64,000 nt of DNA from positions 186,001 through 250,000 of the forward strand of contig JAPTJF010000025.1 in NCBI GenBank assembly GCA_029339195.1, read 5' to 3'. Each line of letters starts with the position of its first letter. Position 1 is the first letter of the stretch. Both the position numbers and the translations under genes were made by a program. The notes beneath the pieces are model-generated. The model made no database searches. It saw only the letters and a list, made by a program, of their open reading frames with translations, and was not told the origin of the DNA. This document shows positions 1 to 64,000 of the stretch, piece after piece. This stretch comes from Micractinium sp. NFX-FRZ. Its lineage: Eukaryota > Chlorophyta > Trebouxiophyceae > Chlorellales > Chlorellaceae.

Positions 1-60
1 CAAGCTGCGCAGCGAGGGCGGCGGCTGCTCCCACAGTTGCGTTATGCAGCCGCTGCTCAC

Positions 61-189
61 CCAGCTGATCTTGCTGCCGCTGCTCTTCTTGGTCTTGGAG
101 GCGGGGGCGGCCTTCTTGACAGTCTTGGACTGGGTGCCCTTCTTGGTGGCAGTGCCGGCCTTGCTCTTGCCAAAGAGGGCCTCGGTGCG
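61..189 (-). CDS. Lys-rich exon of an unidentified, possibly chloroplast, protein (partial)
   Basis: A single internal exon is supported on the minus strand. It has an acceptor CAG just above 189 and a GTGAGC donor just below 61, and encodes 43 residues starting RTEALFGKSKAG, rich in Lys, Ala, Ser and Thr and ending KISW. Both flanking exons are missing: downstream runs off the window, and I could not fix an upstream first exon. A short ATG frame near 380 (MATTMAMVRS) resembles a transit-peptide start but does not join in frame by a GT donor I trust. Lys/Ala-rich segments like this follow the transit peptide in some light-harvesting proteins (CP26, CP29) and PsbS, which is only a suggestion. 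Function is not established. Confidence 0.3.
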
Positions 190-1577
190 CTGCAAGCGAG
201 AAAGGGGGCGGGAGCAGGGGAGGGGGTGCTGAGGGGTGCAGGGTGCGTCATCCCGCTTGCCTGGGCCCCCTCAACTGCGGCGCTGGCTCGTATCCACTGC
301 CCATACGCCAACGGAGCCCACAAACGCGGCGGCAGAGGCTGGCAGGCCGCGAGCGAGCACTGCTACTGGCTGCGCACCATGGCCATGGTGGTCGCCATCT
401 TTGCTGGGTTTGCTGAACTGAACGACTGGGTGACCACTCCCTGAGTATAGGCTCGGAGAAATGGTGCCTGTGGGGGCTCAGAACGCGGGCTTTCACAGCC
501 GGCCACGCAGATTCTCTCATCCTCCACGTGGCATTTTCGGGATGAAAGCCTGCTCCGACCCGGCGGCCTGATTTGGTCTGTGGCTCGGGCGACAATCCCT
601 CTTCTCGGATGTCGGCGCAGTCTCTGCGACACGCCTGGGCGGCTAGCAGCCTGTCCCCACGCGTGTGGGCCCCTGAAGCTCTGCAGCTCCCCTGGTGCCA
701 GCAGCAGCCTGGCAGGGGTATCTATGCTCAGCACAGGAAGCGTTGCAGGAAGTTGGGGAGGGGTGGCGAGCATGCTGCACAGCTCTGAAACCTAGCAGGG
801 CAGCAGGGCGGGCGGTGCGGGCAACGGCCGCAAGGTGTGGCTGATCGCCCTATGCCACCTGTCCACTGCGCCTCCTGAGATCCACTGCGCCAGATGTTAT
901 GATGACTCCAGGAGGCGGCATGCACCCAGCAGGGGTGTTTCTGTGATGGGCACGGGCTCAGCAAAGACGAGCACCCACAATGCTGACTGCCCTGGGGCGT
1001 GCCTCTGCACATAGAGCCTGCGTGATGCCGGCCTGTTCAGACCAACTTGAGAGCGGAGCATGCATGCAACAGCAGTGTGCTGCCTTGTCCGGTGCCCTTC
1101 CGGTTCACTGTCACCTAGTAAGCAGTACTGGGTCAGCAAGAGTGCGTGGCCGGGCAAGCAGTAGCGGTGGGGCGCGCTGCTGTGGCTGTGGCTAGCACAG
1201 CAAGCATTCCCATTGTATGAGACCTTGCCTTCCGCTGTGCTCCCAAGGCTTGGTGCGTGTGTTAGTACAGAGCGGTGCCAGAGGCGGCATGAGGGGAGCG
1301 CGAGAGTGTGGATGAAAGCGAGCAGCAGACAGACAGTGGAGTAGGCCCGAACCAGAACAAAAGAGGTGGTGGCACAGTGCAAGCGTTGTTAGACAGACTT
1401 GGGTTAGGAACAAGTGGTACAGAAGCCGTGTGTGGCAAAGCCCAAGGGGACAGCACGAGGCCAAGCTAGCGCCTAGCTGTCCCGGCTTGGCAGGCGTCGT
1501 GCCTGCAAGGCCGGCTCAGCTTGAGGCGTCAAGGGCGGGCTAGAGCCGCAAGCCTGGGCCAGCTCAGCTCCAGCTGA
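190..1577. other. Mostly non-coding stretch
   Basis: Apart from a possible first exon of the left-edge gene near 350-400, I see no exon chain here. The open frames are GC-driven shadows without recognisable domains. It should contain the 3' flank of the SERINC gene and the promoter of the left-edge gene. Confidence 0.4.
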
Positions 1578-4500
1578 TCAGCTGAAGTCCCGGTCAGGGA
1601 AGAGCAGGGGCGCCACCAGCGTCCAGCAGTAGAGGCCCACAGTCACCCACTGGCTTGCCACCTTGACCCACACGCTCGTCCACCCCACGTTGATGAGGTA
1701 CTGCAGGGGCGGGAGGGAGGGAGGTGTGTTGCAGGAGTGAGGTGGTGAGGTGGAGCACTTAGCAGGGGGCAGAAGAGGGGATTCAAACACGTCCACCCCA
1801 CTTTGATGAGGTACTGCGGAAGAGCGAGGGAGCAGAGAAAGGGCAGGGTGCAGTTCGGGGTGTCCACAAGGGGCGCGGCGGCCAGGGGGCGAGCACGCGG
1901 CTGGAGCGGGTGCTGCTGCTGAGGCGGGCGTGGCTGAGCATTGAACAAGCCGCTGCTTGACCCAATATTCACCACAGCGCCAGCAGCGACGCAGCTCTGC
2001 TCTCGCTCCCTTTTGGGCAAGCACCTACCTCTCCCATGTTACCGCGCCTTTTGCTGCCCGTGAATGCGGCCCCCCACGGGGGACCCGCGCAGCGCCCCTC
2101 AAGAGCACCTCTGCCTCCCCCGCAAGCGCCTTTCAAGAACACCTCTGCCTCCCCCACCGCATGCCACCCACCCGCACCCCAGCACCGCCGCACCTTTGCC
2201 TCCCCCGCCTGCGAGCCCCACCCCGTCATCAACATCGCTATGTACATGGAGGCCAGCGCAAAGACGAGATAGAACTGCGGGGGAACAAGGGATCAGCAAG
2301 GCAGGCAAGTGGAGTGTGGGTGGGTGGATGAACCCAGAGGCACAGGCAGCCGAAGACGGGATGAGGTGGGGTGGAGCAAGGGCGGCTCCGCCCTGCACCA
2401 ATCTGTATTTCAACCACAGCACGGCAGCGCTTCATGGCACAGCACAGCACAGCACCGCGCTGCATGGCACGGCACAGCGTGGCGCGCAGCGTGGCACAGC
2501 GCAGCGGCAACCACCTGCGTGTAGTTGTAGGTAACGGGCTCATCCGCGGGAGCGGCCGCCGCCCCAGAGCGCTCCATGGTCGCGCTGCCGGGCGCCACGC
2601 CATCCAGGCCCGCAGAGGTGCCCTCCTCCTCCGCCTCGGCGCGCGAGTGGCGCGCAATGAGCGGCTCCTCAAACCCGCCCGTGCTGCAGGGGTGTGGGCG
2701 AGCTTAAGAGAGGGATAGTGAGGCGGGGGCAGGCAAAAGCAAGAGGGTGGATGAGGGGCGCAGCATGAGCAGTGCCTCATCGACACAACAACCACGTGTC
2801 ATCGCATCTCAAGCCTCACGCCGCCCACCAAACCGTGTTCCTGCTGAAGCAGCACACACCCACGCACACCCCCACTACCCACACACCCACGCACAACCCC
2901 ACTGGCCCCCACACCCCGCACACCTGAAGGTGCGCGTGTTGCTGCCGGCGCGGAAGGCGGAGTACACGACGCTGCACAGCGTGAGCAGCACGCCGGTGGC
3001 CAGCGTGGTGGCAGAGGCAGCGTTCAGCCGCTGGCCCAGCGCGTTGCACTCGTAGTCGCGCGGCTCGCTCTGGAGGGCGGAGTAGGCGAGGTACATGGTG
3101 TAGAGGGAGATGCAGGCGGCGGGGAAGAGGGAGCCGCGCTGGACCTGCGGGGCGGAGGGACACGGGCGGAGGTGGGCGTACTGTGGGCGGCAAGGCGGTG
3201 GGGGTGAGTGGCAAGCGGCGGGGCTGGTGAGGCAGAGAGCCAGGGGGTGCTGGGCAGAGGGAGGCGGCAGCAGGCCACGTTCGCTGTTTCCGCCCTGCAC
3301 ACTGCCGCTGCACATTGCGCCCTGCCGCACCGTGCTTCCTCCTCACGCCGCCGCCTCCTGCGCCTTCCTCTGCCCCTGCTCTGCCACTTCCCTACACAAA
3401 ACTCGCACAGGGCCTCACCGAGGGGTGCATGGTGATGAAGCAGAGGATGATGCAGAGGATGAGGGACAGGGTGATGAGGGAGATGTTGAGGGAGCAGTCG
3501 GCGCCGGAGGGGGCGAAGAAGTGGTACAGCAGGCCCGCGATGGTGAGGCAGCCTGCAGGGGTCAGGGTCAGGGCGGGGCAGCACAGGCGGGCAAGGTCGC
3601 GCTTGGCAAGGGAGCAGCGCAGCGGCGCGCTTTGGGCGCCAAGGCCAGGTCAGCGACCTGGCACCGGCAAACCTTGAACCGACGGTGGCGCAGCAACAAC
3701 ATCAGGCACATGCCCTAGCCCACCTCCTGCGGCGCCTGCGCCCCAGCCGCTTCCCCCAAGCCCCCGCCCTGGCCTGTTTTGTGATGCATCCGCCGCCACC
3801 CACCTGCAAAGGCGCCCACAGTGACCGCCAGCAGGGCGTGGAAGTAACGGTGGTCCTCCTCCCCCGCCTCCACCCAGGCGTCGTTCCAGTTCTGCGTCAT
3901 GTCCTGCACAGCACAGCACAGCACAGCACAGCACAGCAGCGAGCGGGGGGCAGGCCGTCCGAGCGTCAGGGCCAGGCAGAGGCGGTGCGAGGCAGAAGGC
4001 GCGGTGTGTAGGGGAACTTCTCAACCAAGGAAGGCCCACAGGAGCCGACTCATCTCGAAGTCACTCAAGCCAAAGGGCGGCGGGCAAAGCAGGCGGGCAA
4101 TGGAGCGGCAGGCACGCAGGCAGGCGCCCACTGCTTTGTGCGCAGCGGCCCCGCATTACGGCAGATGGCTGGCGCCACCGACTGACCAGCAGGATGACCA
4201 TTTGGATGAGGAGGAAGAAGGGGGAGCCGAAGCGCGCCAGCCAGGAGTAGGCGCCCACCAGCCCCACGGGCAGGAAGAAGGGCAGCGTGTTGCACAGCGC
4301 CCACAGGCCGGCCTTGAGCAGCCAGTGGCCGTGGTGCAGGGCGGTGTCGCGCCGGTCAGACTTGTAGCGCACGTCCAGCATGACCACCGCCAGGCTGGCA
4401 AACAGGACCTGGCGAGACAGGGTGGAGGCAGGAGGGAGAGGCGGTGTGCACAGTGGGAATGAGCGAATAGCGGGTGAGCCAAACGTCAAACTTGACCGCC

Positions 4501-5171
4501 GGCACGGTGGCAAACAGGACCTGGAGGGTTATGGCAGTGGGGGGTGAGCGACTGCGCGAGTGCAGACACGCGAGTGCAGACACGTCAACATGGCCGCCGC
4601 CGGCAGGGCAGGCAGAGACTAGCGGGAATTGAGGAAGCCGGAAATGGGCGCGAGGTGCAGGGTAAAAAAGTGAGCGAGGCAGCAGCGCGTGCAGCTGCGG
4701 TCGCAGGGCACAGCGGCCCGACAGCGCCTGCCGGCGCCGCAGCACCCACGCCAGTGCAGCACCCAGTACCACTCACAAAGTTGCCCATGGAGATGCGGTA
4801 GACAGCTTGCTGGCCAAACCACGCGTCCGAGGGCAAGTCGCCGCCCGAGAAGTGCCGCACAATCCCTGCAGGTGCGAGCGGCGGAGCGGCGGCGGCGGCG
4901 GAGATCAGAGCCCCAGTCCTCAGCGCCCCCTTGTCGCGGCGGCCGGCGGGCTCGGTTGCTGCTACGCAGGCTCACATGGCAGCTTCTTCAGCAGGTCGCC
5001 CCCGAAGTCGCGCGCCACCCAGGCCATAATGACCGAGAACGTGAAGAGGATGGACCAGGCGGCCCTTGCGGAGCTGCGAAGTGCCTGCTGCGTCACGCTC
5101 GTGCAGCAGCTGCAAGCACACGCCGCGGCGGTGCTCGCAAGGCACGAGCCGAGCCCGCCGATGGCAAACAT
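1578..5171 (-). CDS. Serine incorporator (SERINC/TDE1) family membrane protein
   Basis: Nine exons join in frame to 444 residues: 4976-5171, 4777-4865, 4187-4408, 3804-3903, 3419-3552, 2924-3144, 2515-2683, 2194-2274, 1578-1700. SERINC proteins are polytopic membrane proteins (about 10-11 helices) linked to phospholipid and serine handling and, in recent work, lipid scrambling. Diagnostic stretches in family order: a Cys/Ala-rich start ([13 protein letters not shown]), [67 protein letters not shown] and the closing [15 protein letters not shown]. The length is usual for plant and algal members. The ATG at 5171 begins the family-typical N-terminus. Introns 2 and 8 hold broken copies of neighbouring exon edges, listed separately. 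Family assignment is firm; the transported lipid is unknown. Confidence 0.93.
1788..2165 (-). repeat. Decoy exon-edge copies in SERINC intron 8
   Basis: The last exon starts at 1700 with YLINVGWTS after an acceptor. A second acceptor at about 1814 starts YLIKVGWTC and then diverges. The same intron carries two copies (about 2103 and 2139) of the exon 8 end and its donor, written CACCTCTGCCTCCCCC on the plus strand against the true CACCTTTGCCTCCCCC near 2191. The copies do not keep the frame. Confidence 0.75.
4480..4522 (-). repeat. Decoy copy of exon 3 start in SERINC intron 2
   Basis: True exon 3 begins at 4408 with VLFASLAVV. About 112 bp upstream in the gene an acceptor CCAG at 4521 precedes VLFATVPAV followed by unrelated sequence. 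It looks like a decayed tandem duplicate of the intron end plus exon start. Confidence 0.7.
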
Positions 5172-5670
5172 GGCGCGCACGGGCTTGTGGAAGCGAACGA
5201 GGTGAATCAAACACACAGTCGGGAAGGGGCGGCCGCTCGCAGCCTGCCTGCCCGCCGCCATGGCGGCGCCAGCGGTGGCCACCTCGGCGCCCGCGCCCGC
5301 AAGTTGCGGCACAACACCACAGAGGGGATGGCCTCTTGCATCCAAACGCAAGCTGGCTGGGTGGATTTCTGTCAGTTTTTAACCTCAAACCAGGTGCACT
5401 TTCTCCTCCGAGCTATTGACACATGGGATGGCTGGTCAAGGCGCAGCAGCCGCTGAGGGCGTTTGTGGGTGGGCGGGTTGCAAGGTCGGAGAAGTTTGCT
5501 AGCAACTAAAGCTGGTCGACAGTGCACCGAATGAAAGGCATGAAACACGAATTATAATTGCAGAGTTGGTACAGTACAGTAGTGGCAGAGAATGAGTGGT
5601 CCACAGAGAATTAGAGAGAGGAATGGTAAAAGTTGTCGTCTGAAGCCGTCGAGACAGTCGGAGCAGCGGC
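5172..5670. other. Intergenic spacer between SERINC and DTC carrier
   Basis: The spacer separates two minus-strand genes. It should carry the SERINC promoter and the carrier's 3' UTR. The part from about 5480 to 5650 is clearly more A/T-rich than its surroundings. I see no exon or RNA gene. Confidence 0.4.
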
Positions 5671-7579
5671 TTAGAGGCCCAGCCGGGCCTGCAGGCGCGG
5701 CAGCCAGGCCAGGAAGACGAGCGTCATGCTGACGTGGGGCGCGATGCGCACGCAGTAGGTGGCGAACCTAAGCATCATTGGAAGGGAGGAAAATGTGTAC
5801 GTGTTTTGGACGGGTTGAATCTGGTGCACCTATTGTGGGCGGGCGACAGCACAGGCGCCCACAACCCACGTCCCAAACACCCCCGCCTCACATCCCAAGC
5901 ACCCTCGCCTCACCCTGTGTAGAAGCGGAGCGGGCCGTGCTGGCGCAGCGTCTGCAGCGCGCAGTCCGCAGCGCTTGCGTAGGGAAGCCGCCCGGTAGCT
6001 GCATCCACCTTTTGCCGCTGCATCTGCGTCTTCACAAAGTCAAAGGGCAGGCTGCACACGGCTGCGGCCAGCCCCGCCAGGCCGGCGCCCCCAAACACGA
6101 CCACAGGACTGCCGGCTGCATACCCCAGATCCTCCAGCACCTCTTTGGCCTGCACAACAATGAGGGAGGGCACGTCACTTCAGAGGGGTACCTGCGGGAT
6201 TTTCAAGGCACGGTGCCCCACTGTGCCAACCCACTACACACATGAATGCAGTGGCAGCACGCACTGAAGCCTACATGGCAAGGGCGTTGCACGACCTGTT
6301 GCCGTCGCTGCTGCTGCATGCAAGGGTGTTGCACGACGTGTCTGCCGCGCTGCCTGCATGCGCTGCCGCTGCATCCCTGCGCTGGCATGCGGCTCGGGCG
6401 TCACATTGAGCACGGCCGCCCCACACTCCCACCTGATCATTGGTGGCAAGCAGGCCCATGTTGGCTGCCATTGCGCGCACCACCGTGGGCCCAGCACCCG
6501 TGAACAAGCCGCGCACCCCCTCCTCCCGTGCCACCCGTGCCAGCGCATCAAAGGCGCCCCGGTAGTTGCGACGCTGCGCCGGTGGCAGCGCGCTGTCGGC
6601 CTGCAGGGGGGTGGAGGGCAGGCCCGGCGAGAAGCAAGTGAGGAGGAGGTGGTGAGGTGGGCAAGGTGTGGGGTGGGGGTGGCAGCGGAAGGGCGTGCGG
6701 TGTGGCTGCTGCCCTGTGCTGCTGGTGGTGTCAGGTAGGGGATGGGTGCGGCAGCAGAGGAGCGTGCAGTGGCCGCTGCCCTGTGCTGCTGGCGGTGTCA
6801 GGAAAGGGGTGGGTGCAGCCCTATGCTGCTGGCGGTGCCACTCACAACTCATGCCCAGGCTGAGGTAGCACACCATCTTAAAGTCAGCTAGCTAGCCAGC
6901 CAGCGGCTGTGCGCACCTGCATGCGGATGAGCGCCAGGTCAGCAGGCGAGCCCACCGCCGCGCCCGCCCCGCCCGCCGCCAGGCCCAGCAGCGCCTTCTG
7001 CCACAGCGGCGGCGGGCTGCCGCCGGGCCGCCGCGCCCGTGCCGCCTCGTACAGCTGCGCATAGATGCCCATGCGGGCGGTGGTGTAGGTGGCTTGCCGC
7101 AGGAGGCCGGCTGAGAGGCCGTGGTACAGGGAGGAGAGGCCCTGCTGGCGCACCAGCGTGCGTGCCACTGTGAGCGGGCCGCCGGGGGGGTCGCCCATCT
7201 GCAGGCGGACCTTGATCTGCGGGGAGATGGCACCACAGCAGGGGAGGGTGGGGAAGAAGCTTAAATCCCGGTATAATAAGAAGGCACGGGAGGCAGACGA
7301 GTGCAGAGGGCGGCGGGCCGCTGCGAGCAGCCCCGCCTGCAGCTGACGGTCTGTGGCTCTGTGGAGCCGCAACTGCTGTTGGCGGCGCCGCCTCCCCGCA
7401 CAGCACCGCACAGCGTGCCTCTGCCCTGCTCCTGCAGCTGTCACCAAACTGTAGCTGAGGCACCCGACTCTTGCGCCACACACCATGTCCACCGGTTGTA
7501 TGACGCAGGTGGAGGCCATGCCCGAGAGGCCGCCGTTTAGAAAGGGCTGGACGGCCAGCCATGCGGCCGGCGGCTGCAT
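5671..7579 (-). CDS. DTC: Mitochondrial dicarboxylate/tricarboxylate (2-oxoglutarate/malate-type) carrier
   Basis: Five exons (7484-7579, 6917-7216, 6433-6600, 5914-6149, 5671-5767) give 298 residues, normal for the SLC25 family. Three carrier repeats are visible. The signature motifs are PVDM-IKVRLQ (split by intron 1), PADLALIRMQ and PFDFVKTQMQ. YHGLSAGLLRQATYTTARMG and YCVRIAPHVSMTLVFLAW are nearly those of plant DTC, which exchanges 2-oxoglutarate, malate and citrate across the inner mitochondrial membrane. The ATG at 7579 is chosen because it directly precedes the first helix (VQPFLNGGLSGMAS), as in plant DTC. It lies downstream of nothing cotranscribed. Substrate specificity is inferred from similarity. 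Confidence 0.9.
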
Positions 7580-9093
7580 TAGGGGAGGGGCGTGATACAA
7601 GGCAGGGTGCAAGTAAAGGGAGAGTGCTGGTTGTGGCAACGTGACGGCGGCTGCTTTCTGAGTTCACTGTTCCGAACGCAGAGTCAGCGGAGGGGTAGGG
7701 CGGCGTGGCAGCTAGGGCTCCCCAATGCCCTGGGCGGCGGCAGGCGGCCGCAACGTCAGAGGCGCCACCCGCTGTGGCGTCCGCTCCGCCCATGCATGGA
7801 GCTCGCTGACACACGCTTCCTGCCTATTGCCAGCGTCACCCCGGTACCTGGCTTTGCGCTGCCATATCTGGCGAGTCGCTTCCCGAGGCCCTAAACGAGT
7901 ATCTTGCGCTCGTTTTGGTATTGACAGATGCAACCGATGCGCAGCAGGTTGGCGGCGCGCTGTGCAAGCTGCCAGAGGGAAGCTGCCAGGTGCCCCCTCT
8001 GACGCCAGCTGTCGAGCCTGCCCGCTAGGCTCAGCCAAAGGCGGGCACCTTTGCTGTGTGAGGAAAACATGAAGGATGCCCCAGCATGACAACCCTACAA
8101 AGAGGGCATGCCCCTTCATTGAAGGAGCGGTATCGGCATGCAGCAGAAAGCTGCATGCTCCAGCCAGCGCAGTCCCCGTGCCCACACGCCGCTTGCTTAT
8201 GCACGGATATGCCCGCCAGGGCGGTTTGCAGCCACGCAGATGAGCACAACAACCGAGTGGCTCTCGCACCACCCACTCACTGTTAGCAAAAGGCTTTCAT
8301 TCATGCAGCCACAGCCTCCTATGCGCCCCTCTGCAGCATGCATACCCAGTGCAACGGGCGCCTCTCGGGCGTGAGCCACTTGGCGGGGCCCATGCGCCCC
8401 CATGCGCCAGTCTAGCTTGGGGCAGCTGAACATGTGCACGCACGACAGTGAGGAAACCGAGAACATCAACACTTGCGGGAGGCACGTGAGGGGGGCGCAT
8501 GTGCACCCGCTGACGGCTGCACGGATGCGCCTTCATCCAGCCGGCGCACCCTCTGCGCTGCCGCTGCTCAGCAGGCTGCCCGCCAGGCCACAGGAGGGCT
8601 GCGCAATGCTTCTGAAATGCTTGTGGGAGACGTCCACTTCCAAATCTGCTAATTGGGCGGTGCAAGCTCGCAGAACACCCCAAAGGTGCGTCAGAGGGGC
8701 TGGCCTGCATTCAGAGCACCGCCAACAGCGATGCGGCGGCACGGCGGCGGCGGCTGGGAGGTGGTTCCGACTGGTGCTCAGCCGCCAGCCATTCCCGCTG
8801 AGCTCGCGCATGTGAACTGACTGTATGGGGAAGACTTCATCAGCTTAATGCCTTGCTGGACGCGTGGGCGGAGGGTGGTCTGGGCCCAGCATGTGCACTC
8901 AGGGGGCACCTCAAGCCTGAGGGGCACTTTTCGATTACCATGCTAATTACATGCAGCGTCTGCGCAATCAATGTAGCTGAGCAGCATATGGATGGAACAT
9001 CCAGTAGGCCTGCAGCCCGCCTGGGCGGGGGACGGGGCCATCTGGTCGCGGAGAGAGGCCAGACACTCTAAGCGGCAGCTAGCGGCACGGCTG
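7580..9093. promoter_or_regulatory. Divergent intergenic region (carrier / receptor kinase)
   Basis: About 1.5 kb separates two divergent starts, so it must hold both promoters. I find no convincing exon chain, RNA gene or repeat; frames here are composition shadows. No specific promoter element can be named. Confidence 0.35.
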
Positions 9094-12000
9094 ATGCTCC
9101 TCTGTGCCCTGGTGTTGCTGTCGGGACGGCCGTGGAGCTGGCAGGGACGGTGGACGCCGACCGATGGGGTGACCTCTGCAGTTCTCGGGCCCGCCAGGGC
9201 CCACCGACGGCTGCTGAGCCAGGCAAGGATGCCGCTTAGCACGCTCGGTATGCCAGCAAACGCATTGAGATCCGGCGCTGCAAATGGGCCGCTGGCTGCC
9301 GTTGGGCGGTTGCCGCCTGCCGGCCACCGCCAGGTCCCCCACTTGGCAAGTTCCCTGCTCCTCCCCCTCTGGCTGCCCAATTGCGTCCACATTATATCGT
9401 GCAGGAACCTGCGGAGCCCGCTATTGTCACCTTCAAAGAGGCAGTGCTGGTCCCGCCAGAAAGCGACGCCGACGTGGGCGGCACAGTGCTGCTCCCTGGC
9501 CTGGCGCCACTCGGGACCGTGCTGCGGGAGGCCGCTGCCAATCTGCTGCCAGCGACAGGCGACTGCTCCCGTGCCTGCCGCAAGCTGCAGCAGTGCAACA
9601 CCTTTTGGTACTGCGAGCACGAGGTGCGCACTCTGCAGGGATGGTCTCTTTGTGCAGGATACCTGTCGGAGCCACTCCCCCCACGTGCGCCGCTGCCAGT
9701 CAGCGCTGGCGGACAGCAGAGCATGCCTCTGTCCAATTTGCACTGCTGCACTGCGTGCAGGGTGGCTGCGCGAGCGCCGCTTACAACCTGTCATCGCCCT
9801 ACCAGGGATGTCAGCTGGTGAACCAAGAAGTCACCCGGCCCGGCACCGGCCGCCCGGTGCTGCTAGTGTCGGCGCCCGGCTTTGTGGGAGGTAAGCGTGG
9901 GCAGCGCGTGCAGCACCTGCCGGCATGGGGCCGCCCTGCCTGTCCTGCGCTGCGCACTGTATGCGCGCGTGCAAAAAGTGGAGCAAATGTCAACCTCCAA
10001 GCTGGGGTGGCATCCGCACAACAGCTAGCAGGCTGCTCCTGCCGTGCCAGCGAGCAAGTGTAAGAGGTCACCCAGGCTGCTGCTGCTGACAGCTTCGCCA
10101 CTTGCCTGCCCCGCTTTGCAGGAGCGCCGCTGCGCTACATCGTACCCTCCATTGAGGGATATGACGTCTGGCCAGGCCTGGGCTATTGGTACAGGTTTGG
10201 CGGGTGGGATGGTGAGGGGTGTTCCTGGTGCATGCCCCACGTGGTGGCAGCGCAGCTCACCCGCCACATAGGTGCGCACCGCACCGCCTGCCATCCCCCG
10301 CCGCCCATCCACCCGACCCGCGGGCGTCAAGCATCAAATCGCCATGCCCACCCGCCTCTTGCTATCCGCGTGCCACGTCCTTGCATCGCCTGGCACAGGC
10401 ACACTTTCAAGTGTGCTGGCTGCCTATCTGCTCTGGCCCACCCTTGACTGTTCCTCGCCTCGCTGCAGATACGACTTTGGGTGCGCAGACTCTGTGTCGC
10501 AGCCGGGCAGCTGCGGCCTGCGGGGCTTGCCTCAGTCCCATGCGGCGAGGTGCGAGGCCAACCCCAGCTGCCAGGTCATGATGTACTTTCCAGACGGGCG
10601 GGACTACCCCGGTGCAGGTGGGTGGGCGTGCTGTGCCCGCTGCCCTCCCTGCTGTGCCCGCTGCGCTGGTCATGACGGGCGGGAGCACCCGGGTCCAGGT
10701 GGGTGGCAGGCCAACTGGCAATGGGTTCGTTTTGGGCACTGCTGCATCCCTCGCCTCCCCCTCCCCTGCAAAGAAGCGCGGCGGTGCCGTTGGAAAGGAG
10801 CGCAGGGCACGGCGTTGAGCGTGGCTGATGCAAAACATGCGCAAACACCCACCCCAACCATTCTCTGCCTCCCCCTCCTGTGTGCGCTTCAGGGGAGCCA
10901 GTGGTGCTGCTGAAGGGCGGGCCAGGCACGGTGCTAGACATAGCCGATGCAAACATCAACCTGAACGCTGTGCTCTACAAGAAGAAGGGAGCGCCCGCAC
11001 CCAGCGGCTCAAGCAGGCTCAGCGCCGGCGCAATTGCGGGTGAGGGAGGCACATGGGGCTGAGGGTGTGCAGGCAGGCCCCATGCGCAGGCTGCTGCCTG
11101 CCAGCACAGCGCTCAGCGTGTTGCTACGCCTGCTTCCCTGCACACCATCCTGGCCGGGGCTGGGCTGGGCTGGAATGCTGTGTAGCCCCGCCGAGCTCTC
11201 CCGACCCCTCCTTATCTCCACCCTGTCCTTGGTGGTGCAGGCATCGTGGCTGGGGTGGGCTGCGCAGTTCTGCTGTCTGTGGCCGCGGTGGTGCTCACGG
11301 TGCGGCACCGCCGGGGGCGGCGGCTGGAGGGCGGGAGCGCTGCGGCGTCTGCAAAGGTAGGAAGCCCCCCCCCCCCCCCGGGGCAGGGCAGGGCAGGGCA
11401 GGAGGGGCCCTGCAAGCCGCGTGAGCAGGCGGCCATGCGGTTGGGAGCCGGTGCAGTGCCTGCTCACTCCACAGTGTGTGTGCCACGGGGTGCGTGTGCC
11501 ACGTTTTGTGTGCCGCTTTTGTGCGCCTGCTCACGCCACGGTATGTGTGCCACGTTTTGTGTGCCACAGTGTGTGGATATCAGTCACGCTTCACTGTGAG
11601 CGCATGCAGCGAGGGTGCCAGCACTTGCGTGGGCTCCACAAGCTCTCTGGCAGAGTGCCGCCCGTGTGCGCCTGCCGCCATGTCTGTGCGCCAACAGTCT
11701 TTTCTGCACACCATTGTGCCCATCACCCGGCCACCCGCGCTTGCTTTCCACCTGCTCCCGCAGTCTCCGGGCAGCGCTGCAAGCAGCGGCGGCACCACTC
11801 CGGGTGGTCTGACTCCTCAAGGCCTCACACCACACGACAGCGGCAGCGCGCCGGTAGCAGAGCAGCCTCCGGCGGACGAACACGCCGCCAGCATTGCCGG
11901 CGGCAGTGCCATCAAGCACGGCACGCCGGAACAGGGCTTCCTGGCTGCTGCCTGGCCTGCGCCCATCAGCCTGGGCAGCAGCAGCGTGCCCAGCAGCAAC

Positions 12001-15000
12001 GGCATGGCTCGCCTGCCGCCTGGCACCGACGTGTCTGTGAGCGCGGCGGCGCCAGGGCCACCAAAGGGCCGCCCCGCATTCACCCCCGCCCCGCCGACCT
12101 CCCTAGTTAGCAGCATCGCGGCACGCAGCCGCACCGCCCGCCCCGTGCCTGTTCCCGCTGCCGTGGTCCCGGCAGCCGAAGCCCCCAAGGGAGCGCCCCG
12201 TGCCGGCGCTTTGCGTAGCTCGCCCAGCGCCGCCGCCCACCCGCTGCTCTCGCACCTGCCCACGTACGGCTGGCAGCGCAGCATCGTGGACTACACAGCC
12301 ATTCGGTTTGTGGTGGACGCTGATGGGGGCTTGGATGAGCTGGGCACCGGCGCCTCGGCCACGGTGGGTGGGGTGGGCGGGGATGCGGGTGCGCTGGTGG
12401 GGTGGCTCGAATCAGGAGCAGGAGTGATATGGCCGCCCCCCGCCTCTTTCCACGTGTACCTCAGCTCAATTAAGTTTGTGGTGGCCCCGATGGTGGCCTG
12501 GTTGAGCTGGGCACGCACGCCTCGACCACTATATGTGGTGCAGGTGTGCCGCATGCTCCTGAGCGGGATGGAGCCTCATGCCGCCAAGGTGTTTCGGCTG
12601 GGCAGCGCCCCATCTTGACATCCACCACCTTACACTATGCTGCAGGTGTACCGCATGCTCTGAACTGAGTGGAGCCGCAGGCTGCCAAGGTGTCCTGCCT
12701 TTCCCCACCCCACATCACCCTTCTTTACACCACCGTCCCTGCTGCAGGTGTACCGTGTGCTGCTGAACGGGGTGGAGCCGCACGCCGCCAAGGTGTTCCG
12801 CCTGGGCAGCGACCCGGAGATGCAGCTCTACTTTCTGGAGGAGGCCAGCCTGCTGCGCCTGCTGCGCCACCGCTGCATCGTCGGATTTGCGGGGGTGTGC
12901 GTGGCCGACGGCAACGGAATCATTCTGATGGTGCGGGGGGGAGGGGGGCGGGTGTTGGCTGGGGAGGGCGCGCTGGGTTGAGCGGCCGGCAGCGTTTCTT
13001 CGTTTTTGCTCGACACGGGAACACACGTAGCGTGACATTCACGACTGGCGTGCCAATCTTACGTGCACGGGGGGCCCCGCGGGAGGCGATGGGCAGGAGG
13101 TGGAGGCCTGCGCACCTCCCCCGTCCATTGCTCATTTATAAGTGACTGACTGACTGACTTGTCCTCAGGAGCTGATGGAGGGTGGGGACCTGCGCACCTC
13201 CCTTCCATCACTCCCGTAACTTGCGTGGTAACTCATTAGCTGTACTTCACGCACCTGCCCGCAGGAGCTGATGGAGGGTGGGGACCTGCGCACCNNNNNN
13301 NNNNNNNNNNNNNNNNNNNNNNNNNNNNNNNNNNNNNNNNNNNNNNNNNNNNNNNNNNNNNCAGGAGCTGATGGAGGGTGGGGACCTGCGCACCTCCCTT
13401 CCATCACTCCCGTAACTTGCGTGGTAACTCATTAGCTGTACTTCACGCACCTGCCCGCAGGAGCTGATGGAGGGTGGGGACCTGCGCACCCGCAACCGCG
13501 AGGTGGGCGCCACTGGGAGGCGCGTGTTTGGGTGGTACCAGCGGTGAGTGCGTGTTGTGTTTGTGGGGGCGGAGTGCGCCGTGGGACCCAGAGCAGCAGC
13601 AGCAGCATCCTGCCCAGGGGGGCAGCGTGTTGGTCGGGGCTGAGCTGAGGCTGGGGGAGGGAGGCGACTGCTTGGTGGGCTCAGGTGAAGCAAGGGGGCA
13701 GTGCTGCTGGCTGCCGGCCCTGGCGCGGCTTGCTACCAGTGCTCCGTGCCTCGATATGGGCGCAAGATGGCATGGGCAAGGGCAGGAGCAGGAGCAGCAC
13801 ATGCGTGGCTGCAAGAGAGCGCCTCCCCTCCCCGCTGCGCTGCTCTGGACACTCGCACACACATACAGGGGGCGAGGGGAGGCTCTTGCCATGAAACCAA
13901 CATCCTGCATCACACATGCTGCGTGCAGGGGCCGGCGGGTGGCTCTGGACGTGGCCTGCGCCCTCAACTACCTGCACAGCGAGACGTACACACACTTTGA
14001 CGTCAAGGTGCGCGCTGTGCCTGCCCTGGTCTGCGCCTGCTGCGCCTGCTGTGTCACCCAAGGGTGCAGCTTGTCTGCGCTTGCTCTTTCCGGCCGCAGG
14101 TTGTCTGCGCTTGCTGTGCACCGGGCTGCGCAGCCCGCCATCCTTTGGTTGCAAACCAGTCACCGCCGCAAGCCTCGCTTCAGCCCTGCACTGCCTCCCC
14201 TGCCCCCAGCACCGCTCCCCCGCAACCCTCACCTGCCGGCAGGCCCGCAATGTGCTGCTCTCTCGGGACATGACCGCTAAGCTGGCTGATGTCGGCTTTG
14301 CCAGGTGTGTGGGGCGTCTTTAGTCTGCACGTGTGTGTGTGTTACAGTTGGTATGCCCGATGTGTGGGGCGTCTTCTTACAGTCCGTGTGTGTGTGTATG
14401 TTTGTTTGGCAACCTATGTGCCACATGTGTGTGCGCGTGGGAAGGGTGAGCCAGCAACTGCGCTCAGCCAGTAGGACACCAGCTGGCAGATGCCGGCTCC
14501 GCCTGCTGGTGCGCCGAAGCGGCTGTCGGGCAGCGGCGGCAGGAGATGGGCACGGCGGGGTCGAGCTGAGGGGGCATGGTGTCGGGACTGTGCATGGGGC
14601 GCCTGTAGGGTGCGGCTGCGTGACGCAAGTCGACAACAGGAGCGCCTTGATGCATTTCACGGGGCATGGTGCTGCCACCTGCTGCCGCTACACGCCTAGT
14701 GTAGTCTAGTTGTTACAGCTTTTCGCATCCCCTTGTAAGAGGATCTCACTGGGCGTGTTTTTGCCGCCGGCTCCCGGCTGCAGGGCCATGCGCGCGACGC
14801 ACCACTCCATTGAGGGACCCACAGGCACCTTTGACTATGTGAGTCGACTTTGGCTGTGTGAGAGGAGGTTGACTTCGACTGTGTATGACTTTATTACACT
14901 TTGACCGACCACATCAGCTGCCAACTGGAGCCGGCTTGCCTGCTGGGGGTGTGATTGGGTGTGGGGGAGGCGGCCCGCGCCCTGGTTTGGGTCGCAGAGT

Positions 15001-15846
15001 GGGGGAGCCTGGGTGCCCTGCCCTGCCCGCACGGCTGCCTGCCTGCTTCCCTGCCCCGCGTGCCTAGCTGCAACTGACCGTAGCTCCCCACATGCCTCCT
15101 CACCCGCGCTTCCTTCCCTGCAGATGGCACCAGAGCTGCTGACGGGGCGCAAGTGCAACTCCAGCGTTGACATCTACAGGTGGGTGGGTGCATCCATGCA
15201 TGCAGGTCGAAGGTTAGCGCGTTCCATTTTGACTAGCATTTTTGGCTACTCTCTGGTCGGCCGTACCGCACTTGGTGCGCACTTGGTGCGCACACACCTC
15301 ACCCATGTGTGCTTTCATTTGTGCCGAGTTGTGCTGCCCCCACCTCCGCCAACCTTGCTGGGAACTGCTGCTCCCTCCGACCCTGCTGCAGCTTTGGAGT
15401 CCTGCTCTGGGAGCTGTGCACCGGTGAGTGCTTTGCTTTTGCTTTTGGGGGGTTGAAGCCTGAATGTGTTTAGGGTTTAGAGAACAGCAAGGGGCTGCCA
15501 GGATTGCAGGCAGGTGCCCTGCCCCCCCGCTGTGCCTGGCTTGCCTTCCTGGGCAGGCCTCTGCCCCCTTCCTGGGCAGGCCTCCCTTGCGCGAGCCTTT
15601 GTGCTCAACAATAGTGCCCCAACTCCTCACTCCCCCATTGCTTCGGCCACAGCCTAACCGATCTGACTGACACCACCGCCCCCGCTTGCAGGGCGCCACC
15701 CCTTGCGCGGTTCGATGCGTGAGCCTCGCGTGCCTCAAGAGTGCCCCCAGTCGGTGGCCAATCTGATGGCTGAATGCCTCCAGGAAGACCCCGCTGGGCG
15801 GCCCACCGCACCGCAGCTGGTTGAGCGGCTGACCAAGCTGCAGTGA
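9094..15846 (+). CDS. Receptor-like protein kinase with Cys-rich PAN/apple-like ectodomain
   Basis: Sixteen exons join in frame to 792 residues: 9094-9333, 9405-9623, 9761-9890, 10122-10194, 10469-10617, 10893-11039, 11241-11356, 11764-12363, 12748-12930, 13461-13543, 13929-14007, 14243-14304, 14784-14838, 15124-15179, 15392-15423, 15692-15846. Order: signal peptide (MLLCALVLLSG), Cys-rich ectodomain (CSRACRKLQQCNTFWYC, YQGCQLVNQ) resembling PAN/apple folds, one membrane helix at about 316-340 followed by RHRRGRR, a 200-residue low-complexity linker, then a Ser/Thr-Tyr-type kinase. Kinase motifs: ELGTGASAT-VYRV loop, AAKVF lysine, HFDVKARN catalytic loop, DVGFA instead of DFG, MAPELL, and closing GRPTAPQLVERL. 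Exon 1 and the ATG are the least certain part. Ligand and substrate unknown. Confidence 0.82.
12471..12706 (+). repeat. Decoy copies of the exon 8/9 junction in receptor-kinase intron 8
   Basis: The coding junction ELGTGASAT|VYRVLLNGVEPHAAKVF is echoed twice inside the intron. At about 12471-12608 a copy of the exon 8 end is followed, after a 13-nt insertion ending GCAG, by a copy of the exon 9 start. At about 12645-12706 a shorter, more decayed exon 9 start follows another GCAG. Both copies have lost the reading frame. Confidence 0.8.
13080..13460 (+). repeat. 96-bp tandem repeat with repeated acceptor and exon 10 start
   Basis: The 30-nt start of exon 10 (ELMEGGDLRT) with its upstream CAG appears at 13169, 13265, 13365 and, as the functional exon, 13461. 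An older, diverged copy lies near 13085-13120. Spacing is 96 bp where no Ns intervene. The repeat sits in intron 9 of the receptor kinase, so each unit offers an alternative 3' splice site. Confidence 0.9.
13295..13361. other. Assembly gap (67 N)
   Basis: A run of 67 undetermined bases lies inside the 96-bp tandem repeat. The flanking units are identical in phase, but the spacing across the gap is 100 bp rather than 96, so the gap length is an estimate and the true copy number is unknown. Confidence 0.99.
14352..14405 (+). repeat. Decoy donor copy in receptor-kinase intron 12
   Basis: The donor region GCCAGGTGTGTGGGGCGTCT at the end of exon 12 (14301) is repeated about 50 bp later as GCCCGATGTGTGGGGCGTCT, in which the GT has been lost. 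Confidence 0.55.
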
Positions 15847-16018
15847 GGGCGCCAGCCGTCAAGCATGCAGGCGGCAGCAGCAGCGCCGGCAGCAGTGGTA
15901 GCAGCAGCTGCAGCAGCAGCCGCGGCAGCAGCGGCTCCAACTGTATTGTGGATGGCAGCTCCTGCACGTAACACCAGTTAGGCAGCTTCTTGGCTTTGCT
16001 GCTGCGCAAGCAAAGAAT

Positions 16019-16023
16019 GTAAG
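16019..16023 (+). terminator. TGTAA polyadenylation signal of the receptor kinase
   Basis: A TGTAA pentamer, the usual chlorophyte poly(A) signal, lies about 170 nt after the kinase stop codon. Confidence 0.55.
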
Positions 16024-16689
16024 GGAACCGTAGCCGTGTGCAGCCAAGGGCTCCACCCTCCGGGCGCCCCGGCTCTCTTTTAACCATGACAAAAAGACTC
16101 CCCAAATTTTCAGACACCAATGCCACACCCTCTTGTCTTCTTCCACTCCCCGTCACTCCATTCTCCTGTCCTCCTTCTGCTCTTCCACGCCCCTCCCGCG
16201 TAATCCCCTAGCCCCCTATGCCGTCTCCCCCTGTCATTCTCTGCCTCTACCCCCATGTTTTCTCCAACCCTTCCCTGCGTCTGTTACCAAGCTATGTGCT
16301 ATCCACATGTCTCCTCTGACCCTCCCCTGAAGTTTCAACTCACTGATGTCATTTACCTGTGCACGCCCGGCGGCTGGCACATGCAGCAAGAACCCCTCCA
16401 GCCACCTTGCTCTTGACTCGTGCCCTTGGACCCCTGCCCTTTCTTGTGGCCACCGTCCCGCATCCGTGTCTCCCAAGCTTTCGTCCCCCCTTTCATTGCT
16501 CCAGTAGTTCTTGCCCTGTACTTTTGACGCACATGTCGGGCTTGCATTTTGATGTTCCTTTGCAAGCGCACTTCCATCACACCCTTGCGCGCCTGAGAAA
16601 CGAGAATGGGAAGGGGCGAGGGCGGTGCCAGGCGCTTGCATTCATTGCGACACAGCGCTGCTGGCAGGAATGCCGCAAGAGGCCAAATC
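16024..16689. other. C/T-rich spacer
   Basis: Pyrimidine-rich on the plus strand, without a coding exon chain or RNA gene that I can recognise. Confidence 0.4.
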
Positions 16690-16851
16690 AGCCGCTGACG
16701 TAGGGTTCAAAGGTGCTGCTGCAATGGCAGCCAGCCCATGCCATGCTGCGCCCGCTGCGGTGGGTGGCCGCAAGTGGGATCAGCCGCTCCAGCATCGCAG
16801 CACCCGAAGCTGCCACTGGCACTGCCTCGCCCATGCCCGCTCGACTCCCTG

Positions 16852-18463
16852 CTATGCGAGCTGCGCCTGTGCTTGCTGTGCTGTCAGGCCAGCGGTTGGG
16901 ATGTGAAACACCCACAGATCTTGCAGCAGGTCCCAGAAGCGAGCGACAGCATGTCGCTGAGCTCCGGCAACGAGGTGAGCGGTTGTGGGGGAAGGTGCTG
17001 GAGGGTGGCGGCTACTGGATGGGCGCTGCTCAGCTTGGCGCGCATGCAGCGCACAGGCTATCAACTGGCGGCGGCCAGCATCCATGGCACTCAGCGCTGC
17101 CAGGCATACCGCATCCCACACATCGGCATGGGTGCCAGCAGGGGTGCGCATCAGCCAGAGCTCCAGCCACGTGGGGTGCCGCCCATCCAGCTGAGCCGCC
17201 AAGGTGGCGCGCACAGCGGCGGCCACAGGGCAGTCCCAGTAGTGGTGGCGGCGGCCAGGGTGACTGACTGACTGAATGTGGGTTACACGTCATTTCAGCA
17301 CAAACCTGTGCTGCTCAATGAATCAAGCATACAGAACCAGCCTGTCGGTGCCCTGACAGGGGTGCGAGCCATGAGCCTGCCCTGCGACCAAACCGGCCTT
17401 GCATGCTGGCTTGACGCTTCCTAATAGCTTCCCTTCTAGAAGTTTCCAGAAAACTCTAGATTATTCTTGGACCTTCTGGAGGTGGTTACCTGACCCTTAC
17501 GTAACCATTGCATAACCGATTACGTAACCCAGGATGTGGCACCCTCCAGCACACCGTCGCCTCGCCTCACCTCACCGCCTCACCTCACCGACACGCTCCG
17601 ACACGCCGTTCCCGGCAGTAGCCGTCTGCTCCCAATTCATACAACGCGCCCACAAAGTCCGCACGCTAACGAGACAACGACCGTGTGTCGGACCTGCTGC
17701 TGCGCGCGCGCGAAAACGCCAGCGAACACAAAACGGCCCGGGACCCCGCCCATCGCCTTACTTGCGATTTCTAGTTTGCGACGATGCGGGTGCCACCGAG
17801 TTGGAACCCGCAGTCGAGCATGATAGGAGCTTCTTTTTCGGGCACTTTTCGCGCCCGATTTTGGCGGCGCTCACACGCTGCTGCGGCGAGGCCGCAACCT
17901 CCCTCGTTCGCCACAACGTCCGATGGCATTGCGCATTTTAGAAACAGCATCGTGCCTACGCGACTGCAGACCCCTCTCCGCAGCTTTGTACAAAATCGTA
18001 ACCAATCCACGTCAGCACCTCTTCGCTTCACAGTATAGCTATAGCCATTTCATGGCTCGCAATGAATGACACATTGAGACGCGAGCGCAAAAGCATCGCA
18101 GGACGAGAATGGAGCAGCCAGGGTGAGTGTCAGGTGAGCCGCATGGGCAGGGCTGGGGGCCGCTGCTGGCCATGCGGGCGGCGAGGGGGAGGGCATTGAG
18201 CACGAGGCGCCAATACACCTCCTTGTGCTGACTCTCCCAAGGCAGCTGCCACAGCCGCGGCAGCAGGTGCGCCACCTCGCTGCCGGTGGTTGCAGAGCCC
18301 GCGCCGTTCGCTGCCGCCTCTGCCTCAAAGGCAGCAAAGCGCTGCAGCCGCTCCTGCTGCAAGCCAGCCAGCTGCAGCTGACTGACCTGCCGCACGCCGA
18401 AGCTGGGCAGGGAGATTGGGGAGCCGCCCAGGAGCCGCCCAGCCGCCAGCATCAGCTTCCGTG
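16852..18463 (-). mobile_element. Decayed LINE (non-LTR retrotransposon) 3' fragment, split by an insertion
   Basis: On the minus strand 18463-18127 encodes a LINE ORF tail ending in a zinc-knuckle start (PCPCGSPDTHPG). After an 854-bp insertion, coding resumes at about 17254 with RRHHYWDCPVAAAV and TPAGTHADVWDAVCLAAL. Removing the insertion and one target copy restores the frame across a zf-RVT-like CxC...HH...C knuckle. LPWESQHKEVYWRLVLNALP is typical of algal LINE ORFs just before this knuckle. The 5' part including reverse transcriptase is absent here; the fragment stops at the inverted-repeat boundary. It is a dead copy. Confidence 0.8.
17264..18117. mobile_element. 854-bp insertion with 9-bp target duplication
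   Basis: CCAGGGTGA occurs at 17255-17263 and again at 18118-18126, flanking exactly 854 bp. Read on the minus strand, the insert ends in a (CAGT)n-like tail (ATTCAGTCAGTCAG), as a retroposon with a microsatellite tail would; 9-bp duplications also fit Mutator-like DNA elements, but I see no convincing terminal inverted repeats. It carries only an 86-codon minus-strand frame (17771-18031) without a known domain. Probably non-autonomous. Confidence 0.7.
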
Positions 18464-18644
18464 GCTGCTGCCGCTGCTGCGCGCTGCTGAGGCCGTCGCG
18501 GAGGCTGTCGGGGCCGATTCTGGGGCGAGCAGGCCGCGGGAGGCGCCGCGGCGGACTTTGGGAATCGTTCACTTTTGCAGTCCGAGACCTTAAATTTCGA
18601 GCCGGCCACCATCGAATTCTACCCAGCATTGCTGGGACCCTGTC

Positions 18645-18731
18645 ATCTGCTGCGGAAACGCGCATAGGTTCAAATCCTGTCGGTGTCGATTTCTGACACC
18701 GTGCCCGAGCGGTTAAGGGGGCAGACTAGAA
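18645..18731 (+). tRNA. trnS(AGA): Circularly permuted tRNA-Ser(AGA), copy 1
   Basis: The 3' half comes first: 18645-18688 gives position 38, the anticodon 3' strand (TCTGC), a variable arm GCG-GAAA-CGC, a T arm with loop TTCAAAT, the acceptor strand CGGTGTC and discriminator G. Six nt (ATTTCT, 18689-18694) follow. The 5' half is 18695-18731: acceptor GACACCG, D arm CCC/GGG with loop GAGCGGTTAA, anticodon 5' strand GCAGA and loop CTAGAA with anticodon AGA. All 7 acceptor, 5 anticodon, 3 D and 5 T pairs form (one T-G wobble). The break is at 37/38, the eukaryotic tRNA intron site. Box B precedes box A, and TTTT at 18741 may terminate Pol III. No second 5' or 3' half exists nearby, so tandem ordinary tRNAs are excluded. 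Confidence 0.9.
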
Positions 18732-18740
18732 TGATTTGCA

Positions 18741-18744
18741 TTTT
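18741..18744 (+). terminator. T4 run after permuted tRNA copy 1
   Basis: TTTT lies 9 nt after the end of the 5' half, where a Pol III terminator would be expected for a permuted precursor. Confidence 0.5.
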
Positions 18745-18773
18745 GCATTGCAAAAACACCATCGGCATGCGCC

Positions 18774-19386
18774 GCCCCCTTGCAATATGGGAGGATTGTA
18801 GGGCAAGCAGAGCTGCCAGGTTGGCACGCCCGCAGGCATGCGCGCATGTGCCTGCCTGCGCCGCCTCATCCCCCAACACACCCCATATGCGCCAACACAC
18901 CCCATATGGGAGGATTGTAGGGGACGCAGCGCAGCCCGGAGGCCGAACCGCAGGTGCACCTGCCCCACCAGCAGTACGCGTGCTTGCCAACCTCCGCCTC
19001 TCGACCAGTGAATAGCCTTCTGAGGAGGACGTGCAGGTGACCTGAACAGCCCATAAACCCACCACACCCCTACGGCTGCTTCTGAGAAGTTCTTTCTGCG
19101 CATCCCGAGCGTGCGTGCGTAGGGGCGCCGCTGGGTTGCCCTGCATGCCGCCAGCCCGCCTTGCGGAAGTCCCCATGTCCGCTCGACACAGCGGCGTCGG
19201 ACACTGACGCCGCCATGTTAGTATCCAACTACCGCCTCGCAGTTTGCCGGGCCCCGAAGCCCGGCGCCGCTTCTCATCGGCGGTAGCCCCAACTGCCCGG
19301 CTGGTGCTCTGATAGTTCGTTTTTATCCTTTGTGTTTAACACGTACCGAACAAGGGAGAGAAACTGATGCACGTTTGAGCAACCCT
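18774..19386. other. 613-bp spacer between inverted-repeat arms
   Basis: Non-coding as far as I can tell. It contains a direct repeat of about 19 nt (ATATGGGAGGATTGTAGGG near 18785 and 18903) and a GCCGGGC/GCCCGGC hairpin near 19245. Confidence 0.4.
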
Positions 19387-19699
19387 GGCGCATGCCGATG
19401 GTGTTTTTGCAATGCAAAATGCAAATCATTCTAGTCTGCCCCCTTAACCGCTCGGGCACGGTGTCAGAAATCGACACCGACAGGATTTGAACCTATGCGC
19501 GTTTCCGCAGCAGATGACAGGGTCCCAGCAATGCTGGGTAGAATTCGATGGTGGCCGGCTCGAAATTTAAGGTCTCGGACTGCAAAAGTGAACGATTCCC
19601 AAAGTCCGCCGCGGCGCCTCCCGCGGCCTGCTCGCCCCAGAATCGGCCCCGACAGCCTCCGCGACGGCCTCAGCAGCGCGCAGCAGCGGCAGCAGCAGC
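19387..19699 (-). repeat. Right arm of the approximately 310-bp inverted repeat
   Basis: Reverse complement of 18464-18773. Its outer boundary abuts the 5'-truncated reverse-transcriptase fragment that continues to about 21200. Confidence 0.9.
19429..19515 (-). tRNA. trnS(AGA): Circularly permuted tRNA-Ser(AGA), copy 2
   Basis: Same unit as copy 1 on the opposite strand: 3' half 19472-19515, six-nt linker 19466-19471, 5' half 19429-19465. Every base of both halves and the linker matches copy 1, as do the flank and the T4 run. Whether both, one or neither is transcribed cannot be told from sequence. Confidence 0.9.
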
Positions 19700-21200
19700 C
19701 CACTCTTCTCAGCAGGCGTACGGCAGGGGTGCCCCCTCTCCCGCTGCTGTACCTGTGCCTGGCTCAGGCCCTGCTGCGCCTGCTTCAAGCACGCAGCGTG
19801 GGCATCCAGGCAGCCGGCGTCCACCTGGCAGCGCTGCAGTTTGCTGATGACTGCAAGGCGCTGCTGGAGGGTGGGACGGGGCAGCAGGCAGCCGACAGGG
19901 TGCAGTCCTTCCTCGCTCCCATGTCCACGTTTGCGGCCGCCAGCGGGCAGCACCTGGCACTAGAGAAGACCCACCTGCTGCCCATCGGCGCACAGCCGCC
20001 AGCCCCGCTGCCCGACACCATGCACGGCCTCAAGGTGGTGTCCAGCGCTGAGGCGCTGGGACTGCAGTTCCATGCCGGCACTCAGCCTGCCACCGCTGAC
20101 TGGCAGCCCAAGCTGCAGAAAGTGGAAGCCAAGTACAGCAAGCTAGCCACCCTGGGCCTGTCAGCCTTTGGCCGCGGCTTTGGCAGCGCAGCCTATGGCG
20201 TCAGCCAGCTACTGCACGCATGCGAGCTGGCAGGCAGCCCGCCCCCTGAGGCTGTGCACCGCCTCAACAGCGTCACTGCCGATTGGTCGACCGCGGCCTG
20301 GCACCAGATGACAGCCACCCAGCCTTTGCCGGCGTGCGCGGCCCGCTGCCGGCAGGCCACCCCCGCGACGGCGGCTTCGGGGCTCTGCCATGGGAGCAGC
20401 ACGTGCGCTCCCGCCACGCAGCATGGGCGGTGCGCTTGGCTCTTGCTGAGCCAGACCGCCCGTGGGCTGTGGTGGCCGCCGCTCTCCTCCGCCAGGTCGA
20501 CCCCTCCCTCTCTCCTACAGCTGCTGACGTGGCACCCCACATATGGTGCTGAGTAGCGGCTCCCGCCGCCGCTGCGGTGTATGTGGGAGGGCCTGCAAGC
20601 CCTGCCGCCAGTGCAGCAAGTGAGCGAGCTGCAGCCTCGTGCTGGGTGCTGCAAGGTGCCGCTGTGGGGCAACCCCCTGTTGCGGCTGCCAGATGGGCAG
20701 CCACTAGAGTCCCAGTTTGGGGACGTGGCAGCATCCAGCATCCGGCACATCCCAGCGCTCCTTGCGGCACACCACCAGCTGCAGCACAGCTCCCCCCGCC
20801 AGTACACAGCCGACGCGCGCAGGCAGCTGTTCGGCTGGGCCGCAGCTGATGCCTTCCTCGACCTGCAGCGCACCCGCGAGCAGCTGGCAGCCCTGCTGGC
20901 TGTGCTCCCCGATGGTTGGGCAGACGCCGCCTGGGTTCACCTGGGCAGTGGCCCTGCCCGGGCTGGCGGGGCAGCCACGGAAGCTGACGCCGTTGCAGTG
21001 ATGCTCGGCTCTCTCGGATGGCAGCTGGGTGGCTCCCCAATCTCCCTGCCCAGCTTCCGTGTGCGGCAGGGCACTCGGCTGCAGCTTGCTGGCTTGCAGC
21101 GCTGCTAGCAGGGCGGCTGCAGCGCTTTGCTGCCTTTGAGGCACAGGCAGCGGCAGACGGCGGGGGCGCTGGAGTCCAGGAAGGCTTCGGCAGGCGTATC
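19700..21200 (+). mobile_element. Decayed LINE fragment with reverse transcriptase
   Basis: The frame contains the RT core (LLYLCLAQALLRLLQA, then the catalytic-type FADD in LQFADDCKALLEG) and SGQHLALEKTHLLPIG. The expected GVRQGCPLSPLLY is broken by a one-base shift near 19736. A TAG at 20554-20556 interrupts the ORF, which resumes in the same frame at 20581. A further shift near 21105 separates the SLPSFRVRQG and RLQRFAAFEAQA segments. The endonuclease and RT N-terminus are missing. Its last part is homologous to the minus-strand fragment at 18127-18463. Confidence 0.85.
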
Positions 21201-21559
21201 CCATTCCAGAATTGGGCAACACATTCTTGGTGCTGAAAGACGTTTATCCTGCTTTAAGCAAGCAATGGGTGCTGGCCGCCGTCAGCAGATGTGCATGCAC
21301 AAGAGCCAGGGATCAACTCATGCGATGCTTGGATGGGAGGGGTTGTCATCAACCAGCATTCAAGATAAGCTGCATGCTCCTTGCTGGTGCACTGAGAGAT
21401 CTGCATCAATTCTCTGAAGGGTGTGTGTGCTGCGCGTGCTGAGCTTCAGAGCGCGCGTGGGGCCAAATATGCATGCGCTCTTGCCGCCACTCACTGCGCG
21501 CCATCACATACACCCCAAGTTGCGGCGCGGCGAGTTCCTGCTGGGAGCCCCTCACCACG

Positions 21560-24500
21560 ATGGGACCTCCCCGCAGGATCTATGCAACCGCACTGTACCT
21601 GCTGGCCAGCCTCGCGGGCTTTGGCGCCGCCCGCACGGATCTTCCATCCAGTGGCATGCGGATCGGCGTGCAGACAGACAACAGCGCGGAGGCGATCGTC
21701 GCTGGGCAGCTGCTCAGTGCTTTTGGGGCCATCTCTGAGAGTATACTCACCGGCGTTGATCGCGGCCTTGTCGTTGCATCAGCAGCGCCGGAGAATGTTT
21801 CCAGCGTAGCAGTCGGCGAAGTTGCCGGCCGCGTGCTCTCAGCGGCGCTGGTGAGCGGCAGGGTGGCGTGTTGACGGCAGGCGGCGTGGCGTGTTGACAG
21901 GTGGCATGGCACAGGCCGATGTGCCTGGCTCTGGTTTGCAAGCCTGTCAGTGAATCTGCGGAGTGCAGGATGGGCGTGGAGCTGTTCATACGTCCGCACC
22001 TGCCCACCCGCCAACCCAGTGCGCCCGTCCTCCCGCCCTCCGCCCACCTCCCGTCTGCGTGCAGGCCAGCTGGCAGCTGTCTGTGATCTATGCCCCTTCT
22101 AACAAGGGCCTGCGCCCTCAAAAGTTCTCCATGTACGACCGAGACCACTACTACCAGGTGCTTAAAGGGTGCTGGCGAGGCTGAGGGAGGCTGACAAAGC
22201 TGGGAAGCGCCACACTTGCCCACCCCCGCCAGCCTCGCCCCGCCTCACACTCACCCGACCTGCTCCTGGCCCCATATGCTGCGCAGATCCCCAAGAATCC
22301 AATTGGGACGGTGAGTGGATGAGAGGCTGTGGCATCCCGCTTGTCTGGCAACCGCTAGTACTGCCGCGGGTGCTGCAGCATGCGCCTTGCGCCGCTCCCC
22401 GGACCATTTGTCACGTGCACCTCACCGCTGCAATGCGCTTGTCAAGTACTACTGTTTCATGTGCACCCCGCAGCTGGTCATGTTCCACGGCTGCTACCAC
22501 GACGCCTCCGGCTCCTGGCCCTACGACCCCGTGCGCTGCCCAGAGTGCCTCGGTGGGTGCAGATGCCTGCAGTTGGGAGTGGCAGGCGGGCAGCTGTGCA
22601 TGCCTGGCCCTGCTCTTGCCGGAGGAATGCCTTGCAGCTGTGGAATCTTCCCTTGAACAAACATATGTTCGCCTCCCCCTCTCCCCTGCAGGCCTGCCCG
22701 AGGAGGTTGCCCACGTGAAGCAGGCGCTGGCGTGGGGGTATGCCGTGCTGGCGGTGGAGAGCAAGAACAGGGACCGGCAGGGGCGCTGCTTCAGCTCCAG
22801 CCCAGACCCGGCCACCAACGACCAGCTGGAGGCGCCCTGGGTCATCAAGGTGGGTCGGAACCGGGTGCCGGGCATGTGGAGTGGAGAATGTGGGTGGGTG
22901 GGTGGGTGTAATGTACCGCCTGGAGGTACCTGGATGCCAGCGTGGCAGCCGCTGCAATTCATCCGGGTTGGGTGGGGACCGCATTCCTGTTGCCTGCTGC
23001 TTCCGTGCCTGCGTTCCTGGGCAAGGCCGATGTGGCCGAAACGGACCAGGTGGAGGAAGGCCCCATGTACAAATCACGTGGGCAGCAGGGTGGGGGGCAC
23101 CCCAGGGCACCAAGAGCTTCTGTGCAGAGCTCCTGAACTGGAGCTCTTGCTACCAAGCCAACCGCACGCTCCTTGCTGCTCCTCAACCACCTCGGTTTCA
23201 ACCTCCCCACTCTCCTGTTTCATGAGTCCTGCTGGATCCGTCCGTGGACTTGAAATGTAATGACGATGATTGCAGGGTGGGGGTGGTGAGTCGAATGAGG
23301 ACCATTGGGGGGCAAGTGCGCTCCCCCACCTGCCGTGCACCCTCTCACCCGCCCCCCGCCCCCTCTTTGCCCTGCGCCCCCCCTGCAGAACTTCCTGCAA
23401 ATAGCGCGCCTGTCGAAGAAGCCGGTCTACACGGTGGGCATCTCTGCTGGCGCCGCATTTGCAATCAAGATCCCCAAAACCTTTTACGCACGTGAGTGGG
23501 AGGAGGGTGAGGCACAGTTGTTCTGGGTGGGTGCGGGCGGGTGTGAGCCGAGAGCAGCGCTGCCTGGCCCTCTCCAGCCAGCTCCCCGCGCCGCTGCTGG
23601 GCTGGCCTGCTCCGTTGCTGTCCTGGCTTGATTGCGCTGCGCGTGCCCCAGCACACTTGCCTGCAGCACTCAACACCCCGTGCCATGCACCTGCCCCGCC
23701 CATCATGCAGCCGAGTTTGGGAGCCTCAGAATCCACGGCGTGATTTCAGAGGTCAATGCCGTCAAGTGGGACAGCTGGGGCCTCACGGACCGCAGCGGCA
23801 AGCTGCGCTTCCCTGGCTTCCCGCCCACCGCTTTCATCCAAATGGAGGTGCGCCGCGCTGCGCTGTGCTGTGCTCTGCCACGCTGCACTGTGCTGCCCTT
23901 ATGCTGTGCTCCGCTGGCTGCCCTGCCACGACCTGCATTGTATGTAGCGGTGTTGCCGGGCTGCCCTTCTTCCTGACGCCCTGTACTTTGCTGTACTTTG
24001 CTGTGCTTTTGCTGTGTGCTGCCATGTGCGCATGGGCTACTGGCTGTACCGCTGCTGGCATGCGCGGCCTAGGTATACTGGCACGCATGCTGCCTGCAGC
24101 ACGACAACCCCATGCCCAGCTGCCCTTGGGAGAAGCTCCCCGACACTGACATGTGCCCCGCCTATTTTTTGCTCTCCATGCCACTGCAGCGTGACAAGCC
24201 CACGGCCAAGCTGATCCAGGCGAGCGTGAAGAACCTGAAAGCCCTGGGGGTGCCCAGCGACTTCATTCTGGTGAGCTCCCGGCCTTGTACAGCTCTCGAT
24301 CGCTGATGGCCGCGCACTGGTTTGGGCTCATCCCAGTGAGCTTGTACTGTGGCGTGCATGCACGTGCATGCACTCACTGCAGCAGTGCGCAATGCTTGGT
24401 GCACATGGAGGTTGGTTTGTGCGACTGCCTTGCAGTTGATGCATTCAACGGATGCGGGGCACAGGTCCATACTCGCCAGTACAACTAGTACAACTTCCTG

Positions 24501-25783
24501 ACGGATGCCACCTGATCGAGTGCCTGCTTCAGCCGCCCTCCTGCTCACCCCACCGCCAGCCTCCCCTCTCGCGCTCTGTCTCGCCACCTCCCCAACCGGC
24601 CACCCAACACCCTTGATGCCCTGTGTGTGCAGGACAAGCCCCTGCCCATCTCCAAGACCTTCTTTTCCGACCGCTCTCCAGTGATCACGGCCGCGCAGTC
24701 TTCCAAGATTGTGTCGGCTCTGAGGATGATCGGAGCCATCGATAAGGAGGGCTGGCTCAAGGACGACCCCCGTGTGGGCGTGGCGGTGAGTGGCTGTGCC
24801 CTGCTGGTCCTTTTCGCCCGACCGGCCCTTCTCAACAGCAAGGGCAGCGCAATGTGGGGGTTTCGGGGGTGGGCGCCAGCAAGTGTGGAGGAAGGGCTTG
24901 TGGGGCGGCGCTCGCATGTGTCGATTCAGCCTACGCCTGCCAGCTTCCCACCCTCAGCACGCCGCCACGCCATGCTGTGCCAGGATGTGCCATGCTGTGC
25001 CAGGATACTGTGCCATGCTGTGCTGTGGCAAGCTGTGCTCCGCTGCCCGCCGCGCCCCAGCCCACCCCGCCCACCTGCTCCCCATGCATGCCTCAGAACC
25101 CCAAGAGCCCGCTCCGCATCTGGACCAACCGCCTGGTGAAAGTGATGCCCTGGCTGCACATGGACCCATCGGCGGAGAACAAGATCCTGTCTGTGCTGTC
25201 CGACCGCAGCACCATCTTCGAGGGTGAGGCGGGCAGGGGGTGCAGGGCCTGGGTAGGGGGTGCTGCAGTACAGGGCAGCGGGCTCAGCGGGGTGCCCGCC
25301 CATCTCCTGGACCGATGACACTGAGTAGACACGGTGCGAGTCGTATGAAGATGAGCTGACTTGACCCCCGCTTCGTGCCTCCCCGCAGAGATGAACCGTG
25401 CCTATGCCTGGCACGAGGGCGTGGCCGACTATGTGCGACCCTGCCTCATGTGGCTGGCCACAAAAGGGAAGTACGACCTGAAGCTGCTGTCGGACCTCCT
25501 GGCTGTCAGGAAGCTGGCAGAGCTCACAATGAAGCGGGTCAACCCGCCACCCATTGAGAAACTGCTAAAGATGCGCCCGCCCCCACCTCCGCCCAAACGC
25601 CCGCCCCCGCCCCCGCCAAAGCGCCCGTCCCCTCCCCCGCCAAAGCGCCCGTCCCCGCCGCCGCTGCGGCGCCCGCCCCCGCCGCCTCCAAAGCGCCCAT
25701 CCCCGCCGCCCCTGCGGCGCCCGCCCCCGCCGCCTCCAAAGGGCTTTGTCGCCAAGCCGCCCCCTCCCAAAACCGTGGGGTGA
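21560..25783 (+). CDS. Secreted Pro-rich alpha/beta-hydrolase-like protein, copy A
   Basis: Eleven exons (21560-21850, 22065-22157, 22287-22310, 22474-22552, 22692-22849, 23389-23491, 23711-23847, 24190-24270, 24633-24785, 25097-25223, 25389-25783) give 546 residues. A signal peptide (YATALYLLASLAGFGAA) is followed by an alpha/beta-hydrolase-like core. It has the HG oxyanion-type motif (LVMFHGCYHD, about 138-147) and a nucleophile elbow GISAG with Ser at about 234. FVHMPRD-type plant hydrolases resemble its FIQMERDKPTAK. The C-terminus is a [15 protein letters not shown] run like algal cell-wall hydroxyproline-rich proteins. So it is probably an extracellular esterase-like protein tethered to the wall. 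Exon 3 is a 24-bp microexon. Substrate unknown. Copy B lies at 50292-54832. Confidence 0.8.
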
Positions 25784-26806
25784 TGTTGTTTTGGCCGCCC
25801 TGGCCAGTTGGAACTAGCCATGACGTCACTTTTCTCGCCTAAAACCATGTATCTGCCACTCATCTGAACACCCCTGCATTGAGGTCTTAACTGACTGTCC
25901 ACACGCACTTGCATACATTCATTGGCCTTTTTCGTGTGAGTGTGCAGTAACTTTGGCATGCACCTACCATTCGAGGAACGTGCGCAAGCCCTGCATTCAC
26001 GCACCCCCACCCACCCTTCCCTCGTTACGTCCTGCCTGCCAGCCTGCCTCTCTCCCTTGTTGCCGATTATGCCTGCCAACATTCCGCGTGCTGCCTCCTG
26101 GCTTTTCATGTCTTAAGGGAGCTCCAACGTGGGCCCCAATCTCCCGCAAGAATGTCATGAATCGGCAGCCGTCCCCAACCCAGCCGTATCCCAGATCCCA
26201 CTACGCCCTCACATCCTCCCACGTCCAGTGCCACCTGGGCCGGCCAGCCGCTGCCTCACCCACTCCCACCCATCACCCCTCCCGGTGCCAATCAGCACCC
26301 TCCCCGCCCATCACACCCATCCTGGCAAGCCACCCTGCTCCAGGCCGGATGTGCCTTATGCCACGGCATGCCAGCCGCCCCTTAACCCCTAACCCTACCC
26401 CTCTGTGTCGCTCCCAACCATGCCCACGTGCTGCCTCTCCGTTTCTCACACTGCCCGCCTGCCTTCCTGCCATTTGCTGCCTCGGATGAGGTCGTGCCAC
26501 GAACTGCTCAAGTGCTTTGAATTGAAGATGATGTAAGCCAGTGAACCGTCCGTCTTCCTCACACGGCCGGCCACGGCTTGCCGCCAGGAGGCTCTAACCA
26601 AGGAGACGCTCCCCGCTGCCACGCACACGCTTGAAGCAGCTGTTTGTTCACACAAGGGGAGAGTGGGCAACACCATGAAATATGGCGCCGCACATGTGCA
26701 GTGTGCACGTGCGCCGCATGCAAGGCATGAAATGAGGGGATCATATCAGGCACAGCGCATGGAGCGCATGTGCCGTGGCCAAGCCGTGGCTCTGGCCATG
26801 TCTCTG
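25784..26806. other. Convergent 3' flanks of hydrolase A and nucleotide-sugar transporter
   Basis: The strand composition is C-rich with no exon chain. It should hold two 3' UTRs. Confidence 0.4.
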
Positions 26807-29800
26807 TCAGTGCTGCTTCTCGGGGGCGCGGTGCTGCTTGCCGTGCCGCCGGCTCTTGGTCCAAGAGGAGACCAGCAGCCCCGAGAAGACCAGGCCCACA
26901 GCACCCCACTGCTGCGGCAGCAGCGGGTTGGCGTTCCAGACCACTGCAGCAAGAGGCGGGGGGCGGGGGGTAGGTGGGTGGGTGGGCGTGACTGGGCAAC
27001 TGTTGGCGGGCAGCCAGCCTGCGCCCTGCCTGGCACGCACCCCAGGGCCGCGCCCCCCGCCCCCACTGCCGCCCCACACAGTGCGTCCACTCCGCGCCAC
27101 ACGCCCAAGGGGGAGCTCGCGTGCGGCGGTGAGCCCCGGTGGTGACGCGGGTGCCTCGACCAGGGAGCCAGCACATGCCCACCCACCACACAGCCGGCAG
27201 TGGAGGAGCACCCCGCCTACAATAGAGCAGCATCGCAATTCCCGCCAACCTTTCAAATGATGTTGACTAAAGTATGTCGCTAGCAACCTCGTACCCATAC
27301 AGCACTACCCACCCGCGTGAAAGAGGGCAGCTAGACACACACATACAGCACCACCCACCCGAGAGGAGGATGTTGAAGAACTTGCGGGTGGTGGTGATGA
27401 GCGTGTTGACCAGGGAGCCAAAGGTCTTGATGGTGGCAAAGATGAAGAGCTGGCCCACGGCGCCGCACAGGCAGAAGAGCAGCATGTCGTAGCCGGCCTG
27501 CACAAGGCGTGGTTGGTTGTGTTGCATTGTGTTGGTGGGGGTGAGGGAAGGAAGACATGGCGAGATGCACAGGCAGAAGAGCAGGATGTCACGGTCGGCC
27601 TGCAACAGACAATCAAGGAAGTGTGCTTGTGAAGATGCCTTCTGCCACAGCATGGTGGGAGGTGTTGGTTGACGAGCAGAGTTGAGGAGCAAGCTGCACT
27701 GACGGGTGCACTGCGCTGCACCGGCAGCAGGAGCAGGATGTCACAACCACCCTATGACTGACAGAGGGACGGGGCAGCTGCTGGGCGTTTTCGTGTATAA
27801 GACAAGGAACGGAACGCTGGCGGAGAGCAGGCGCCTGCCTGGCCCGTCTCATTGGCCCTGTGCAGCTCTCAGCACGACAGCCCGGCCCGCCCGGCTCTGC
27901 ACCACGCGCAGCGTCATTGGAAGACGCGTGTACTGCAGGCAGCAACAGCCACGCGCACGCGCCCAGGGCCGCCCGCCCACAGCCAGCCACCCACCTCTGG
28001 GTGCTGCAGGCAGAAGGCCAGCAATTCCTGGCCCACAGAGCTGAACACAAACAGGATGGGGAGGTAGTAGAGGCCGCACCTGCAGCGCATAAAGGGGGTG
28101 TTGGGATGGGAAGAGGTTGAGCGGTGGCCGGCAAGGGTCTCCACAGGTGGGGGGAGGCGGGGGGGAGCGAGGGGGTGGGCGGGTCCAGCACACAAACCAA
28201 CCAAGTCGCTCAGCACATCGCCATTTGCCCCTCCCTCTCTCACCCCCCCCACACATCCACATGAACGCCTGCCCTGGCCCTCACCAGAAGTTCATCCAGC
28301 ACATCATCTGCAGCGCGCTGCCGTGCTTGTACCGCTTGTGGATCTCGTCCTGGGGACGCACAAACGACAAGGAGGCGGGGAGATGAGCGACGCTGGTTTG
28401 TGAGAGAGGCAGGCAATCCAGAGACGGGGCAATGCGCAGAGGAAAGGGAGGGAGGAGGAGATGAACAGCAGGAGAGTGCAGGCTGGTGCGCGAGCAATCC
28501 CACGGTGAGCTGCTGGGCACGCTGGGCTGACGTGCAAGACGTGTAAAGGCGCGGCAGCGGCGCAGGTGTGCGTGGCATTGTTGGGTGGGATGCAGGCAGA
28601 TGTCGGGCACGTCTTATACCCGCAGGGCGCGCAGGGGGCGCTCCCGCAGGCCATGAGTGGCGCTCTGCTGCTGTTGCAGCCGTGAACTTGCAGCGTGGCA
28701 ACTTGGTAATGCCACGCTGTCGGACTTTGTGGCTGCAGGGGCGTGCTCATACGCGCATCACAGGGAGAGCAGGCCACACCCACCCAGCCCTGCAGTACCA
28801 TGCATCAACCGCACAACCTTGGCAAGCAGAACGGGCAACATGAGCACGCTCAATCGTGCTAGCTCTGCTGCATGTAACAAACCCTCCAGCAGTACCGGTG
28901 CTGCATTGGTGTAGCCGCCCAGCGACAGCAAACCAGCCAGCACCACCGGAGCTGCATTGGTGTAGCCGCCCAGCGACAGCAACCCAACCAGCAGTACTGG
29001 TACTGCAATGGTGTAGCAGTACCTGGGCTGCATTCGTGTAGCCGTCCAAGACGAGGTTGACGAGGCACAGCGTGTAGCCAAGCGGGGCGTTGGGGCTGGC
29101 CAGCTTGCGGGTCACTTTGCTGCTGCTCTTCAGGCCAAACAGCCCCACGCCGGCTGCAGGAGGGTGCACAAGCAGCAGGGTTGAAGGAGAGCGCCGGAGT
29201 GAGCGGAGGGGACATAAAGAGGGGAGAGTCTGATGCGGGTCTCGAGGATAGCCTGGCTACTGCTGCCAGGCTGATCAGCAAGGCAGAACATGCGTGCAGG
29301 GCGGCGGGCCGGTGCGCAACATGACTGGATCAAAGTGATGGGCAGGCAGTGGCAGCAGCGGCAGCAGCGGCACCAGGGGCACCAGCGCTAGCAGGGCACC
29401 TGAGATGGCCAGCCAGTAGCGGCACTGGCGGCAGCGGCAGAAGCACGGCAGCACCCAACACACCGCACCTGAGATGGCCAGGCAGCAGACGACAGCAGCA
29501 CGGCGGCACATAAACCACCGCACCTGAGATGGCGAGGCAGCAGACGTATTCCAGGGCAGAGTAGCGCTTGCCATGCAGGACAGTCCCCATCAGCATGACC
29601 GGGATCATTTTAGACGACTTGGCCAGCACCTGCCAGGTGGGGAAAGGGAGGGCACATGAAGAGCCCCCTGTCGTGAGAAGAAAGACAGCAATGGCAGCAC
29701 GGCGCCCATCAGGAAGTATTGACATAGTATATAAAAGGCTCGACCAGCAGCTGCATTGTACTGAAAGCAGTGGACGGCAGTAGGGGCAGTTATGTTGGCA

Positions 29801-30651
29801 CCGAGGAGCGTGGCTCGCAGCACTGCAGCATCGTCCCACATGCGGCGCCCTGCACCCAACACACCGACCATGCTGATATGCAGCAAGCGGGTATCAGCTT
29901 CGCGGCAGCCGCAGCTCAACGCCGCCATGTGGCAGCACCCAGCATGCACCCAGAGTGAGCATCAGGGCCTCACAGGGATGGCCACACTTGCTTCAAACCT
30001 GGGCAGGGTAGCTGATGTACTTAAGTGCCTGCAGGCCACATGCCGGGCCCACACAGTTCGTGATGGCAGCCTTCCAGTAGGCGGTGAATGGGGGGTACTG
30101 CGCACCCGGCTCCCTGCGGCAGTGAAGGGCGGCGCAGGGCGGAGCGTGACGGGCGCGATTGGGATTTGACGTGGAAGCACTGCATGACCGTTTATGAGGC
30201 CAGTGCTGGTGCGGCAACAGGAGGTGAGGCATCCCAGTGAGGAGTGGGAAGCTGTTGCGGATCAGTTGATGGCCATAGGCAACACAGCAGGGTACGTGTT
30301 GGCAGGGCACGCCTCCCCCGGCCAATGTGTCCCCAGGCGGCGCTCTGCAGCGACTCGCTGCCTGTGCCGCCGCTGCCTCGCCGCCACTGCCGCCGCCGCT
30401 CCCACTGCCCCTCACCGCCCCGCTCACCGCTTGTCAAATATCGCCACCAGCACGGCCGCCCACAAGAAGCAGACCCAGCACTGGACGGCGTTCAAGGAGG
30501 AGAGATGCGCGAAGCGCGCGCCCTGTGGCCCAAACTTCTTGGTGCTGAGCGTCTCCTGAACCACTCCCTGGGTAAGGTAGCTGGCATAAATGCCCACCAC
30601 GCATCCCAGAAGCAGCAGGGCCTGCCTCAGTCGGTGTTTGGTCTCCACCAT
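26807..30651 (-). CDS. UDP-galactose/UDP-glucose-type nucleotide-sugar transporter (SLC35B/UAA family)
   Basis: Eight exons (30428-30651, 29999-30113, 29524-29629, 29023-29153, 28285-28349, 27995-28079, 27359-27497, 26807-26943) give 333 residues, the usual UAA-family length, with about ten hydrophobic segments. Family stretches in order: GVVQETLSTKKFGPQG, AQVLAKSSKMIPVMLMG, LVLDGYTNAAQDEIHKRY, MMCWMNFW, GQLFIFATIKTFGSLVNTL and TTRKFFNILLS. Such carriers import UDP-sugars into the ER or Golgi lumen for glycan synthesis. The closest groups are SLC35B1 and plant UTR3-like proteins; the C-terminus lacks the dilysine ER signal of SLC35B1. The start at 30651 shares a 221-bp divergent spacer with the eIF4B-like gene. 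Substrate is inferred. Confidence 0.9.
27551..27760 (-). repeat. Decoy copies of exon 7 start in transporter intron 6
   Basis: On the plus strand exon 7 contains GGCAGAAGAGCAGCATGTCG before its splice site. GGCAGAAGAGCAGGATGTCA recurs at about 27572, with a third weaker copy at about 27723. The second copy is also followed by a usable acceptor (GGCCTGCA at about 27597). Confidence 0.7.
28880..29000 (-). repeat. Decoy copies of exon 4 end in transporter intron 4
   Basis: Exon 4 ends DGYTNAAQ at 29023. Two tandem copies of about 52 bp read GGYTNAAP within the intron, each with the GCAGC-type border. Confidence 0.75.
29396..29492 (-). repeat. Decoy copies of exon 3 donor in transporter intron 3
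   Basis: The exon 3 end and donor (plus-strand CGCACCTGAGATGGC at about 29521) recurs at about 29464 and 29395, each preserving the GT donor. Confidence 0.75.
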
Positions 30652-30872
30652 GTCGACCGAGGACAGGCTCAAGGGATTAGTAGATGCCGATCTCTGCGTT
30701 AAATACAATGCTGAATGGGCCGTCAACAAGGCCAACTCGAGCGCATGCAACCATGGCACGCATGCTGTCCTGCTCGCTGGGGCCCTTTGAGCGATCGCAG
30801 CCCTTGCAGGGGCACTTGCGCTCGTACAACTTGCGCAAACACACTCACCGTCTCGACACTCGCGTCTCTGAA
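30652..30872. promoter_or_regulatory. Bidirectional promoter region (transporter / eIF4B-like)
   Basis: Only 221 bp separate two divergent ATGs, so both 5' UTRs and promoters must share it. No TATA box or named element is visible. Confidence 0.6.
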
Positions 30873-33615
30873 ATGGCCGATTCCGCTGATGGCTCTGCCG
30901 GTCCCCAGCGCCGCCGTCTCGTGCTCAAGCCCCGTGATCCCGATGCTGCTGCCAAGCTGGAGGCGGAGCGCCAGGCGCACCTGAACAAGCAGGTGCTTCT
31001 GCAATCATGCGGGGCAGATGTGCTTTAGGGAGGCCTGGGGGCTGCCAATGGCGCATACAAGTGTGTTTGCTAAATGTACAGGGGCTTGCCGACACTCGTG
31101 GGGCGCAGACAGCAGGGGTCTTGCCGGCGCCTGTGATCGGGCTTGCGTTTGCGTGGGCGATGTGCATCGCGGCCATACAAGCGGCGTAGGAAGAAGCTAG
31201 CGCCGCGCCGGCGCGCACCTCTTGCTTCCCCAGGTCCCGCCCGCCGCCGCTCCCGCCTCCTCCCTCACCCCTCACCCGCCGCTGCTTCCTGGCTCTCCTC
31301 ACGCAGAACCCCTTTGGCGCTGCCAAGCCCCGTGAGGCTGTGATTGCCGAGAAGCTGGGCAAGACTGAGGAGGAGGTGCTGAAGGAGGAGGTGTCCAAGG
31401 AGAAGCTGCACGTGAGCTGGGTGCTGCCGTCGGTCGGTTGGCGGGTGCTGCCGCCGGTTGGCGGGTGCTGCCGCCGGTGTGGCCGCGAGCGAACCTCGTT
31501 GCTGCTTCCGCTGGGTTCGGCTGCCTTCAGCGCTCATGCATGTGTGCTAGCTTCTGTGCTCGCTGCCTGCGCTGCCCGCCTCCGCCCGCCCCTTCCGCTC
31601 CCCCTGCCCTGGCCGCCGACAAACCGGCGCTCTCCCCGCTGTGCCCACCCCCTGCCGCCCTGCAGCTGCGCCTGAGTGGCCCGCAGCTGGACGAGAAGCG
31701 CGAGGCGGAGGCTGCCTGCGACGACCTGAAGGAGGCCCTCACTCTGGAGGAGGATGCCGGGAAGCGGGCGGAGCTGGAGGCGCAGCTGCGGGAGCGCCAG
31801 CAGAAGCTGGACGACCTGATGGAGCAGTTTGCGGTGAGATCTTGCTTCTGCTGCTTGTTGGGTGGAAGGGGACGTGCGCAGTGAGCCTGTTTGTTGCAGC
31901 ACGGGGGGAAGGGGATGTGCAAGTCGGGTTGGGGGGTCCGTGGCACGCCAGCGTGACTGGAGGCGCAAGGGCAGGAGGGCCGGTACAACGTCAGGAAGCG
32001 TCATCACCACGGCAGGAGCGTACGAGCATGATTTGGTGCAGGAGTTTGGGGACTGTGGGGCCTACTTGTCCCCTGAGGCTTTGTTTGTACCAAGCCTGGA
32101 GAGCTGCACGAGGCAGGGCATGGAGCTCAGCAGCTGCCCGGGGCCTGCTCTGCTCGTGTGCCCTCGTGTCTGCTTGCGTGGCTGGCTTACACATTGTGCC
32201 GACTCCTCTCCTTTGTCCCCTTCACAGAAAGCGACACTGGAGACGGCGCTGTCGGGCGGCGCCCCGCGCGTCTCCCAGATCCGGCAGCAGCAGGCGCTAC
32301 AGGAGCAGCAGGGGGGCTCGCCCATGGGCGGGCCCCCGGGCGCCGGCGGCGCCGGCGGCTACGGCCAGAGGTACAACGCGCCGCAGCAGTACGGCGGTGG
32401 CGGCGGCGGCGGCGGCGGCAGCTTTGGCGGCAGGTGCGGGCGGTCCTCCGGCGGGTGCAGGCCGGGATGCTTGCGCTGCCGTGCAGCTGCCCTCTGCTGT
32501 GCTGTGTGCAACGAGCCCAGCAGCAGCTGCCCTGCGCGATGCCTGCACCTGCTGAGCTCACGCTGTGCCTGGCCTGACCGATCATGCTGTGTGCCCTGCT
32601 GTGCCCTGCTGTGCTGTGCAGGGACTTCAATGAGGGGCGTGGCGGCGGCGGCGGCGGCGGCGGCGGGCGCGGGTTCAAGAATTATCAGGACCGGGGAGGC
32701 TTCACCGACAACTACCAGCAGCCCGAGCGCCAGGGCGGGTGAGCTTGCCGCCGGGGGACTTTTGTGTAGGTTGGTGCATTGTGAGGTGGGGGGCCGGGCT
32801 GTGGATTGGCAGCCGTGCTGGCAGCTGTGCGTGTGTCTGTCTGCACACGGGCCAGGGTGTTGGGGAGCATGGGCTTGGGGAGTGGCAGGGGTGCAGGCTG
32901 GTGTCAGCATGTCGGCCCAGCCAGCCAAATCACTTCTGTGTTGGTCCAGCCCGCAGGCGCACACTCTCACCAGCCCTCTCCGTTCCCGTTCCTGCTCTTG
33001 CAGTGGCGGCCGGCGTGGCCAGCGCCTGCCCGAGTGGGCCCAGGATGATGCGCCCACTGGTGAGCCCCTTTCTCCTTCTTCCTTGCCTCTTTCTTGCCGC
33101 AAGTGTCTATTATATAATTTTGTTGTTTGTGTGTGTTTGGGGCGGGGTGGGCTCTCCATGCCATCGACATGCCTGCCTGCACGGCCAGCCGCCGGTGCTC
33201 GCCGGCAGCACGTTTTTCGCTCTGTGGCGCAGCCTGTGGCTTGCATCGTCTCATGAGGCAGCAGCCAGCCAGCCAGCCAGCTGGCTCTGCCCTGGCGCGC
33301 GCACGCTGTCACTCCTCGCTCTTCTTTCCACCCTGCCCTGGTTCCTGCTCCGCTCATGCCCCCCCCCCCCCGATACTCATTCCGCCGTCCTGCCTCCAAT
33401 CCCATGATTCAACTCCTGCAGATGCAGGATTCTATGATGCCCCGGCTGCCACCTCAGCATTCATCGCCAGCGGGGGTTACCAGGGTGGTGCCGGCGGTGG
33501 CGAGAGCTTCGGCAGCGGCAGCTTTGGCAGCGGCGGGCGTGGCGGGCGTGGGGGCCGGGGCGGAGGCCGGGGCGGCGGCCGCTACGAGTCTGGCGGTGGT
33601 GGTGGTGGTGAGTGC

Positions 33616-33650
<35 letters not shown>

Positions 33651-34036
33651 CTGCTGCTGCAATGCTGATGCTGATGCTGGGTTGGCAGTTGGGTTCCCGC
33701 TGCTGTGCTGCCGCTGTGCCTTTGCTGTGTGATGATGATTCCTTGCCGCTGTCACTGCTCTCACAGCGCACCCCTTGCCTGTGCCCAAACACGCTGCTCC
33801 GCACGCCCACCGCTCCGCATTGCTCGTTGCTCCTGCTTCTGGCCCCGCTGCCTGCTGCCCAGCACATACCAGGACCTCGCCGTGCTTTTGTCCACCGTAC
33901 CGTCCTGACCGCCGCACCTTGCCGCTACCACCCACGCCCGGCCGTGCTTGCAGGCTTCTCTGGCCGGGGCCTGGGTGGAGAGTTTGAGTACCAGGAGGGG
34001 GACACTAGCTTTGGGGCGGGCCAAGACCGCTTCTGA
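30873..34036 (+). CDS. eIF4B-like RGG/Gly-rich RNA-binding translation factor
   Basis: Eight exons (30873-30992, 31307-31411, 31666-31833, 32228-32433, 32622-32738, 33004-33059, 33422-33607, 33954-34036) give 346 residues. The N-terminus RRRLVLKPRDPD and NPFGAAKPREAVIAEKL match the conserved boxes of plant eIF4B, which stimulates the eIF4A helicase during ribosome scanning. A highly charged predicted coiled coil follows at about 76-135 (EKREAEAACDDLKEAL). The C-terminal half is a disordered Gly/RGG region (GGRGGRGGRGGGRGGGR). No RRM is present, as in plant eIF4B. It could instead be another RGG protein that borrowed the same boxes. The ATG is the first in the 221-bp divergent spacer that opens this frame. 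Confidence 0.65.
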
Positions 34037-35117
34037 GGCGGCCCCATCGCCGGCCAATGGCCACGCGTGCTCTGCGCCGGCAGGCAGCCGCGCTGGCTGC
34101 GGCGTGCCCCCACGCCGCTGCTTGTTGGGCTCCGTGCCAGCGCCCAGCTGCCTGCAATCGTGTGCAGCGCTACCGGATGTGGTGGCCGCGTAGCGGCAGG
34201 CTAGGCCGTCGGTCAAGCGGCCAAGGCACCTTTGCACTGCCAGCTGGCTTGGGCAGCAGAAGTGGGTGCTCCCATGCCTCTTACCAGCCCTCTGTTTGCG
34301 CGCTGCATTTGTCAGCTTTTGAGCGCCGTGTATGCTTGTGCCTTGCCTGCCGGCACACCTCCAGTGTGGTCCCCCTAGTGTGGTGTGCATGCAGCGCACT
34401 GCACACTTAGTCTTGAGGCAGCCGCCCAAGCGAGTTGCCTCACTTGCCCCCCCGCCTTCCCGTGCTGTCTCCCCCTGATTGCCCTGCGGGCTAGCGCACC
34501 TCCCCCTGATTGTTACCATATGTCAGTTTTCTCCCGCCTGAACACCTGGCCCCCTGCAATGAACGACGCCTAAACCCTCCCCGCCCCTCGTAACCCTCAT
34601 GCCAACCCACGCACAACCTTTCTCCGCCGCGCCCGCCTTGCCCGCCGTGCTCTGCTGCCCCCCGGTATCCCACTCCGGCGTGTAAAACACGGCGGCACGT
34701 CTGACGCAGTTGAGCGTCATCGGTCTGGCAGGGGAGGCGCTGCTTGGCCAGCCCAGGCTCTGCCACACTCCCTGCCAGGTTCCTCCACAGTTCAATGGCA
34801 GGTGTGAAACATTCAGCTGCTGCATCAGCGTGGATGAGGGTGAGCAGCTTTGGCGCCGACTCTGGCGGTCAGCGGCAAGCGTGTTGGGTCTCCCATCTGC
34901 CAAGATGCTAGCTTTGCACCGACTGCGCCATGCTCTGTGGGTTGACTGTTACACACCCGCCTTGAGCAGACTTGGGTTGAACTTTCACTCCCAAGCTTCA
35001 GCGCAGCTCGGGCATGAGCAGGGGGCAGTCGGGTGGCAGGCATGACGCCCTCGTCAGGCGCCAGCTCAGCTTTCACAGTGTGAGCAGCAACGCACTGGAC
35101 TTTTACACACAAAAAAA
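34037..35117. other. Convergent 3' flanks of eIF4B-like gene and CTF18
   Basis: No exon chain or RNA gene is seen. A minus-strand TGTAA (plus TTACA at 35103) sits about 12 nt beyond the CTF18 stop, and another lies near 34950. Confidence 0.45.
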
Positions 35118-38100
35118 TCAGCGCAGCTCGTGCATGAGGACCGGGCGCTTGACGGCGTTGGTCACGCCCTCGTGGAATTTGTACAGCACCGCAAACTTGG
35201 CCTTCCGCCCACCGCCGTCCTCCCTGCCGCCGCCGCCGTTGGCCGCCGCCGCCCGCGACTCCCGCTGCTCCTTCAGCTGGTCTAACCAGGTGCCCTTGCG
35301 TGGCTCCGCCGCCGCCTTGCGTGCGCCCTTGCCCGCCGCAGCCGCCGCTGCCATGCGTTCCGCCAGCGTGACGGGCACGATGCCCGCGTGCGGCGCCCGC
35401 TGCTGGTTTGCCTGGCTGTCCTGTGCCGCTGCGCTGGCGCCGCCTAGGGCGGCACCGGGGCCCCGCCGCGCCACCTCTGCCCGCCGGATGGCTTCCATGT
35501 CCGCCTCGTGGCTCACCGTCTGCCGCACCGCTGGCGGCAGCTGCTTGCCCTTGTGCCCCATGCCCTGCGGGGGGTGAAGGGGCGGAAGGCCGGGATCAGG
35601 GTTTGGTGAGGTTGCGCATGGGCTGGGTGGCGCGCGGGCGAGGGCGCCAAAAGCAGCCATGCCAAGTGAGGGTCAAGCTTTCCAACAGGTACACAGGTAA
35701 GCACATGGCCAGGCACATACCCGTGCCTGCCAGCCTCTCTCTGCATCATGCGGGCTTCGACAGCAAACACCCGCCCTGCACGTGGGCCCCAGCAGCAGCA
35801 GGCAGCAGCAGGGGGCGCCCAGCCAGCTCACGCATCTCACCGGGAAGGTGCAGGCGCGGTGCACCGGCGGGCGGAAGCGCAGGGGCGGCTCGGCCGCCGC
35901 GCCACGCACGCGTTGCTGGCCCCCCTCCGCCGCCTCCGCTCCCTCTGCCTGCTCCTGCTGCTCTGCCTCCTCAGCACTGGGGTCAAGGCAGAACCGCAGG
36001 TTGTAGCACAGCAGTGTGTCCACCAGCTGCCTGCAGAGGGCCAAAGCGTGGTGGGGAGACGAGGGGGCACAGTCAGCGGCGTGTCATCGGCGGCGGCTGG
36101 CAGCAGGGGAGGAGACACAAAGTGCCGCCCTGGCACGCGCTGCTTTCAAAAGCGGAGCAGTCGGCACTTTGGCATGCTTGGGGGGTAGAGCAGTTGGTTG
36201 CGATGCAGTGCATGTGAAGCTTCATGAAGCATGGTATGCCTGACTTGCATTCGAAGCCCCGCCCCACCCAGCTCTGCCCTACCCCCAGTCCTGACTTCTG
36301 CCCGGCATCCAACTCCGCTCATGTCCCACCCCAGTCACCTGACGACCTCCTGCTCGTGCGGCGAGTAGAGGTGCTGTGAGACGGGGCGCAGCGCCGGCGC
36401 AGCAATGTGCATCAGCTGCGGCAGCACCTCCAGCACCATGCTGCAGCCAGGAAGCAAAGAGGCGGGGTGGGAGTGGAGGGGGTGGTTGGAGTTCCGCGGT
36501 GAAGACTGCCACATGCTGCGCGGAGACAGCACAGGGAATGCCACGCAAAGGAAATATATGTGCAAAGGGCGGATTCATACAGCCAGGATGCCCTGGAAGT
36601 TGGTGCTGTTATGCCCGAACTGCCTGCATGCTCTGCATGCTCCCCAAGCCTCAACCCACAGGCAGCTCCCCCGACGAGATGCGCTGCTCTGCCCTGCCCC
36701 GCTTGCCTACGGCTGCTGGTGGCGGCAAAGGCGCCTGGAGACATGCCCAGCATCCACCCCTGCAGCATGGCCAGGTTGGCGGCGCCGCGCCGCTGGCAGT
36801 CCGGAGACGCGCGCGGCCACTGCAGCTGCAGCCTGCGCGTAGGAAGGGCGAGATGTGCAGAGGGGAGGGGCGGCGCGGGGGGCGAGGGAGGCACGAGTGA
36901 GCAGGGCACACAGTTTGCACACAAGGCAGGTCGCAGCAATGTACACGTTGCCCGCTGCAGGCATGCGGCGCGCCAAAGGGGCCTGCTCAGGCTCGTAGCC
37001 CTGTTCACGCAGCCTATAACCCTACACTCACACCTGCCGGCTGCAAGCCGCACCTGTCTGGGCCCCGCCGCCAGCCTGCCATTGCTCAACACCCACCTCA
37101 TCCCCTTGCATGCGCGCTCCCTGGCTGCCGTCCTCACCAACTGCATCCTCCTCGTGCCCCTACATAGCACGCACCTGTCTGGCCCCGCCACCAGCCTGCT
37201 GATGCACACCGCGTGGCGCAGGCACAAACTTGAGGCAGGCGCACATGCATACTCCCCAAAACGCACAGGGCCCAGGCATCGGAACACCCCAACGTCTGCC
37301 ACCCCAACCTTCTGCCCCTGCGTTCAGGCCAGGCCCCCGGCAAGCCGCACCTGTCTGGCCCCGCCACCAGGCTGCTGATGCACACCAAGGGTGCGGGCAC
37401 AAACTTGAGCAGGGAGAACTCGCCGCTGCGGTGGCAGGCGCGCAGGAAGCGGTCGCTGTCGCCCAGGCTGTCGATCGCCGCTGCGAGTGTTGAAGGAAGT
37501 GCAATTGGTGAGAGGGAGGGGGGAGGAGGAGGCAGAAGGAGTGGTTGAGGGGGCAGGCAGGGGAGGAGAGGGTGTGTGAGGACCAGCAGGCATAGCAGGA
37601 AGGGGTGAAGCCAAGGGAGGGGAGCTGGAAGCTGGTTGGCACCGTCCATGCTGTTGTGCAGGGGGCAAAAAGGCACGAGGAGGGGGGAGGGCAGCAGGCA
37701 CAGCCGGGTAGGGCGACACGCAGGCGGATCGAGGGCAGCATGCTATGGCACAAAGTACACGTCATCCCCACACGCCCATTCCCCTGCCATCCCTGCACCT
37801 GGCGGCTTACCCGCGGTGCGCTGCAGCGCCATGTCAAAGTAGCGCAGGTTCAGCACGTTCTCGTGCACACCCCTTCGAGCACAGGGTCACATAGAAGGTT
37901 GCAGGGTCAGGTTCAGTGGGCCAGGGACACCTTGTTAGACACCCTTGCACGCACCACAAGTGTCAACACTTGAAAGCTCACTCTCCACCCGCAGGACAGG
38001 CTCCCCAAAGCATGAATCCCTGTGTGCCCTACCCGCTGCATGGGCCCCGCTTGCATCTCAGCTTAACGCATGCGGTGTCTTAGATGCACTCATGACAGAG

Positions 38101-41100
38101 GCGTGTGTGCCAGGGCTCACCCCATCACCAGGTCTGGCTCCCCAAAGTCCTGCAGCATGTCGTACAGCCGCTGCGCGCGCTGCGCATCGTTCTCCGCCGC
38201 CTTGCCGATGACGGTGGACGCCTTCTGCAGGTGGGAAGCCCAGTGGGAAAGTGCAGTGTGGAGGGGTGGGGATGGTGGGCGGGCTGGAGTGGCATGTGCA
38301 GTTGCCTGGCCAATGTTGTTTGACGCCATCCATTTGCATCTGCAGGAGTGGCCTTTGGCAGGTGGGGCGAATTACTGGGTACATGCAGCACATTGGGATG
38401 TCAGGCGGGCAGACGGTTGAGAGGCACAATGAGCGAGTGGGCGGGCCGCATGGCAGGTGGGCGCATGGGCGAAGAAGTGTGCAGCGTGCAAACAACAGAT
38501 GGAGCCTCAGCCTCTACAGCGCCACAACTCCGCACAGCGCACACACACGCCAGCAGCCTGTCCACAGTCACAGGGAAGGTTCCCTTGATCACGTCCTTTC
38601 CGCCCACCTGCCAGCCCGCCTGTCCCAAGCCCCACCACTTCATGCACACCAGGAGCCGTCTGCCGCACCCCCAACCTAAACCCCTGGCAAGCCACCCAAT
38701 TCGCCCGTGCAGCGGGTCCCCCCTGCCTACCCGCTTCTGCAGCAGGTCGGTCCACACAGAGAAGGCGCCCTTGGTCATGTCCTTCTGCCCCACCCTCAGG
38801 CTGGCCAGGTCAGCCTGACGCACCACGCTCTGGCCGCGCTTGGCCAGGAACTGAGCCAGGGCCAGGGAACGGGGGGCAGGCGGGTTGGTGGGGAGGACAG
38901 TTGGGGGTGTGTGCTGCATGCTGCACCACGCTCAGGCCGCGCTTGGCCAGGAGCCGAGGAGAGGGGGTGAGGCGAGGGCGCACCCACCGACACCAGCAAG
39001 GGATGTCGCCGTGCGCTCGCCCCACACATGCACATGCCAACACCACAACCGGAGAAAGCACGCAAACACTTGCACAGCGTTCAAGCACGGGTGTTCCCAC
39101 CCGCTCAGCTGTGAACAAGGTCCCAGTCATCACACCCGCCCACAGCACAAGCAACAGGGCATGGCGCCCACCTGCAGCGTATTGAGGCAGGAGCGGATGT
39201 CGCAGTCGGTGCGCTCCACCAGCAGCCGCAGTGTCGACTTCTCGCTGCGCAGCCCCTCGGCCACGCAGATGGACTGCAGGCGCTGCGCCAGGCGCTCCGC
39301 CTGGGGGAGGGTGAGGGGTGGTGAGGAGGGGCACAGGCAAGGCAGGGAGGTGAGGAGGCACAGGGCCGACTACTCGCGCGCGGCGCAGCGCTTCAGACCG
39401 CGCTGATGGAACGCAGGCGCTGCGCCTGGGGGATGGGTAATAGGGAAGACGGGGCGCAGGGCACTGGAGGGGCAGGGAGATGAGGGGTGAATGCATGGGC
39501 AACAGGCTCCTGCAGCAGGCCTTGGCGGGCGGGCACGCAGTCCCCCCCATCCCCCTACCTGCGGCTTCTTGAAGTGGAACACCCGCGCCACGTCACGCAG
39601 CGGGCGCAGCGCGGGGGCATACAGGTCGTTGCAGATGCAGATGATGGGCCGCATGAGCGGGCGCAGCGTCTGGCGAGCCGCCTGCTTGCCGCCCGCAGCG
39701 GGCACAGCGGAGCCGGCACCTCGCCGGCCTGCGGCGCGGGCGGGGCGCTCGCTGTCGCCGTCGCCGCCGCCCTCCTCATCATCGCTGTCTGACTCTGCAC
39801 CGCCGCCGCTGTTGGCCTGCTTGCCAGGGTTGCCGCCGCCCTTGTCGGCCTGCTTGCCTGCCTTGCCGGGCACGGCGTTGACAATCTTGAGGAGGGCGGC
39901 GATGCCGCTGCGCCCCTCCGCGCCGCCTGCACAGTTGAGGGCGGCGCAAGCAGAGTGAGAGGGCACGCAAAGGTGTGAGTGCGCACGCAACGTGTGAGAA
40001 GGCACACTGGCACATGGCCACACATAGACAAAGCTAAATGCAGGGTAGAGCCATGCGGGCAGAAGACTGGTCCAGGTGCCAGCTCACTGCCTGCCCCGCC
40101 TGCCAGCTCAGCACCCAACGCTAGCTCAGCAGCCCGCGACAGCCCAGCTCCTAGCACCTGTGGCACCGTCGATCTCATCAATGATCACACAGTTGGGGCG
40201 CCGCTTGCCCATCACGCTCTGCGCATTGGCAGTTGAGAGGTAGGGCAACAGAAACGAGGGGCATCGCTTCACTGGATCAGCACGGCGGGCAGCACCTCTT
40301 CCCGCCAGCGCCCATGGCGCTCCGCAGGGGGCTGACGAAACGTTGGAGAGGGATGAGGCGGGGCTTGATGAAATTTTGGAGGGCCTGGGAGGAGACGCTC
40401 AACCATGGCACCCATCCTGCCCACCCTCCTGCCCACCCTACCAGCCCCCCTCCTGCACCTCACCTGCATCTCCACCGCACAGTTGAGCAGGGCCTGGGAG
40501 GTACCCCCGTCTATCGCACCCATCCTCCCCACCCTCCAGCAATTTCCCTGCCTCCTATCGCACCCACCCTGCCCACCCTCCCAGCCCCCCACCTGCATCT
40601 CCACAGCGTCCAGGATGCGCGCCTGCAGCGACCCCCCCGACCGGTCGTCGGATGCGTTGATCTCCAGCGGGCGGTAGCCGCAGTGAGCGGCACACACGTG
40701 GGCCAGCGTAGTCTTGCCCAAGCCTGCAGGTGGGTGGGCGGTGCAGGGGTATGGGGTGGGGCGAGGCGAGGCGAGGTGGCAGCAGTAGGGCTGGTAGATT
40801 TTCAGACTGCAGGTTGGGCAGGGGAGGGCAGCGCAGCGTGGGAAAGAGCGCGGCAGCACAGGGCGGACAGCGAGGCGCAGGCAGAAAGCGTTGGGCCCTT
40901 GGCTGAGCGACTGCAAGGGTAGCAGGCACGGCAGCGCTCCCGCTGGCACACAGCAATTGCGGCACAGCACTCAAAGCCATCGGGGCACCTGCCTGCCCGC
41001 ATGACCACCCTGCACCGCATGACCACCCACACAATGCTACACACCTGGCGGCCCGGCAATCAGAATGACCTTGTGCTCCGGCCGCCCCAGCGGGTCCTCC

Positions 41101-43119
41101 CCGCTGCCCCACTGCCGCTGCTGCTTCTGGAAGCGTGAGTTTCCTGCCATGCCTGCCATGCCGCCGCCCCCAGCCATGGGCCCGCCCTGCTGCGCCGGCG
41201 CTGCGGTGCCAAAGACGCAGGGGTCCCAGCTCTTCAGCCAACGCACGACCTCCCTGCAAGGGGCGGGTGGGGAGAAGAGCAGGCAGACAGGGAGGCAGGC
41301 CGGCTGGTGAGCAGACGAGGGGCAGGCACGCGGAGCATGCGCCCGGTGGCTGGGTGGCTCTCCTGCCGCTGCGCCACCCAGTTGCGCAGTAATTGCTGGC
41401 AGTAGATGGCAGGGATTACGTGACCACCACCACCACCACCACCACCACCACCACCACCACCACCACCACCACCAGCTGTGCAGAGCTGGCATGGTTGAGG
41501 GGCTCGCTGGCATGTGCCCGCTGGCGCTGTGCTGCGCACCAGCGGCCAGACCCTCTAGCCACAGAGGGTTCTGCACCAGCAGCACACCCCTCCCTCCCAC
41601 CCCTGCCCACCTATTGATCTGCTCATCGCTCAGCAGGTCGATGTAGCCCCTGGGGGCGTACTTCTCCACCCAAAGGGAGGACCGCCCCGCCCCCCGCGCC
41701 ACTGCCTCGCCCGACTGCCGCCGTCCCGCCCCCGTGCCCGGGGTGCCCCCTGCTGCCTGGGCCTTGGCCGCAGCAGCTGCTGTCACTGCCACAGCACGGT
41801 CATACTGGTCAGACTCCACAGCTGCCAAGAGGGAGGTGATGCTCTCGGGGAGGAGGCCGCCGCGCTGACGCCGCAGCGCCCCCGCCACATCCACCCGCCT
41901 GCAGTGGCAGGGGGCAGCACGGTAGCGCCAGGGGCGGCAGCTTGGTTAGTTGCGCATGGCTGATAGCCGTTGAAATCAGGCTGGGGAAGCACAGGCGGGT
42001 GCACATGTTGCGGCAGGCAACAGAGGCGGCAGGCGGCAGCCAAGACAGTGCAAGCAACAGCAACTCCAGGAGTCGAGGCAGAAGGTTAGCCAGCACGGCA
42101 GCCGCTGTACGCCCCCGCCTCACCTGCCCATGCTGCTGCCCAGCACCGGCGTCTCCAGGCTGCAGTACACCCGCTCCCCGCTCTCTGACGTGACCGTCAG
42201 GCTGGCTCCTCGGATGCGGTACACCTCACGGGCAGGCGGCACGTACTGCCGGCGCGGCAGCAGGAACTCGGGAGGCGGCGCCGCCTCTGGCTGCGTCTGG
42301 GCCGCCGCAGCGGCGGGCGCTGCCGCTGCCGCAGGTGCTGCCGCTGCTGCAGGCCGCTGGCCCTGCTGCAGCTGCTGCTGCTGCTGCCCCGGCTCCTCCA
42401 TTTCATCCAACATATCATTCAGATACGCATCCAAATCGTCGTCGTCGTCAGCGCCTCCGGCTGCGCCCGCCGCGGTGCCCCCGCCGCCGGCGCCGACGCG
42501 GGTGCTGGTGGCCGCGCGGTAGGCGAGCGACTGCGAGGGCTGCGTGCCGGCTGCCAGTGCCAGCAGGTGCTGCTCCTCGCTGGCTGCCAGTGTGGGCACG
42601 CCTGCTGTGGTGGCGCCTCCTGCTCTGGCTGCAGCTAGCGACTGAGAGCCGGGCGGCAGGGGGTCTGCCGCCAGCGCCAGCAGGTGCTGCTCCTCCGTAG
42701 CACCCATCATGTGGAAGGTGCGGAGCGAGGCAGAGGCGCCACCCGCGGCCCCCGGGGCACCCACCACGCGTGCGCGCTTGCCGTCCGGGCCTGCAGGGAC
42801 GGTGCAAGGCGGCAGTAGGCAGGTTGAAGGCCGGCATGGGCAGGCATGAAATTGGAAACACTGCATAAGAGAGGCGCAGAGTGAAGATGGGCCACAGGAA
42901 TGTGTTGCTTCAACAACAACAGAGTCACAGGCTTTCAAGGTGGCCTCCCGCACCCCCCGGCCCAGCCGCCGCCGCCCCCGCACCTGCGCCGCCCAGGTCC
43001 ACCGCTGCCGCCTCCTGCTGGGACTGCAGGTCGGCACGGCTGCGCTTGAGGCTGCCATCGTCCTCCATCAGCTCCGCCTCCATCGCCAGCAGGCTGTCCA
43101 GGTCGTCGAACTCGTCCAT
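35118..43119 (-). CDS. CTF18: CTF18, alternative clamp-loader large subunit (chromosome transmission fidelity 18)
   Basis: Sixteen exons (42984-43119, 42124-42790, 41611-41898, 41045-41253, 40593-40723, 40158-40218, 39559-39926, 39172-39300, 38731-38850, 38121-38224, 37811-37872, 37351-37480, 36707-36832, 36339-36440, 35841-36030, 35118-35564) give 1089 residues. Ctf18-RFC loads PCNA at forks and supports cohesion and checkpoint signalling. Visible: an acidic N-terminus (DEFDDLDSLL), WVEKYAP, Walker A GPPGLGKTT (about 430-438, split by an intron), Walker B VIIDEIDG, sensor CICNDLY, TDCDIRSCLNTLQF, and the C-terminal FHEGVTNAVKR motif that binds Ctf8-Dcc1 in homologues. Intron 13 appears to use a GC donor (AG|GCAAGC), since only that keeps the frame. 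Confidence 0.92.
37040..37240 (-). repeat. Decoy copies of exon 12 end in CTF18 intron 12
   Basis: The exon 12 end (SSLVAGPDR, plus-strand CGCACCTGTCTGGCCCCGCC at 37347) recurs at about 37164 and 37045. The 37164 copy extends through about 70 bp of exon sequence. Confidence 0.8.
38920..38965 (-). repeat. Decoy copy of exon 9 start in CTF18 intron 8
   Basis: Exon 9 begins at 38850 with FLAKRGQSVV. Plus-strand GGCCGCGCTTGGCCAGGA is repeated at about 38935 beyond the true copy at 38832. Confidence 0.7.
39405..39440 (-). repeat. Decoy copy of exon 8 start in CTF18 intron 7
   Basis: GCGCTGCGCCTGGGGGATGGG resembles the true exon 8 start and its polypyrimidine tract at 39290-39312. Confidence 0.5.
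40455..40505 (-). repeat. Decoy copy of exon 5 end in CTF18 intron 5
   Basis: The exon 5 end AVEMQ with its donor (plus-strand CACCTGCATCTCCAC at 40590) recurs at about 40460, still with an intact GT. Confidence 0.7.
41423..41473. repeat. (ACC)17 microsatellite in CTF18 intron 3
   Basis: Seventeen uninterrupted ACC units, 51 bp. It lies within the polypyrimidine-poor middle of the intron and is not translated. Confidence 0.97.
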
Positions 43120-43565
43120 TGTTGCTAGCTGTAAATCCTGGATGTACAGCAAGGCAGCAGGCGGCAGTTGTCCGGCTCCCGCTCCGCGGCGGCAAGGCGG
43201 GCGGCAGGGGCGGCCGCACAGTCGCCCGCGGCGTGGCGCCGTAGGCTACATGAAATGGATGATTGCAGGAACGTGCTGCAGCCGAAAACCGGCGCACCTG
43301 CGAGGTGGAGCCGGGCCACTTTAAAACTCAAGCTCGAGGCCCCAGCTGCTCGGGCGCTCCTCGCATGGACGTAGTTCGTTGACAGGCCAGGGGGCGGCAA
43401 TCGAAGACAGCTGCTGAGAGCTGCAGGCAGCTGGCACGGCTTTGCTGCTGTCGGCGCTGCGGGCGGCGGCGGCGCAGCGCAGCGGGCGGGGAGACCTGAA
43501 CTAACCACGGCCTGCAGGCTCTTGGTCTGCCCGCCACTGATCTGCACCACGGATGCGTAGCTGAA
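43120..43565. promoter_or_regulatory. Bidirectional promoter region (CTF18 / microprotein-AP4M)
   Basis: A 446-bp spacer separates two divergent starts. It must contain the CTF18 promoter and, if the microprotein and AP-4 mu share a transcript, the promoter for both. No TATA box is evident. Confidence 0.5.
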
Positions 43566-43736
43566 ATGGAGAGCCACACCCTGTTTGGCTACGAGCTTCC
43601 CTTCCCCAAGGAGGACCTTTATGTTGCCCTGATCGCCGTGGCCTCCTTCATCCCCGCGGTTGTGATCCTCAACGCGCTGGTCAACGGCCTGCTCTCCCTG
43701 TTGGGCATCGGCGCCAAGAAGACGAAGTCCGCCTAA
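43566..43736 (+). CDS. 56-residue single-pass membrane microprotein
   Basis: An uninterrupted ATG-to-TAA frame encodes a hydrophilic start (MESHTLFGYELPFPKEDL), one clear hydrophobic helix (YVALIAVASFIPAVVILNAL) and a basic tail (GAKKTKSA). This is not random GC coding: a run of hydrophobic residues is bounded by charged ends and codon third positions are G/C. The frame ends 27 nt before the AP-4 mu ATG, too close for an ordinary separate promoter. I do not recognise the family. It may be an upstream cistron of a bicistronic mRNA, or the last exon of a gene whose first exon I missed. Confidence 0.6.
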   Translation: MESHTLFGYELPFPKEDLYVALIAVASFIPAVVILNALVNGLLSLLGIGAKKTKSA

Positions 43737-43763
43737 AAGTCGGAGCGCCCGTCGCGCGGCGCC

Positions 43764-46700
43764 ATGACGCTGTCTCAGATCTTCCTGCTGTCGCCTCGCG
43801 GCGACACGATCATCTTCAAGGACTTCAAGGGCAACGTGCCCAAGGTGGGCGTCACCGTTCTGCCGCTGCCGCCGTCACTGGCGCCGCCGCTGCGCCGCCG
43901 CCGCCCCTCTCGTCCGCCTGCCAAGAGCTGCTGGCTCTGCTGCTGGCACCTATCCCTGCAGACTAGCACGGAGGTGTTCTTCCGCAAGGCCAAGTTCTGG
44001 GATGGGCAGGACGGCAAGGATGCGCCGCCCGCGTTCCACGTGGACGGGGTGCAATACCTGCACATCAAGGTGTGTGGCCGCCTGCTGCAAACCTATACGC
44101 AAAAGTTGTAGAAGCAACTGGGAATAGTGCTGCAACACTGGGGGTTTGCAAGTGGAGGGACATTGGGTGGAGTGCCTGCGCGTCAGGCTGAGCTTGCTTT
44201 TGTGGGGTCTAGAGGTGGGTTGCGGCACCTGGTGTGTGTGTGTGTATGTGTGCAGGCAGTGCCGGGAGGTGGTTGCAGCCTGCACATCAGAGGGGCTGAG
44301 CAGACATGTCCCCCTCTCCGGCACCCACTGCCGCCCTCCCGCCCTTCCTCACTGCCCCAACCCTTCTTGCCAAGGCGGGGGACCTGTACTGGGTGGCCTG
44401 CACCCGCGAGCATGTTCCTCCCCCTCTCCGCACCCACCACCACCCTGCCCCCATCCTCACTGCCCCCTCGTCACTGTGCAGGCGGGCGGCCTGTACTGGG
44501 TGGCCAGCACCCGCGAGAATGTGTCCCCCTCCCTGGTCACGGAGCTGCTGCTGCGCATCGCCTCGATCTGCCGAGACTACTTTGGATACGTGTCCGAGGA
44601 GGTGGGGCTTGTTGAGGCTTGTTCTCAGTTGGGGTTCATTACAGCTTGGTATTGTTGCTGTGCCGTGGCCACATGCGCAGGGCTGCCATGGATACGTGTC
44701 CGAGGAGGTGGGGCTGATGAGTTTGTTGAGTGAGGTTTTTGTTGGCGTTTGTTGAGGTGTTTGCTGTGGCTGCGCTGTGGCTGCATGCGGAGGGCTACTT
44801 TGCACTCGTTTTGGACGGGGTGGGGCTCAGGCCCCTGTGTTGTTATGCTGTGTTCCTTTGTTGCTGCTGCCGCCATCTGTGGCCGTTCTGTTCTTTCCAG
44901 CAGCTTGTCGCCCCAACATCTGCCAAACCCTGTTCCCACCGCCAAGTCATCCGCTGCAACTTCCTGCTCGTCTACGAGCTGCTGGCTGAAAGCCTGGACG
45001 ACAGCTTCCACCGCTGCAGCTCTCAAGTCTCGTCTCCTGCCCATTGTTCTTTGTGCCCCCAGGTCATCCGCCGCAACTTCCTCCTCGTCTACGAGCTGCT
45101 GGACGAAATCCTGGACTACGGGTTTCCACAGAACTCCTCCACCGAGCGGCTGAAGCAGTTTGTGCTGATGGAGCCAATGGTGGTGAAGCCGCGCCTGCCG
45201 GTGAGCATGCAACCCCAGCTGGCATCCCTTGTGCTTGTTGTAGGGCACAGCTAGACACAGCTTCGCTCACTGGCAGGCGCAGGTTGACCACAGCAGCCAC
45301 CCTACATCCTGCACAGGGGTGGTGGGCAAGCCGCGCCTGGCGGTGAGCATGCACCCTAGCTGGCTTCCCTTGTGCTTGTTGCGGTTGTAAGGTGGCTGCT
45401 GTGGTCAACCCGCGTTTGCCGGCCAGCGAACCGCTGCCTCTTGCCCTCTGTGTTTGAGAAGGGAAGGTGCGGTGGGTGTGAACTGTCGTCTGCTGGTGGG
45501 ACATGCCAGGGCCGGTGCCCAGGCCGGTGCCAGGGGCCCGCGGGTGCACACTTGGGCTCACTGGCGGCATCCCTCACCCTCTTCCCCATGCTCCCCTGTT
45601 GCTCCCAGGGCGGCGGCGGCGGTATGAAGCTGCCTGGCGGCGCCACCGGCCCCACGGAGGTGATCAAGAGCGTGCTGGACACGGACCGCACAGGTGGGGG
45701 GAGACACATGCAGAGCACATGTTTAAGTTGGGGGGCGTGACGCCTCTGTACTGCTCAACTGAACTGGCTGCACAGGCGGGTGGGACACACTGGCTGCATA
45801 GACTTCTTGAAGACTGAGTACCTGGGGGACTGCTGGTGTGCATGAGGACACCCCCCACTGCCTCTTGAGCGACTCCTGCCAACATGTCCCCAGACCACCT
45901 CGCCACATGTGTGTCTGCCGAGCTCACCGTGTGGGCACACTCGCCTGCTCTGACCAAACCTGCCCTTTGCACCCGTCCACAGGTGCCAAGGAGGAGATTT
46001 TTGTGGACATTGTGGAGAAGCTGACGGCCATCTTTGATGCGGCGGGGCACCAGAAGAGCAGCAGCATCGTGGGGGCGATACAGGTGCGCGGGGGGCGGGG
46101 CGGACAGGCGGCAGCGCAGCGCGCGGCATGGGTGCGGGGCGGGGGCAATCAGGGCAGGGGGATGAGGTGGGGAAGATGAGGGGGCGCGGTGAGGGACCGC
46201 ATTCTTCTTCTTGGTTCCCGCTCGGGGGGCCACGAACCCTCCAGGCATCTGTGCCTCGTCACCAACCACACCACAACCCCACCCCTTGCCACGGCACGAT
46301 GCTCCACATCTGCACCCCGTGTGCATGGGAGAGGGGCCCCCCTCCTCATCCACCTGTCGCCAACCCTCTTTCCTCAGTCTCTCATACACACGTGTACTCC
46401 CTCACTCTTCCGCAGATCAAGAGCTACCTGAGCGGCAACCCGCCCATCCGGCTTGGGCTGAGTGAGAATCTGGTGTTGGGGCGGCGGGACACACGTGCGC
46501 TCTCCGCCTACGGCAGCGATGCAGGTGCGAGGCTGCTGCTACTTGCAGCAGTGCTCACACACTTGCATGCCCCTCCTCAGCTGCCAGCGATGCGCATGCC
46601 TGGGCATCTCTTTCCTTGTTTGGGTGCACGGTGGTGCATACACCCCCTCGCCCTACAACAGCTGTGCCTGAGTGCTGCACTCTTGTGCCAAATGCTGCGT

Positions 46701-49452
46701 TTGTGCACTTGCCTTGAGGCATAGCGGCAACGCCCGTACGGCTGGCAGGCTGCCTGCGGGGCATGTCTGCATGACTAGCTGCTCGAAATGAGGAGGGAGG
46801 TGCTGGATACCAGCAGTTCCTCACGCACCTCCCTCCCCCTTGCCTCGGAAGCCCTCCTCCCTTCCGCCTCCCCCTGTATTGCCTCCCGCCCTGTTGCACC
46901 GATTTGGCAATGCCCAGCGCTTTGTCTCCCGCTGTGCACCATCCCTTTTGACAAGCAACCGCCTCGACCTTGCCCTACCCCGCCAGCAGATGTGGTGATG
47001 CTGGACACATACAGCATCCACGAGGGCGTGGACTCGCAGCGCTTTGAGTCGGAGCGCGTGCTGGAGCTGGTGCCGCCCGACGGCCACTTTGCGCTGATGA
47101 ACTACAGGTGTGAGGAGAAAGAGGGGAGGGAGGTGTGGGTGTGCATGTCTTAGAAGGTTGGTTGGTGGGGATGCCTGGGTGTGTGGGTGCTGGAGCTGGT
47201 GCCGCCCGACGGCCACTTTGCGCTCATGAACTACAGGTGTGAGGGGGAGGAAGGAGCGCTTGTGTTTGGGCAGGGGGGTGGTGGGTGCTGCAGCTGGTGC
47301 CGCCCGGCGGCCATTTTACGCTCATGAGCTGCAGGCATGTGCGACAGGTAGGTGCTGGGGTGAACGGGGCGGGGTGGAGTGGGGTGGGGTGGATTGGGGT
47401 GACACCAAGCCACACAGCACCTCTTCAACCTGACCCGACTACCCTCCCAACATCTGCACCCCTGCCCCGCCTGCCCTGCCTGCCCTGCAGGTCTAGCCGC
47501 TCCTTCCGCCCCCCATTCCGCATCTACCCCATGGTGGAGGACGACATGTACAGCGGGGACAAGGTGGGTGGGTGCAGGGTGTGGGTGTTGCATTCCGCAT
47601 GTAGTGTTGCATTCCGCGGGTGCAGAGTTGCAGTGTTGCATTCCGCATGCAGTGTTGCATTCCGCATGCACCCCATGGTGGAGCACGACACATGTATAGC
47701 TGGGACAAGGTAGGTGAATGCAGGGCTCCAAGTGTTGCATTCCACCCTACCCTCCTCATCCAGCTCATCCCCTTCCTCCGCCTGCTCGCCACGCACCCGG
47801 CCATTTACAAATTTTTACAAGCTGGGGTTACGCTGATTGCTTGTATTGCTTGCATGTGTTGCCCTCTGCCGCAGCTTACACTCTACCTGCGCCTGCTGGC
47901 CGAGTACCCGGCCACCAAGATTGCCACGGGGGTGGAGGTGACGGTGCCGCTGCCACGCAGCGTGCAGCGCGTGCACTGCGAGACGGGTGAGGCGGATGGG
48001 GTGCAAGTGGGGTTTAGGTGGTACACAAGGCAGTTGGGGTGGGGAGGGATGTGCCGTTGGCAGTTGGGCAGGGTGGGATGTCGCCAGTGCGGCCCGCCCG
48101 CTCTCTGTTCCGGCTTGCTGCCTGGCTCCCACCCTGTCCCACTACCCCTGCCCACAGGTGCTCCACAAGAGCAAGGCGGTGGCGCTGCCTGCCCTGGCCT
48201 GTTTGCTGCCCTGCTCCCGCTTGCATGCCTGTTCACGTTACCTACCCTCTCCTAACCCCTCTGTACAGACGCCCCCAATGAGAGCAAGCTGCTGGCGCTG
48301 CCCGGCAAGGGAGCCTTTGAGCAGTCGGCGGAGTGGCGGGAGCGGGAGCGCAAGCTGGTGTGGAGCCTCAAGAACCTAAAGGGCGGGCGCGAGCACACGC
48401 TGCGCTGCCGGCTGACGGGTGCGCGGCGCTGCGGGAGGGGCGGGAGGGGACGGGGGCTGCATTCTAGCGCGCCCGAGAGCTCTGTGCGCAGGATGCAATG
48501 AGCATGCTAAAGGGGCACATGCCGAGCGTTGCTGCGCTGCCGTCAGCCACCCACTCGACCCTAGCACAGGCGCTAGCTTTTGACGCAAGGGGCACTTGCC
48601 GAGGGCTGCTGTGCTGCCGTCAGCCCAACACCCAAACCCCATCGTCTTGCAACTGCTGACTCCCTTCCCCTGCCCCGTCATTTGCTGTGCAATGAAGCCT
48701 GGCAGTGTTGAGTGCAAGCATCTAGCGAGGCCACCCACATATCAATATCAATCATTGCTACTTACACAGATCAAACTGTTTCCCTCATCTTTCCCACATC
48801 GCCTGCAGTGGAGCCGGGCACTGTGGAGTCAACCAAGCGAGACTATGGGCCCATCATGGTGCAGTTTGTGCTGCCCGGCAAGCCCTCAGGTAAGGCCGGG
48901 TGTGGCATTGCGCTGTGCTTGTGTGTGGGGCTGGTGGCAGGGGAGGGAGCTGTGTGGGGCTGGTGGCAGGGGAGGGAGCTTTGGGCGGTTTAATGCTGCC
49001 TGGCGAGCATTCAGGTGCGGCTTGGAGGAGAGAAGACGGGCGATGAAGGGGGGTGGGAGGCGTGGGGATGGGGAGGGGGTGCAGGCAGGGGCTGGGGGCT
49101 CATAGCACAAAGGGCGACCATTTTGAGCTGCCGCGGAAGCCCTGAAGGGCGCGGTGTCGTCAAGAGTGGGAGGAGGGAGAACCAGGAGTCTGCATTGTGC
49201 TGTCCGGCGGGCGCTTTCGGGCACAGTTGAGCCTGTACTGCCCCTATTTCCACACACATCCTGAGGGAGGAGATGGAGCATGCGAGTTCCACCAACCTGT
49301 ACCGCCCCTGTACCGCCCGCACACCCTGTACTGCAGCCAGCGGGCTGGATGTGCGGTACATGAAGATTTTGAAGGAGGAGAAGAACTACGCACCTTCCCG
49401 CTGGTTCCGCGTCGTCGCCATGGCCAACTCCTACCAGATACGCCCCCATTAG
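43764..49452 (+). CDS. AP4M: AP-4 complex mu subunit (mu4-adaptin)
   Basis: Thirteen exons (43764-43844, 43962-44069, 44482-44601, 45063-45200, 45609-45693, 45983-46083, 46416-46524, 46990-47107, 47491-47563, 47875-47986, 48269-48418, 48809-48889, 49337-49452) give 463 residues, close to plant and animal mu4. AP-4 sorts cargo from the trans-Golgi network. The longin-like N-domain starts [18 protein letters not shown] and includes [14 protein letters not shown] and [20 protein letters not shown]. The linker is Gly-rich. The mu-homology domain runs from [13 protein letters not shown] through [22 protein letters not shown] and GLDVRYMKI to [14 protein letters not shown] near the start and STEVFFRK favour mu4 over mu1-mu3. 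Many introns hold exon-edge decoys. Confidence 0.93.
44373..44440 (+). repeat. Decoy copy of exon 3 start in AP4M intron 2
   Basis: Exon 3 starts [17 protein letters not shown] at 44482. An upstream copy reads [17 protein letters not shown] after an AAG acceptor-like border, about 105 bp before. Confidence 0.85.
44683..45035 (+). repeat. Decoy copies of exon 3 end and exon 4 start in AP4M intron 3
   Basis: At about 44689 GGATACGTGTCCGAGGAGGT duplicates the exon 3 end with its donor. At about 44943 [19 protein letters not shown] duplicates the exon 4 start (true copy [19 protein letters not shown] at 45063), but lacks a clean AG. Confidence 0.88.
45318..45385 (+). repeat. Decoy copy of exon 4 end in AP4M intron 4
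   Basis: GTGGGCAAGCCGCGCCTGGC with a GTGAGC donor and about 40 bp of intron duplicates 45180-45240, including CTTCCCTTGTGCTTGTTG. Confidence 0.8.
47185..47345 (+). repeat. Two decoy copies of exon 8 end in AP4M intron 8
   Basis: [16 protein letters not shown] and its donor recur perfectly at about 47188-47240 and, more diverged ([16 protein letters not shown]), at about 47285-47335. Confidence 0.9.
47585..47815 (+). repeat. Decoy copies of exon 9 end and exon 10 start in AP4M intron 9
   Basis: At about 47662-47712 a copy of [16 protein letters not shown] with donor GTAGGT reads [16 protein letters not shown]. At about 47764-47805 [10 protein letters not shown] echoes the exon 10 start [10 protein letters not shown]. 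Confidence 0.85.
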
Positions 49453-50291
49453 CTGGTACCACGCTAGGTACTGCTGTGATGAAGCTGGGAAGAAGCTGGG
49501 TAGAAGCTGGGAGCCCCAGCCAGCCAACTCACGGCGTACCGCTCCTAGTAATGACACGCAGTGTCACATGGCTTGCTGGGCGGTTGGGGGGCAGGCTGCC
49601 CTTGCAGGCTGCGCCACCCGCCCTCTCTACTTTTCCTCCGCCGCTCCCCCCGCCGCCGCCTCTCCTATGGCAGGCAGGGCGGTTGCGCCTTCCTTTTCTT
49701 CCCGGGCTCCAGGCTCCTGGGCGCGCGCGTGGCTTTTCCATCCGGCGGCAAAAGGCGGTGCTGCATCCCCTGCCTCCCTCCCCCCTGACTGTACTGTTTC
49801 TACCCTCCTTTGCCTGCTCCCCGCTGTGCCACTGCACCTGCCTCTCTGCTTGCAAACCCGCTCGTTTTCCGTACCGAAAGCGACCCACAGGCATGCAAAC
49901 ACGGTGCTTCCCTCTTGATGCAATTTTCAAATAAACAGTTACATGACACATCAGATAGTCGTCAAGAGCAGGGATAGGGGCGTAGATCGGTGGAGTAGGC
50001 AGTGGGTAAAATGGTAAGTTAGGACGTCAATGGAGGGTCATGTGAAAACGAGGTATCAATGGGAGCAGGATTTGCTGAAGGGCAGTGGCTAAAACCCCGG
50101 ATGAATAAATGAGTACGTGGGCCAGTCAGTGAGGTTTGGGGATGGGCAAATGAGGCAAGTACATGTAGAAAGGTGTTTGGCGGAGTTAACTGGACTCGGT
50201 GAGGGTGGTGCAAGATTGAAGGGTGTGTTAACACAGGAAAGTAGGAAATGCTAGTTACTGCCGTGCTGCAAGGCTGCGCACGCATTTTCAT
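49453..50291. other. Convergent 3' flanks of AP4M and hydrolase B
   Basis: No exon chain or RNA gene. From about 49920 to 50260 the DNA turns noticeably A/T- and purine-rich compared with its surroundings. Confidence 0.4.
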
Positions 50292-53200
50292 TCACAACCG
50301 GGCCCGGAGGGGCGGCGGCGGGGGGCTGCTTGGCTTGGGAGGGGGCGGGCTGCTTGGTGTGGGAGGGGCCGGGCTGCTGGGTTTGGGAGGCGGCGGGCTG
50401 CTGGGCCTTGGTGGGGGCGGGCTGCTGGGCTTGGGAGGTGGCGGGCTGTTGGGCTTGGGTGGGGGCGGGCTGTTGGGCTTGTGTGGGGGCGGGCTGCTGG
50501 GCTTGGGTGGCGGCGGGCCGAGGCGCCTCGGGGGCGGCGGGGACGGGCGCCGCGGCGGGGGCGGGGGTGAGGAGGGCGGGGAGGGCACGGGCAGGTTCTC
50601 AACCGGCCCGGGGTAGACCCGCTCCATGGTAAGCTCTGCCAGTTGGGTGACAGTAAGGCGGGAGGCATAGTAGGCCAGATCGTGCTTGGTGCCGCCGGAA
50701 GCCAGCCAGGCCAGGCAGGGGCGCACGTAGTCGGCCACACCCTCGTGCCATGCGTAGGCACGGTTCATCTCTGCAGGCAGGCAGGGAGGAACACGAAGCG
50801 GGAGTCCGTCGTCTGCGGTACGGTATAGTAGCATTGTGTCCAGCAGGTGGTTGCGGGGAGATGGGCAGGCACCCCACTCACACCACCGCTCCGCGCTGCC
50901 AAACCCCATCCCTGCCGCCTCAAGCGCGGACAATCTTGTGTGCCCCTCAACTGCGGGGCCCTCCAAGGCTTGCCCCGGCTTGCTCCCATGTCCAGGCCGC
51001 TGCCAACCCCAAGCAATGCGCCCGCCCACACGTTCGCCCTGTCACCCTTGCCACCTGCATCCCTCACCCCTTGCCCCCCCTGCACGCCTCACCCTCGAAA
51101 ATGGTGCTGCGGTCGGACAGCACAGACAGGATCTTGTTTTCCGCCGATGGGTCCATGTGAAGCCAGGGCATCGCTTTCACGAGGCGGCTTGTCCAGAGGC
51201 GGAGAGGGCTCTTGGGGTCCTGCGGAATCAGGTCAGAGCACGCACATGAGGCGGGTTGAGGTGAGGCGGGAGTTTGAGAAGGAGTGGACAGTGCGGGGCA
51301 GACAACGCCAGGCAGGGGAGCAAGCGCAGGGTGGACAGCATGGCACGCCACAGCATCGCACAGCATGGCGTGGATGGGGGAAGGGGGCAGCAAGCAAGCA
51401 CAGTGCGGCACTCACCGCCGCCCCCATACGAGGGTCGTCCTTCAGCCAGCCCTCCTTGTTAATGGCTCCGATCATCCTCAGAGCCGACACAATCTGAGAC
51501 GACTGCTTGGCAGTGACCACGGGAGAGCGGTCTGAGAAGAAGGTCTGGGTGATGGGCAGGGCGGGGGCCTGCACACACATGAGGTGGCGGCGAGCGGGCA
51601 TGGCAGGTGATTGGGCATGCTGGCTGGGCATGGCAGGTGCCACCCATCAAGTGGATGGGTGGGCAGATTTGCAGCCGTCCTCAGGCACAGCCAGCTGGCG
51701 TGCCGCCTGATGCAGCCGGCCAGGCGAGCCAAACCTAACCTGCACACCACTGAGCGGCAGGTGGCAAGCCCTGGCTCCGCCCAAACAACGTCGAGCTCAG
51801 GCAGTTCACAAGGAAACACCCGAGCCAGCTTGATTGCGCTGCACTCTGCCTTCAGAACTAACATAATCCTTGTGCAGCGCATTTAACGTGCAATTGAATC
51901 ACGGTGCAGCAAAGCTCACCAGGATGAAGTCGCTGGGCACCCCGACCTTGCGCAGCTTCCCCACGCTCTCCTGGATCAGCTTGGCCGTGGGCAGGTCGCG
52001 CTGCAGTGGGAGAGACACAGTACGAAAAGGCAGGTGTCAGGTTCGGAGCTGTTCCAGAGCCAGCTGGGCAGTGGTCAAGTCGCACTGCAGAGCGGGCAGG
52101 CAGGCAGGCAGCAGACCGGTGGGCAGGCAGGCAAGCTGTTGGGAGAGGGGGCAAGGAAGCAGCACGGAGAAGAGCTAAAAACACGTGTCTGGTGGTGCGG
52201 CACTAGGCAGCCCATGCCCGCAGCTGGCCACGCATCCACCATCTGCGTATGCGCCCAGCCAGCCTGCAGCCAGGGCCCACCCGGCAACTGCACAGCGCAG
52301 CACGAGGGCAGCGCAGCGCACCTCCATTTGGATGAAGGCGGTGGGCGGGAAGCCGGGGAAGCGCAGCGCTCCTTTCGAGTCGAGCAGCCCCCAGGTGTCC
52401 CACTCCACAGCGTTGACCTCTGAAATCACGCCGCTGATCCTCATGCCGTCAAACCAGGCTGCAGGGGACAGGCAGGGCAGGGCACAAAGCGCATTGGGTA
52501 GAGGGCAGGCAGGTAGCGTGAGGGCGGGGGCTTGGAGGGCGGCGGCTTGGAGGGCGGGGGGCCGAGAGGGCTAGGGGTGTGAGGAGCCAGGAGCCCCCGG
52601 GTGCCCCCCCTGCCCCTAGCAGTACTGCCACAGTAATGGAGCAAAAATGCTGGTCAGTACTGGCAGCAGTGCAGGCCGCGGCTTGTACCCCAGCCTGGCG
52701 GCGGTTCGCTTCACTCACATGCGTAGAAGGCCTTGGGAATCTTGATGGCAAACGCAGCCCCAGCAGAGATGCCCACTGTGTAGATCGGCTTCTTTGACAG
52801 GCCGTTGTTGTACAGGAATGACTGTGGCACAACAGGGAAGGGACATGGGTCAGGTGTCGCAGTTACCGTGTGCGGGCAGACGCCGACTGTGCAGACTGGC
52901 GCTTCCTTTGGCAATGCAGGGAGGAAACCAAACCAACAGCAGCAGCCTGACCATCTGTACCACCCAGGGTGCCCCAGTCTGCCTGCTAACTGCTCACCAA
53001 TCTGCCAAGCCCGCTCCGCCTCCCTCCCTCCCTCCCTCCCTCCCTCCCCCCCAACTGCACCAGCCAGCAGGCAAAGCAGGGAACAGTTCCGGAGATCCCC
53101 AGCCCACCTGAATCACCCAGGGAACCTCCGGCTGGTCGCTGGTGGCCGGGTCCAGGCTGGAGCTGAAGCAGCGCCCCTGCCGCTCCCTGTTCTTGCTCTC

Positions 53201-54832
53201 CACCGCCAGCACGGCATACCCCCACGCCAGCGCCTGCTTCACGTGGGCAACCTCCTCGGGCAGGCCTGCGGGGGAGGGAAGGGCGGAGGCAGGCAGAACG
53301 ATGGGGGTGGCTGAAGCAAAGGCCCCGCTGCCTGCACGGCATACCCACCAGGAACAGTGACCTGGCGTGGGCAGCGTGGGCCTGTACAGTGTGGCCAGTA
53401 CACATGTGGTCAGATGATGCGTGCTGGCAGTTGATCCCACCCACCGGTCTCCCCCTTCCCCGCCCCGCCTGCCACTCCCAGCTGCAGGCATCCGCGCCCA
53501 CCGAGGCACTCTGGGCAGCGCACGGGGTCGTAGGGCCAGGAGCCGGAGGCGTCGTGGTAGCAGCCGTGGAACATGACCAGCTGCGGGGTGGGGAGGGTCG
53601 AGGTGGGAGGGGAGCCGGGTGTGGCATGCTCGAGGCTAGGCTGATTCCAGTCAAGGCGGCACGTGTGGCAGGGGTGGGACAAATGCATCGGCGGCGTCGG
53701 GGCGGGCGGGGCGGGGTGCGTTGCCAAAGAGGGCGGGGGCGGAGGGCGCAAGGGGGAGGCATTGCTAAAGGGGCAGGTCAGAAAGGGGTTGGTAGCTGAC
53801 CAGGGTTTACGAGGTCCAAGGCAGGGGCAGGCTGGGGGCACGAGGCGAGGTGTTGTGCATGCAGGGTGCAGTTACGCTATGCAGAGCACAAGGACGAGAA
53901 AGGGCCAGCCCCTTCCGAGGCAACGGCAGCAACAGCAGGGCAGCCTCCCGGCGCAGCAGTGGCAGCGCCACCGGCAGCGGCACTGCCAGCAGTGCAATGC
54001 CAGCGAACCGCCGGGGCATCCCCGGGTTATACACTCACGGTTCCGACAGGGTCTTTTGGGACCTGCACTTCATAGTAAGAAGTAAACGGCGAGCAGGGGC
54101 GAAGGTTGTGAATCACGATGGGACAGGGCGGCGGCGGGGGGAGGGCAAGCAGGGGGGGCAGCGGGGGCCGGCAGGCATGCAAAGCCGCGACATGCACACT
54201 CAGCATCTGCCCCAGACAAGCCCCCACACGTGCCTGGTAGTAGTGATCCCTTCCATACATGTTAAACTTCTGGGGGCGCAGTCCCCTGTTGGTTGGGGCA
54301 TCAATCACTGAGAGCTTCCAGCTTGCCTGCAGGGGAGGTTGAAAGGGGAGGCCGGGGCAGGCGGGCAGGGCGGTGGGCGGGTGGCAAGTGGGCAGGTGGG
54401 CAGCTTTGAAATGACTGTGGGCACTAGAGCGCGTATGTAGGATATTATTGAGGGTCTGTAGGACATTTATACGAGCACCATGCAGGGCAAACTGCCAAAG
54501 GCACGTGATTGGCCTGGGTGCGCATTGGCACTCACCAGAGCGGCGGAGAGCACGCGGCCGGCGACCTCAGCCACGGCCACGGAGGAGGCATTCGGCGGCG
54601 CCGCTGAAGCTACGACAAGGCCGCGGTCCACTCCAGTCACGATTGTTTCAGAGATGGACGCAAACGCGGAGAGGAGCTGCCCAGCGATTATGGCCTCTGC
54701 GGCATTGTTTGTTTGCACGCCAACTCGCACACCGCTGGCTGTCACAGCTGCAACGAAACTGCCTTGAAATGCGGTTGCTGCCAATAATAGAGTGGCAACG
54801 CGCCCGTAGAGAAAAGGCCGACACAGAGCCAT
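50292..54832 (-). CDS. Secreted Pro-rich alpha/beta-hydrolase-like protein, copy B
   Basis: Eleven exons (54536-54832, 54234-54326, 54039-54062, 53502-53580, 53108-53265, 52719-52821, 52322-52458, 51920-52000, 51416-51568, 51093-51219, 50292-50770) give 576 residues. Exons 2-10 have exactly the same lengths and phases as in copy A, including the 24-bp microexon. It keeps the signal peptide, FHGCYHD, GISAG (Ser at about 236) and AWHEGVADYVRPCL. The C-terminal tail is longer and different (SPPPPKP repeats). Exon 2 ends TACCAG followed by GCACGT where copy A has GTGCTT, so intron 2 probably uses a GC donor. Likely an extracellular or wall-associated esterase-like enzyme; substrate unknown. Confidence 0.8.
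52048..52092 (-). repeat. Decoy copy of exon 8 start in hydrolase B intron 7
   Basis: After a CTGCAG acceptor the minus strand reads TGCGACTTGACCACTGCCCA, echoing the true exon 8 start CGCGACCTGCCCACGGCCAA at 52000. Confidence 0.7.
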
Positions 54833-56702
54833 CTTGCGATGCGCCTTTCAGGCTTGGTTGGAACCAACACCGCCACAAGATTTCAAGTTACTTGGTATGG
54901 CAGTGGCGACTTGAAACTAATGATACACCGGTGCTGCGTGGCGACGCGTCGCATGATGGCTTCATGCCACCGGCAGCGCACACGGCGCACACAGCAGGGC
55001 ACGGCAGCGTGCAAGGCACAGCGCCTGCGGACCCTTTTTGAGAGTTTCTTGCATGCAAGAACCGATCGAGGAAGTGCGTGTCATGCCCCTCGCACAGCTG
55101 TAGTCCTTGGCTTATATTCATGCCTGGTGCTGCCCAGCACCAGCTCTCAAAGCTAGGCTAGCGCCACTGCTGCGCCTGGCGACCGGCGGTTGCCCTGGTA
55201 TGCCGACACGTGCCCATGCTTGCACTCCGGTTTCCATCAAGCGATTTGCAGGTGCTCCTGGTGGTGAACCCAGTAAGCCCCTGGTAGACCCCTGCCATCC
55301 GCATGCACTTGTTGCAACTGGCTTGTTCAGGCCGCCCAGCATACCAGGGTGCAGTCGTCGGCCCTCAGGGGTGGGGACGCCGTCACGATGGGGAGGCTCC
55401 ACCTTCCAGCCAGTACTGGGGTGGGGGGCCAGTGCCATACTATTGGTACTACTCTACTAGTACTACTAGTAGTGTCTAGTGCCCCCGTACTTTCTGAAGC
55501 CACGCGCGCACCGGCGTCCTCCCAGCACGGGTACGACCACTTTCCTGGCAAACACGGAGGCACCTGTACATGACCCTCCAAACGACAATGAGTGGCTTCT
55601 TTGCAGACGTGGCAGGGCCACAAGGCAGCCTGCGGGCATGCACTGCATCTTGCATGCACGTGTCTCGACCACGCCTCTTTTCCAGGGATCACTATTTCTG
55701 CACATTGCTGCCTGTTGTGTGATTTTTACACATTTCTACGAGCGTGAAAGACATGCATGAGCAGGAGGGGGTGGGTCGGCGCGCCACATCTCTGTCACAG
55801 TGAGGGTGCAGCGCACGTGCTGGGCAGGTGCGTTGGGGTACAGGACTCATTGGGAAAGAGACGCGAGGGGCAAGCGCCGATGAAGTGGGGGAGGCACAGT
55901 GAAATGTTGGATGGAGTGCGGTGCAGGAGCACATGCATACAAACCGGCATGCCACCGCACACCGGCTACAGCTTTCGCTATGGGGATGGGTGTGTGATGG
56001 GCAGGATGGGTTGGTTGGTGGATGGGTAGGAACAGGATCGAGTCAGAGGGGGCGTGCACGCACCGGCTGCCCGCCTGGTGTGCAAGCATGGGCACTACGG
56101 GTGGCTGGCAGCACACCTGTGCACGGCATGCATGCATGAAAGGGAGGGTTCGGTGGTGCACACGGGCACATCGTCGAGGGTTGAAAGGGAGTTTCTAGTC
56201 ACGCCAACCGACACAAGGGGTATGTGCGCGGCAGTGGCAGTTGGGGGTTGATGGCTGGCGTTCCCTGGGGGATGAAAGGTGAGAGTGAGCTGCTGTGATG
56301 CGCGGCTGTGAAGAATGGGGGGTGAGTGAGCATGGAGGGGGGGTGGTGGGGGGTGCAGTGATATTCACTTGCACTTGCCACCACCGCACCATTTGGGGGT
56401 GCGCTGCTGACGCGTGGAGGCACCTCAGCAGCAGAGGCGGGTGTGCGCTCCTCACGCAGCGCCGAGGGGAAGGAGGGCGGCCTGCCGGGACGTCGGGTGC
56501 GGCCGACGCACGGTGCCCCGGCAGGGGCCACCAAAAGGCGTTGGGGAGGCAAGTGAAGGTCGCAGCCGGGGCGCCTCTCCAGGGATAGGCGTCCAGGGAT
56601 GCCGGGAGGAGGGCGCGGCTCGGGAGTGCGTGCGCACGCGGCGCAGGCGCGGGCGGGGCCCGCTGTGGCAGCGTGCGTGCACGCAGCGCGCTTCCCGCCC
56701 GC
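54833..56702. other. Intergenic region between hydrolase B and the Cys-rich gene
   Basis: It should hold the hydrolase B promoter and the Cys-rich gene's 3' UTR. A perfect palindrome ACTACTAGTAGT lies near 55464 within a TACTAGT-rich patch. No exon chain is visible. Confidence 0.4.
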
Positions 56703-59700
56703 CTAGCCCGTGGTGCGGATGCAGAACCCAGGCCTGACCAAACGGAAGCCCCGCCTGCAGACCCTGCACAGCCGGCCGTTGGGCGTGCAAACGGCGCAGC
56801 CGGGGCGAGTGCACCGAGGGGGAGCGGGAGCCTGGAAACCGGGGGGCAGGAATGGCAGCACGGCAAGCAGTGCACTGGGTCAGAACGAGGCGCGAGGGCT
56901 GCAGCCGTGGGGGGTGCCTGTGAGCGGGCCTGCCTCGCAGCCAGACACCTTCAACAGCAGCCCCAAGTGCCTACCCCAGCAGCCACCCTGAGCAGGCTGC
57001 ACAGGCCGCGTCCCACCACCTTGCCAGCCGGCAACTGGCGCGCCCCAGCACTGTGTGTGCCTACAAACAGAATGGGTCCCGCAGCATGACAGCCCAGCCT
57101 GCACCACATCCAACCCGCCAAGTTGTGCACAACCCCACACGCCGGGAGAGGCGCGCCAAGCGGGTGCATCTGACGCCCGAGAGGTGTGCCTCCCCACCGG
57201 GCACCCCTGAGGCACCATGCCGTGCCATTGAGAAGCACTCACCGCAATGCACCTGCCCCTGACGAGCCTGACCGGAACTGAGACGCCATTGACGATGGTG
57301 CGTGCCTCGCACTGCGTGCAACTGGTGCCAGGGCAGCGCAAGCACAGCTGGTCCTTGCAGCACCTGCGATGGGCGAGGGTTGGGAGGCAGAGGGCGGCGC
57401 CTGTGAGCGCTGATGCATGCAACAAAGGCGTGCAGAGTGAAATTATCTGCGAGGTCTCTTGGAGTGGGGTGGCGCCAATGCACTTGGCACGGCACACATG
57501 GGGCTCCCAGGGTCGCACAGCGGGGCCCTGCCGCTGGCAGTGGCGTGTGATCCCGGCAAACGCCGACTGCAGCTGACGCTGCTGGCTCAGTGCCACCTCG
57601 CCTTCCCCGTCCAGGTGATCTCCCCGGACCCAAGGGGCGAGCCCACTTGGCGCACTTCAACAGCACGGGCACCACCGCTGCGGGCCCGCCGCCGCGGCTG
57701 GCGGGGTGCGCCAGCAAGGCTTGGCAGCTGGAGCACAATCGCCTCGCCCATTCTCACGCCCCTCACACAAGCCTGGCTGTCCTTCACACTCACGTGGCCA
57801 GGGGGGTGAGGAAGTATGTGTTCTGGCAAGTTGCGCACTGGCCAGTGCCGCCGGCCTTGCCTGCGGGAGCGGAGTGTGCGGAGAGCGGGGGGGGGGGGGG
57901 GGTCCAGGTGAAGGGGCGGCGGTTTCTGGCGGTGCAGGCAGCACCACAAGCGGGGGCGGGGGGGCACTGCTTTGTTCCAGGCGCGGCGGCGGCCCGGAGG
58001 CAGCGCTCCCTCGCAACTCACAGGTGGCGCAGTTGGGGTTGGTGCACACCGCGCACGACCCCGCTCTGTTCTTGTAGATCGTCTTGAAGGCGGGCGTGTT
58101 CTTCGTGCCGGTGAAGGCGGCGCACTGGTCGCACACGGCAGGGTTGGTGAAGCAGAACTTGCACAGCATGACTGCGCCGGAGTTCGCGTTGCACGGCACT
58201 TGGCTGCAGAGGGCCGGGGAGGGGACAGAGGAAGGTGGTGTGGTGGGGTGGGGGGGCAGGGGTGGGGGGCAGGAGGGTGCACAGCGAAGGGGCCTGGTGG
58301 CATGTTCTCGTGGTGTGATGGGATGTGCTGGATTTTGCGGGGCGCAGGGCGGCAGTTCAGGGCAGGCACTGGCAGGCACCGGGCTGAGATGCAGGCCGGA
58401 GGGCAGGCTGGAGGGCAAGCAGGATGCAGGCGGGGGCGCGTGCTCCTGTCGGACCAGCGCGGTCAGCGCGTGGCAGGTGCAGCGGGCGGGTGCACCGCTG
58501 GCGGGAGCAGCACATCGCCCTCTCAGCATGCCGGCCGTGTACAGCGCGCCCCATCGGGCCGCACACGCTCAATACGCCCCAGGTGCAACAGGGGCGCCCC
58601 GCTCACGTAGAGAAGCTGAACAGGTTGGCGTCCCGTCCGTATGAGTTGACCAGCCAGGGGGCACGTGGGCCGGGGTCCACACGCAGGCGGTACAGGAAGC
58701 TCTGGGCGGTGACCTGGAAGCGGTGCACAGCGCCAGCCAGAGGAAGTACAGCTCAGCCACTGGGGCGGCTTACAGCTCTGCCTGTCGTGTGGTCTGGTGG
58801 GGCTGTAGCCAGCGACAACCTCTGCCGCATCCCACAAGAGAAAATCTTATCGTTCTTTGTATTTTTGTAAACGCAAGATGCCAAGCAAGCCGTCCCCCCA
58901 CCGCCCCCCACCCCAACCTCAGCCTTCCCACCTTTTCTTTCATGACCACTTTGGTGCGCACAAAGATGCCATTGAATCCTGGGCTGTTGGCGTTATTCAC
59001 AAAGAGGATGGTGGAGACGGGGGCCTGGATGGGGCGCAGGCCGACTTGGGACAGCCTCACTTGCTCGTTAACCTTGAACAGCCATCCGGCGCGGTTGAAG
59101 TTGGCCACGGTGGCGGGCCGTGGCAGGAAGGCGGTGAAGTTGACGGTGACGGAGGGGAGGGGGGGAGGGTAGGCGCCAGGCAGCGCCGCCTCACCAAAGT
59201 TTGCGGCGCTCTGCAGCATCTGGCGCCGGGCGACGGCCGCCTTGGCTCCCTCGCTCACCAGCTGGCTGGCCCGGCCAGCGTCCAGGCCCAGCCAGGAGCC
59301 CAAGAAGGCCGCATCCAGACCTGGAGGCACACGTTATCAAGTGGGAGGAGGGGGAGCAGGGTTGGGTGGCGGCGGCGGGGGACATCAGGGAGGGGTGGAG
59401 GTGGGGTGGAGAGGACGTGATGACGGGGCCAGGGTGACTGGCAGCTGGAAGGCCGGACGGAGCTGGTGCGTGCTCTGGGGCCGGAGGAACGTGGGTCACG
59501 CGGAGTGGGCAGAGGGCAACGGCAATTGAAGCGGTCGGTCGAGGGTGCCAATCGATGGCGAAGGGGAGTAGGGGGGCAGCAGAAGCGTGAGCAAGAGGTG
59601 AGGAAGCTGGCTGGAAGCTGACGCTCGAGACCTGCCAGCCACAGGTATCACTGCCCAAGCCTGGCTGCTGGGTGGTGGACAGAATGGGGAGGGGGGATGC

Positions 59701-60335
59701 TGTGGGGCTTTCTGTGCATGTTTAAGAAAGCCATACGTTGCTGTGGTGGTGGGGCCCGGGCAGGGCAGGCGAGGCAGGTACTGTGGAGGACGGGCCAGGG
59801 CAGGCAAGCGCACGGCTGGGGCGCGAGCGGTAGGGGAAGCATGGGTGGTGGGCAGGCTGAGGTGGGGGGTGGAGTCGGCGCATGGGCACTAAATACTAAC
59901 GAGCGGACAGGCAGCCAGGCAGGGCCAAGCTATCATGCAGGGTCCTGACCCCCTGCTGCCTTGCGGTATTGCCGGGCTGCCGCAGCTGCGCAGTCGTACC
60001 GGACCGATGACCTTGCCGGCAGCATCAGAGTATCTGCCCACCACCACCTCACGGTGCCCAGCGCAAACATCCCTTCTCTACAACAAGGGACTCCCCAATA
60101 CTAGAACCGCTTTAGGGCGCGCAATGCCACCACAGAGGCTCCCAAACCAAGCCCTACCTGCGTCTGCCGGCTGGGTGGCGTGGGTGTCGAGGGCGGCGGC
60201 ATAGCTGCAGCGGGAGGGGGAAGCCAGTTTCAGGGCGCTGGCTTGCAAGGCACCGCGGTGTTTCAGCTCGTGTCATCCTCAGAAGGCTCACCTGCCCGCC
60301 GCCAAGACGAGAACGAGGAGCGGAACGGTGCGCAT
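56703..60335 (-). CDS. Secreted Cys-rich (furin-like repeat) protein, incompletely modelled
   Basis: A short signal peptide (MRTVPLLVLVLAAG) starts at 60335. Well-supported exons: 60292-60335, 60158-60204, 58932-59320, 58607-58713, 58022-58203, 57794-57860 and 57243-57363. The last exon ends at the TAG at 56703. The N-terminal part (SVTVNFTAFLPRPATVANFN) has no domain I recognise. The C-terminal half is full of CxxC pairs (MLCKFCFTNPAVCDQCAAF, CAVCTNPNCATC, GQCATCQNTYFL, CCKDQLCLRCPG, CTRPGCAVC), as in furin-like or growth-factor-receptor Cys repeats. I could not settle the exons between 57794 and 57363 or between 57243 and about 56830. Likely extracellular; function unknown. Confidence 0.65.
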
Positions 60336-61133
60336 GCGCCAGCCCCTCAGCAACAAGTACCCTGCGAGAACGAGCAGTTGCCCGCGCGGACCAAAGCTAA
60401 AACGCTGCTTGGGATCGGGTGCAGTGATCGACGGCGGCGGAATGAGTGCAGGTGGGAGGGCATGTGGTGCGGTGAGGCCGCGCCGTGCCAGGCCGCGCAG
60501 CACGCCCCCGCGGCCCGTTTCTTTTTCACGCGGCCCGCGCAGGACCAGATTTTTAAGCCGATTGGGCGAATAGGGAGTCCTCCTAGCGGAGGCGGCCTCG
60601 CCAAAAGCAGTGGTTGGTGTAGCGCTGGCGCCACTGTCCCGCCGCGACCAGAGGCGCTACTGGGCGGGGCCTGCCGGCCGGCACTGCCAGCACTGTCACA
60701 AGGCTGGTGCGCCAGTGCTTGATTACGGCAAGGTGCTACGGATTCAGGCTTCTTTGTTGCGAGCTGGGGAAGGGCCTGCAAGGCCTGGTGCCAGGCCCGC
60801 CCTGCCATGCAACGCGCTCTGGTGCTGCCACTGCCAGCTACCATGGTGCCCTGTCACTTGCCTGCTTGTCTTGAACAGTACCCGGTGCCTTTTGCCGTTT
60901 CAGTCAGTGGGTTGCTTCTGCTCATGGGGTTCGCAGCTTGGGGCAGGCACGCTGAACACCGCTGCCGCATGTTTGCCACCCCCCTGTGTTCAGTCAATGT
61001 GTGCTCCCAGCTTGCACCCGCCAGCGGACAGACAGTCATGTGCCAGCATGAACAGGCGCACACATGGCGAATGGGCATGCATGTGTGACCGCCCGCGGCA
61101 CGAGCACGCCGCGCCGCAGGGCAGGTGCTTGGC
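60336..61133. other. Spacer between Cys-rich gene and karyopherin gene
   Basis: It should contain the promoter of the Cys-rich gene and the 3' UTR of the karyopherin gene. No exon chain is visible. Confidence 0.4.
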
Positions 61134-62998
61134 CTATCTCGCTCTGGCAGGCTGGTCCGTGTGCTGCCCCTTCTTCTTGCCGCCGCAGAAGACCTTGAGC
61201 AGCCGCTTGTACCGGCGCGAGTCGTGGGCGCACTGCGCGCTCAGCAGCTCGGCGACAGCCGCCTCTTGTGCCTCCAGCTTCCACCGGCGCCACGGCGCGC
61301 CGGCGGGGGCGCGTCGGAGGGCGGCATCTCGCAGCCAGGCGCCGAACCTGCTGGGTGGGGCGGCACGGGTGGAGGCAACTTTATCAGGAGGGCGTCTCAA
61401 TTCATCCAACATATGGGCGGGCGCTGGGGCGCCTGGCGAGGCCCCCACAGCACAGCATGCCCCGCTGTGCACCTCCACACTGCAGAGCCCCCGTTCTGGC
61501 ACCCCACGCACATGCTGCCTGGTGCTGGTGTGACGTACCCCGCTGCCATCCTAGGCCCTCCTTCCCCAAACCCACCTGGCTTCACACGCCTGCCAGGTGC
61601 GGTGCTGGGCGTCCGCAATGTGGACGACCATGTAAGGCGGCATGCTGCCGGCAGCAGCCAGCAGGAGGCCAAGCGTGAGCGCTGCGCCAAGCCCCCCGCT
61701 GTCCAGCCGCTGCTGCAGGTGCTGCAGCGCTGCGCTGCCCGGTGGCGCTGCTGGCGCTGCGCCAGGCACGGCGCTGGTTTTGCTGCCGGCCCCGCTGCTG
61801 CCCGGCGTGCCGCCGCCTGCCTTCTGTGGCGGCTGGCAGCCGATGCAGAGCAGGGCTTCTGTGAAAGGCAGCACCTGCTCGCACACCTCGCGGTGGTAGG
61901 AGCGCATGCTGTGCTCTGCTGTGGTCAGCAGCGCGTCCAGCGTGGCGGCATCTGCTGCCACCTCAGACAGGCGCTGCAGGCAGGCCTCCCCTAGAAGCAA
62001 GATGGCGGGCTGCCAGTCGGGATCGGTCGCATGCTGCGCTGCTGCCGCCTGAATGCTGCGCCCAACAGCCGCCGGCAGGGGAGCCAGGCTGCTGCTGCTG
62101 CTGCTGCCGTCAGCGCCGCCCCCACTGCTGCAGCAGCAGCAGCAGCAGCAGGTGCTGCTGTCGCCACATGCACCACGCACCAAGTGCGCGAGGGTGAGGA
62201 GCACAGAGGGATGCTGCGGTGCCTCGAGCAGAGGATGCAACAGTTGGAGGCCCATGCCCGCCGCGGGGGTTGCCGCCACAGCTGCCGCCACCCGGCACAC
62301 GGATTGGAGCAGGAGCAAGGCCTGCTGTTGAGGGGGATGCTGGCAGCTGGGCAGGTGGCCTACACATGCCTGCTGCGCTTCTCTGTCTGCTGCTGCTGCC
62401 GCTGCTGCTGCCTGCTGCAGCACGCTGCCCAAGTGGCCTAGCAGTCTGGGCAGCTGCCCGCGCATGCTTGCACTGCCTCCTGCGCCGGCCACTGCCTCCA
62501 CAGCGACTGCTATCGTCTCGATCTGCACGGCAGCCTGCTCGAGCTGCTGCTGCTGCTCCACGCTGCCGGCCGGTGCCTGTGCCGCAGCGCCCAGTGCCAC
62601 CTCAGCAGCTCCCGCTGGCTGGCTCAGAAGTTGATGTAACAGCTGGGCGCTGCTGCTCTCGCTACCGCCGACTGCGGCTGACCCATTGGCGGCAGGCTGG
62701 GCTGCTGCTGCGTCTCCTGCCGCTGCCGCCAGGTGGCAGACGGAGACCAACAGGAACTGAGCTGTCGACAGGTCATCGCCCTGCTGTGCACGCTGCCGCA
62801 TGCCGCCTGCCGCCACAAAGCAGCGGCACAGGGCGCTGCCCCAGCCCGGGTGGTGGGCTACGAGCGCCTCTGCCAGCTGGCGGCTGCCAGTCAGGCGGTA
62901 GCAGCAGGTGGCTGCATTCCTGCTGAGCTTCTCATCACCCTGCTGCTGCACCAGCTGCAGCAGCAGGTCCAGCACAGCTGCCACGGCCGACCCCCCTG

Positions 62999-63047
<49 letters not shown>

Positions 63048-64000
63048 GTGGTGCTGCTGCTGCTGCTGCTGCTGCTGTTCCCAAGCCAGCAGCAGGGGCA
63101 GCTGCTCTGCCATGCCGCCCAGCAGGGTGAGCGCCGTGCCAGCCAGCTTTGGCGCGCCGCCGGGGCGGAGTGCTGACGCCACCACTTCGACCGCTCGCAG
63201 CACCTCGGCTGCCGCCTCGCCGCCTGCCTGCTGTGTGCGCTGCCGACCCCAGACCAGGTTCAAGGAGTAGAGGCAGCACTCGAGGTGCTGCCACTGCAGC
63301 CCTGCTGCGCCAGCCGCCTGCCACGCCGATTGCGCCTCGCCAGCGAGCTGCAGGAGCTGCTGCCGCGTTGCCTGGGCGCCCAGGACGTCCGCTGCCGCCC
63401 TGAATGTGTCTGCGACCTCGCGCCGCACCTGGCGGTGTGTGGCATGCAGCAGATGGGAGGCAGGAGGGGGGGACACATCGGTGGGTGGACTAAGCAACAC
63501 CAATATAGAGCCTTGCGCCTTGCGCGGGCAGGCAGGGCCGGCGCGGTGTGGCACACACAGCATGAACGTTAGACCGCCAGGCGCACCCCAGAAAGGGCTG
63601 ATACGGGTGCAAACCCTTGCATGCTGGGGCCTCAGCAGCCGCCACTCACCAGCTGCACCGTGTCTGGCAGATCCCGAGCGTCTGCGGTGGCGCACTCTGG
63701 CGCCAGGCTGGCGGGCAGAGTAATGCGCTGCAGCAGCGCGCCGCACAGCCGGCCCAGCAACGCGTGCCGCTGCTGCTGGGAGCACGCGCCCAGGCAGCAC
63801 GCGCCCCCTTGCTGCTGCGCCTGCTGCTCGCCTGCCTGGTGCTCGCCCCACCTCTCCAGCTGCTCGTCAAAGTGTGCCAGCCCGGCTAGCGTGACATCAA
63901 ACAGCGGGTGCTGCAGCGCTGCCAGGGCCACCTCTCCTGCAAGATGCACCGCCTGGGCAGCCGCCGAGGCGCTGTCTGTAGCGCACAGGCCCGGCTGGCT
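61134..64000 (-). CDS. Transportin-3/importin-13-like karyopherin beta, C-terminal part
   Basis: Three exons (63650 to the right edge, 61576-63428, 61134-61347) encode the last 805 residues; the N-terminus lies outside. They form a chain of amphipathic helices of the HEAT-repeat kind. HPLFDVTLAGLAHFDEQLERW, a following VRREVADTFRAAADVLG, and LQWQHLECCLYSLNLVWGR correspond to the mid-region of TNPO3/MTR10-type nuclear import receptors, which carry SR proteins and other cargo. The C-terminus ends in a basic tail (RYKRLLKVFCGGKKK). Large low-complexity insertions (poly-Gln/His, Ala, Ser) interrupt the repeats, as is common in GC-rich algae. TNPO3 versus IPO13 is not resolved. Confidence 0.75.
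63000..63077. repeat. (CTG)n/(CAG)n repeat in karyopherin coding sequence
   Basis: About 26 trinucleotide units, interrupted only by GTG GTG GTG and neighbouring variants. On the coding strand they give poly-Gln with a His3 interruption. Confidence 0.95.

Follow-up and report, generated by a model that had tools for sequence, protein, structure and literature searches.

Background

Permutation is rare among tRNA genes: for one archaeon and six algae together, a review of 2014 counts 34 cases (PMC3978253). Its Table 1 includes prasinophytes with permuted Cys(GCA) and Ser(AGA) genes, and does not list a permuted Ala(CGC) gene. In the nucleomorphs of Bigelowiella and Amorphochlora both Ser(AGA) and Ser(CGA) are described as permuted (PMC4494063). 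For red and green algae the review describes a pathway in which a linear transcript is cut at 37/38 by the splicing endonuclease and ligated into a circle, after which the linker is removed by RNase P and tRNase Z and the CCA end is added (PMC3978253). Permuted tRNA genes have also been described in the trebouxiophyte Auxenochlorella, strain UTEX 250-A, for which the tRNAscan-SE set is said to be incomplete (PMC12636532). Among the open-licence PMC papers listed in literature searches, judged by title and the start of the abstract, there was no other report of permuted tRNAs in this host group.

A permuted tRNA-Ser(AGA) gene in two copies

The window, i.e. the whole stretch of 64,000 nucleotides that was analysed, lies on a contig of 262,741 bases (C25) in a genome assembly of 66,065,352 bases in 838 contigs. 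The initial annotation had placed in it a nuclear tRNA-Ser(AGA) gene permuted at 37/38. The permutation, the junction and the coordinates are borne out by the sequence and by the fold of the joined 81 nt (Table 1), and the gene is probably nuclear, since its contig is distinct from those taken as the mitochondrion (C837) and, presumably, the plastid (C838). A second, identical copy, absent from that annotation, lies on the opposite strand.

With no constraint set, energy minimisation folds the joined RNA into the serine cloverleaf (-30.2 kcal/mol), with a single pair beyond the textbook form (26-44), and the same arms are kept when the circular form is folded with its linker. All 12 pairs formed between the two halves are standard, seven in the acceptor stem and five in the anticodon stem. 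The proposal that all helices pair thus holds for 20 of the 21 stem pairs checked, these twelve included, and fails at position 13-22 of the D arm, where G faces A. The variable arm, which had been proposed to be a GNRA-like hairpin, reads GCG-GAAA-CGC.

Marks of a tRNA-Ser of this kind are the anticodon AGA, a long variable arm and the discriminator G73, and these three traits are present in the joined sequence and its fold. The order of the halves and the full eukaryotic cloverleaf obtained on joining are those of a type II (37/38) permuted gene, as are the unencoded CCA end, the absence of a T4 run inside the precursor and the T-run downstream of it. Box B stands ahead of box A and a T4 run follows the 5' half, as first described. 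On the sequence evidence we consider it very likely that this is a working nuclear gene for tRNA-Ser(AGA) of type II (37/38). In the assembly its two identical copies form an inverted duplication, and it belongs to a set of at least nine permuted genes.

Table 1. Features of the permuted tRNA-Ser(AGA) locus, in window positions
Feature	Position	Strand	Length	Remarks
Permuted gene, copy 1	18645-18731	+		order: 3' half, linker, 5' half
3' half, copy 1	18645-18688	+	44 nt	tRNA positions 38-73; box B at 18667-18677
Intervening linker, copy 1	18689-18694	+	6 nt	ATTTCT; CCA not encoded
5' half, copy 1	18695-18731	+	37 nt	tRNA positions 1-37; box A at 18702-18712; anticodon AGA
T4 run	18741-18744	+		probably terminates Pol III transcription of copy 1; begins at trailer +10
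AT-rich TTAAATTT	18590-18597	+		possible TATA-like element, by eye; precedes the 3' half of copy 1 by 48-55 nt
Permuted gene, copy 2	19429-19515	-		identical to copy 1
3' half, copy 2	19472-19515	-		identical to copy 1
Linker, copy 2	19466-19471	-		
5' half, copy 2	19429-19465	-		identical to copy 1
Inverted repeat, left arm	18464-18773	+	310 bp	perfect repeat; holds copy 1
Inverted repeat, right arm	19387-19696	-	310 bp	perfect repeat; holds copy 2

Recognition by a covariance model

It had been suggested that ordinary tRNA finders miss such a gene. This was confirmed for the two that were tried, ARAGORN (bacterial setting) and Rfam at its gathering score, neither of which reported a tRNA in the window. 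The gene was recovered by a covariance model (R1) that describes the core of a permuted tRNA gene, namely the T arm, the 3' acceptor strand, the linker, the 5' acceptor strand and the D arm, and that was trained on 16 constructs, 15 of them from intact tRNAs of the genome and one from the Ser gene itself. With R1 the Ser gene scores 52.7 bits. The best of the 25 other listed matches in the window, the second copy aside, scores 12 bits, and over 42 loci, which include all 19 chosen for their intact tRNAs, the best place other than the Ser copies scores 25.7 bits.

Because the Ser gene sat in the training set of R1, the model was rebuilt without it (R2). The gene then scores 39.1 bits (E 2.1e-10), and 62 other loci reach no more than 26.2 bits, the score of an intact Arg(TCT) gene; the loci outside this run are duplicates of places within it, organellar loci and intact tRNA loci already scored by R1. 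An Ala(AGC) construct made from the genome is part of both models and helps the Ala genes to their scores. Both models were built without an initiator tRNA, the T loop of which differs from that of other tRNAs, and iMet genes may escape them. The exact permuted patterns gave 0 matches in collections of viruses and prokaryotes, as expected of collections without algae.

Other permuted tRNA genes in the genome

The D-arm motif TAGCTCAGNGGTAGAGC, with one mismatch allowed, occurs at 13 places, of which seven are nuclear and exact, one is nuclear with a mismatch (L112, without a tRNA signal) and five are organellar. All seven exact nuclear places are permuted genes joined at 37/38, four for Ala(CGC) and three for Cys(GCA). 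Their scores are 37.8-48.1 bits with R1 and 38.3-50.3 bits with R2, and none is detected by ARAGORN or by Rfam at the gathering score. These two tools missed nine out of nine permuted genes, so that ordinary tools may undercount the tRNAs of such genomes.

The four Ala(CGC) genes have identical mature sequences and linkers of 13, 13, 8 and 10 nt, and the minimum-energy fold of the joined sequence is a cloverleaf. The linkers of the three Cys(GCA) genes measure 15, 14 and 37 nt. Left unconstrained, none of the three joined Cys sequences has a cloverleaf as its minimum-energy fold, which sets them apart from Ser and Ala; in each of them, though, every one of the 21 cloverleaf pairs that were checked is standard.

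The genome thus contains at least nine permuted genes (eight if the second Ser copy is erroneous), a number from a partial census that is to be read as a lower bound and not as a rate. Because at least seven further tRNA genes share the permuted build, the layout gives the impression of an established trait of this alga, not of an accident. It is not general in the genome, since all four nuclear places of the motif TAGCTCARNNGGTAGAGC carry intact genes (three Lys and one Ala(AGC)); the other four of its eight places are organellar, and none of the eight holds a permuted gene. Neither did the Leu D-arm motif lead to a permuted gene at any of its nine places, which comprise two intact Leu(CAG) genes, one intron-bearing Leu(TAA) gene and six places without a tRNA according to ARAGORN or R1, nor did a Val/Asn-like D-arm motif at its two places, both organellar. 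The iMet motif occurs at 57 places when one mismatch is allowed. Thirty of its loci were covered, nine by R1 and 29 by R2 (all but L081, an intact Trp gene); L113-L115 were additionally run with R2, and these three together with L091 and L095 were read by eye. Apart from two Trp genes (on contigs C19 and C635), the places examined contain no iMet gene and no tRNA of either form.

Coevolution of the separated halves

The Cys genes show how the two halves of a permuted gene have changed relative to each other. Two-sided compensatory changes were found in at least one comparison among the three genes at the pairs 3-70, 4-69, 5-68, 7-66 and 29-41, and a one-sided change that leaves a standard pair at 6-67. 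The halves of each Cys gene form 12 of 12 pairs with each other, and mixed halves form 7, 8, 9, 10, 11 and 11 of 12. Since the halves keep matching while they change, they are selected together, and for the permuted class this is strong evidence, at the level of sequence, that the separated halves act as one tRNA. It is a test on the Cys genes, and one that the Ser gene, with its two identical copies, does not permit.

This coevolution in the sister genes bears on the possibility that the Ser locus is a dead relic, in which a tandem pair of tRNA-Ser genes has lost its outer halves and the remainder is a pseudogene. Among the models put forward for the origin of permuted genes is such a tandem duplication whose outer halves are then lost (PMC3978253), and the Ser junction lacks a clear bulge-helix-bulge. 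The Ser gene shows no decay, with all twelve cross-half pairs standard and the T4 run in place, and an intact replacement was not found in genome searches of limited reach, which are described below. We therefore consider a relic very improbable, and a functional permuted gene remains the preferred reading.

Search for an intact tRNA-Ser(AGA) gene

With the joined Ser sequence as DNA query and E values up to 10, nothing in the whole genome was matched but the two copies, each by its two halves. With no mismatch allowed, the Ser D-arm motif occurs at four places, namely the two permuted Ser genes and two intact Ser(GCT) genes, and a related motif with two mismatches at 16, which are the same four, one Arg(TCT) gene and eleven places that are free of tRNAs by ARAGORN and R1; none of these is an intact Ser(AGA) gene. 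Nor is one found with the Ser T-arm motif when one mismatch is allowed. The 13 places of this motif are the two permuted Ser genes, two Ser(GCT), two Leu(CAG), one Leu(CAA) and one Leu(TAA) gene, three places that are tRNA-free by ARAGORN and R1, and two that are organellar. The Leu(CAA) and Leu(TAA) genes bear introns, and were missed by ARAGORN and found by Rfam; the places called empty rest on ARAGORN and R1, without Rfam. Of 639 candidates in the genome-wide Rfam search for tRNAs 63 were scored, and a diverged or intron-bearing Ser(AGA) gene could have escaped notice. With regard to the proposed count of intact tRNA-Ser(AGA) genes elsewhere, the result is none found within the reach of these motif searches and of the candidates scored.

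Genes for Ser(CGA) and Ser(TGA), intact or permuted, were likewise not found with the Ser motifs across the genome. An orphan tRNA-like T arm was observed at L070 (1501-1518, on contig C141), with no 5' half recognised nearby.

The inverted repeat and its surroundings

The arms of the perfect inverted repeat that holds the two Ser copies are 613 nt apart, and a query of 161 bases around the Ser gene has two 100% matches in the genome, both in the window. Inverted pairs of tRNA genes of the same isotype were observed in two further cases. An intact Ser(GCT) pair (L021, 87-456 and 561-930) has arms of 370 nt that are 100% identical, as are the 310-nt arms around the permuted Ser(AGA) pair, and a permuted Ala(CGC) pair (L106, 12-185 and 445-618) has arms of 174 nt with 94% identity. 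Inverted duplication of tRNA genes thus seems to be recurrent in this genome. No on-topic literature on inverted tRNA pairs was found among open-licence PMC papers.

The complete identity of the Ser arms over 310 bp raises the question of an assembly error, which may have swapped the halves or created the inverted copy. The permutation and the duplication are separate questions in this respect: the perfect inverted repeat with its second copy could be an error of assembly even if the permutation is real. Elsewhere in the window there is also a suspicious local repeat, a stretch of 31 nt that occurs four times in 13168-13490 (starting at 13168, 13264, 13364 and 13460), inside what by eye is a kinase-like gene, and that is possibly an assembly duplication around a gap. 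The seven further permuted genes, however, are spread over six other contigs and have differing linkers and flanks, and the arms of the inverted Ala(CGC) pair have diverged, as those of a real duplication would. An assembly error is accordingly even less probable to us than a relic, and we continue to regard the permutation as genuine.

Near the outer edges of the repeat there are retroelement-like coding remains in opposite orientation, at 18293-18431 (-) and 21025-21171 (+), which are 84% alike. From 19697 onwards (+) a reverse-transcriptase-like stretch follows, with an E value of 0.22 to Pfam RVT_1, far under the cut-off, and a seemingly broken reading frame; it contains, by eye, a FADD-like motif that we take to be a mark of reverse transcriptases. 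The first ten open reading frames of the window matched no Pfam family. Both the related inverted pieces outside the arms and this stretch would be in line with a tRNA-derived SINE, or another retroelement piece, in place of a tRNA gene. Since a DNA search of the 66 Mb revealed two copies only, and since the tRNA consensus is intact, we regard this as the least probable of the alternatives, and a permuted tRNA gene as the far better description of the locus.

Transcription and processing

In seven of the eight distinct precursors a T4 run begins no more than 10 nt downstream of the 5' half, in the remaining one at +30, and no precursor contains such a run internally. For comparison, a random window position has a T4 within 13 nt in 1.4% of draws. 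In type II genes a TATA-like or AT-rich element is expected within about 50 bp upstream. The AT-rich stretch of Table 1 was noted by eye near this distance, and four TATA hexamers that were tried are absent from the 60-nt leaders of the eight precursors. Because the order of the boxes is reversed, ordinary use of TFIIIC is doubtful.

A duplex between leader and trailer, as expected for a bulge-helix-bulge, is no better for the Ser gene than for shuffled leaders (fraction 0.35), and the fraction is at most 0.07 in two of the eight precursors, Cys_L107 and Cys_L111. A small hairpin noticed ahead of several 3' halves was considered and rejected: of the eight leaders, that of Cys_L111 alone exceeds its dinucleotide shuffles (z -2.2, fraction 0.03), the next being Ala_L108 with a fraction of 0.07.

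Introns in the anticodon loop were recognised by eye in genes whose anticodons, likewise read by eye, make them Arg(TCT), Leu(TAA) and Leu(CAA) (L020 605-695, L062 and L066), and the existence of these genes implies that machinery for splicing at 37/38 is available. By analogy with other algae, from which every enzymatic step is taken, RNA polymerase III would produce one linear transcript that runs from the leader to the T4. The tRNA splicing endonuclease would then cleave between leader and position 38 and between position 37 and trailer, and a ligase would join 37 to 38 into a circle. RNase P and tRNase Z would excise the linker at the acceptor end, and CCA would be added to the tRNA. What is observed in this genome itself is the gene order, the fold, the T-run and the coevolution in the sister genes. 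The product would decode UCU and UCC, presumably with A34 read as inosine.

Host and comparison with known systems

The contig C837 (74,426 bases) carries nad3, which encodes a protein of 117 residues. Among the best 120 of 8000 matches, the named ones include Chlorella desiccata (87%), Lobosphaera incisa (83%), Coccomyxa (81%), Prototheca wickerhamii (80%) and the prasinophyte Pyramimonas parkeae (79%); one match of 81% is labelled Paenibacillus and is probably a contaminant, and matches without an organism name reach 94%. The closest named relatives in this selection are trebouxiophytes. As judged by this one short protein, a trebouxiophyte host is likely, and the core-chlorophyte host assumed in the initial annotation is plausible. 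The accompanying suggestion that the range of permuted tRNAs would be widened is not supported: as such genes have been published for the trebouxiophyte Auxenochlorella (PMC12633428, PMC12636532), their occurrence here is not a first.

With permuted tRNA genes known already, from a trebouxiophyte as well, it is the family structure of the permuted genes that is of interest in this genome. The permuted layout may have become the settled state of entire isoacceptor families, with four Ala(CGC), three Cys(GCA) and two Ser(AGA) genes, which would have multiplied in permuted form and evolved by compensation between the halves. The Cys and Ser families may then go back to one inheritance that predates the split between prasinophytes and core chlorophytes, rather than to repeated inventions. 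We offer this scenario tentatively, as somewhat short of an even chance; what makes a single old inheritance conceivable is that prasinophytes, too, have Cys(GCA) and Ser(AGA) permuted at 37/38, as nucleomorphs have Ser(AGA). At least nine permuted genes, in families of up to four, form a natural data set on how such genes multiply, on transcription with box B before box A, and on their age in the green algae.

The closest counterparts are the permuted Ser(AGA) genes in the nucleomorph of Bigelowiella natans and in Micromonas pusilla, which, in the features tabulated in PMC3978253, share with the gene described here the isoacceptor, the junction at 37/38 and the absence of an intron. The linker measures 5 bp in B. 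natans and 64 bp in M. pusilla, and 6 here. The host is a different one, and in contrast to what is tabulated for those two genes, an inverted repeat here holds the gene in two identical copies. With Cyanidioschyzon merolae it has in common the order of the halves, the T-stretch after the 5' half and the unencoded CCA; the review gives several junction positions for C. merolae, whereas the nine genes found here are all joined at 37/38 (PMC3978253). Finally, as in Auxenochlorella UTEX 250-A (PMC12636532), permuted tRNA genes occur in what is probably a trebouxiophyte genome, which at 66 Mb differs from those of that streamlined lineage, A. protothecoides having 22.9 Mb (PMC12633428, PMC12636532).
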